In this document: piece by piece, positions 1-35,130 of the stretch
Layout of the letters: each line of letters starts with the position of its first letter
How positions within the stretch are numbered: the stretch's first letter is position 1
DNA from: a virus
Reading direction: 5' to 3' (one strand)
DNA: 35,130 nt
IMG/VR virus record: IMGVR_UViG_3300044675_007944
Span: 1 to 35,130 of that record
The notes under the pieces: model-generated
The model's input: only the letters and a program-made list of their open reading frames with translations
Told to the model about the DNA's origin: nothing
Database searches by the model: none
Position numbers and translations under genes: made by a program

Positions 1-945
1 AGTTTCCCGACCCGCAATCAACGGGCGCGCCTGAAACCTGAAAAGTTTGTGTCGGAATTGGCGGCTGAACCGTTGACGGGGCGGGCAAAAGGCATGGATG
101 CCTCCTCTCTGACCGCACGCGAGGCGGCCGAACTGGATGCCTTGAAGCGCCTGGTCGGCCGCGGGAAAATTATGCCGGACTCCGGAGACTGGGGTCGGTA
201 TCTGGAGCTGATCGAGAAGTCATCGACGCCGGTGGAACCTGAGGCGGATGGATTCCGGTTGGATGCTGCGCCGGTGGTATCCGGTCGGGGGGCTGCGGCC
301 TACGTCCTTCTCTATGCCGACTCCTACAGCGAAGCAGTGGAGCGCCGCCTGCAACGATGGAGAAAGCTGGGGGCTGAAATCGGCATCCCGGCCCCGTTGG
401 GAGATCCGGTAGCGCTGCTCCAGTGGTACGAAGCCGCCCGTGCAGCTAAGCACCTGAAGCACGCGCCGCCCGATGTGTTGCTGCAAGCGGCGGCCAAAGC
501 CCAAGCCCCTCCCCAATCGCCGACTCCGCCGCCCGCGCCAGCTACCGATGCGCCCCCGGCTGGCGCGGCTGAGGCAGACTACACCGCCGAGGAACTCAGC
601 TCCCGCAGCGTGCTGGCCCGGTTGCAGGACGACGAGGCAAGGCTGCATCGCCGATATCAAGCGGCCGTAGAGGCAAAGGCATCGGATGTAGAGCTGGACG
701 CCCACCGGCGCCGGTGGTCGGAAGCGTCCGAGTTGCTGATCATGCAAAGGGCCCGCGCCGAAAAAATGCGCGAGTTGCTCGACCCTGCCGATGTGAATTC
801 CGCCATCGTCCGCTTTCTGCCGGCGCTGGCGCAGGCGCTGGTGGTGGGCCTATCCGCTCACGTTTCCCCGGAAGTGGCAACGGCGGCAGTGCGAGATGCC
901 TTCGGCAAAACTCCGGCCACCCTTGAATCCCTTCTCGCGGCATGA
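1..945 (+). CDS. Putative terminase small subunit, 5' end cut by window
   Basis: The frame is open from base 1 and has its first obvious start, a GTG, at base 49 (298 residues from there), so the true start may lie outside the window or across a circular junction. The product overlaps the large terminase by 4 bases (ATGA at 942), which is where small terminases sit. Around residues 90-130 (from the GTG) there is a W..LG...GIP.PL.DP..LL.W pattern, like the compact DNA-binding domain of phage small terminases. A Pro/Ala linker follows near residues 150-175, then a helical, coiled-coil-like C-terminal half (about 180-298) that could form the oligomer and bind the large subunit. It would recognise the packaging start site. 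Assignment rests on position plus this weak motif; a head-morphogenesis role is the alternative. Confidence 0.55.
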   Translation, partial: SFPTRNQRARLKPEKFVSELAAEPLTGRAKGMDASSLTAREAAELDALKRLVGRGKIMPDSGDWGRYLELIEKSSTPVEPEADGFRLDAAPVVSGRGAAAYVLLYADSYSEAVERRLQRWRKLGAEIGIPAPLGDPVALLQWYEAARAAKHLKHAPPDVLLQAAAKAQAPPQSPTPPPAPATDAPPAGAAEADYTAEELSSRSVLARLQDDEARLHRRYQAAVEAKASDVELDAHRRRWSEASELLIMQRARAEKMRELLDPADVNSAIVRFLPALAQALVVGLSAHVSPEVATAAVRDAFGKTPATLESLLAA

Positions 946-2969
946 GTGACCGTCATCTCAGTCGCACCCTGATTGGCCAATGGATCGAGCTGATCCGGGA
1001 AAATCCCGTGCTGGAACCTGAGCCCGGCATCCGCGATTGGGTCGAAGGTCACAAGCTCCCGATCCCCGCACAGCACAATCGTATGGCCGCCGCGGCTGGG
1101 AAAACGTGGGAGTTTTCCCAATTCCCCGTCCTCGCCGACTGGGTTTTCGACTTTCTCCGGGAACCGCACACCGACATCCTGTTCGCCGACGGCAGCACCC
1201 GCCGCATCCGCAACCGCACCGCTTCCATCCTCAAAGATTCCCAGTCAGGCTGCTCCTCCATCGCCCTGCACGGGATAGCCTGGTGGGCAAAGCATCGCGG
1301 CGGAAACATGATCTTTGTGACCGATTGCAGGCAGCAGGCCCGGGATTTTGCGCGGGATCGCCTCAGCCCAGTCCTCGACGCCTACCCTTCCCTCCGCGCC
1401 GAAAAAAACGAGAAAGGCAGCACCGCCATGGCCATCCGGTACAGCCGCGGCACCCTTTACCTCGGCGGCGGTCAGTCCTCCTCGGAATTTGTCAGTAAGC
1501 CCGCGTCCCTCACCGTCGCCGATGAAGTCGCCAAGCACGACCTCATCGACGACATGCCCTCTTTGAAACTCCTCGAAGGCCGGATCACCGCTGACGACGA
1601 CGCCAAACAACTAGCATTTTCCACTCCGGACATCGCGCTCGAACACGACGAAGACCCCGTCACCGGCCGCCGCACGCCCATCGTCACCCGGGAAACCGTC
1701 ATCCACGCCTCCTACCTGCGTGGCACGCAGGAACGGGTGGAAGTCCCCTGCCCTCACTGCGGCCACTTTCAGGAACTGGTGCTGGAAAACCTCCGATTCG
1801 ATCACTGCAAGGAATCCCTCCCCTTCTCCGAAGCCGAGGCAAAACCCGTCTGGAACCGCGACCGCGTCCTCACCGAAACCTTCTACGAGTGCGCCGGGTG
1901 CAAACAACGCATCGACGAATCCTCCAAGGCTGACATGATCGCCCGCCGCCGCATCGTCGCCACCAACCTTTCCCCCGACGTCGCTCACCGCAGCCTATCC
2001 GTTTCCAGCCTGCTCAATCTTGCCTTTGCCGCCCGCCGCTGGGGAGCCATCGCCAACGCTTTTATTTCTGCCACCGAGGCCGGGGGCGAAGCGCTCAAAG
2101 CCTTCTGGACCGAGTTCCTTGGTCGAGCCTTTGAACGATTCAAAGCCACCAAGCCCGTCGAAGAAGCCGTCGGCAAACTTCGCCGAGGCTACCGCCGCCT
2201 CCGCTACGATGGTCAGCCCGAGCTGAAGATCCCGCTCACCTCCGCCGAGATCCGCTTCCTCGGCCTCACTGCCGACATTCAGCGCGGGCAAGGCAACGAA
2301 GTCGGCGTCATTGGCTCCGTCGAGTGGATGATCTGGGTCGCCGAATGGGATGGCTCCCTGTGGGCCCTCGACTGGGGCACCGTCCCCGAACTGGACGACC
2401 TCCCCTCCGTCATCGAGTCCAGACCATTCCGGGACAAAGACGATCCTGACAACCCGTGGCACGTCGCTATCGCCTGTCTCGACACCGGCTACCGCGAAGA
2501 CCTTGTCATTGGATTTATTTCCGCCATGGGCGGCAGCACAAACGGTGGCGACATTCGCTGGTGCGCCATCCGTGGCCGCGCCGCCGCCAACGATAGAATG
2601 GCGCGCGTCTCCCCCCGCTGGACCAAGGAATACCCGGGACGGGACCAATACCAAAATGAATGCAAGGTTCGAATCATGGGCATCAAAGCCGATCACTGGG
2701 AGCACGAGCTGCACATCGAGCGCATCGCCAAACCCGCCTGCGGCCTCATCACCCGTCCCCCCGTCTACCTGCCCGTCGACACCCCGGCCGACGTCCTCGC
2801 CGAAATTGGGAACATGGAGCATTACTACGACAAAGCGAACAAAGGCGGCGTGCGCGAGCTGAAGTGGCGGAAGCGCCACGCCTCCCGGCCCAACGACAAG
2901 GCCGACCTTCTCAAATACGGCCTGGTGGTCATCGACGCCGTCGACCGCGACGAACGAACCCAAGTTTGA
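942..2969 (+). CDS. Terminase large subunit, GpA family
   Basis: This is the packaging motor and nuclease that pumps DNA into the prohead and cuts it, as in lambda gpA. The 675 residues match the family's usual length. Visible motifs: a deviant Walker A KDSQSGCSS at 98-106, with the lysine at the start of the loop as in lambda gpA rather than before the Ser/Thr; Walker B TVADE at 191-195; a zinc-binding pair CPHC (270-273) and CAGC (317-320); and nuclease acidic motifs LTADIQ (D445) and CLDTGY (D514). The start is ATG at 942, overlapping the previous stop. It is followed by a gpW-like gene and the portal, the lambda order A-W-B. Codons are rich in third-position C. The family call is firm. 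Confidence 0.95.
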   Translation: MSDRHLSRTLIGQWIELIRENPVLEPEPGIRDWVEGHKLPIPAQHNRMAAAAGKTWEFSQFPVLADWVFDFLREPHTDILFADGSTRRIRNRTASILKDSQSGCSSIALHGIAWWAKHRGGNMIFVTDCRQQARDFARDRLSPVLDAYPSLRAEKNEKGSTAMAIRYSRGTLYLGGGQSSSEFVSKPASLTVADEVAKHDLIDDMPSLKLLEGRITADDDAKQLAFSTPDIALEHDEDPVTGRRTPIVTRETVIHASYLRGTQERVEVPCPHCGHFQELVLENLRFDHCKESLPFSEAEAKPVWNRDRVLTETFYECAGCKQRIDESSKADMIARRRIVATNLSPDVAHRSLSVSSLLNLAFAARRWGAIANAFISATEAGGEALKAFWTEFLGRAFERFKATKPVEEAVGKLRRGYRRLRYDGQPELKIPLTSAEIRFLGLTADIQRGQGNEVGVIGSVEWMIWVAEWDGSLWALDWGTVPELDDLPSVIESRPFRDKDDPDNPWHVAIACLDTGYREDLVIGFISAMGGSTNGGDIRWCAIRGRAAANDRMARVSPRWTKEYPGRDQYQNECKVRIMGIKADHWEHELHIERIAKPACGLITRPPVYLPVDTPADVLAEIGNMEHYYDKANKGGVRELKWRKRHASRPNDKADLLKYGLVVIDAVDRDERTQV

Positions 2970-2986
2970 CCGCCCCCGCAACAGCC

Positions 2987-3274
2987 ATGCCCGCCTCGCC
3001 TGCCACCGTCCGCGCCCTCTCTGAAACCTACACCGCCGAGGAGATCCGTGGCATGCGAAAGCTCGCCCTCGATGTCCGCCTCGAAGGCGGCACATCCACC
3101 CGGAACTACGAGGGCTCGTCCATGACCATCAGCATCGAGAACTGCGAGCAGGTCATCGAAGACTGCAATGCCGCCCTCGACCTCCTGACAGATTCCGCTT
3201 CCGGGAACACTCCCGGAGCTACCCGCGCCCCTGTTAATCTCGGCGTCGACTTTTCCCTCCGTCGCATCCAATGA
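2987..3274 (+). CDS. Head-tail joining protein, gpW-like
   Basis: A 95-residue protein starting at ATG 2987 and ending four bases into the portal gene (ATGA at 3271). A region of about 50 residues (roughly 15-70) has the pattern Y(T)AEEIR..R.LALDVRLEGG then a short Y.G.S.TIS strand pair and a closing helix ENCEQVIEDCNAALDLL. This helix-hairpin-helix plan resembles lambda gpW, which plugs the portal after packaging and makes the surface for the tail. The position between terminase and portal is exactly that of gpW in lambda. A longer open frame starts at 2660 inside the terminase gene, but that part is antisense-like shadow; 2987 is the first start after the terminase stop. Identification is by architecture and synteny. 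Confidence 0.65.
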   Translation: MPASPATVRALSETYTAEEIRGMRKLALDVRLEGGTSTRNYEGSSMTISIENCEQVIEDCNAALDLLTDSASGNTPGATRAPVNLGVDFSLRRIQ

Positions 3275-4773
3275 GCCGCAAACGCACCCTTCGCCCGCCC
3301 TCGCAAAGTCCCGCGCCTTCCACCGCCCCGGAGGCGTGGAATTCCGGGATCTCCGCCGCCGACAATTCGGCCGACCGCGGCTACATCTGGTTTCCGAACC
3401 TCACCGGAAAACAGCAGTTTGCCAACCTCACCCGCCGGGAAGCCCGCCGTCGCAGCCAGTGGGCGGCCTGGAATGTCCCGCCCGCAAGAAAAGCCACTAA
3501 AGACCTCGCCCGCTGGGTCGGCTCCGTCAGCATGCGGCCAAACACCACCGACGACGCCTTCAACTCCGCCGTCTCCGAGTGGTGGACCGATAACTTCGAA
3601 CGCCGCCCCGGCTCCTACGACGCCACGGGCAAACTCACCGCTTCCGAGTTTCTCATCAACGCCCTCTTCGGCGTCTTCCGGGATGGTGACCTCCTAGCCG
3701 TCCACGCCACCGACGACAACGGTGCGCCCATCGTCATCGCGGTCGAGTCCGCCCTCATCGAAAACCCCTCCACCGACGTCCCCGGCGACTGGTTCGACGG
3801 CGTCCGTTTGGGCCCCAACTATCGACCCCTCGCCTATAACATCCGGCGCGAGTCCCCATCCTCCCGCGAAGTCATCGACTTCCAGATCCCCGTTGGAGCC
3901 GCCCACCTGTTCGCCAACTACGAGACCCACAGCGCCACCCGTGGCACGCCCGCACTCATCCACGCCATCCCTCAAATCCTTGACTACCGCGAGATCGACA
4001 ATGATCTGCGGAAGATCTTGAAAGTCCACGGCCTCTTCGGCCTCGTCATCGAGCGCCAGCCGGGCACCGTCATGGCCGAGATCGCGCCCGTCTCCGGCCG
4101 GAAGCGGGAGGATAACCTCGCCGACATTGGCCGCCCCGCTGCCGGCGTCACCACCGGCACCGCCATCCCTCGCACCGTCAACGAAGTCATCGACCGCGGC
4201 GAAATCGCCAACCTCCCCGCGGGCCACTCCATCAAACCCCTCACCGACGGCCGCGAATTTCCCTCACAAGCCGCCGTCAAAGAGGATATCTATGCCCAAA
4301 TTGCCATGGGATTGGGCGTCCCCGTCGAGCTGCTCTTCCATCTCGACAAAGTGGGCGGCCCCGGCGTCCGGTTCGTTTTGCGTCAGGCTCAGGAATGGCG
4401 GAACGTCTGGCTGGATCGCCAGGTATCCTTCCTCACCGTCGACTACCTCCGCCGCGTCGAGTGGGGCATGCGCACCAAGCAGCTTCCCCGGTGCTCCGAT
4501 CCCCGGTGGTGGCGGCATGTGGTCAACTATCCGCGGAGCGCCACCATCGACGACGGCCGCGACGCCTCCGCCCAGCGCTCCCGCCTCGACCGGGGCCTCA
4601 CCAATCTCGCCACCGAGTATGGCGAGCAGGGAGAGAACTGGCAGGATCAAGTCCGCCAGCGGGTCGCTGAGATCAAGATGATCCGGGACGAGTGCGCCGC
4701 CATCGGCGTCGACCCCGCCCTGATCCTCGGTGCGCCAGTCACCCCTCCCGCCGCCGCTCCCGCCGCCGCCTGA
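3271..4773 (+). CDS. Portal protein, lambda gpB family
   Basis: A 500-residue portal (the family is usually 480-550). The portal dodecamer occupies one capsid vertex, carries the terminase and later the tail. The N-terminal part contains FANLTRREARRRSQWAAWNVPPAR and a tryptophan-containing pre-core segment. The middle has the typical crown/wing sequence with Y.LF.NYETHSATRGTPALIHAIP (around 215-240), where the family carries a conserved RG.P....a motif. Later comes FPSQAAVKEDIYAQIAMGLGVPVELLF (around 330-355), the conserved 'la..lGvp...l' stem region. The C-terminus is a low-complexity Pro/Ala tail. ATG at 3271 overlaps the preceding stop; the S49 protease follows, as in lambda B-C. Confidence 0.93.
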   Translation: MSRKRTLRPPSQSPAPSTAPEAWNSGISAADNSADRGYIWFPNLTGKQQFANLTRREARRRSQWAAWNVPPARKATKDLARWVGSVSMRPNTTDDAFNSAVSEWWTDNFERRPGSYDATGKLTASEFLINALFGVFRDGDLLAVHATDDNGAPIVIAVESALIENPSTDVPGDWFDGVRLGPNYRPLAYNIRRESPSSREVIDFQIPVGAAHLFANYETHSATRGTPALIHAIPQILDYREIDNDLRKILKVHGLFGLVIERQPGTVMAEIAPVSGRKREDNLADIGRPAAGVTTGTAIPRTVNEVIDRGEIANLPAGHSIKPLTDGREFPSQAAVKEDIYAQIAMGLGVPVELLFHLDKVGGPGVRFVLRQAQEWRNVWLDRQVSFLTVDYLRRVEWGMRTKQLPRCSDPRWWRHVVNYPRSATIDDGRDASAQRSRLDRGLTNLATEYGEQGENWQDQVRQRVAEIKMIRDECAAIGVDPALILGAPVTPPAAAPAAA

Positions 4774-4806
4774 TTCCTGCCCACCCTGCGTACCACCCAA
4801 ACTTTC
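4771..4806 (+). repeat. 36-bp leader repeat, copy 1
   Basis: A 36-base sequence starting at the portal stop codon and ending 11 bases before the protease start. It occurs again at 8448-8483 with a single difference (A at 4799, G at 8476). Both copies begin at a TGA stop and lie in the leader of the next gene, so the repeat is an element of the gene junction rather than of the proteins. Confidence 0.85.
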
Positions 4807-4817
4807 GCTCCAACAAA

Positions 4818-5684
4818 ATGGAAAAACTCGACCTTCATTCCCTCCTGACCGTGGCAGGCATTGCCTCCGCCGCCAATCACCCGCTCGCCCTCGACGTTCC
4901 CTCCCTCCTGCGGGATTACGCCAGCGGCCGCTGCCGCATCGCCCCCATGCCCGTCAGCGCCGGGCCGCGGGATTCCGGCCCGCAGGACATCCATCCGAAT
5001 GATCTGCAGTACGTCGCCCACGGATCCACCATCATCGCCGTCCAGCCCATCCGCGGGGCCATCGTGTCCGGGATCTCGGCCGCTGCTGAGGAATGGTACG
5101 GGCTGTTTAACCTCGACCGCATCCACAGCACCGTCGCCACCGTCGCCGGAAATCCCGCCGTCTCCGCCCTCGTCCTCCTCATGGATACCCCTGGCGGATC
5201 AGTCCTCGGCCTCCGCGCCGCGGCCGATGCGCTGATGTCCCTGCCCGCGCAACGCCCGAAAATGCAGGTGCTGACATACACCCAGCGCCTTGCAGCGTCT
5301 GCCGGAATGTATCTGGCCGCAGCCACTCAGGCCATCCATGCCGCGCCTGGTGCCTACATCGGCTCCATCGGCACCGTCGCCACTCTTTCCGACTCCACCG
5401 GCTTCTGGCAAAAGGTGGGAGTCGACCGCCGCGTCTACACCGCCGACTCCGCACTCAAAGGCATCGGCATGGGCCCGATCACCGATGCGCATGATGAACA
5501 CATGGCTGCCACCGTCCAGCAGTACAGCACCGAGTTCAAAACGTGGATGTCCGACCGCCGGAAACTGAAGCCCGCCGCCATGCAGGGACAGGCATGGGAA
5601 GCCCGCCTCGCTCCCAAGGGAATGGCCGACACCGCCACCATCCCCACCTTCGAAGAATTCCTCGCCGCCATGCTGGGCCTTTGA
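4818..5684 (+). CDS. S49-family prohead protease, lambda gpC-like
   Basis: A 288-residue serine peptidase of the SppA/ClpP fold that matures the prohead, by analogy with lambda gpC. The oxyanion/substrate strand is MDTPGG at 122-127. The nucleophile is Ser161 in RLAASAGMYLAAA. The domain continues with a GSIGT motif at 182-186, and Lys214 in DSALKGIG is the likely general base. The C-terminal segment, 230-288, is helical and Ala-rich; no fused scaffold is evident. The start ATG at 4818 is chosen because it follows the portal stop and an A/C-rich leader; an open frame upstream to 4692 lies inside the portal gene. The neighbouring downstream coiled-coil protein is a candidate substrate. Confidence 0.9.
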   Translation: MEKLDLHSLLTVAGIASAANHPLALDVPSLLRDYASGRCRIAPMPVSAGPRDSGPQDIHPNDLQYVAHGSTIIAVQPIRGAIVSGISAAAEEWYGLFNLDRIHSTVATVAGNPAVSALVLLMDTPGGSVLGLRAAADALMSLPAQRPKMQVLTYTQRLAASAGMYLAAATQAIHAAPGAYIGSIGTVATLSDSTGFWQKVGVDRRVYTADSALKGIGMGPITDAHDEHMAATVQQYSTEFKTWMSDRRKLKPAAMQGQAWEARLAPKGMADTATIPTFEEFLAAMLGL

Positions 5685-5731
5685 CGTCCCCGGCAACGTC
5701 CACACCAAACCACCCATAACAAACCGGTCCC

Positions 5732-6346
5732 ATGCGCCTCCGCTTTCTGCTCCTTGCCCTCTCGGCTTTCCTTTGGACTAGCCACACCCTCCGCGCCGAG
5801 TCCGACCCCGGCGCTGCGCCCGGAGCCGCCGCCCCAGTCCCGCAGCAACCGGTTCCCGCCGCCGCTGCCGCGCCCGCACCGGTCGCCCGCAAGGAAGACG
5901 AGCCCACCTTCCTTGAGCGGATCCGCAGCTACGCCAGTTCCCGGAATACCCTCACCGCCAGCATCAACGCCGCCGAGCGGGAGCTGGTCGACCTCCGCGC
6001 CGCCGTTGAAGAACGCGATGCCACCATCACCAACCTCCGCGCCGAAGTCGCCGCCCAGCGTGCAGACCTTGAGCGCATCGGGGCTTACCTCCAATCCATC
6101 GACCGCGGTGCCGCTCCTGGCCAATCCGCTGCCGCCGCCTTCGCCGCCGCCGTCTCCGGCGAGGTGGCCAACACCGTCAGCAAACTCGGCATCCCAGCCG
6201 CCCGCATCACCCAGACCCCTGCATCCACCGGCTCCAGCAAAGCCGAGCAACTGGAAGCCATCCGCGCCGAAATCGCCGCCACCACCGATCCCATCAAACG
6301 CGGCGAACTCGCCGCTCAAGCCCGCAAACTCCGCAACGCCAACTGA
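5732..6346 (+). CDS. Signal-peptide-bearing coiled-coil protein in the head operon
   Basis: A 204-residue protein. Residues 1-22 look like a Sec signal peptide: Arg at 2 and 4, hydrophobic core LLLALSAFLW, and a possible signal peptidase site after LRA. An Ala/Pro linker runs to about 52, followed by a long heptad-like helix from about 60 to 125 and a second helical segment at 165-204. Between protease and capsid genes one expects a scaffold or decoration protein, and the coiled coil fits scaffold. The signal peptide does not fit an ordinary cytoplasmic scaffold. No alternative start downstream would remove the leader, so the start is not in doubt. Function is unknown: scaffold with a leader-like N-terminus, or a secreted protein inserted in the operon. 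Confidence 0.6.
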   Translation: MRLRFLLLALSAFLWTSHTLRAESDPGAAPGAAAPVPQQPVPAAAAAPAPVARKEDEPTFLERIRSYASSRNTLTASINAAERELVDLRAAVEERDATITNLRAEVAAQRADLERIGAYLQSIDRGAAPGQSAAAAFAAAVSGEVANTVSKLGIPAARITQTPASTGSSKAEQLEAIRAEIAATTDPIKRGELAAQARKLRNAN

Positions 6347-6385
6347 TCACCCGCCCGTCCTCGTCATCCCTGCCCAATTAAAACA

Positions 6386-7591
6386 ATGCCCACTCTTACT
6401 CCTACCGAAATCCTCGCGGATGTCATTGGATCTTTCCGGAAGTCGATTCCTCTGGCCCTCAATTTCAGCAAAAATTTCCAATCTTCCGGGATTCGCCTGA
6501 ATAAAACCTACACCGGTCACATCGCCACTGTGCCGGTTGCGGAAAACGTCACCACCACCTATGCCGTCACCGGTAACGATGCGCGGAACCTCCTCACAGA
6601 TGTCCCTGTCACTGTCACTAGCCGGATGGGCGCTCGGTTGATCATGAAAAACATTGACGCCATCGCGGACGATAAAGCCGCCTACGATGAAGTCATCCGC
6701 GGCGCAGGTTATGCGGTTGGAAAAGCATTCATTGATGATCTGCTGGCCAATGCCACGAGCCGGAATTTCAGCAACGCCATCACCTATGCGGCGGCGGATT
6801 CGGATGTCGACATGCTGATTGCTGCCACCAAACAGCTGAACATTCAAGGAGCCGCCCGCATGGGCCGCTCCATGGTCGTGAACAGCAACGTGGCCGATGC
6901 TCTCCAAGCCGACACCCGCCTTACGTCCCGCGACTTTGCCGGTCAGCTGCAGGGAGAAGACGGGTACCGCAGCTGGCGCGGAACCCATGGATTTGCCCTG
7001 ATTCAGGAATATCCAGACATGCCCACCGGCAACGGCACGGCGGTTACTGGCGGGGCCATTACCGCCTCGACCAATATCTATGCGAAAACCGCGCACGGTT
7101 TCCAAACCGGGCAGCGCGTGATTCTGAACTCCATCACCAACGGTGCAGGGCTGACGGCCTTGAACTACTACTTCTTCCACCGTCTCGGGGCGGACAGCGG
7201 GTATCTTTGCACGACTGTTGCAAACGCCATTGCCGGAACCTCTGTGGATGTGACGACGGATGCCACCAACGTGGTTCTGACCGCTGGCGAAAACGTGTCC
7301 GCTTTGGCCACCGACACCTCCGGCATTGTCTTCCTTGCCGGTCCGGAAGATCACGGCGCTCAGGATGCCATCATGCAATCTCTCGGCATCCCCAGCATCC
7401 TCGCATTCGACACCGTGCGCGATCCTGACAGCGGGATCACAATGTCGGCTGTGAAGTTTCAAGATCCAAGCACCGGAGATCTCACCTTCATGCCCGTCCT
7501 TCTGTGGGGTGATGTTGCCGGTCGTCAAGGTGGCACCAACCCAGTCGGCTACGCCACGGACAACGGGGGTCTCCTCATTCGCACCGCCTGA
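6386..7591 (+). CDS. Major capsid protein
   Basis: A 401-residue protein placed after the protease, as expected for the major head subunit. The sequence is beta-rich with long helices and lacks membrane segments, signal peptide or catalytic motifs. It begins LTPTEILADVIGSFRKSIPLALNFSKNF, contains segments typical of P22/HK97-type coat proteins such as TYTGHIATVPVAENVTTTY (strand region, about 35-60), AVGKAFIDDLLA (spine helix, about 110-125) and an apparent inserted beta domain between about 220 and 310 rich in Thr/Val. The C-terminus, FMPVLLWGDVAGRQGGTNPVGY, is an axial-domain-like strand. Codon use is less extreme in C than in flanking genes, as is common for highly expressed capsid genes. 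The leader is A-rich and has no Shine-Dalgarno motif. Confidence 0.85.
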   Translation: MPTLTPTEILADVIGSFRKSIPLALNFSKNFQSSGIRLNKTYTGHIATVPVAENVTTTYAVTGNDARNLLTDVPVTVTSRMGARLIMKNIDAIADDKAAYDEVIRGAGYAVGKAFIDDLLANATSRNFSNAITYAAADSDVDMLIAATKQLNIQGAARMGRSMVVNSNVADALQADTRLTSRDFAGQLQGEDGYRSWRGTHGFALIQEYPDMPTGNGTAVTGGAITASTNIYAKTAHGFQTGQRVILNSITNGAGLTALNYYFFHRLGADSGYLCTTVANAIAGTSVDVTTDATNVVLTAGENVSALATDTSGIVFLAGPEDHGAQDAIMQSLGIPSILAFDTVRDPDSGITMSAVKFQDPSTGDLTFMPVLLWGDVAGRQGGTNPVGYATDNGGLLIRTA

Positions 7592-7620
7592 GACACTCCT
7601 CCACCCATCCATCCTGACTC

Positions 7621-7995
7621 ATGAAGCTGCTTATTGTTGTGGGGTACGACGGCCCCGGCCCATCCGCCAAACCGTTCCCGGTCTACATGGGCCGGGTCAG
7701 CTCGGAGGCGGATGCAGCCATGGCCGCCAGTTCTGCCGTCCGTTTCGGGATCATCCGGAACCCGGTGGAACTGCGGAAGAACGGGAAACAATCCGCCTCG
7801 GCCTGGGTGGTCGAGCCAGCTGCCGAGGAATCCTCGGAAGTTGCCAGCGATCAACCAGCCGGGCCGGAGCCCGTGATCGAACCCGTCGAAACCGCCGACA
7901 TCGAGCCCGCCGAAACCACCACCGACACCCCTTCAGAAGATCCCGATCCTGACAGTCCCGCACCCGCTGGGATCAGCGGGAAGCGGAGAAAGTGA
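7621..7995 (+). CDS. Hypothetical acidic-tailed protein after capsid gene
   Basis: A 124-residue protein not recognised from any family. The first 65 residues form a compact alpha/beta segment (KLLIVVGYDG, then YMGRVSSEADAAMAASSAVRFGIIRNPVEL). Residues 66-115 are a low-complexity Glu/Pro/Asp/Thr-rich tail, and the end is basic (SGKRRK). Its place between capsid and neck genes suggests a head-associated or head-completion role. A GC-rich hairpin follows the stop by about 25 bases. Confidence 0.6.
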   Translation: MKLLIVVGYDGPGPSAKPFPVYMGRVSSEADAAMAASSAVRFGIIRNPVELRKNGKQSASAWVVEPAAEESSEVASDQPAGPEPVIEPVETADIEPAETTTDTPSEDPDPDSPAPAGISGKRRK

Positions 7996-8018
7996 GAAAC
8001 CCTGTGTGTGCGAGTGCG

Positions 8019-8050
8019 CCCCGGTCCGGTTCGTCCGGGCCGGGGTGTTT
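8019..8050 (+). terminator. Hairpin between head and neck genes
   Basis: An 11-bp stem (8019-8029 with 8035-8045, one G-T wobble) with loop TTCGT is followed by TGTTT. It lies in the 68-base gap after the capsid gene block. The T tract is short, so it may be a weak or partial terminator that lowers expression of the following neck and tail genes relative to capsid. Confidence 0.55.
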
Positions 8051-8063
8051 CCGTTCCTAGCCT

Positions 8064-8450
8064 ATGCAACCCCGCAACATCTTCGGCTTCCTTCGGCGCG
8101 AGACCCAGCGAGTCTTCGGCGAGGGCACCTACCTCTTCCTCCCCGCCACGAAAGGCGGCACGTCGTACACCGTCGTGGTGCCGTGCACCAGCTCCGTCGC
8201 CCGCGGCCGCTCGCGTGGACTGGCTGGCGTGCTGAGCCTCCCGGCCGACACCCGCACCATCGAGGTGGATGCCGCCTCCCTGCCGTTTGAGCCCCGGCCT
8301 GACGACATCCTCCTCTTCGGCAATGCCGTGCGGAATTCCTCCGGCGTCTGGATTCAGGATCCCGCCGCCCCAGCGCAGAAGTTCCGGATCACCTCCGCCG
8401 ACAAGGCATCCTATCACACCCACTGGCGCATCGAAGTCGAGCGTCACTGA
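8064..8450 (+). CDS. Putative head-tail connector / neck protein
   Basis: A 128-residue, mostly beta protein with no recognised domain. It shows GTYLFLPATKGGTSYTVVVPC near the N-terminus, a long acidic/Pro turn RPDDILLFGN at about 88-97 and a closing strand pair HTHWRIEVERH. Small beta-barrel proteins at this place in siphovirus genomes are head-completion or head-closure proteins that bridge portal and tail. The call depends on position and size; no motif proves it. The stop codon is the first base of the second 36-bp leader repeat. Confidence 0.5.
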   Translation: MQPRNIFGFLRRETQRVFGEGTYLFLPATKGGTSYTVVVPCTSSVARGRSRGLAGVLSLPADTRTIEVDAASLPFEPRPDDILLFGNAVRNSSGVWIQDPAAPAQKFRITSADKASYHTHWRIEVERH

Positions 8451-8483
8451 TTCCTGCCCACCCTGCGTACCACCCGAACTTTC
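8448..8483 (+). repeat. 36-bp leader repeat, copy 2
   Basis: Second copy of the element at 4771-4806, 35 of 36 bases identical, again starting at a TGA stop and ending 10 bases before an ATG. The two are separated by about 3.7 kb with unrelated genes on each side. Confidence 0.85.
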
Positions 8484-8493
8484 ACACAAGAAA

Positions 8494-9210
8494 ATGCTGA
8501 AAATTGTCGATTCGTCCGCCATCACCAATCTCACCCTTTTCGGGGCCTCCCGCCAGATCAGCGGCCGGCATTTCCATCAGACCGCGAGGTATGCGATGCG
8601 CCTGTGGGTGTCCTTCGCTCTGCACAAGATCGCCGCCGCCGAGCCGGGGAAGATCCGCGCCGCCCTCAGCCGCGTCGTCACCGGCTACACCGTCATGGCC
8701 ACCGCCTCCATCGGTGCCCGCACCAACCTCAAAAACCGGAAGACCAAGCGCTTCCGCCCCGCCGACCAATGGCGCGGCACCATCGCATCCAAGATCGTCG
8801 GGATGCTGAATTACCGGAACGCCCGCACCGCTCCCCGGTCCGACTTCTACCGCATCGTCGGCAAGTTCGTCCGCGGCCGGATGGCTGGCGCCCGCATCCA
8901 CCGCGCCGGGATGGGCCCCGCCATGGATGCCACCGCCGACGTCGGCCGCGTCCGCCGCGAGGGCCGGAAGCTGCCAAAGTACCGGAAGCCCCCTGGCAGC
9001 TATGAGCAGAAGCTGAAGGCAGACACCGCCGACATCCTTGTGGAAAACTTCGCCTCCGCCTTCGGCTCCCGCGCCAAGGGCATCGTCGGCATCGCCCCTG
9101 AGGCGTTCAATTCGAGCGCCGCCGAAGTCGACCGCCTCCTCGGCCTCTACGCTGAGCGGAACCTCCGCGAGGCCGCCATCGCCACCGGCTTCACCGCCCG
9201 CGCCGCCTGA
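8494..9210 (+). CDS. Hypothetical basic helical protein, neck/tail-completion candidate
   Basis: A 238-residue, very basic protein (many Arg and Lys, for example TNLKNRKTKRFRPAD near 75-90 and RVRREGRKLPKYRKPPGSYE near 150-170), predicted mostly helical. No catalytic motif or membrane segment is visible. It lies between the neck candidate and a tail terminator candidate, a place often filled by a minor head or tail-completion protein of the lambda gpZ or HK97 gp10 type. The ATG at 8494 follows the repeated leader and an A-rich stretch; an open frame further upstream lies within the preceding gene. Confidence 0.5.
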   Translation: MLKIVDSSAITNLTLFGASRQISGRHFHQTARYAMRLWVSFALHKIAAAEPGKIRAALSRVVTGYTVMATASIGARTNLKNRKTKRFRPADQWRGTIASKIVGMLNYRNARTAPRSDFYRIVGKFVRGRMAGARIHRAGMGPAMDATADVGRVRREGRKLPKYRKPPGSYEQKLKADTADILVENFASAFGSRAKGIVGIAPEAFNSSAAEVDRLLGLYAERNLREAAIATGFTARAA

Positions 9211-9216
9211 TCTCCC

Positions 9217-9783
9217 ATGCCCTCCTACTCCCTCCTCGCCACCCCGCCGGAAACCCGGCTCCTCGCCGCTCTGGATCGCGTCCTCCGCACCGGCATCACC
9301 GGCATCGCAGACAGCCAGCCGGACAGCACATGGGCCGTCGATACCGGCTGTCCTGCCGGCCACGCCGTCTTCCCCGCGGGCCTGCGCATCTACCGGTACG
9401 ATGACACGCAGGAAATCGACATCGGCGCGCCCTCCATCGTCCTCATCATCGAGGAACAGCCCACCCGCAAAGTCGACGCCTTCGAAGGTCTCTGGAACAT
9501 CGCGGTAAAAGTCGACCTCCTCTGGGAACGGGATCTCTGGGACTCCGCCGAGGGCGAGGCCATCGTCTCCTTCGTCAAAAATCTCCTCACCAACGACATC
9601 CAGATCCCCGGCGGCGGCATCTCCCGCGCCGCGGAACGCCTCACAGATTCCACACTGCTGGTGGCTGGCAGCATCGAGGAAAACAACTTCGCCGAAGGCA
9701 CCATCGACCGCCTTCAGGACAACGAAGGCCGCCCATTCGTCTCCATCGGCTTCCGCGTCACCTGCGGCGGCCTCTCTGCCTGA
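9217..9783 (+). CDS. Putative tail terminator / tail-completion protein
   Basis: A 188-residue alpha/beta protein starting six bases after the previous stop. It opens with a helix (PETRLLAALDRVLRTGITG), then has beta strands including IDIGAPSIVLIIEEQPTRKVDAFEGLWNIAVKVDLLWERD and ends in FVSIGFRVTCGG. Helix-strand proteins of this size right before the tube genes usually cap the tail (gpU-like). The VxVDLLW strand and closing strand are compatible with such a fold, but sequence identity cannot be judged here. The junction TGATCTCCCATGCC is repeated exactly at the next gene start. Confidence 0.5.
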   Translation: MPSYSLLATPPETRLLAALDRVLRTGITGIADSQPDSTWAVDTGCPAGHAVFPAGLRIYRYDDTQEIDIGAPSIVLIIEEQPTRKVDAFEGLWNIAVKVDLLWERDLWDSAEGEAIVSFVKNLLTNDIQIPGGGISRAAERLTDSTLLVAGSIEENNFAEGTIDRLQDNEGRPFVSIGFRVTCGGLSA

Positions 9784-9789
9784 TCTCCC

Positions 9790-10815
9790 ATGCCACCCGT
9801 CCCCATCAATCCCCTCGCCGCCATCGTCGCCCGCAGCCGCGTCCCCGTCGACCCCGCCGCAATCAATACCCTTCGCGCCGAGGACGCCCTGCTGGTGGAA
9901 AGCTGCACCGCCCGCGCCAGCCGTCAGGAATGGCGGCGATATGGCACGGACGGCAACCTCATCGCTTTTGTCCGCCACTCTCCCCAGCTCATCTACTCCG
10001 TCACCGCCACCGCGCTGGATCCCACCGGCGAAAACCTCGCCAACTACCACCCCGGCCGGAACCTGAGCGACCGGGCCCTCGCTTTCCTCAACGGCCGCGC
10101 CCCATTCCAGTTCCAGACCGAGTACGAAGGAGCCCGCGTCGGCCGGCTCATCTACGGCGACCCCCAGCAGGATCCCATTCCGGGAGACGCCATGCGGTGC
10201 TCCTTCACCATCGAGCACATCTTCATCGACCTCGACACCGGCAGCTATCCCGCCATTTCCGGCGGTGGCGAGTCCGGCCCCTACCACGCCCTCTCCGTGT
10301 ACTGGAAAGACGCAGGCGGCACCATGAACCGATTCCTCCGCGTGAAGTCGGGAGCCGAGCCCGGCCTCTCCAGCCTGCTGGCCAGCGGCCTTCCCCCTGC
10401 CCTTGCGTATGCCATTTCAGACCACGCTGGCAGCAGCCCTATCGCCCCTCCCGGAGACGAGACCGCTGCCGGTTCCATCGCAGACGGCATCACCATCACC
10501 GGCGTCTATGCCCACACCTCCGCCGCATGGCTCTACACCAGCGAGGATCTGGTCCCGTCTTCGAATCACGACACCGAGATCCTCATCCCCTACTGGTACG
10601 ATGCCAGCACCGCCATTGGAGCCACCACCATCGTCGCCGCCGGCTACTGGTGCGGCACCACCCCGCCGACCACACGTCCCGGCACCAGCCATGCCCGCGC
10701 CGCCCTCTGGAGCAGCGATTCGGGTTGGATCTCCGAGCCCACCCCCGGCGTCGGCCCCGCGTGGACGCGCCCAGCCAACCCCCTCGCCTCCATCACCGGC
10801 CTCTTCATGGCCTGA
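9790..10815 (+). CDS. Tail-tube-like protein with C-terminal extension
   Basis: A 341-residue beta-rich protein. Its first ~145 residues share a plan with the next gene: both begin MP...NPLAA(I/L)V.R, and both reach a strand-turn-strand containing G(D/N)P......PGD....F.(I/L) (here near residues 117-137). After about residue 150 it has a Gly/Ser/Thr-rich beta extension with aromatic strands (ILIPYWYDAS, VAAGYWCG) that the neighbour lacks, perhaps an exposed Ig-like or adhesive domain on the tube. The role in the tail shaft is inferred from position and from the paralogue; an initiator or decoration protein is possible. Confidence 0.55.
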   Translation: MPPVPINPLAAIVARSRVPVDPAAINTLRAEDALLVESCTARASRQEWRRYGTDGNLIAFVRHSPQLIYSVTATALDPTGENLANYHPGRNLSDRALAFLNGRAPFQFQTEYEGARVGRLIYGDPQQDPIPGDAMRCSFTIEHIFIDLDTGSYPAISGGGESGPYHALSVYWKDAGGTMNRFLRVKSGAEPGLSSLLASGLPPALAYAISDHAGSSPIAPPGDETAAGSIADGITITGVYAHTSAAWLYTSEDLVPSSNHDTEILIPYWYDASTAIGATTIVAAGYWCGTTPPTTRPGTSHARAALWSSDSGWISEPTPGVGPAWTRPANPLASITGLFMA

Positions 10816-10844
10816 GATTGACACCCCCAGCAAAGCCCAAAGCC

Positions 10845-11312
10845 ATGCCAGCCACCGCCGTCAACCCCCTCGCCGCCCTTGTCGTGCGGACCCGTGATTC
10901 CTCCTTCCAGTCCGCCGCCTTCGGCCTAGCCGCTCCCATCGCCGGGCTGCTGCTGAATACCTTCACCGTCACCCCCACCCGGGACGTGATCCGGAAAAAA
11001 GACCACCGCGGCCACGAGGGCATCGTCGACATCCACAGCAACCCTCAAATCAAGTGCAATGTGGATGCCGAGAACCTCCAAGTCTCCGGCATCGTCAACA
11101 ACGGCCACCCTGGCGCAGCCCTCGCGCCTTCGGTCGTCGCCAGCTACACCGCAGACCTCGCCCACGGATTTCCGACCACGGGCGTGTGGATCATGGGGAA
11201 CCCTAACCGCACGGCCACGCCGGGAGACCTTCAAAAGGTCACCTTCGAACTCACCCTCCGCTGGAACCCCTCCACCGACGTCCAGATCATTCAGGACACG
11301 GATGCCGTCTGA
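10845..11312 (+). CDS. Major tail (tube) protein candidate
   Basis: A 155-residue beta-rich protein, close to the size of small tail tube subunits (usually 130-250). It begins MPATAVNPLAALVVRTRD and has KKDHRGHEGIVDIHSNPQIKCNVDAE in the middle, a pattern of alternating strands, then PGDLQKVTFELTLRW near the C-terminus. It is the shorter paralogue of the preceding gene and is followed by the strongest terminator of the late region, which suits an abundant structural protein. The start is the ATG at 10845, 29 bases after the previous stop. Confidence 0.6.
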   Translation: MPATAVNPLAALVVRTRDSSFQSAAFGLAAPIAGLLLNTFTVTPTRDVIRKKDHRGHEGIVDIHSNPQIKCNVDAENLQVSGIVNNGHPGAALAPSVVASYTADLAHGFPTTGVWIMGNPNRTATPGDLQKVTFELTLRWNPSTDVQIIQDTDAV

Positions 11313-11332
11313 TCCCTCCTGACACCATCAAC

Positions 11333-11382
11333 TGAGGGCCGGTCCCGGGGATCATAGGCCCGGACCGGCCCTCACTCATTTT
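11333..11382 (+). terminator. Strong intrinsic terminator after the tail tube gene
   Basis: A perfect 13-bp GC-rich stem (11333-11345 with 11362-11374) plus three more pairs inside past a bulged C, followed by a T-containing CTCATTTT tract. It separates the head/tube genes from the tail-tip genes, so downstream genes need read-through or their own promoter. Confidence 0.85.
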
Positions 11383-11395
11383 CCCGCACGCACAC

Positions 11396-12220
11396 ATGCA
11401 ACGCCTCCCACTCAGCATCCCCAGCCGCAACGCGCCAGACACCCCCCTCGTCCGCCTCAGCCGCGCCATCGGCACCCACCCTTACGCGGTCGCCCTCGCC
11501 ACCTGCGGGTGGAAGGTTTCCGCCGACGCCCTCGTGGGAGACTTCGGTGATGAAATGACCTGGTGGGTCGAGGACCGCCTTACCGAGGCCCAGAGCATCT
11601 GCCGCGGCTGGGAGCAGGGCGTGGAATACTCCAGCGACTACACCCGCTTCGCCGCCTGCATGGCCGCCCTGACCGCCCGCGCCGCCGTGCAGCAGTGGGT
11701 GCAGACAGGCACCGCCCCACTCTACTGGCAGCAGCGTGGCCGCTTCCTTGAGCCAGCCACGTCCGCCTCCTTCATCGAGCCGCCGCCCGCCCGGTTCTCC
11801 ATCAGAAACATCGACGCCGCCGCCGCCCTCATCGCCTGCGGCTTTGTGCCGCTGCCCACCCTCATCAATGGCATTGATGGCAGTCCCCTCGTAGGCCTGC
11901 CGGAATACTCCACCACCTTCCGCGGCCTCCGAATCACTGATTGCCTCGACGCCCTCCATCGCCCCGCAGACAGCATCGTCACCCCCGTCATGCTCCCGGA
12001 CTACCCGCCGGAAGAACACCCCTTCCTGTACGCCCTGCAGGCCTTGCTGAACCTCCCCGGCTTCGCCGCCGTCCAGCAGGCCGCCGCCCAGTCCCCCCGC
12101 GTCGCCCTCCGCAGCCGATACAGCCAGCGCTCCGCCATCGTCCCTGCCGATGCCATCCGCGAGGGGCGGCGGGACACCGCAGCCTTCCGCGACCGCCTCC
12201 GCACCCACCTCTCTGCCTGA
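11396..12220 (+). CDS. Hypothetical tail-region protein
   Basis: A 274-residue protein not recognised. It has a Trp/Tyr-rich helical middle (WWVEDRLTEAQSICRGWEQGVEYSSDYTRF at about 59-88, AVQQWVQTGTAPLYWQQRGRF near 104-124) and a Pro-rich turn before two further helices (HPFLYALQALLNLPGF and the basic C-terminus). No signal peptide or membrane segment. It stands between tube and chaperone genes, where siphoviruses rarely carry an extra gene. The leader is the A/C-rich CGCACGCACAC with no Shine-Dalgarno. Confidence 0.6.
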   Translation: MQRLPLSIPSRNAPDTPLVRLSRAIGTHPYAVALATCGWKVSADALVGDFGDEMTWWVEDRLTEAQSICRGWEQGVEYSSDYTRFAACMAALTARAAVQQWVQTGTAPLYWQQRGRFLEPATSASFIEPPPARFSIRNIDAAAALIACGFVPLPTLINGIDGSPLVGLPEYSTTFRGLRITDCLDALHRPADSIVTPVMLPDYPPEEHPFLYALQALLNLPGFAAVQQAAAQSPRVALRSRYSQRSAIVPADAIREGRRDTAAFRDRLRTHLSA

Positions 12221-12229
12221 TACTCCCAC

Positions 12230-12826
12230 ATGATCCCGCTTCAAGAAATCCACCTCCCCGGCCTCACCGCTTCCGCCGCCCCTGCTCCTGCCGCACCCGC
12301 GCCGGATACCGCCACCCCCATCGCCCGCCGCTGCCGCTGGAACCTGACCATCTCCGGAAAGGCAGAGTATTACGACGCCGCCGGCACCACCTCCATCCCG
12401 CAATGCCTCGGCGAGGCCATCGTCCTCCTCTACATCGCCGCCCATCCCCCGGAGCACTTCTGGACATCCCGCGCATCTGAGCACGAGGACGGCGTAGACT
12501 CCGCCCTCCCCTTCGGCATGGATCCCGTCAGCCTCCGCCGGGACATCGCCGCATGGGCCTCCCGCACCTTCCGGCATGATGAGGATGCCGCCATCATGGC
12601 TCTGGCCTTGCAGATCTGGGTGGACGGCCACGCCACCTACGCCGTCCCCATCGACGTCCCCTCACAAAAAAAAACGGAACCGCTCCCCACTGGACCGAGT
12701 GCTACATCCAGCTACTCACCGGAGGAGACCCCGGGCAACGACACCACGCCCTCCACCGACTTCCTCTCCGGGATGCCCACGCCGCTATGCACGCCCGACT
12801 CCATGCCGCCGGCGTCGATTGCCTGA
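12230..12826 (+). CDS. Tail assembly chaperone, zero-frame product (gpG-like)
   Basis: A 198-residue reading frame directly before the tape measure gene, the place of lambda G/T. Residues 1-148 look like an ordinary folded protein (RCRWNLTISGKAEYYDAAG, LGEAIVLLYIAAHPPEHFW, then AAIMALALQIWVDGHATYAVP). After the A9 run at 12666-12674 the zero frame changes to a low-complexity Pro/Ser/Thr tail of 50 residues, while the -1 frame becomes protein-like. This is the pattern of a chaperone gene with a programmed frameshift. The zero-frame product would coat the tape measure during tail assembly. Confidence 0.65.
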   Translation: MIPLQEIHLPGLTASAAPAPAAPAPDTATPIARRCRWNLTISGKAEYYDAAGTTSIPQCLGEAIVLLYIAAHPPEHFWTSRASEHEDGVDSALPFGMDPVSLRRDIAAWASRTFRHDEDAAIMALALQIWVDGHATYAVPIDVPSQKKTEPLPTGPSATSSYSPEETPGNDTTPSTDFLSGMPTPLCTPDSMPPASIA

Positions 12827-12891
12827 CCGCCTCCCAACGCGCCGCCCGCGCCGCCGCCGTCGAAGCTCAACTCTCCGCCCTCAACATCTGA
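12230..12891 (+). CDS. Tail assembly chaperone, -1 frameshift product (gpGT-like)
   Basis: Reading 148 codons in the zero frame to 12673 and then slipping back one base gives 72 more codons to the TGA at 12889-12891, a 220-residue fusion ending three bases before the tape measure start. The -1 segment reads WTECYIQLLTGGDPGQRHH and ends in a basic, Ala-rich helix (TASQRAARAAAVEAQLSALN), which looks far more like protein than the zero-frame tail. In lambda the GT form binds the tail tube subunit while G binds the tape measure; the same division is inferred here. A miscounted homopolymer (A10 in reality) would produce the same single fused frame and cannot be excluded. Confidence 0.6.
12667..12673 (+). 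promoter_or_regulatory. Slippery site A AAA AAA for -1 frameshifting
   Basis: The heptamer A AAA AAA sits in the right phase (codons CAA AAA AAA ACG) for tandem slippage of two lysine tRNAs into the -1 frame. About 16 bases downstream a short stem (CTGGA 12690-12694 with TCCAG 12707-12711) and GC-rich sequence may act as a stimulator, but that structure is weak. Confidence 0.6.
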
Positions 12892-12894
12892 TCC

Positions 12895-14430
12895 ATGGCC
12901 TCCCGCCGCTCATCCATTGGTGCCCAGCTGCACCTCGATAAAAAAGGCTTCACCGCCGCTCTCGCTTCAGCCAAAGGGGACGCGCAGGCGTGGAAGTCCG
13001 GCGTCGAAGCCATGAAGCTCAAAGGCGGGGCGCTCACCGGTGAAGGCGTCGGTATTGGAAAATGGACGGAACTCTCCAGTAAAATCAACGTCATCGGCGG
13101 AGGGCTGAAAATGGTAGGCTCCTCCGCTCTAGGCATGGGGAAATCCTTGTTCAATGCCGAGGCATCCTTCGAAAACCTCCTCCGCGGCCTCGCCTCCACC
13201 AGTGACGGATCCGAGACCCTCCGCTCCGAACTAGCTGCCCTTCAGGAAGTCGCCAAAATGCCCGGCCTCGGCTTCCGGGAAGCCATCCAAGGAGCCACCG
13301 CCCTCAAGGGGGCCAAACTCTCCGCGCAGGAAGCCCGTGAAGCCCTCGTCGCCTTCGGGAACGCCCTGACAAATGCCGGGAAAGGCAAAGCGGAACTCAA
13401 CGACGTCCTTCTCTCCATCCAGTCCATGATCTCCACCAATCAAGTGGACATGGAAAACCTGAAGGAGATCGCCACTAGGATCCCCGGCTTTCTGGAACTC
13501 GCCGCCCGAGTCCCCAAGGGCAACGCGCTGGACTGGGTCCGCGGCATCATCAAGGAACTCAAAACCCTCCCGCAGGCTGCCGAGTCCGCGCAGGACAAGG
13601 TGGACAACCTCAAGGACGCACTCGACCAAAAGAAGCTTGGCATGACCGGCGGAAAGGCGGCAGGCATCGTGGGAGCCCTGACAAACGAAGCCATGCGCAT
13701 GCTTCAGGGTGGCGACGTTTCTATCGCAGGCCTCACGGAAGCCGTTTCCGGAGAGGATCTCATCAGCAAGTACCAACCCACCGAAGCCGAGCTGGCCCGC
13801 CGCAAAAAAGTCCGTGAGGAACTGGCTGCCGCGGAGCAGGAGCAAGCACGCCTAGCCAAACAAAAAGTCAAAGACGAGGAAGCAGCCGAGCGATTCAAAA
13901 AAGGCACCCCCGTCCGGGAAGCCGCCCAGCAAAACCTCGACGTCCTCCGCCTCCGCGCTGCGGGCCGGAACAAGCAGGCAGACAAACTGGAACAGCAGCA
14001 GGAGGCCGACCGCCGATCCAAAGAACTTCAGGATGCCGGCATGGATCCCGCGCAGGCTGCAGCCATGGCCGGTGAAGAATCCCGACTGAAGAAAGCCATG
14101 GCCTCCGGCCGCCGCGCCACCTACCGCGGCGAATCCTCCACCGGATTCCGTGGCCTCGCCGCCAATCGCGAGCTGGCCGAAAAGAATGACCGCACCGCCC
14201 TGAATGAAGAGTGGGCCTTCCCAGGCCTCGACGGCCTGAAAGCCATGCAGTCCCGAAACACCCTGAAGCCGCAGGCGTCCGCCCGCGCCGCCGGTGCCGC
14301 TAATGCCGCCGCCTCCGACCCTGTTAGCAAAGCCGTCACCTTTTTTGGTCCGGAGATTGTAAAGAAGCTGGATCTCATTGCCGCCAGCCTCACGCCGCTC
14401 GCGCCCCTCCCCGCCGATAAACTCCCATGA
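12895..14430 (+). CDS. Tape measure protein, short
   Basis: A 511-residue, almost wholly helical protein that sets tail length and is ejected at infection. The N-terminus, GAQLHLDKKGFTAALASAKGDAQAWKSGVE, is a typical tape-measure opening. Residues 85-230 carry the conserved tape-measure domain with EASFENLLRGLAS, FREAIQGATALKGAKLSAQEAREAL and ALTNAGKGKAELNDVLLSIQSM. A charged coiled coil fills 290-400. No lysozyme or peptidase domain is present. At about 1.5 angstrom per residue this length suggests a tail of roughly 75 nm or less. It follows the frameshifted chaperone by three bases and overlaps the next gene by four (ATGA). Confidence 0.9.
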   Translation: MASRRSSIGAQLHLDKKGFTAALASAKGDAQAWKSGVEAMKLKGGALTGEGVGIGKWTELSSKINVIGGGLKMVGSSALGMGKSLFNAEASFENLLRGLASTSDGSETLRSELAALQEVAKMPGLGFREAIQGATALKGAKLSAQEAREALVAFGNALTNAGKGKAELNDVLLSIQSMISTNQVDMENLKEIATRIPGFLELAARVPKGNALDWVRGIIKELKTLPQAAESAQDKVDNLKDALDQKKLGMTGGKAAGIVGALTNEAMRMLQGGDVSIAGLTEAVSGEDLISKYQPTEAELARRKKVREELAAAEQEQARLAKQKVKDEEAAERFKKGTPVREAAQQNLDVLRLRAAGRNKQADKLEQQQEADRRSKELQDAGMDPAQAAAMAGEESRLKKAMASGRRATYRGESSTGFRGLAANRELAEKNDRTALNEEWAFPGLDGLKAMQSRNTLKPQASARAAGAANAAASDPVSKAVTFFGPEIVKKLDLIAASLTPLAPLPADKLP

Positions 14431-15230
14431 TCCTCGAAGACTACGATCTCCCCAACATCGGGGCCGGTGGCGGCCGCTGGCAGTACGAGACAGACCCACG
14501 CCTCATCCCGAATCCCCGCGGCTTCGATCAAGTCAGCGCCACCATCTGCTTCCGCGGATCTCTCACCCAGCTCAATGCCCTGTACGATCTCGGTGCGCAA
14601 AACGCCCCCGGCATCGGTTCCGGGCGGGATCTGTACTACACCGGCCCGCAGGTCATCGAGTCCCGCTTCGGCTACCACATTGCCGATTTGATCTGGACCG
14701 GTTACTCCACCCCCGCGCTCAACTTCAACGGGCTGGCCATCCTCCCCGCCGGCGTCCGCGTCAATTCGCTCGACCTCAACTCCAGCCCGGAAGAAGCCCA
14801 GTTCCCTCAGGAACGCGACGGGGTGACGGTCATCCTTCAGCCTCCGTATTCCCCGCCTGGCAACGGCATCCGCCAAGTCAGCACGCAGGCCACCGGCGCC
14901 AGCACACTCACACTCGGCTGGGCCCCGTGGCGCATCCGCCTCCTCGGCCGCCGCTACTCCTACTCTGTCCGCGGGGCCTACATCGCCACCCGCAACTCCA
15001 CCTTCAAACCCCCGGCGCTGAATCTCCCCAACCCGTACACCGCCGACCCCACCGCCATCAACTGGCAGTCCCTCCCGGATCCCCTCGTCACCTACGCCGA
15101 AGGCCTGCCCACTGGTGGCGATGGCTGGTGGTGCGCCACGCATCGCGTCATGAGCGAATTTGTGCTCGGCGACCGGAAGTTGCAGTTTTGGGAAGGGGAG
15201 TACGAGTGGGTCCGCCGATACGGCCCGTGA
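14427..15230 (+). CDS. Distal tail protein candidate
   Basis: A 267-residue beta-rich protein following the tape measure with a 4-base overlap. In siphoviruses the distal tail (Dit-like) or gpM/L-like protein is found here. It contains many Trp/Tyr/Pro turns (GGGRWQYETDPRLIPNPRGF, ALNFNGLAILPAGV, WAPWRIRLLGRRYSYSVRG) and ends in KLQFWEGEYEWVRRYG. No cysteine cluster of the lambda gpL type is visible. The function is inferred from order and beta composition. Confidence 0.5.
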   Translation: MILEDYDLPNIGAGGGRWQYETDPRLIPNPRGFDQVSATICFRGSLTQLNALYDLGAQNAPGIGSGRDLYYTGPQVIESRFGYHIADLIWTGYSTPALNFNGLAILPAGVRVNSLDLNSSPEEAQFPQERDGVTVILQPPYSPPGNGIRQVSTQATGASTLTLGWAPWRIRLLGRRYSYSVRGAYIATRNSTFKPPALNLPNPYTADPTAINWQSLPDPLVTYAEGLPTGGDGWWCATHRVMSEFVLGDRKLQFWEGEYEWVRRYGP

Positions 15231-15254
15231 TGTTGACGGCCCCCGCATGGGGAA

Positions 15255-16652
15255 ATGCCCGTCTACCGCCTCCAGACACAAGTCTCCGCCACCGTCACCG
15301 GCGTCGTCACCCCTGACACTGCCGACCTCGACTCCGCCATCACTATCCCCCTCCCGGAAACCGTCCGGCACATTCTGAGCGAGGGGCCTAACTTTGCATC
15401 CGTCGTCTGGAATGGAGCTTCTCCCAGTGAGATCCCCATCGCCATCGGCCGCACCTCCACCACTCAAACCCCCGCCTACAGGAACGGCGTCGTCTCCAAT
15501 CCCGACTTCCGTTCCCTCCGCGCCCTCGCCGTCGTCTGCGAGCCCACCCCCATCGCCATCCCGGCATGGACGCCCGCCAGCGTCACCTCCGTCGCCCTCA
15601 GCTTCTTCAGCGATGTTGGAGCCTCCGGTTCAGTGCAGACCGCCCTCGTGGCCGCCACCCGCGCCCTCGGCACCAGCACCGTCGTCGCCGCAGGGAATTG
15701 GAGTGACAACATCGGTGCCACCGGCTCCACCGGTCTGAATAACGATACCGCCTCGTGGGGCACCGAGATCACCGCCCAGCGATTCCTCCCCGCCCTCGGC
15801 CCGCAGGAACTGGAAGCCGGATCCGTCCTTTCCCTCTGCGCCTCCAAGTTCCCCTACATCACCGAATTCGGCGGCGGATCCCCGCGCCACTACTATGACC
15901 GGACCTTCGGCGTGGGGGCCAATAGCGCCGTCATCGCCCACCTCTTCGTCCTCAGTGCAGGCATGGCTCCGGCTGATGCCGTCCCTACCATCTCCGCCGC
16001 CGCCCTCGCCCCGCAGAATGCCCAGTGGGCATGGATGGAAGGCAGGCTCGCCGCCATCAATAGCCGCTTCCGCATCGCCGTCATCCATCACCCGCCCGCC
16101 ACTAAGTCTGCCGCCGGCGTCCTCCTGCCGGAAGCCGTAGAACTGGCCCGTTCTGGTCACTTCGACCTCATCGTCTGCGGCGGTGCCTACGTCACCGAGG
16201 AAATCCGCATCAACGGCACACCCATCGTCAACGTTAGTAACTGCACCAACTCCGCCGACGTCGGCACCGTCATCCGCGGCACCGCCGCCAACATCGAGCA
16301 GGCCTGGCACGACTTCGAAGCCATGGCCTACCTGCGCGTCACCGCTGACAAGGACACCTTGAACTGGCAATTCCGGGACCACGCCACCAATGCCATCATC
16401 CGCCAGCAGACCGCCTCACCCAAGCCACCGGCTCCCCTCGGCTGCGCCCTCTTCAGTTTGCAGGATTACGACGACGGTGACGATCCCGTCTACCTCGTCC
16501 GCGCCCCCGTCACCCCCGGCTCCAGTCAAGTCTGGCGCTGGCCTGCCTGCCTCCACATCACTGGAGACAACGCCGCCCTCGTCCTCGGGGCCTACTCCGG
16601 CCGCACCGCCCTCCGTGGCTGCACCGTCCGCATGTTCGCCGCCGGATTCTAA
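15255..16652 (+). CDS. Tail protein with degenerate metallophosphoesterase domain
   Basis: A 465-residue protein. Residues 1-105 are beta-rich and may attach it to the tail. Residues 112-345 follow the motif order of calcineurin-like phosphoesterases: SDVG at 119-122, GNWSDN at 147-152 where GDN.Y is usual, LPALGPQE at 178-185 where GNH(D/E) is usual, AQWAWMEGRLAAINSRFRIAVIHHPP with HHPP at 278-281, and LIVCGGAY at 305-312 where GHDH is usual, followed by INGTPIVNVSN. Most metal ligands are therefore replaced, so the domain is probably catalytically dead and could bind a sugar or phosphate-bearing surface polymer. A beta-rich domain closes the protein. The fold call comes from motif order and needs structural checking. 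Confidence 0.6.
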   Translation: MPVYRLQTQVSATVTGVVTPDTADLDSAITIPLPETVRHILSEGPNFASVVWNGASPSEIPIAIGRTSTTQTPAYRNGVVSNPDFRSLRALAVVCEPTPIAIPAWTPASVTSVALSFFSDVGASGSVQTALVAATRALGTSTVVAAGNWSDNIGATGSTGLNNDTASWGTEITAQRFLPALGPQELEAGSVLSLCASKFPYITEFGGGSPRHYYDRTFGVGANSAVIAHLFVLSAGMAPADAVPTISAAALAPQNAQWAWMEGRLAAINSRFRIAVIHHPPATKSAAGVLLPEAVELARSGHFDLIVCGGAYVTEEIRINGTPIVNVSNCTNSADVGTVIRGTAANIEQAWHDFEAMAYLRVTADKDTLNWQFRDHATNAIIRQQTASPKPPAPLGCALFSLQDYDDGDDPVYLVRAPVTPGSSQVWRWPACLHITGDNAALVLGAYSGRTALRGCTVRMFAAGF

Positions 16653-16664
16653 CCCATTCCCACC

Positions 16665-17171
16665 ATGATCATCCCCTCCGCTTCCATCGCCTTCGAATCC
16701 GGTTTCCTCTGGACCCCGCCCACCCCGGGCGTAGCTGGCTCCTTCCAAGGCGTTGCGTCCGACCGTGTCGAGCTGACCGCCTCCAGCGCCATCAAGCTCA
16801 ACCTGCTGCCGACCAGCACCACCACCTATCTGCTGGATAACTTCCCCGCCATCGAGCTGGACAACGTGGCCGTCCAAACTCTCAGCGGATTCGCGGCCTC
16901 GTTTGATAAAATCAAAGGCGTCCACATCCGGGTCTCCGCCTACGATCCACTCAGCGCCTCCTCCGGCACCGTCACCGCCACCCTCACGGATGTTTTCGGA
17001 ACACAAGACTCCGCTCACATCCTCGGCATCGGCGATAACCTCGCCCTCACTCGCCGCGCCGGGATCACCGCCGTCGGCACCACCGCCATCCAGCTGGTCG
17101 CCACCAGCCCGGTCAATCTCCGCGTTGAGCTGATCCTCATTGGCGACGTCGTCTCCGGCCTCGGCACCTGA
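16665..17171 (+). CDS. Hypothetical beta-rich tail protein
   Basis: A 168-residue protein with no recognised domain, rich in Thr, Ser, Val and Ala and predicted as a beta sandwich (LTASSAIKLNLLPTSTTTYLLDNFPAIEL, then VTATLTDVFGTQDSAHILGIGDNLALTR and a final strand LRVELILIGDVV). It lies between the phosphoesterase-like protein and a glycosyltransferase gene. A minor tail or capsid decoration protein would fit. The start is ATG 16665, 12 bases after the previous stop. Confidence 0.6.
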   Translation: MIIPSASIAFESGFLWTPPTPGVAGSFQGVASDRVELTASSAIKLNLLPTSTTTYLLDNFPAIELDNVAVQTLSGFAASFDKIKGVHIRVSAYDPLSASSGTVTATLTDVFGTQDSAHILGIGDNLALTRRAGITAVGTTAIQLVATSPVNLRVELILIGDVVSGLGT

Positions 17172-17175
17172 TGCG

Positions 17176-18078
17176 ATGCACTGGATTGCCTGCCACTTCA
17201 ACCCGCTAGGGTACCAGCGTCCCGTCGATAACCTCCGACGGTTCCTCGACGGGATGCGCGGCCGCCCCGGGACACTGGTGGTGCTGGAACTGGCAGACCG
17301 CGGCGGCATCAACATCCAGACCACCCTCTCCGGCCTCACCACCATCCGGCTCCACATCCCGCAGGACACCCCGCCCTTCTGGTGGAAAGAGGGTCTCCTC
17401 AACTTTGCCATGGAGCACCTCCCGCCCGGGGTGGAGACCGTGGCCGTTCTGGATGCCGACATCGAGTTCCTGGATCCCGACTGGATGGCCCGCGCGGAAG
17501 ATGCCCTTTGGGTCCAGCCCGTCATCCATCCCTGGCATCGCGTCCGGTACACCAACGAGCACGGCATCGATGCCTGCTGCCGCGCCTCCACCGGCTACGG
17601 CGCATCTGTCAGGAGCCTTGATGAGTGGATCCAGTACCATCCCGGCTGCGCATGGGCCTTCCGCACCTCCTTCCTGCGGGAGATTGGCGGGTGGTACGTC
17701 TCCCCCATCAGCCACGGAGACACCCTCATGGCCCTGGCCTGCACCGGCCGACTCGCGGAAGACTCGCCCCGACTCCAGAAACTCTCGCCCGCCCACCGTG
17801 CCGACATCCTCCGCTGGGGTGCCCGCGTCACCTCCGCTGCCGGCGGCACCATTGGCTACTCCCGCGGCGAGATCCGCCACTGGTGGCACGGGCACGAGAG
17901 CCGCCGCCGCTACGCCGACCTCCCCTCACTCATTCAAGACTATGATCCCGCCACCGACCTATCTGCACCCTCTCCCCTCCCGCAATGGGCCCCTCACGCC
18001 ATCGCGGAAAAGCCGGAGATGGTCGCTGCCATCGCCGACTACTTCCGCCACCGGGACGAAGACGGGGCCGCGGATTGA
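17176..18078 (+). CDS. GT-A fold glycosyltransferase, family 2-like
   Basis: A 300-residue cytoplasmic enzyme predicted to move a sugar from a nucleotide-sugar donor. The start is ATG 17176 (HWIACHFNPLGYQRPVDNL). The Rossmann-like first half includes TLVVLELADRGG at about 33-44. The conserved WWKEGLLN lies at 69-76, and the DxD-type metal and nucleotide motif is LDADIEF with Asp93 and Asp95. HPGCAWAFRTSFLREIGGWY (about 155-174) is the acceptor region typical of the family, with HGDTLMALAC after it. There are no membrane segments. Set among tail genes, it may modify the phage tail, the host envelope after infection, or phage DNA. Host-surface modification to block superinfection is the usual interpretation of such genes. 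Substrate unknown. Confidence 0.8.
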   Translation: MHWIACHFNPLGYQRPVDNLRRFLDGMRGRPGTLVVLELADRGGINIQTTLSGLTTIRLHIPQDTPPFWWKEGLLNFAMEHLPPGVETVAVLDADIEFLDPDWMARAEDALWVQPVIHPWHRVRYTNEHGIDACCRASTGYGASVRSLDEWIQYHPGCAWAFRTSFLREIGGWYVSPISHGDTLMALACTGRLAEDSPRLQKLSPAHRADILRWGARVTSAAGGTIGYSRGEIRHWWHGHESRRRYADLPSLIQDYDPATDLSAPSPLPQWAPHAIAEKPEMVAAIADYFRHRDEDGAAD

Positions 18079-18127
18079 CACCCCCCGCAAAGGACAGCCA
18101 GCCACATCCCTACCGCGCCGCCAACCC

Positions 18128-18541
18128 ATGCCCTTACTCGCTGCCGCTTTCACCATCCCGGTCCTTGCCACCGCCCTTGCTGTTCCCGCCACCGCTTTGG
18201 TCATCGAGCATCCCCAAGCGGCCGACGTCTATGTTGTTCTGGGGGCAATCCTCGCGTCCCTCATTTCACTGATTGAAGCGCGGTACAAAGGGCGCGACTT
18301 CCGGCCAGCCCTCACAAATTTCATCTCCTCCGCACTGGCCGGGGTCTGCGCGCCCAAGATTGGATTTCTTTGTCTCGTCCAAATTGGAACGCTGACACAT
18401 GAGTCACTCATTGTAAGGGCGTGGGAGGCATGGGCCGCCGCCGGTTTTGTGTGCGGACTAAATGGGTGGCTGGTGATCCACAGTGCATCCGCCACCCTCA
18501 AGGGCTGGCTAACCAAAAACACCACGGACACTAACGAATGA
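18128..18541 (+). CDS. Holin-like membrane protein
   Basis: A 137-residue membrane protein with hydrophobic segments at roughly 4-26, 34-50, 62-85 and 100-118, a charged loop EARYKGRDFR at about 51-60 and a polar C-terminus. Size, segment number and nearness to an endolysin candidate fit a holin that would form membrane holes at lysis. The spike gene between them is unusual but overlaps by four bases (ATGA at 18538), so the genes are translated together. The start ATG 18128 follows a 49-base gap; an open frame upstream lies inside the glycosyltransferase gene. Another small phage membrane protein cannot be excluded. Confidence 0.6.
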   Translation: MPLLAAAFTIPVLATALAVPATALVIEHPQAADVYVVLGAILASLISLIEARYKGRDFRPALTNFISSALAGVCAPKIGFLCLVQIGTLTHESLIVRAWEAWAAAGFVCGLNGWLVIHSASATLKGWLTKNTTDTNE

Positions 18542-20388
18542 TCCGCACCGCAAACATTGAAGTCAGCCTGCAACGGCTGAACATCCTCCGACTTGAACAC
18601 CCGCAGGCCAACCCGCTCCGGCTGGTCTGCACGCTCCGCGCCGGGGAAACCCTGCCGTCTGGGCTGACGGTAACGGCAGAGATTCACACGTCGCGCAACG
18701 TCGCCGCAGAGACCACGCCGCTTGCCAGCAGCACCGTCACTGTCGCCGCAGACGCTGCCAGCTTCGACGTCTCATTCACATCCGAACAGCTTAACCAGAC
18801 CGTCACGCCGAACAGCACCCGGGCCTTGTGGCTCGTTGTGTACGGCGTCGGGGCGGAAGACCAGATTTACACCCTATCCGCCGCAGATTTGCTGCTGGGG
18901 TGGCACGCCATCAGCCAAGTCACCGCCGCACCGCCCAACGTTACTCTGTTTGTTGAGAAGGGCGGCGTGGCATGGGCGAGCGGCCGCAACTACGTCTCCG
19001 GCACCGTCGTCACGGTAGGCACCACCGCCTACGTCTGCACCGCCGACAACACCAGCACGACGGACGATGAGCCTGGAGAAGGAATGGAGTGGGAGTCGTT
19101 CTGGGTCGTTCTGAGCGGCGACGGCGGCGGTGCAACCAACCTCGGCGCAACGGTCTCCCCCACGCAGGTCGTTATCAATAGTGATACCGGCGACGATGCC
19201 ACCATTCCGGCGGCAGACGAAACGAACGCCGGCGTCATGCTGCCCGCGCAGGTGACGAAGCTGGCTGGCATCGCCGCCGGGGCGACGAAAAACAACATCA
19301 TCCATCTTTTCTGCCTGTCCGGCCAATCAAACAGTTACGGAGCCGGAGGCAATGCCGCGCAAGCCCCAACCCCAATGGCTGGGGCGTATCAATGGACATC
19401 CTCTGGCGGCGTGCAGGCGTTGACGCTGACGGCTGGCACATCCGGGGGGCAGACCCTCGGCACGTCATGTGCGGCAGCGTTTGCTAACGCCTACATTTCG
19501 GTTACAGGAAGAAAGGTTGGGATTGTTGGAGGAGTAATGATCGACGGAGCGGCGCAATCGTCACTGGCGGACGGCGGAAACGGAAACTTTGACGTTTCGG
19601 GAACACTTCGCGCCACAGTTGTGAGTCGGTATCTGGCGGCAAAGGCCGCGTTTGAAGCAGCAGGTTATCAGGTGGTAATGGCTGGCATTATTTGGCTACA
19701 GGGAGAGCAGGATGCGATTTACATTAATGTGGGGACAATTACTCAAGCGCAGTATCAATCGGCATTCGTGACGATGCTGGCTTATTACCGCACCAACATT
19801 GACGCCAATCTTCCCGTGTGGGTTGTGCGGACGGGGTTGCGAACATCCGCAAGTGATTTTGGATCAGCGGCTATTCGCGGCGGTCAGGAAAACGTCGCGG
19901 CGTCGGACAACAAAACACAAATTGCATATCGTGACACTGATACCTTCAGTTTTCGGTCAATGCTTGCCGACACGGTTCATTACAATCAGGCCGGGCAAAA
20001 TGAAGTTGGCTCTCGAGTCGGGCTTTTTGCGGCAGGAATTGAGCCGCGTGAGCCTCTGGCGTTGAAGGGGTCAACAACAACAATCCCTGTAACAATAGAC
20101 AATCAGGTAGTTCAAACACACAGCGGATACGTCCGGCTTGCATCAGATTCGGCAACCGCATCAAATCGCAGTATCGTGCTTACTGCCCCGCTAAAAACAG
20201 GTCAGATGCTGATGATTGAAAATGTAAATTCCGGGACTTTTATTCAACTCCCAAACGGACAGGCTAACTCATCTGGCGGTGGAGTTTGTTTCCTGAAGGC
20301 TGATTGGAATGCATCAAAACAAAAAGACATGCTCTTTCTTGTCAGCGATGGAGTGAACTGGATCGAAGTGACTCGCCAGGTTCCGTGA
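18538..20388 (+). CDS. Tail spike/fibre with SGNH (sialate O-acetylesterase-type) domain
   Basis: A 616-residue modular receptor-binding protein. Residues 1-130 form a beta-rich N-terminal domain that probably docks to the tail. Residues 143-192 resemble a CBM5/12 carbohydrate-binding module (WASGRNYVSGTVV..GTTAYVC...W.SFWVV). At 228-250 there is a classic fibre stem phrase, NAGVMLPAQVTKLAGIAAGAT. Residues 254-500 are an SGNH/SASA esterase: nucleophile Ser264 in LSGQSNSYG, block WLQGEQDA at 386-393, and Asp478/His481 in ADTVHYNQAG. Residues 505-616 are a beta C-terminal domain. It would remove acetyl groups from a surface polysaccharide during adsorption. DNA from about 19.45 kb on is visibly richer in A/T than the flanks. 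Confidence 0.8.
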   Translation: MIRTANIEVSLQRLNILRLEHPQANPLRLVCTLRAGETLPSGLTVTAEIHTSRNVAAETTPLASSTVTVAADAASFDVSFTSEQLNQTVTPNSTRALWLVVYGVGAEDQIYTLSAADLLLGWHAISQVTAAPPNVTLFVEKGGVAWASGRNYVSGTVVTVGTTAYVCTADNTSTTDDEPGEGMEWESFWVVLSGDGGGATNLGATVSPTQVVINSDTGDDATIPAADETNAGVMLPAQVTKLAGIAAGATKNNIIHLFCLSGQSNSYGAGGNAAQAPTPMAGAYQWTSSGGVQALTLTAGTSGGQTLGTSCAAAFANAYISVTGRKVGIVGGVMIDGAAQSSLADGGNGNFDVSGTLRATVVSRYLAAKAAFEAAGYQVVMAGIIWLQGEQDAIYINVGTITQAQYQSAFVTMLAYYRTNIDANLPVWVVRTGLRTSASDFGSAAIRGGQENVAASDNKTQIAYRDTDTFSFRSMLADTVHYNQAGQNEVGSRVGLFAAGIEPREPLALKGSTTTIPVTIDNQVVQTHSGYVRLASDSATASNRSIVLTAPLKTGQMLMIENVNSGTFIQLPNGQANSSGGGVCFLKADWNASKQKDMLFLVSDGVNWIEVTRQVP

Positions 20389-20414
20389 CTATAACCACAA
20401 CCCCATAACAAACC

Positions 20415-20708
20415 ATGGAAACGCCAACCACCGAAGAATCAGGACCACCAGTCACGGAAACCGGACCAGTCCGCCCGCCGGTCATCATCACGCCGCCGCC
20501 GCTGACTCTGGAGCAGGCTGACAAGATCGCCAAGGCCATCGAAGCCATCGAAGCGGCGATTGAGTCGCTAGGAACCGTTGGCGGTGCGTTCGCCCGGTTG
20601 CTGCTTGGCAAAGTGTTGGAAGGGCTTCGTGCTATGGGTCCGATTCCGCCACTTGGGCCGTCAGGGGGAACCGAAGAACCGTCAACCCCGCCCTCCACCA
20701 CGCCATGA
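20415..20708 (+). CDS. Small hypothetical protein of the lysis region
   Basis: A 97-residue protein with a Pro/Thr-rich N-terminal third, a helix of about 45 residues (LTLEQADKIAKAIEAIEAAIESLGTVGGAFARLLLGKVLEGL) that is amphipathic and more hydrophobic at its end, and a Pro/Ser/Thr tail. It overlaps the lipoprotein gene by four bases (ATGA at 20705). Association with lysis proteins is suggested only by position. The leader ends in CCCATAACAAACC, which is identical to a 13-base sequence at 5713-5725 before another gene. Confidence 0.6.
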   Translation: METPTTEESGPPVTETGPVRPPVIITPPPLTLEQADKIAKAIEAIEAAIESLGTVGGAFARLLLGKVLEGLRAMGPIPPLGPSGGTEEPSTPPSTTP

Positions 20709-20878
20709 AGCCACTCCTCCTCTCCATCGTCGCCGCCCTGCTTCCATCCTGCGCCGGTCCCTCCGGTGGCCTTCATCTGGAATACAACGGGCAGGTGGGC
20801 CTCGTCCCCTATCGACTCGCCTACAGCGGCGGCAAAGCCGTCGTCTCCGTGCAAATCCGCCCCTCCTTCCAGAAGTGA
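20705..20878 (+). CDS. Small lipoprotein, possible outer-membrane spanin
   Basis: A 57-residue protein with a short signal peptide and lipobox LLPSC, giving a lipid-modified cysteine at residue 16 and a mature part of only about 42 residues. It overlaps the gene before (ATGA) and the gene after (GTGA at 20875), so all three are translated as a unit with the endolysin candidate. Tiny phage lipoproteins next to endolysin genes are often o-spanins (Rz1-like) that fuse the membranes, but this one is not Pro-rich and has no clear i-spanin partner, so the role is open. Confidence 0.6.
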   Translation: MKPLLLSIVAALLPSCAGPSGGLHLEYNGQVGLVPYRLAYSGGKAVVSVQIRPSFQK

Positions 20879-21426
20879 TTCCTCCCTCGCGCCCTCAACT
20901 CACCCGCGAGGATCTGGAAGCCCGGATCCGCGCCGCGCATCCTGCCCGCCAGCTGCTCCCATTCACCATCGTGGGCCTTCGCGGCTACTACCGCGACAGC
21001 ATGGGAGCCGTGGGCCGCAATGATCGAGGCATCTACGACGACGCCCTCTGCATCCTCAGTCCGAACGTCTTTGCCGCCTTCAACGGCAACACCGACCCGT
21101 CTGTCAGTCGCCCCGGGATGGCAGTGCTGGAGCCCGGGTGGTGGGACAGTTACCAGTTTGATGTACACGGTGGGTCCGTCCCTCACCCAGCCATCTGCCA
21201 GCGCCGCGCCCCCGTCACTGTCCGGCGCGACGGCACCGGCCTCGACGCCGGCATGTTCGGCATCAACATCCACCGCGGCGGCCGGAACACCACCTCCTCC
21301 CTCGGCTGCCAGACCGTCCCCCCAACCCAGTGGGATGCCTTCTATTCCCTCGCCAAAACCGAAGCCGTCCGCCTCTTCGGCAAAAACTGGAACAGGTCCC
21401 TCGTCAGCTACATCCTCCTGGCCTGA
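20875..21426 (+). CDS. Putative endolysin / cell-wall-active enzyme with IH..SxGCQ motif
   Basis: A 183-residue protein starting at GTG 20875 inside the stop of the lipoprotein gene. The first 35 residues are a Pro/Arg-rich start and helix; the rest reads as a compact enzyme domain: NDRGIYDDALCILSP, then FNGNTDPS, DVHGGS, a cysteine, and near the end FGINIHRGG followed by SSLGCQTVPPTQWDAFY. His followed by Ser-x-Gly-Cys is the signature of L,D-transpeptidase-like (YkuD-type) catalytic sites and of phage cell-wall enzymes using this fold. As the last late gene after holin and lipoprotein candidates, endolysin is the best call. No signal peptide, so release would depend on a holin. Confidence 0.65.
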   Translation: MIPPSRPQLTREDLEARIRAAHPARQLLPFTIVGLRGYYRDSMGAVGRNDRGIYDDALCILSPNVFAAFNGNTDPSVSRPGMAVLEPGWWDSYQFDVHGGSVPHPAICQRRAPVTVRRDGTGLDAGMFGINIHRGGRNTTSSLGCQTVPPTQWDAFYSLAKTEAVRLFGKNWNRSLVSYILLA

Positions 21427-21468
21427 ACCGCCATTTGCGCTCATGCGCGGTAGTTGCAAAAGGTCAAA

Positions 21469-21488
21469 ATGTAGCAGCAATGTAGCAG
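21469..21488 (+). repeat. Left pair of arm-type repeats
   Basis: Two copies of ATGTAGCAG at 21469-21477 and 21480-21488, 11 bases apart, same orientation as the right-hand pair. Confidence 0.75.
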
Positions 21489-21499
21489 TCAGTGACCAG

Positions 21500-21540
21500 A
21501 AAAAACCCCTCCACCGGGGAATTTCCCGAAGTGGAGGGGT
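21500..21540 (-). terminator. tRNA terminator carried in attP
   Basis: A 10-bp stem (21505-21514 with 21531-21540) and an inner 4-bp stem, followed on the minus strand by six T's (A's at 21500-21505). There is no T tract on the plus side, so it works in the minus direction, directly behind the minus-strand tRNA 3' end. It is therefore most simply the terminator of the host tRNA gene, copied into attP. Confidence 0.8.
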
Positions 21541-21542
21541 AA

Positions 21543-21571
21543 TGGTCGGGCTGGCGGGATTCGAACCCACG
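21543..21571 (-). other. 3' end of a tRNA gene (attachment core)
   Basis: On the minus strand the sequence reads as a T arm (GTGGG TTCGAAT CCCGC), the 3' acceptor strand CAGCCCG, discriminator A and an encoded CCA. No matching 5' acceptor CGGGCTG, D arm or anticodon arm is found in the next 100 bases, so this is a fragment and not a working gene. A CGGG-starting acceptor is common in tRNA-Pro, but the isotype cannot be set from this end. Confidence 0.8.
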
Positions 21572-21645
21572 GATGGAGGTGGTGTGATGGTGACCGGGAT
21601 TTAGTGGGGAGATGGGGCGTGATTGCGTGTGGTTTACGGTGGCGG

Positions 21646-21665
21646 ATGTAGCGGGGATGTAGCAG
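21646..21665 (+). repeat. Right pair of arm-type repeats
   Basis: ATGTAGCGG at 21646-21654 and ATGTAGCAG at 21657-21665, 11 bases apart, matching the left pair across the tRNA core. Confidence 0.75.
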
Positions 21666-21673
21666 GTGGGGGG

Positions 21674-22957
21674 ATGGCATCGGTGCATCGGCGAAAAGGG
21701 ACACGGTTCTGGTCGGCGCTTTTCCTCCTGCCTGGAGGGGGGCGCTTTTTTCGGTCCACGGGACTGGAGGATAAGGGGGAGGCGTTGAGGCTGGCGATGG
21801 AATGGGAGAGGCTGGCAAAGGGGCCGGCACCGTCGTCCCTAGAGCAGGCGCGGCGGGTGACGGCGGAGGTGGTGGGGCGATTGATGGGGGCGGAGGTGGT
21901 GGCGCGGGTGACGTGCAAGGCGTATGCGACGCAGTGGCTGGCGGCGCTCAAGGGATCTGTGGCGGACTCCACGCTGACGTTTTACTCCGGTGCCCTGAAG
22001 GCGTGGCTGGAGTGGATGGGGCCGCGGGCGGATGGGCCGCTGGATGGGGTGGAGCTGGGGGATGTGGTGGCGTGGCGGGCGGAGGAACTAAAGCGGGTGA
22101 AGGGAAAGACGGCTGGGCATCGGGTGAAGGTGGTGCGATCAATGTTCCGAGAAGCGGTGGCGCGGGGCTATCTGCGGCGGGATCCCACCGAGGGCCTCCG
22201 GGCGCTGAAGAAGGAGAGGGGCAGTCCGGAGGAGCGGAAGCGCAGGCCATTCACCCGGGAGGAGCTTGGCCGTGTGCTGGCGGTGTGTGATCCGGATTGG
22301 CGGCTGCTGGTGCGGCTGGGCCTGGTGACCGGTCAACGGCTGGGGGATCTGATCCGCATGGATTGGGCCCGGCTGGATCTGAGTGCTGGGCTGTGGGTGC
22401 TGACGACTGGGAAAACATCGAAGCGGCTGGTGGTGCCGCTGCCGGAGGATGTGGTGCGGGATCTGGCGGAGCGGTGCGGGAGTGCTGTGCGGGGGGCGGT
22501 GTTTCCGGAGCTGGTGGCGGAAGTGGAGGCGGCAAAGGGGTATGTGGGGAGCATCTCAAAGGCGTTTGCTCACGCGCTCTGGTTGGCGGGGCTGCGGGCA
22601 ATCAATCCCTATGGCCGGCAGCCGAAGCGTCGTGAGGATGATGCGGGGGCAACGCGGGAACAGCATGAGCTGAGCTTCCATAGCCTGAGGCATACCGCGA
22701 GGACGTGGCTGGAGGAGGCGGGGCAGCCAAAGGCGGTGATTGATGCCTTAATAGGACATAGTGGCGACACTGGCAAAATCTACACCACCGTGGGACTGGA
22801 TGCGCTCCGGGCGGCGGCGGCGGTGCTGGGTGGAAATCCTGTTGCGTCTCCTGCCGGGAATGTGGCAACGTCAATAAATGAGCCGACACCGCAAACCGCA
22901 GGAGGAGACGAACGAGCCGATGCGCCAGCAGCTGGCGGCGATGCGGCGGGCGGCTGA
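21674..22957 (+). CDS. int: Tyrosine recombinase integrase
   Basis: A 427-residue site-specific recombinase that integrates and excises the phage at attP/attB. Start ATG 21674 is preferred over one at 21623, because the earlier start would place Gly-rich residues and the arm repeats in the coding region. Residues 1-60 resemble an arm-binding domain (RKGTRFWSALFL), 75-170 a core-binding SAM-like domain, and 190-385 the catalytic domain: Arg222 in VTGQRLGDL, Lys247 in TTGKTSKRL, His336 and Arg339 in FHSLRHTART, His362 in LIGHSGD, and nucleophile Tyr370 in KIYTTVG. All catalytic residues are present. A low-complexity Ala/Gly tail overlaps the next gene. Codons switch here from C-rich to G-rich wobble. 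Confidence 0.95.
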   Translation: MASVHRRKGTRFWSALFLLPGGGRFFRSTGLEDKGEALRLAMEWERLAKGPAPSSLEQARRVTAEVVGRLMGAEVVARVTCKAYATQWLAALKGSVADSTLTFYSGALKAWLEWMGPRADGPLDGVELGDVVAWRAEELKRVKGKTAGHRVKVVRSMFREAVARGYLRRDPTEGLRALKKERGSPEERKRRPFTREELGRVLAVCDPDWRLLVRLGLVTGQRLGDLIRMDWARLDLSAGLWVLTTGKTSKRLVVPLPEDVVRDLAERCGSAVRGAVFPELVAEVEAAKGYVGSISKAFAHALWLAGLRAINPYGRQPKRREDDAGATREQHELSFHSLRHTARTWLEEAGQPKAVIDALIGHSGDTGKIYTTVGLDALRAAAAVLGGNPVASPAGNVATSINEPTPQTAGGDERADAPAAGGDAAGG

Positions 22958-23093
22958 TGAGCAGATGGAACGTCTGGAAGCCGTGGCGCTGGATCTGCTG
23001 GCTGAAATCCGCATGGCGCGGCGGTGCCTGACGCGGCGGACCGGAAAGTTGCGGCTGGAAAAACGGGGCGGAGATGGTAGGGGGTGCGGATGA
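22878..23093 (+). CDS. Small helical protein overlapping int
   Basis: A 71-residue, Arg-rich protein with one long helix (PMRQQLAAMRRAADEQMERLEAVALDLLAEIRMARRCL), starting inside the last 80 bases of int in another frame and overlapping the next start by four bases (ATGA at 23090). A small basic protein beside an integrase could be an excisionase-type factor, but no winged helix is visible, so it stays hypothetical. The coupling to both neighbours supports that it is real. Confidence 0.55.
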   Translation: MSRHRKPQEETNEPMRQQLAAMRRAADEQMERLEAVALDLLAEIRMARRCLTRRTGKLRLEKRGGDGRGCG

Positions 23094-23674
23094 ATGTGAA
23101 ACTGCTGATCGTGGTGCTGGGGCTCTGGGTGTCTGCCATGACGGCGCTGGCTGGGGCGCGGGAAGCGTACAAGGCGGCGGTGGCGGCCATAGAAGCGGCC
23201 AGAACGGAGCAGCAGGTGGAGGATGCGTTTGAGAAAGGGCGGCTGGGGATCTTTGGTGATCCAGAGGTGCGGGTGTGGAGTGAATTGCTGGACAAGGCGA
23301 GGGCGGAAGGATGGAAACGGGTGGGCTTGCCTAACGGCATCAAGGTGACGCATGCGGGGGTGAAGCCGAAGAAGCTGCCAGACGGAAGGGTGGTGCCGGT
23401 GCGCGTGTTCGGGTTTGAGGTCACCGGGGCCTATCCTGTGAAGGAGGTGTGGGGCGCGGTGGTGTGGATGGACGTGAATGGGAACATGGTGCGGCGCTCG
23501 ACCGAGCAGTGCTTTTTCACGTCGGAATCTGACAAGGACGTGGTGCAGCCCGGGAAATCCGTGATGCGTGAGAATGATATTTTTCTGTATGCCATGGGGT
23601 CCGATGAAGGAGATCCGGCCGCGGGGATGCAGGCGGTGGTGGTGATTCAGCGGGTGCTGCACGTTCAAAAGTAG
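23090..23674 (+). CDS. Secreted hypothetical protein, possible lysogenic conversion gene
   Basis: A 194-residue protein with a clear Sec signal peptide (MNVKLLIVVLGLWVSAMTALAGA, cleavage after about residue 21). The mature part starts with a helical segment EAYKAAVAAIEAARTEQQVEDAFEKG and continues as beta strands (VVPVRVFGFEVTGAYPVKEVWGAVVWMDVNGNMV). No catalytic motif is recognised. It sits between int and a bidirectional terminator, the usual place for 'moron' genes expressed from the prophage. The ATG at 23090 overlaps the previous stop; a GTG two codons upstream is less likely. Superinfection exclusion or envelope modification would suit, without direct evidence. Confidence 0.7.
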   Translation: MNVKLLIVVLGLWVSAMTALAGAREAYKAAVAAIEAARTEQQVEDAFEKGRLGIFGDPEVRVWSELLDKARAEGWKRVGLPNGIKVTHAGVKPKKLPDGRVVPVRVFGFEVTGAYPVKEVWGAVVWMDVNGNMVRRSTEQCFFTSESDKDVVQPGKSVMRENDIFLYAMGSDEGDPAAGMQAVVVIQRVLHVQK

Positions 23675-23691
23675 AATCCCGCAACAATGGA

Positions 23692-23723
23692 AAACCCCGC
23701 TCGGATGATACCGGGCGGGGTTT
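23692..23723. terminator. Bidirectional terminator between convergent genes
   Basis: A 13-bp stem (23692-23704 with 23711-23723, one G-T pair) with loop ATGATA. A's on the left and TTTCTTT on the right give a T tract in both directions. It lies between the + strand int operon and the - strand repressor operon, ending both. Confidence 0.9.
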
Positions 23724-23750
23724 CTTTGTGTGGGCTGAAGCGCTGCTGGC

Positions 23751-24260
23751 TCAGTGCTGGGCGGCAGATGTGGGGAAGGATGACCAATCCAGATCAATGC
23801 CGAAATCCTTGCGGTGGGCCTCGGCGATCTGGGCCGTCATGGCCTGAATGATTCGGTCCGACTCAGAAGACGGTTCCCGGGATTGCCTCTGAAAGTCAAT
23901 CAGCTTTTGCAGGTGAAGTGCCGTGTTCATCATCGCGAGGTAATGGGCGGCTATGGTTTCAGGCTGAAGCGCTGGGTGGCGCTGGAGTCTGGCAAAGGTC
24001 CTGGCGGACTCTTCGCGAATGATGCGGGCATGGTGGGGGCTGTCTTGTGGTGGCGGGGTGATGCGGCGGAGTTCATCGGGGCGGCAGTGGAAAATCTCTC
24101 CCTCCTCGTCGTCGCGAACGGCTATCTGCCCGCCGGCAACATCCAACGCGGTGACGGTTCCGGAAAACAGAAATCCTGACATATCTTTTCCCTTGATGAC
24201 GAAGCCTTCGTTTTCGCGGACTTCCACGCGGTCTCCGATGCTGAATTGTGGTGTGCTCAT
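23751..24260 (-). CDS. Hypothetical protein of the repressor operon, SH3-like N-terminus
   Basis: A 169-residue protein, second gene of a two-gene minus-strand unit behind the repressor candidate. Residues 1-60 have the pattern SIGDRVEV....FVIKG......SGTVTALDVAGGQIAVRDDEEGEIFHC, a small beta-barrel like KOW/SH3 or carbamoyl-type modules. The rest is helical with HHARIIREESARTFARLQ and QPETIAAHYLAMMNTALHLQKLIDFQ. No enzyme motif is seen. The leader on the minus strand, CAACCAACCACAACA, is A/C-rich like other leaders in this genome. As it would be made with the repressor in the lysogen, an immunity or superinfection role is possible. Confidence 0.7.
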   Translation of the reverse strand: MSTPQFSIGDRVEVRENEGFVIKGKDMSGFLFSGTVTALDVAGGQIAVRDDEEGEIFHCRPDELRRITPPPQDSPHHARIIREESARTFARLQRHPALQPETIAAHYLAMMNTALHLQKLIDFQRQSREPSSESDRIIQAMTAQIAEAHRKDFGIDLDWSSFPTSAAQH

Positions 24261-24288
24261 TGTTGTGGTTGGTTGAATGTGGGGAGGA

Positions 24289-24702
24289 TCAAAAACGACC
24301 GGATTTGCGGGGCTTCGGCGGTGGTGGTGGGGATGTGTCCGGTGGGTCTTCGGCGACCTTGGAGGAATCTGCGGGGACGATGGAGAGGTAGCTGGCTGGG
24401 GTCTTGGTGATGCCGGAGGCGAATGATGTGAGGGCGGCGACCATGAATTGGCTGCGATCGTCGTAACCGGCGAGTTTCCGGGCGGCCTCGATCTGATCCC
24501 ACTCGTCCAGGGAAAAGCGAAGTTTGGCCCCGCCGTCCTCACTCATTCGGATTCGTTTAATGTGAAGAATGGCAGGGAGAGGAATGTCGCCAGAGGTGAA
24601 CCAGTTATCGACTGTGCGTTTCGAGTACCCCAGCTCAGAGGCTAGGGTGTCTCGGGTGCGGTTGGTGGCTTTGAGCCAGTCTTTGATCTCATCGGGTGTC
24701 AT
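24289..24702 (-). CDS. Putative phage repressor with HTH and RHH-like parts
   Basis: A 137-residue regulator. Residues 5-40 form a Cro/CI-type helix-turn-helix (IKDWLKATNRTRDTLASELGYSKRTVDNWF). Residues 60-95, LRFSLDEWDQIEAARKLAGYDDRSQFMVAAL, fit a ribbon-helix-helix: a short strand, helix, turn and second helix. The C-terminus is Pro/Lys-rich and probably disordered. It is transcribed away from a small + strand RHH gene across a 111-base region with repeated motifs, which is the layout of a cI/cro switch. It lacks the LexA-like self-cleavage domain, so induction would need another route. The start at 24702 is chosen over an in-frame ATG seven codons upstream by position of the HTH. Confidence 0.75.
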   Translation of the reverse strand: MTPDEIKDWLKATNRTRDTLASELGYSKRTVDNWFTSGDIPLPAILHIKRIRMSEDGGAKLRFSLDEWDQIEAARKLAGYDDRSQFMVAALTSFASGITKTPASYLSIVPADSSKVAEDPPDTSPPPPPKPRKSGRF

Positions 24703-24813
24703 GATGGGGCGAGGATGCACCATTACGCGAATCGCGCAAGTCCGGAACCGTAACGCGCAATTTCGTGTATTTTTAGGTGGACGGAATGCGCTTTCCGTGT
24801 ATTTCTTTGCGTC
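24703..24813. promoter_or_regulatory. Divergent promoter/operator region of the lysogeny switch
   Basis: This gap between the divergent regulators is AT-richer than the rest and repetitive. CGCGA-A-TCGCG at 24726-24736 is a palindrome flanked by TT and AA at the same distance. Two direct repeats, GCGCAATTTCGTGTATTT (24755 on) and GCGCTTTCCGTGTATTT (24788 on), precede the + strand gene. They are good operator candidates. No unambiguous -35/-10 pair can be assigned by eye. Confidence 0.65.
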
Positions 24814-24987
24814 ATGAGCGCAAATAACGTCGAAATCGAGGTGGAAACCAGCAAGATCCTCAAGGCTCTCCCGGAGGAGGTGCGGGAGACGCTGAAGGCT
24901 GAGGCGGTGAAGCGGCGGGTGCCGCTGGTGCAGCTGATCAAGGAGGCACTGGTCGCCGTGGCGGCTGAGGTGCGGGCTGCGGCCTGA
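24814..24987 (+). CDS. 57-residue ribbon-helix-helix-like regulator, Cro candidate
   Basis: A 57-residue protein starting at ATG 24814 and ending at 24987. It begins with polar residues and an alternating strand (NNVEIEVETSKI), then two helices, PEEVRETLKAEAVKRRV and PLVQLIKEALVAVAAEV, matching the Arc/MetJ/CopG ribbon-helix-helix plan in which a strand pair enters the DNA major groove. It is divergent from the repressor candidate and would be the first early gene, the place of cro. Its start follows the second operator-like repeat by five bases. Confidence 0.65.
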   Translation: MSANNVEIEVETSKILKALPEEVRETLKAEAVKRRVPLVQLIKEALVAVAAEVRAAA

Positions 24988-25159
24988 CGGAATGCCAACG
25001 GCTCGCAGTACCGGGGGTGGATACCCTGAGAAGGCAAAGTGTGAGCCAATGGAGGTAGCCGGGGCGGCCTGCGGCTGGGGGACTCCATCCAATAACGGAA
25101 AACACCCGTGAGCGCCCAAGAGGCGCGCAGGCCGCGAAAACTTTCACCACACGCACACC
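24988..25159 (+). other. 172-base leader with conserved-looking pairing elements
   Basis: No gene is seen. A perfect 10-bp complement pairs GCGGCCTGCG (25064-25073) with CGCAGGCCGC (25126-25135). A second 6-bp complement pairs ATGGAG (25049-25054) with CTCCAT (25083-25088), and the two cross in pseudoknot order. It could be a structured leader, a small RNA or chance pairing in GC-rich DNA. The last 20 bases before the next ATG are A/C-rich. Confidence 0.35.
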
Positions 25160-25657
25160 ATGGAACTCACCACTGAAGAAAAGCTGGATAGGCTGGAAGC
25201 CGGATTGGCCGAGATAGGCCTGCGGCTGGATGCGCTGGAGGCGGCGCAGCGCGAGGGATTGGCGCAGTGGGAAGCGGATAGGAAGCGCTGGGCGGCTGAT
25301 GAGGCGGCGGCTGGTGTGGCGCGGGTGCGGGTGTCTGATGAGGCGGCGGCGAATGATGAAGAGGACCGGTTGGTGCTGCTTGGGGTGGGTGCGCCGAGTT
25401 GCGGGCTGAACTATGAGAATACGCGGGGCGCGCTGACGCGAGCGGCGGCGGCGCTGTCGGAATTGGCGGAAGAAGAATCGCAGGTGGCCGCTGCGAATGA
25501 TGAGGAGGACCGGGCGTTCAGTGAGGCGCTGAAGCGGTTGGATATGTGCAGTGATGGCGGCGGGGTGGAGCCGTCGCCGAGGCGTGGTGGGCGGCTGCTC
25601 TGGCGGGAGTGGGAGGGGCTGAATGACGACAAGTTATTAGCCGGGTATGGCCGCTGA
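25160..25657 (+). CDS. Hypothetical early protein with N-terminal coiled coil
   Basis: A 165-residue acidic protein. Residues 1-50 form a heptad-rich helix (TTEEKLDRLEAGLAEIGLRLDALEAAQREGLAQWEADRKRW). Two similar acidic phrases, AAANDEEDRL and AAANDEEDRAF (about 62-72 and 109-120), suggest an internal duplication. The C-terminus is basic then acidic. No domain is recognised. It is the second gene after the switch and has an A/C-rich leader. Confidence 0.6.
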   Translation: MELTTEEKLDRLEAGLAEIGLRLDALEAAQREGLAQWEADRKRWAADEAAAGVARVRVSDEAAANDEEDRLVLLGVGAPSCGLNYENTRGALTRAAAALSELAEEESQVAAANDEEDRAFSEALKRLDMCSDGGGVEPSPRRGGRLLWREWEGLNDDKLLAGYGR

Positions 25658-25715
25658 AATCTCTTTGATCTCTCCGAATCCGGGCGCGTGCCCGCAACCC
25701 TAACCACACACACAA

Positions 25716-25883
25716 ATGATGACGACGAGACAATCCAAATACTCCCGCGGCAGGCTCTGCGAGCAGGTGGGCCGGATCTGCCGGGGCCTGACCGTTCTGG
25801 GTGTGATCCTGATCTCCGGCGCGGCGGCGGCGGGGACGATCTACTTCGTGGGCTCAACCATCCTCAAACTCCTCGCCCGATGA
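25716..25883 (+). CDS. 55-residue single-pass membrane protein
   Basis: Begins with two ATG codons and a basic, Arg-rich N-terminal third, followed by one hydrophobic segment (LTVLGVILISGAAAAGTIYFVGSTIL, about 25-50). No signal cleavage site is evident. It overlaps the next gene by four bases (ATGA at 25880). Small early membrane proteins often act in exclusion or host takeover, but nothing here fixes a role. The leader is CCCTAACCACACACACAA. Confidence 0.6.
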   Translation: MMTTRQSKYSRGRLCEQVGRICRGLTVLGVILISGAAAAGTIYFVGSTILKLLAR

Positions 25884-26317
25884 GTATCCTGAAGCGAATC
25901 CTGAAGGGGCAGGCGCGGCCTGCGGTGATGAGGCCGGTGCCGATGGTGCCGATGGCGCAACATCCTGCCCGATTCCAAGCGGTCGAGGCGCTGGAGCTGC
26001 GGGTGCGGGAGGCGTTGCCGCCGCGGCCGGCGTTTGGCGATCCAGATGTGGGAGCCGATGCAACGCCGCGGGGGCTGCTGATGTCTGCGGATCGGGTCCG
26101 GCACATGGGGGACTGCAAGGTGGCGCAGCTGGAGCGAGAGCTGGTGATGGAGCGGCTCCGGACGAAGGAATTGAGGGAGCAGCTGGTGGCGGTGAAGGCG
26201 GTGCTGCGGGACATGGAGCAGAAGTACGAGTCGATGGCGGTGGAGGATGTGTGTGGGTGGGTGGAGGAGACGGTGTTTCCGGATCTGAAGGCTGCGGTGG
26301 AAGGGGGTGGTCTGTGA
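25880..26317 (+). CDS. Hypothetical early protein, coiled coil
   Basis: A 145-residue protein. The first 45 residues are basic with a Pro/Met stretch (MRPVPMVPMAQHP). Residues 80-125 form a charged coiled coil (DCKVAQLERELVMERLRTKELREQLVAVKAVLRDMEQKYESM). No family recognised. The start ATG 25880 overlaps the membrane protein stop, and its own stop overlaps the next GTG. Confidence 0.65.
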   Translation: MSILKRILKGQARPAVMRPVPMVPMAQHPARFQAVEALELRVREALPPRPAFGDPDVGADATPRGLLMSADRVRHMGDCKVAQLERELVMERLRTKELREQLVAVKAVLRDMEQKYESMAVEDVCGWVEETVFPDLKAAVEGGGL

Positions 26318-26577
26318 GCGCGAAGAAGAAAGAGGCAGCAGTCGCGCCGGGAATGGTGCTGGGGTACACGGCCCGCGGTGCGCGGCTGGGGGATTGGGAT
26401 GTTGTCTTCGTCCCGAAGGGGAAGGTGGAAGCCATCCAGCGGTTTGAGACGGTGCCGGGGGCGAAGTGGTATCGGCTGGAGGGGATAGAGAATGAACTGG
26501 CGGCGGTGCGTGAGGGGAGGCGTCGGCTGAAGGTGGATCTGGAGAAGCTGGCGGGGGTAGAGGGAGGTGCGGCATGA
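26314..26577 (+). CDS. Small hypothetical early protein
   Basis: An 87-residue protein starting at GTG 26314, overlapping the previous stop as GTGA. It has a basic beginning (SAKKKEAAVAPG), a small beta part (GYTARGARLGDWDVVFVPKGKVEAIQRFE..PGAKWYRLEG) and a terminal charged helix. Not recognised. It is coupled to the PEP-CTERM gene that follows (ATGA at 26574). Confidence 0.6.
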   Translation: MSAKKKEAAVAPGMVLGYTARGARLGDWDVVFVPKGKVEAIQRFETVPGAKWYRLEGIENELAAVREGRRRLKVDLEKLAGVEGGAA

Positions 26578-26855
26578 AGAGGGTGATTATGATGCTGGCT
26601 GCGTTGGCGAGCGCTGTGGGTGCTGGAGAGACGCGGGACAAAACGCGGGACCGCAGCAGCCGGGAGGATAGCTGGAGCCGGGATGAGTGGAGCGATGAGA
26701 CGCGGGGTTCCTCTGACTGGAGTGATGACTGGTCGCGTGACTGGACCGGCGGCGGGAATCAATCCGTGCCGGAACCTGCCGGGTCGGCGGGGCTGGTGGC
26801 GGGCGCGGGTGTGCTGGTGGTGTTGCGGCGGCGGCGGAAAGGGGGTGTGGCGTGA
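26574..26855 (+). CDS. Small PEP-CTERM (exosortase-substrate-like) secreted protein
   Basis: A 93-residue protein with two sorting signals. Residues 1-17 are a signal peptide (MKRVIMMLAALASAVGA). Residues 65-89 match the PEP-CTERM tail: VPEP at 65-68, a hydrophobic segment GSAGLVAGAGVLVVL (70-84) and a basic stop RRRRK (85-89). The mature middle (18-62) is a low-complexity repeat of Ser, Asp, Arg and Trp (SWSRDEWSDE, SSDWSDDWSRDW). In bacteria, such tails are recognised by exosortase (EpsH/XrtA type) and often accompany exopolysaccharide. The phage gene lies in the early operon, between coupled genes (ATGA and GTGA overlaps). It would need the host's exosortase. Confidence 0.75.
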   Translation: MKRVIMMLAALASAVGAGETRDKTRDRSSREDSWSRDEWSDETRGSSDWSDDWSRDWTGGGNQSVPEPAGSAGLVAGAGVLVVLRRRRKGGVA

Positions 26856-27043
26856 GTGTGGCGGATGCGTTGGCGGTGGCGGAGATGGGGCATTGCAGCC
26901 CGATGCTGAATGCGGAGGCATTGCGCGTGCTGGCGGCGGAAGTGTTGCGGCTGCAGGCGGAGGCGAAGGCGGCGGAGTGCCGGGCGGCGGCGCCGTTCTT
27001 CGCGCCCGGGGGATCTGAACCGGAGGTCTACAATTGGCCATGA
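26852..27043 (+). CDS. Small hypothetical early protein
   Basis: A 63-residue protein from GTG 26852, mostly one helix (NAEALRVLAAEVLRLQAEAKAAECRAAAPFF). It overlaps its neighbours at both ends by four bases. Not recognised. Confidence 0.55.
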   Translation: MSVADALAVAEMGHCSPMLNAEALRVLAAEVLRLQAEAKAAECRAAAPFFAPGGSEPEVYNWP

Positions 27044-27339
27044 AGCTGCCGAAACACAGGCTTCCTGACCTGCGCTATCCGCGCACAGGCAATCAGGACT
27101 GGACGGTGCGGACGACGATGGAGCGTGCCACAAAGGTGGCGATGCTGGCGGAGCAGCTGGGCGTGCGCCGGATAGTGCCGGGGAAGAGTATGGCGTCGGT
27201 GGGGGCGTTGTTGGAGTCCATCGCGGCTGGGAAGGTGGCTGTGGTGAGGCTGGATGATCCGCAGCGGCAGTTGGTCTGGGCCGGGATGGGTGCCCCGGCC
27301 GCGGAGGATCCGCGCTGCCCGAAGGACTGGGAATCCTGA
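27040..27339 (+). CDS. Small hypothetical early protein
   Basis: A 99-residue protein from ATG 27040, overlapping the previous stop (ATGA). It reads as a small alpha/beta domain: WTVRTTMERATKVAMLAEQLGVRRIVPGKSMASVGALLESIAAGKVAVVRLDD. The helix-turn pattern around residues 29-46 could bind nucleic acid but no clear motif exists. Not recognised. Confidence 0.6.
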   Translation: MKLPKHRLPDLRYPRTGNQDWTVRTTMERATKVAMLAEQLGVRRIVPGKSMASVGALLESIAAGKVAVVRLDDPQRQLVWAGMGAPAAEDPRCPKDWES

Positions 27340-27344
27340 CCACG

Positions 27345-27674
27345 ATGACGACGATGATCTGTGACGAGGCGGAATATGACTTCCCGGGGGTGTTGTGGGC
27401 GCTGCACGGGGCGTCGGCGCTGAATGCCATAGCGGTGGCGGGGCGGTATCGGGCGTGGATGGATGGCTGTGGGGAATGGGTCTTCGTCCATGAGGGTGAG
27501 GCCTTCGAGGACGGTGAGGATCTGGGGGAGGTGAGCATCTGGGGGCCGGGGGTGATGGCCGTGAGTGCAGAGGGTGCGGTGCTGCGGGCCATGGGTGGGG
27601 ATTCGCAGGTGGGGGCGAGGATGTGGCAGCAGGTGAATGCGTCCGCATGGAAGGGGGGCCCATGGAGCCTGTGA
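27345..27674 (+). CDS. Small hypothetical early protein
   Basis: A 109-residue acidic protein with Trp-rich turns (VLWALHGASALNAIAVAGRYRAWMDGCGEWVFVHEGEAFEDGED). It reads as a small beta/alpha domain and is not recognised. It ends 13 bases inside the next gene. Confidence 0.6.
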   Translation: MTTMICDEAEYDFPGVLWALHGASALNAIAVAGRYRAWMDGCGEWVFVHEGEAFEDGEDLGEVSIWGPGVMAVSAEGAVLRAMGGDSQVGARMWQQVNASAWKGGPWSL

Positions 27675-27877
27675 GTGATGATGACTGGGTGGATGGCTGT
27701 GAGGTGCCGATGGAGTGGATCTGTGAGGGCGCGGCCAAGGCGGAGCCGGTGACGTGGTGGGGCTGTCTGGCGATGGGGCTGCTGGTGCTGCTCTGCGGGG
27801 CGCTGCTGGCGGGCGGGATGGTGCTGGCATCGGCCGCCGGTGCTGCGGAGGCGGAAAACTCAAATCTGACTGATTGA
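27662..27877 (+). CDS. 71-residue single-pass membrane protein
   Basis: The start ATG 27662 lies inside the end of the previous gene. An acidic, Trp/Cys-containing first 30 residues precede one long hydrophobic segment (WWGCLAMGLLVLLCGALLAGGMVLASAAG, about 36-64). It is the second small membrane protein in the early operon. No motif beyond the membrane anchor is seen. Confidence 0.55.
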   Translation: MEPVSDDDWVDGCEVPMEWICEGAAKAEPVTWWGCLAMGLLVLLCGALLAGGMVLASAAGAAEAENSNLTD

Positions 27878-27879
27878 TC

Positions 27880-28245
27880 ATGGAACCTGACAAACTGAGC
27901 GCATTGACTCGCCAACTGGCGGAGCTGGCCGCTGCCCTGCCGGAGATGCAGAAGCAGCTGAAGGAGGCGGCTGTGAAGGAAGCGGTGGAAGGTGGTGCCG
28001 TGGTGCGGGTGATTCCGGAATGGTTCCCCCGGCCGGTGCGTGCGGGCCGGGGTGAGTGCGGGAATGTGGACCCGTGGTTCTCGTTGACTCAGGCGGACTG
28101 GGTGGCGGAGATCCGGGCTGGGTTTGCTGGCTGGATGGAGACGACGGAGGGGAGTGGTCGGCCAAAGGTGCTGATCAACTACGCGGCGGCCCGGGAGTGG
28201 CTGCAGCAGAAGTGGGAACGGCAGAAGGAGAGGAGGATGGCGTGA
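27880..28245 (+). CDS. Hypothetical early protein
   Basis: A 121-residue protein from ATG 27880; a TTG at 27874 overlapping the previous stop is an alternative start. A helical N-terminus (LTRQLAELAAALPEMQKQLKEAAVKEAVE) is followed by a domain with WFPRPVRAGRG, DPWFSLTQADWVAEIRAGFAGWME and a basic helix YAAAREWLQQKWERQKERR. The last helix could contact DNA. It is coupled to the next gene by GTGA. Confidence 0.6.
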   Translation: MEPDKLSALTRQLAELAAALPEMQKQLKEAAVKEAVEGGAVVRVIPEWFPRPVRAGRGECGNVDPWFSLTQADWVAEIRAGFAGWMETTEGSGRPKVLINYAAAREWLQQKWERQKERRMA

Positions 28246-29081
28246 ATCAGGAGCAGCTGGATGCGTTGTGTGAGTATGCGGACGGTCGGCGGGAGGCTGG
28301 CGTGCGGTGGGATGTGATCGAGGAGGAGATGGATGGTAAGGTGCCGCAGCGGGTGCTGGATCGTCTGCCGTCGCTCCATAAGGCGTGGGCGCGGCGGCGG
28401 CTGTATGAGCAGCGGCAGCGGGTGGCCGGTGATAGGCGGCAGGGGGAATCTGTGGCGGAGGTGACGGTGGACTGGGCGAGTGCGGACGCGGCGGCGCTGA
28501 AGCTGGATCTGGCGGCGGTGGCGGGGGCGGCTGAGGTGGCGCTGGATGACCGGGCGGTGGCGCTGGCGGTGGTGCGGTATCTGCACGCGGGTCTGCTCCA
28601 GGCGAAGACTCGGTGGCGGCAGTGGAAGGAAGTCAGGGTGGGTGCCGGGGAGCGGTTGGTGCGGTGCTGGGGCCCGGGGCGGGCGGTGACGGTGGCGGGT
28701 GTGGAGGTGAGCTGGCTGACGTGCGCGGTGATGGTCCAGGCGGGTGAGATGATCAGGGCGGTGTATCCGGAGGCGCGGTATCAGCTGCTGACGGATGCGA
28801 TGATGCGGAAGCATCGGCTGCGGGGGCAGTACTGCCGGATCTTCCGTAGGGAGCTGGATGCGGAGGTGTTGTCGCCAAAGGAGGTGTCGGCGCGGTTGGC
28901 TGCGGTGCTGCACACGTTCCTCGGCGGGGCGGGCAGCAAGTGGAGGAACAATGCGGAGCTGGCGAAGGCCTTGGGGGTGAGTCGTCAGGCCGTGCAGGTG
29001 CGGAAGCGGAAGCTGCTCAAAAAGGCGGGGGCGAGGGCGGCGGATGGGCTGCGGTCCACGGCGGGGCTGGGAGAGGACTGA
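28242..29081 (+). CDS. DNA-binding protein with C-terminal helix-turn-helix
   Basis: A 279-residue protein from GTG 28242. The N-terminal 75 residues are charged and helical (DALCEYADGRREAGVRWDVIEEEMDGKVPQRV). The middle has no known motif. Residues about 240-265 form a helix-turn-helix, NNAELAKALGVSRQAVQVRKRKL, typical of sigma-like or Xre/Fis-type DNA-binding. It lies just before the sliding clamp gene. It may be an early or late gene activator or a replication factor; the sequence does not decide. Confidence 0.65.
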   Translation: MNQEQLDALCEYADGRREAGVRWDVIEEEMDGKVPQRVLDRLPSLHKAWARRRLYEQRQRVAGDRRQGESVAEVTVDWASADAAALKLDLAAVAGAAEVALDDRAVALAVVRYLHAGLLQAKTRWRQWKEVRVGAGERLVRCWGPGRAVTVAGVEVSWLTCAVMVQAGEMIRAVYPEARYQLLTDAMMRKHRLRGQYCRIFRRELDAEVLSPKEVSARLAAVLHTFLGGAGSKWRNNAELAKALGVSRQAVQVRKRKLLKKAGARAADGLRSTAGLGED

Positions 29082-29135
29082 TTTTCCACGGTTCCCGCGA
29101 GGGGGCCTATCAAAACACAAAACCAACACAACGAG

Positions 29136-30455
29136 ATGAAAGAGATCACTGATGACGAGGCCCGAAAGGCCGAGATAGCGGCTGCGGCCGTGGCGGACAA
29201 GCCGAAGCGGGAGCGTAAGAAGAAGGAGGCGGTGGCGGTGGCCGAGGTGCTGCCGGGGCCGAAGGCAGTGGTGATGAACGCGGGGCAGCTGGCGGACGCG
29301 CTGGGGATGGTGCGGCGGGCCACTGGCAAGACGCTCCCGATCCTGAGTTGTGTGCTGATGCGGATCCCGGAGGGGAGTGCGGCGATGCAGCTGGCGTGCA
29401 CGAATTGCGACGTGTGGGCATCGGTCTGGGTGCCGATCGTGAGTGGTGCGATGGGGCATCCGGCGGCGGTGGCAGTCTCGGCCGCGGCCCTGGCGAAGCT
29501 GCTGGGGGAGGTGGAGGCGACGGAGGTGATCATCGACATGGGAGAGAATCTGCTGGTGCGTGCGGGTGCGTGGAAGGCGGAGTTGTGTGTGTTGGCGGCG
29601 GAGGATTTCCCGCCGAATCCATTGGAGGCCGGGCGTGTCAGCGGGGAGCATCCGGTGGAGTTGGTGGATGGGGTGCTGAAGAAGGCGCTGGGGGCGGTGT
29701 CCGGTGCGGTGAGCAAGGATGAGACGCGGTATGTGCTCAATGGGGTGCTGCTGAGGTTCCGGGGGGATGAGTTGGTGGTGGCGGTGGCGACGGATGGGAG
29801 GCGGCTGGCGGTGGTAGAACGGGTGGTGAAGGGGGCGTTGCTGGAGAAGCATTGGGACGTGATCCTGCCGACATCTGCGGTGCGGCTGCTGCTGGGGGCG
29901 CTGTCTGATGGGAAGGAGGTGGGGCTGCTGCGGACGCATCAGAAGGATGCGGCCAATGCGGGTGAGGAGCCGAAGGTGTTCGCAATCTCGCTAGTGACGG
30001 GCGGCTGCGGGCTGGAATTGTGGACAAAGGTGATCGAGGGGGACTATCCGAATTTCTATCAGGTGATCCCCGGGGGCCCGGTGGAGCCGGTAAAGCTGAA
30101 TGGCGGGGTGTTGGTGGAAATGTGTGACCGTGCTGGGATGCTGGTGCCGACGGGGGTGGAGATCGTGGCGGCGGGCCGGGCGGTGACGGTGCGGGCTTCC
30201 GCGCCGGATGTAGGCCTGTGGGAGGAGACGGCGGAGTTGATCTCCGCGGACGATATGATGGCTGCGCGGCTTGAGTTGCGCGTGAATCCGGAATATGCGG
30301 CTGTGCTGGGTGTGGGTGAGCAGGGCGAGTTGGACGTGGGCCCTGCGCGGGGAAAAGGGCCGCTAGTCTGGCGGTCCAATCTGACGGCGGCGGATCAGGG
30401 GCTGGAGTACACGGGCGTGCTGATGCCTCTGCGCAACGAGGGGGGTGCAGCATGA
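29136..30455 (+). CDS. dnaN: DNA polymerase III beta subunit (sliding clamp)
   Basis: A 439-residue phage-encoded clamp; bacterial clamps are about 365-375 residues, and the excess is mainly a Lys/Arg/Glu-rich N-terminal extension of about 40 residues. Three clamp domains are seen: roughly 44-165 (ALGMVRRATGKTLPILSCVLMR), 170-312 (DETRYVLNGVLLRFR at 195-209, VATDGRRLAVVE at 217-228, KVIEGDYPNFYQVIP at 298-312) and 315-439, ending in the family's typical LMPLR near the C-terminus, here followed by NEGGAA. It rings DNA to hold the polymerase. No polymerase or clamp loader gene is in the window, so it presumably uses host Pol III. It overlaps the next gene by four bases. Confidence 0.93.
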   Translation: MKEITDDEARKAEIAAAAVADKPKRERKKKEAVAVAEVLPGPKAVVMNAGQLADALGMVRRATGKTLPILSCVLMRIPEGSAAMQLACTNCDVWASVWVPIVSGAMGHPAAVAVSAAALAKLLGEVEATEVIIDMGENLLVRAGAWKAELCVLAAEDFPPNPLEAGRVSGEHPVELVDGVLKKALGAVSGAVSKDETRYVLNGVLLRFRGDELVVAVATDGRRLAVVERVVKGALLEKHWDVILPTSAVRLLLGALSDGKEVGLLRTHQKDAANAGEEPKVFAISLVTGGCGLELWTKVIEGDYPNFYQVIPGGPVEPVKLNGGVLVEMCDRAGMLVPTGVEIVAAGRAVTVRASAPDVGLWEETAELISADDMMAARLELRVNPEYAAVLGVGEQGELDVGPARGKGPLVWRSNLTAADQGLEYTGVLMPLRNEGGAA

Positions 30456-30703
30456 GTGGCTGGGAGCCTGAGGTGAACGCGGTGGTGAAGCTGCTGGCGG
30501 ACATTCGCGAAGCTGTGGGGGATCCTGAGGGGCGGCTGATGCAGGATGAACTGGTGGCGCATTGCCGTGCGCTGCGGGAGCAGGCGTCGGCATTGCTGGC
30601 GGTGCTGGAGCCTCTGGTGACTGTGCCGGCGGTGATGGTGTCCGGTGAGGATCTGGCGAAGGCTCGCGAGGTGTTTCAGCGTGTGAAGGGGGGTGTGCTG
30701 TGA
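30452..30703 (+). CDS. Small hypothetical early protein
   Basis: An 83-residue helical protein (NAVVKLLADIREAVGDPEGRLMQDELVAHCRALREQASALLAVLEPL), coupled to the clamp (ATGA) and to the next gene (GTGA). A clamp-associated role is possible but unproven. Confidence 0.6.
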   Translation: MSGWEPEVNAVVKLLADIREAVGDPEGRLMQDELVAHCRALREQASALLAVLEPLVTVPAVMVSGEDLAKAREVFQRVKGGVL

Positions 30704-30915
30704 GCCCTGAGGAAATTGACGACGGCGGGCCGGTCTCTAAAATGAGTGTCCGGGATTTGTTTGCCTCTTCGGCTACGGAAGAGGATATCTCCCGCTACGA
30801 AAACCGTTCCTATCAGCGCGAGGATGGGATCTGGGCCACAACCACGCGAGAGCAGGCTAAGTATATCTATGCGGACGCCATGATCGCGGCGGGAAAGAAG
30901 GGGGTGGTGCTGTGA
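30700..30915 (+). CDS. Small hypothetical early protein
   Basis: A 71-residue acidic protein from GTG 30700 with ATEEDISRYENRSYQREDGIWATTTREQAKYIYADAMIAAG. Composition is less G-rich at wobble sites than its neighbours. Not recognised. Confidence 0.6.
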   Translation: MSPEEIDDGGPVSKMSVRDLFASSATEEDISRYENRSYQREDGIWATTTREQAKYIYADAMIAAGKKGVVL

Positions 30916-31316
30916 GTGTGCTTGCACCCACGGGGATCGAGGAGATGGTGACGCGGCTGCTGAGGTTTCCGGTGCTTCAGGCGGAGGTGCTTTTCCGTGA
31001 GTCGCTCGGCGCTGAGGTGCGGCCGGGGCTGGAGGAAAGGATCGTTGGGGACATCGCGAGGAGGCAGCATCTGGGGGTGGCGAAGTATGCGCAAACGCTG
31101 GCGGAGAATCCGGCGGTGTTTGCGAAGCGGGCGGCGCATGCCTATGAGGAAGCGCTGGATCTGAGCAACTACCTGCGATGGGCTATGGAGTGCGCGGATG
31201 TGCCGTGGAAGCAGCTGGCGCTGCTGCGGAGCCTGCTGGATGCTTCCCTACGCTCTGCGGCGCAGTTGCGGGCGTTCGTGGAACTGGCGGACGCGCAGGA
31301 GGGGGGTGTGGCGTGA
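30912..31316 (+). CDS. Helical hypothetical protein, weak MazG/all-alpha pyrophosphatase likeness
   Basis: A 134-residue helical protein from GTG 30912. The stretch RRQHLGVAKYAQTL.ENPAVFAKRAAHAYEEALDLSNYLRWAM (about 53-98) resembles the helical core of phage MazG-like nucleotide pyrophosphatases, where His/Glu/Asp of 'H..eE.lDl..Yl' bind Mg. The usual EExxE motif is not clear, so enzyme activity is uncertain. A nucleotide-pool role would fit a replication operon. Confidence 0.45.
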   Translation: MSVLAPTGIEEMVTRLLRFPVLQAEVLFRESLGAEVRPGLEERIVGDIARRQHLGVAKYAQTLAENPAVFAKRAAHAYEEALDLSNYLRWAMECADVPWKQLALLRSLLDASLRSAAQLRAFVELADAQEGGVA

Positions 31317-31924
31317 GTGCGGTGAAGACGAAGGTCTGCGATGGGTGCTTCCGGGTGATGAGGAAGCCGCTGCATCAATCGAAGTCGGCGTGGGAAAAGC
31401 AGACGACGTGCTCTTACGATTGTTCTGCCGTGCGGCGGCGGCGGATCATGGGGGAGTGGAGATCGTCTGCCAGCAAGGTGTGCCCGGCGTGCGACACTGT
31501 CTTCCATCCTCACGCGACGCTGCGTCGGCGGGCATGGGATGACATCACCTACTGCGACTCCTACTGCAAGACTTACGGGGCGAAGGGCATGAAGGTGGCG
31601 GTGCTGCCGTCGGAGGAGCAGGACACGCCCGGAAAGCGGATCCATTGGCTGCGGCTCTCGACTTCTGTCTGTGGCAAAAAGACCCATTTGCCAGTGGAGC
31701 GTGCGGCTGATGCGGCTGGGATCTCGTACACGACATGGCGGCGGATTGAGGCCGGAAAGGCTGTGAAGGAGAAGGACTGGCAAATGCTCTGTGCGAAGGC
31801 TCTGGGCCTGCCGGATGAGAATCTGCTGACGGTATCTGTGAAGCGGTGGGCGGCTGTGGTGAAGGAGGCGGGCCTGTCGGCGAAGGCGGTGGTGGTGGAA
31901 GTAGATGGGAGGGCGGTGGCGTGA
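31313..31924 (+). CDS. Zinc-ribbon and helix-turn-helix regulatory protein
   Basis: A 203-residue protein from GTG 31313. Two cysteine modules are visible: VCDGCF (9-14) with CSYDC (33-37), and VCPACDTVF (56-64) with CDSYC (81-85), each like a treble-clef or zinc-ribbon module. A helix-turn-helix follows at about 125-155 (LPVERAADAAGISYTTWRRIEAGKAV), of Xre type with 'W..IE.G'. The C-terminal 45 residues are a helical and beta segment. It may be a phage transcription regulator, placed just before the primase. Confidence 0.7.
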   Translation: MSAVKTKVCDGCFRVMRKPLHQSKSAWEKQTTCSYDCSAVRRRRIMGEWRSSASKVCPACDTVFHPHATLRRRAWDDITYCDSYCKTYGAKGMKVAVLPSEEQDTPGKRIHWLRLSTSVCGKKTHLPVERAADAAGISYTTWRRIEAGKAVKEKDWQMLCAKALGLPDENLLTVSVKRWAAVVKEAGLSAKAVVVEVDGRAVA

Positions 31925-33099
31925 CTGACGTGCTGGAGCGGGCCCGGAAGTATGTGAGCAGGATGGACGCGGCTGTCTCTGGCAGCGGTGGCCACACGGC
32001 GACCTTCAAGGTGGCTGTGGCTCTCATTCACGGGTTCGCTCTGGCCTGGACTGAGGCGTGGGCGTTGTTGATCGAGTACAACGAGCGATGCCAGCCGAAG
32101 TGGAGTCTGAAGGAGCTGGAGCACAAGCTGAAGCAGGCGCAGGGGGGCGTGCACAAGAATCCGCGGGGGCATTTGCTGGGTGATAGGGTGGATAGCAAGG
32201 GGCGCTCTGAGCGGGCGGCGGCGGAGGCGGAATCTGGGCCTGTGGTGGCTGTGGAGGATGGGCGGAACTGGCGGCCGTATGATCCTGTGGCATTGAGGGG
32301 TGAGCAGCGGCCGGTGAAGATCGGGGCGAGGTGGCTGGCGCAGCGGTCGCCGGTAGATGTGGCGGAAGTGTCTCCCGGTGGGTTTCTGGAGCAGGTGCTG
32401 ATGACTGGGGAGAAGGCTCTGGTGTTCGTTAATGAGCGGAGTCAGGGGCAGTTCATTTTCTGGAAGTGTGAGGACATGGAGAAGCGGGGGTGGTATGAGC
32501 TGGGGGAAAAGCGGGGCGAGCGGGCGAAGCGGGTGGGTGGGGTGGATGAGACGCCGAAGCGGATCGTCTCGGCCCGGTGCGGGGTGTGGTGGCTTTGCCA
32601 GCCCGTGGATGGGCTGTGGCATCCGAATGGGGGTAAGTTTTCGCGGCGGTCGGCGTCGGCGGTGACGTCGTGGAGGACGCTGGTGATCGAGTCTGATGAG
32701 GAGGGCATCGAGGAGGCGTGGCTGAATCTGCTGGTGCAGTTGCCGATGCGGATGATGGCGATGTACACGAGCGGGGGCCGGTCGGTGCATGCTCTGGTGA
32801 GGGTGGATATGGCGAGCAAGGCGAACTGGGATCTGCTGCGGGACTGGATGAAGCCGGTGCTGACTCGGCTGGGGGCGGACAAGGGGGTGTTTTCTGCGGT
32901 GAGGTTGACGAGGCTGCCGGGGTGTCTGCGGCAGGGTCGGGAGAAGGATGGGCAGTATGAGAGGTACCCCTCCCCGCGGATGCAGAAGTTGTTATTTTTG
33001 AACCCTCTGGCGGACTGGGCCCCGGTGCTCAGTCTGCCGGTGATACGCGCACACACTGATGTCTCTGGAATCCAATCCTCCCCCTCCGCCGCCGCCTGA
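31921..33099 (+). CDS. DNA primase, archaeo-eukaryotic (AEP) type
   Basis: A 392-residue protein from GTG 31921. Residues 1-75 are a PriCT-like helical domain: RARKYVSRMDAAVSGSGGH, then FALAWTEAWALLIEYNERCQPKWSLKELEHKL. Residues 250-345 carry the AEP-type catalytic region: TLVIESDEEG with the acidic pair at 257-259, SGGRSVHALVRVD (284-296) with His290, and RLTRLPGCLR (328-337). The enzyme would make primers for phage replication. The N-terminal domain is usually C-terminal in this family, so the order is circularly swapped. Its end overlaps the helicase gene by 41 bases. Other AEP motifs were not placed with certainty. Confidence 0.75.
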   Translation: MTDVLERARKYVSRMDAAVSGSGGHTATFKVAVALIHGFALAWTEAWALLIEYNERCQPKWSLKELEHKLKQAQGGVHKNPRGHLLGDRVDSKGRSERAAAEAESGPVVAVEDGRNWRPYDPVALRGEQRPVKIGARWLAQRSPVDVAEVSPGGFLEQVLMTGEKALVFVNERSQGQFIFWKCEDMEKRGWYELGEKRGERAKRVGGVDETPKRIVSARCGVWWLCQPVDGLWHPNGGKFSRRSASAVTSWRTLVIESDEEGIEEAWLNLLVQLPMRMMAMYTSGGRSVHALVRVDMASKANWDLLRDWMKPVLTRLGADKGVFSAVRLTRLPGCLRQGREKDGQYERYPSPRMQKLLFLNPLADWAPVLSLPVIRAHTDVSGIQSSPSAAA

Positions 33100-34804
33100 C
33101 AATTCCAACAAGCTCCCTCCCGAAATCCGTGACGCCATCGCGAAGCTGCAGCCGTGGATGGAATCGGCCGGGATGGAGGTGCCGAAGGAGGTGGCGAACT
33201 CTGTGCCGCAGATCTATCTGGGCGACCGGATCGGGCTGTTGGCACATGAGCTGGCGCAGCATCTACGGGCCAGTGGGCTGTACCGTGCGGGCGAGGAACT
33301 GGTGACGGTGGATGAAGGGACTGGGCGGTTTGCTCTGATGAAGGCGTCGAGGTTTGTGAGCTGGGTGGATGACTGGGTGTCGTTCTGGAAGCCTGCGCAC
33401 GGGGAAAAGAAATATGTGAGCATGAATCGGCAGAAGGCGGAGGAGATACTGGCCAGTGATGCCTTCCGCTGCAAGATCCCGGTGCTCAATGGGATCAACC
33501 CGGTGAAGCTCCCGGTGAGGAGGCGGAGTGGGGTGGTGGAGTTGCTGCAGCCGGGCTATGATGCGGAGAGTGGGATTTTCACTTTGCAGGCGGGGCTGGA
33601 TTACAGTGAGGAGATGGATCCTGACGAGGCGCGGCTTTTCATCCTGGAGATGCTGAAGTATTTCCCGTTCGACGGGGAGCGGTCGAAGGCTGTGCATGTG
33701 GCGGCGATGCTGACGGTCTACATGATGGGGATGATGCCAGCAGGTGCGAGGCCGCCGATGCTGATCTGGAACGCGAACCAAGTGGCGAGCGGGAAGACGC
33801 GGTTGGCGCAGATGTGTCTGATCCCGGTCTTCGGGGGCGCGGCGGTCGCGACTTGGTGGGAGCGCGTCGAAGACTTCAAAAAGGAGATGGACTCGGCGGC
33901 GCAGGATTTCTCGCCCTATCTCTTTTTTGATGACCAGACGGGGTTTTTGAAATCGGGGATGCTGAACTCGTGGATCACGGCGAGTCGGTGGGCGGGTCGG
34001 GTGATGGGGGGCAAGGATCGGTTTTCGGTGCCACTGAGGGCGGTGACTTTGGTGACGGGGAATCAGCTGACGTACTCGGATGACTTGTATCGGCGCTCGC
34101 TGATCGCTGATCTGTTCCAGCCGGTCCAGTATGATCAGCGGGTGCTACCTGAGGACGCCATCGACATGACGGAGGAGTGGCTGGCAGACGAGCCGAACCG
34201 GTCGAAGATACTGGCGGCGCTCTGGGCCTTGGTGCGGCATGCTGAGGTGATGGAGCAGGTGCGGCCGGCGCAGTTGGCGAGGAAGATCGGATCATTTGAA
34301 GGGTGGTGTCGTGTGGTGCCGAAGGTGGTGATCCATGCCGCATTGGGTGATCCGACCGAAAAGCCTGCGGCGGCGCAGGGGAATCCTCTGCTGGCTGATG
34401 CGCGGGAGTTGGCGAGGATCGCGCTGGATCGGTTGGTGGAGGGGCGGCGGGTGCAGCAGGTGAAGCTGGCGGATCTGGTGCCGTTGGCGAGGAAGGCCGG
34501 GCTGTTCGTCGAGGCCTTGGGTACGCTGGATGATGTCTTCCGGGATCTCGATGCGGGCAAAGGGAGGTGGAAGCCGACTGAGGTGGTGGATGAGGATGGG
34601 GATGTGAGCCGACGGGAGGCAACGCCGGAGGAGAAGCGGGAGCAGGCTGCGGCATTCCTTGACCGGGCAATGGCGACGCGGTTCGGGGCGACGATCAAGC
34701 GGCTGATGAATGGGCTGATGTTTGTGGATGGTGGTGGGCGGAACTATCAGTTTGGAAGCCGTGAGGGCGCGAGGCAGGCGACATACGTCTGCGTGCAGCA
34801 GTAG
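33059..34804 (+). CDS. Replicative helicase-like AAA+ ATPase
   Basis: A 581-residue protein coupled to the primase. Pro-rich start (ESNPPPPPPPDNSN), then an uncharacterised region to about 195. The ATPase core begins with RPPMLIWNANQVASGKTRLAQ: Walker A with Lys246 and Thr247. Walker B PYLFFDD ends at Asp291-Asp292; sensor 1 is VTLVTGNQLTYSDD with Asn335, and the following Arg345-Arg346 are candidates for the arginine finger. This resembles the ATPase of phage and plasmid primase-helicase systems (SF3-like). A C-terminal domain of 400-581 is helical. It probably unwinds DNA at the origin. No ATG or GTG alternative fits better than 33059. Confidence 0.78.
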   Translation: MSLESNPPPPPPPDNSNKLPPEIRDAIAKLQPWMESAGMEVPKEVANSVPQIYLGDRIGLLAHELAQHLRASGLYRAGEELVTVDEGTGRFALMKASRFVSWVDDWVSFWKPAHGEKKYVSMNRQKAEEILASDAFRCKIPVLNGINPVKLPVRRRSGVVELLQPGYDAESGIFTLQAGLDYSEEMDPDEARLFILEMLKYFPFDGERSKAVHVAAMLTVYMMGMMPAGARPPMLIWNANQVASGKTRLAQMCLIPVFGGAAVATWWERVEDFKKEMDSAAQDFSPYLFFDDQTGFLKSGMLNSWITASRWAGRVMGGKDRFSVPLRAVTLVTGNQLTYSDDLYRRSLIADLFQPVQYDQRVLPEDAIDMTEEWLADEPNRSKILAALWALVRHAEVMEQVRPAQLARKIGSFEGWCRVVPKVVIHAALGDPTEKPAAAQGNPLLADARELARIALDRLVEGRRVQQVKLADLVPLARKAGLFVEALGTLDDVFRDLDAGKGRWKPTEVVDEDGDVSRREATPEEKREQAAAFLDRAMATRFGATIKRLMNGLMFVDGGGRNYQFGSREGARQATYVCVQQ

Positions 34805-34830
34805 GAGGGCGTGGGCTAGGTTGAGTGATG

Positions 34831-34866
34831 GGGGCGCGTGCCGATGGGTGCGCGCCCCTTCGTTTT
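34831..34866 (+). terminator. Terminator closing the early operon
   Basis: A 12-bp stem, GGGGCGCGTGCC (34831-34842) with GGTGCGCGCCCC (34847-34858, two G-T pairs), loop GATG, then TTCGTTTT. It follows the helicase stop by 26 bases. Confidence 0.9.
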
Positions 34867-35130
34867 GCCTGCGGACCTCCCCGTTCCCCTGCCCTGTGCG
34901 AGGTTCGCGGACGTGTGCAAGGTGCGCTGTTTTGATCGTTCGGAGGGGGAAGAAGTGCCGCCGTTGGCGGCGGATGATGCGCTGAGGTCTGCCAAGGTGT
35001 GCAGGCGATGGTGATTTTAACCTTCGCAAACCGTTGATTCTAATGGTGTGTTCGTACCTTACACACCTTTCATACCGTCTCTTGAGATATTCCAGAATGG
35101 GGGAGTTTGAGGGTTTCAGCAAAAGGGCCT
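34867..35130 (+). other. Non-coding end region with a 7-bp dyad
   Basis: No convincing gene in these 264 bases. An inverted repeat GGTGTGT (35045-35051) / ACACACC (35061-35067) with a 9-base spacer stands in locally AT-rich DNA and could bind a regulator or mark the late promoter or packaging region ahead of the terminase genes, if the genome is circular. Confidence 0.5.

Follow-up and report, generated by a model that had tools for sequence, protein, structure and literature searches.

Between two tail genes of a phage genome lies an open reading frame whose product carries calcineurin-like phosphoesterase motifs in order, with several of the residues expected to bind metal replaced. The locus raises the question of whether this protein descends from such enzymes, whether it has lost their activity and, if so, what use a tailed phage would make of it. 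An earlier note, made from the letters of the sequence, had proposed a dead enzyme reused to hold a surface polymer; the reading frame and the order of its motifs are confirmed here.

Genome and tail operon

The window, meaning the whole stretch of DNA analysed, comprises 35,130 bases with 64% G+C and derives from a viral collection record. Packaging and structural genes (terminase, portal, major head protein, tape measure-like protein, fibre-like gene) occur in it together with an integrase, which makes this a temperate tailed phage. Another record, L003, bridges window positions 35130 and 1 through its positions 8927–9060 (99.99% identity, about 132 extra bases between the two ends), so the genome appears to be circular or permuted, with the window almost entire. 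The features that frame the locus are as follows.

12895–14430, + strand: tape measure-like protein, upstream (Pfam TMP_3, E 3e-7, below the curated cut-off)
14427–15230, + strand: 267-aa protein, left neighbour, encoded next after the tape measure (73% with L083; 23%, E 3e-10, with L089:4585-5352)
15255–16652, + strand: P0001, the protein under study, here termed pseudo-PAP for its likeness to purple acid phosphatase (PAP), 465 aa (two IMG/VR phages have homologues of 47% identity in the corresponding position)
16665–17171, + strand: 168-aa protein, right neighbour (72% with L083; 34%, E 4e-24, with L089:5368-5877)
18538–20388, + strand: 616-aa fibre-like protein with a SASA esterase-like domain and a CBM_5_12-like match (Pfam SASA E 3e-12; PHROG tail fiber 1e-4)
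21623–22957: tyrosine integrase (Pfam Phage_integrase E 8e-17)

From the tape measure gene (12895), the order runs through the 267-aa gene (14427), the pseudo-PAP gene (15255), the 168-aa gene (16665), a glycosyltransferase-like gene (17176) and a membrane or holin-like gene to the fibre-like gene (18538), all on the + strand. The pseudo-PAP gene is separated from its same-strand neighbours by only 24 and 12 nt, and no promoter- or terminator-like sites were found beside it. Its assignment to the tail module, between the gene that follows the tape measure and the conserved 168-aa gene, stands. A related phage, G004 (terminase 67%), has its versions of the two flanking genes (267 aa and 168 aa in the window) side by side, 15 nt apart, and its 36.8-kb record holds no match to pseudo-PAP. 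Since G004 does without the gene while the neighbouring genes adjoin, pseudo-PAP is accessory to the tail module and dispensable for a functional tail, and by this comparison a clean extra between two tail genes.

The glycosyltransferase-like gene of the same operon (17176–18078) encodes a DxD-type motif, DADIEFLDPDW, and is 62% identical in the IMG/VR phages G007 and G008; G004 lacks a counterpart at that place. Against Pfam Glycos_transf_2 the L083 copy gave only a sub-threshold match (E 0.011), and the PDB returned none. The encoded protein could add sugars to a tail protein or to the host surface.

Homology and predicted fold

Along the protein, a PAP-like core can be told apart from two flanks.

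15255–15584, + strand: N-terminal flank, residues 1–110, without assignment (low-confidence part of the model; 35% identity to the homologue)
15585–16424, + strand: PAP-like core, residues 111–390 (HMM, hhalign, AF2, Foldseek E 3e-11 and Z 23.9 to PAPs; 51% identity)
16425–16649, + strand: C-terminal flank, residues 391–465, without assignment (low-confidence part of the model; 48% identity)

As a query, P0001 matched no family in Pfam, PHROGs, NCBIfam, PDB sequences or GenBank phages, and the PF00149 profile found nothing in the window or in the related phages. Homologues were recovered from G007 and G008, each 47% identical and conserved in position, and a pattern scan for further ligand-less members returned only these two phages again. 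The sole match of P0001 in the genome collection, L002, proved to be due to chance, the common EQAWHDFE stretch belonging to a 592-aa protein that is unrelated and has a P-loop-like motif.

We gathered intact viral PAP-like proteins by a DNA pattern (L097, L105, L111, L112, L118 and L123, plus L117) and built a profile, HMM A4, from intact viral PAP-like proteins only, with all ligand-less sequences excluded. Among 3,332 ORFs, this profile recovered P0001 at 50.4 bits (E 2.9e-14) and its two homologues at E 3.5e-12 and 9.8e-11, while the best non-PAP ORF reached 0.036 and itself shows PPP-type phosphoesterase motifs by eye. Reciprocally, an HMM of the ligand-less family recovered the intact proteins (best E 4e-6), and profile–profile alignment of the two groups with hhalign gave a probability of 96.8% (E 2e-10, 242 columns). 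Residues 111–390 of P0001 are thus homologous, at a level far above chance, to PAP/ACP5-type metallophosphoesterases.

Structure prediction with AF2 from the three ligand-less sequences alone was unusable (pLDDT 33). From the ten-row alignment A3, which includes intact relatives, the core (about residues 110–390) was modelled at pLDDT 63–92 in most 10-residue blocks, with weaker loops, and both flanks fell below 50. A Foldseek search of this model against the PDB placed human, pig and rat PAP on top (E 3e-11) and Plasmodium GAP50 eighth; in VIA-align, pig PAP scored Z 23.9 (271 residues, rmsd 3.7) and GAP50 scored Z 22.5. In a viral structure library, the best matches were an uncharacterised Caudovirales protein and phage G gp352. 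Because the model draws on intact relatives in its alignment, it lends support to a four-layer alpha/beta/beta/alpha PAP fold in the core and is not proof of it; the HMM A4 test is free of this weakness. The phosphoesterase scaffold that the earlier note had read from motifs is borne out by the profile and by a structural match at Z of about 24, and the plain beta-sandwich or fibre that it had named as the refuting outcome was not what the HMM and structural searches returned for the core. Inspection by eye had also suggested that the two flanks together form a domain paralogous to the 168-aa neighbour into which the PAP core was inserted; this was unsupported by hhalign (E 0.44) and by shuffle tests.

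Compared with mammalian PAP/tartrate-resistant acid phosphatase 5 (1ute, 1qhw, 2bq8), P0001 shares the motif order and a predicted core fold of about 270 residues (Z 23.5–23.9, rmsd 3.4–3.7); it differs in its low identity (11–13%), in its extra N- and C-terminal parts, in retaining only two of eight active-site positions and in being encoded within a phage tail operon.

Loss of the active site

Eight active-site positions, namely seven metal ligands and the catalytic histidine, were mapped through the MAFFT alignment A3 and an HMM alignment. Intact proteins carry D, D, Y, N, H, H, H and H at these positions, P0001 has D120, N148, D151, P183, Q184, H278, G310 and Y312, and its homologues have S, N, A, T, Q, H, N and K.

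15612–15614, + strand: motif I ligand D120, retained (S in the homologues)
15696–15707, + strand: motif II, GNWSD, with D replaced by N148 and Y by D151, ligands gone
15801–15806, + strand: motif III, GPQE, with N replaced by P183 and the catalytic H by Q184
16086–16088, + strand: motif IV ligand H278, retained and invariant in all three family members and in all intact rows of A3
16182–16190, + strand: motif V, GGAY, with both histidines gone, now G310 and Y312

P0001 therefore keeps two of the eight (D120 and H278) and its homologues one (H), so that the seven-ligand set of PAP enzymes (D, D, Y, N, H, H, H) is complete in none of them, and the catalytic histidine of GNH(D/E) is glutamine in every member of the family. 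These motif columns uphold the claim that the metal ligands were lost and refine its details: motifs II, III and V are changed as described, but motif I is unaltered in P0001, where D120 of SDVG is kept, and is S in the homologues; of the HHPP stretch said to be intact, the first histidine is the conserved H278, but the second is N in the homologues.

Among nine fully covered viral relatives, six retain all eight positions and three differ in the motif II tyrosine alone, and relatives with partial coverage show few scattered changes at the positions covered. In these alignments, the loss of ligands is specific to the pseudo-PAP clade. P0001 retains 10 of 15 invariant non-ligand columns as against 2 of 8 ligands, a contrast that, with so few columns (Fisher p 0.07–0.09), is only suggestive when taken alone. 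The phage metallophosphoesterase (MPE) Gp48 loses its function when a single residue of motif I, II or V is changed (PMC12287305). Given the lost ligands and this sensitivity to single changes, P0001 is almost certainly a pseudophosphatase from which canonical phosphoesterase activity has gone.

Selection and conserved surfaces

Between G007 and G008 (L083 vs L084), dN/dS was 0.16 for the pseudo-PAP gene and 0.15 for its core, compared with 0.04, 0.03, 0.09 and 0.18 for the neighbours. By this estimate the gene is under purifying selection, which argues against decay. The family has three known members, two of them nearly identical, so that estimates of conservation rest on about two lineages. 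Within P0001, 35%, 51% and 48% of residues are identical to the homologue in the N-terminal flank, core and C-terminal flank, respectively, and two blocks stand out.

15831–15917, + strand: top conserved block, residues 193–221, LSLCASKFPYITEFGGGSPRHYYDRTFGV, 26 of 29 identical against 47% overall; candidate functional surface
16122–16181, + strand: second conserved block, residues 290–309, 19 of 20 identical

The loops that once carried ligands are poorly matched between homologues (2 of 8 positions in motif I, 5 of 12 in motif IV and 4 of 10 in motif V). Near-identity of the blocks alongside divergence of these loops indicates that selection preserves the scaffold and particular surfaces and that no common pocket has been kept.

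Intact relatives and known systems

Intact PAP-like domains recur in the virion modules of other phages, which runs counter to the supposed rarity of this fold in phage tails. In G020, an intact PAP-like gene lies downstream of the major head protein, between PHROG matches to tail-fibre assembly and virion structural proteins, and the layouts of G016, G018 and G019 resemble it, as judged by gene order; kin of the G020 protein show Big_2 and VWA domains in Pfam as well. In the full ORFs of L097, L112 and L117, which belong to a virion gene cluster, an intact PAP-like domain is joined to Big_2 and von Willebrand A domains, as matched by Pfam in L097 and L112, and the N-terminal part has no assignment. 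PHROG 1696, called major tail protein, matches the domain region of L105. As a separate observation, L136:7950-9548 encodes an intact PAP-like domain after a long unassigned N-terminal part, in a gene order that resembles a virion module. PAP-like genes have also been published for phage Rowlf (gp26) and for cluster EK phages, with their role stated to be unknown and their presence varying among EK1 members (PMC12352085, PMC13014141).

With these proteins (Rowlf gp26, those of EK phages, L097, L112, L117, L118 and L136), P0001 shares a PAP-like domain in tailed phages. Variable presence among close relatives is common to the EK1 genes and pseudo-PAP, and location in virion modules is common to pseudo-PAP and L097, L112, L117, L118 and L136, which, unlike P0001, keep their metal ligands; all belong to phage lineages different from that of the window. 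Bacillus phage G gp352 (L175:4213-6813), annotated as a metallophosphoesterase, is likewise a phage protein of PAP fold, but is 866 aa long and keeps most ligands; the HMM alignment places N in its catalytic histidine column (GNN), making it possibly another altered phage member. Gp48 of mycobacteriophage A10ZJ24 shares with P0001 the calcineurin-like phosphoesterase superfamily and a phage origin, but is an early intracellular protein that is enzymatically active and carries all five motifs (PMC12287305). Outside phages, the glideosome anchor GAP50 of Plasmodium (3tgh) has the PAP fold in common with P0001 and serves as a membrane anchor, with acid phosphatase activity reported too (review PMC8949495); as a eukaryotic membrane protein, it offers a parallel in re-use, without close kinship. 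Searches of the open-access literature turned up no account of a phage tail with a dead PAP or MPE. The PAP domain in phages is thus already known, and the new part is the ligand-less clade in a tail operon.

A probable binding role for the pseudophosphatase

Computation gives PAP homology, a predicted fold, loss of the metal site, purifying selection, a position in the tail operon and accessory status, and the explanation that fits these best overall, and that we consider probable, is a pseudophosphatase that would serve as an accessory virion protein, acting by binding rather than hydrolysis. The protein would descend from intact PAP-like domains in the virion proteins of other phages and would be made along with the tail genes, probably taking its place at or near the tail tip. 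There its partner may be another tail protein or a molecule on the cell surface, contacted through the face that blocks 193–221 and 290–309 form. More specifically, though tentatively, the dead PAP domain may be a lectin-like adaptor within the tail structure, recognising a phosphorylated polymer on the host surface, or docking another tail protein, without cutting it.

How far such binding extends to the receptor can be judged against the fibre-like gene at 18538–20388. Its N-terminus is conserved (71% over 242 aa with G004) and its C-terminus has been exchanged, being SASA esterase-like in the window, formed of collagen repeats in G007 and G008, and unrelated in G004. Because a conserved N-terminus with an exchanged C-terminus is the usual receptor-binding pattern, the product of this gene is predicted to be a better receptor-binding candidate than pseudo-PAP. 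Receptor or polymer binding by pseudo-PAP itself would be plausible, since the gene belongs to the tail module, its intact relatives adjoin tail-fibre-like genes in another phage, and it diverges beyond most of its neighbours (47% against 71–74% for the flanking tail genes). That its old substrate pocket grips a phosphorylated surface polymer uncut, making it a receptor- or polymer-binding protein, is nevertheless doubtful, because the divergent loops of motifs I, IV and V leave no common pocket, and because orthologues of pseudo-PAP occur in phages with different fibre ends, the exchangeable C-terminus belonging to the fibre-like protein. For these reasons, and because the gene is absent from the syntenic G004, we somewhat favour a scaffold or adaptor function over that of the main receptor-binding protein, and the polymer-holding design put forward in the earlier note loses ground to the C-terminus encoded at 18538–20388.

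The gene might instead be a moron-like, non-virion passenger of the tail operon, encoding an intracellular pseudophosphatase with a host-directed task such as superinfection exclusion or counter-defence. Its presence or absence at one fixed site would suit such a gene, as would the glycosyltransferase-like gene two genes downstream, likewise without a counterpart at its place in G004, and host-directed intracellular phage MPEs do exist (Gp48, PMC12287305). We regard this as unlikely, given that no promoter- or terminator-like sites were found around a gene packed tightly among tail genes on the same strand, and that the intact relatives are found in virion modules, in some cases as fusions with structural-type domains.

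Continued hydrolysis by P0001 at a rearranged or single-metal site is very improbable: one metal could in principle be held by D120, N148, D151 and H278, but the homologues have S, N, A and H there, so such a site is not conserved, and both GHxH histidines and the catalytic histidine are gone in all three members. Least credible, and close to negligible, is a pseudogene in decay, left from a formerly active tail phosphatase, which the lost catalytic residues and faster divergence than the neighbours might suggest, but which the frame intact in three phages, the low dN/dS of gene and core and the blocks of 90–95% identity contradict.

In one phage lineage, a PAP-type domain that phages carry in active-looking form in virion modules has shed its metal site while its scaffold is still selected, which separates binding or scaffold roles from catalysis. 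Proteins such as pseudo-PAP go undetected by standard family libraries, and the ligand-less lineage makes the function of phage PAP-like proteins testable.
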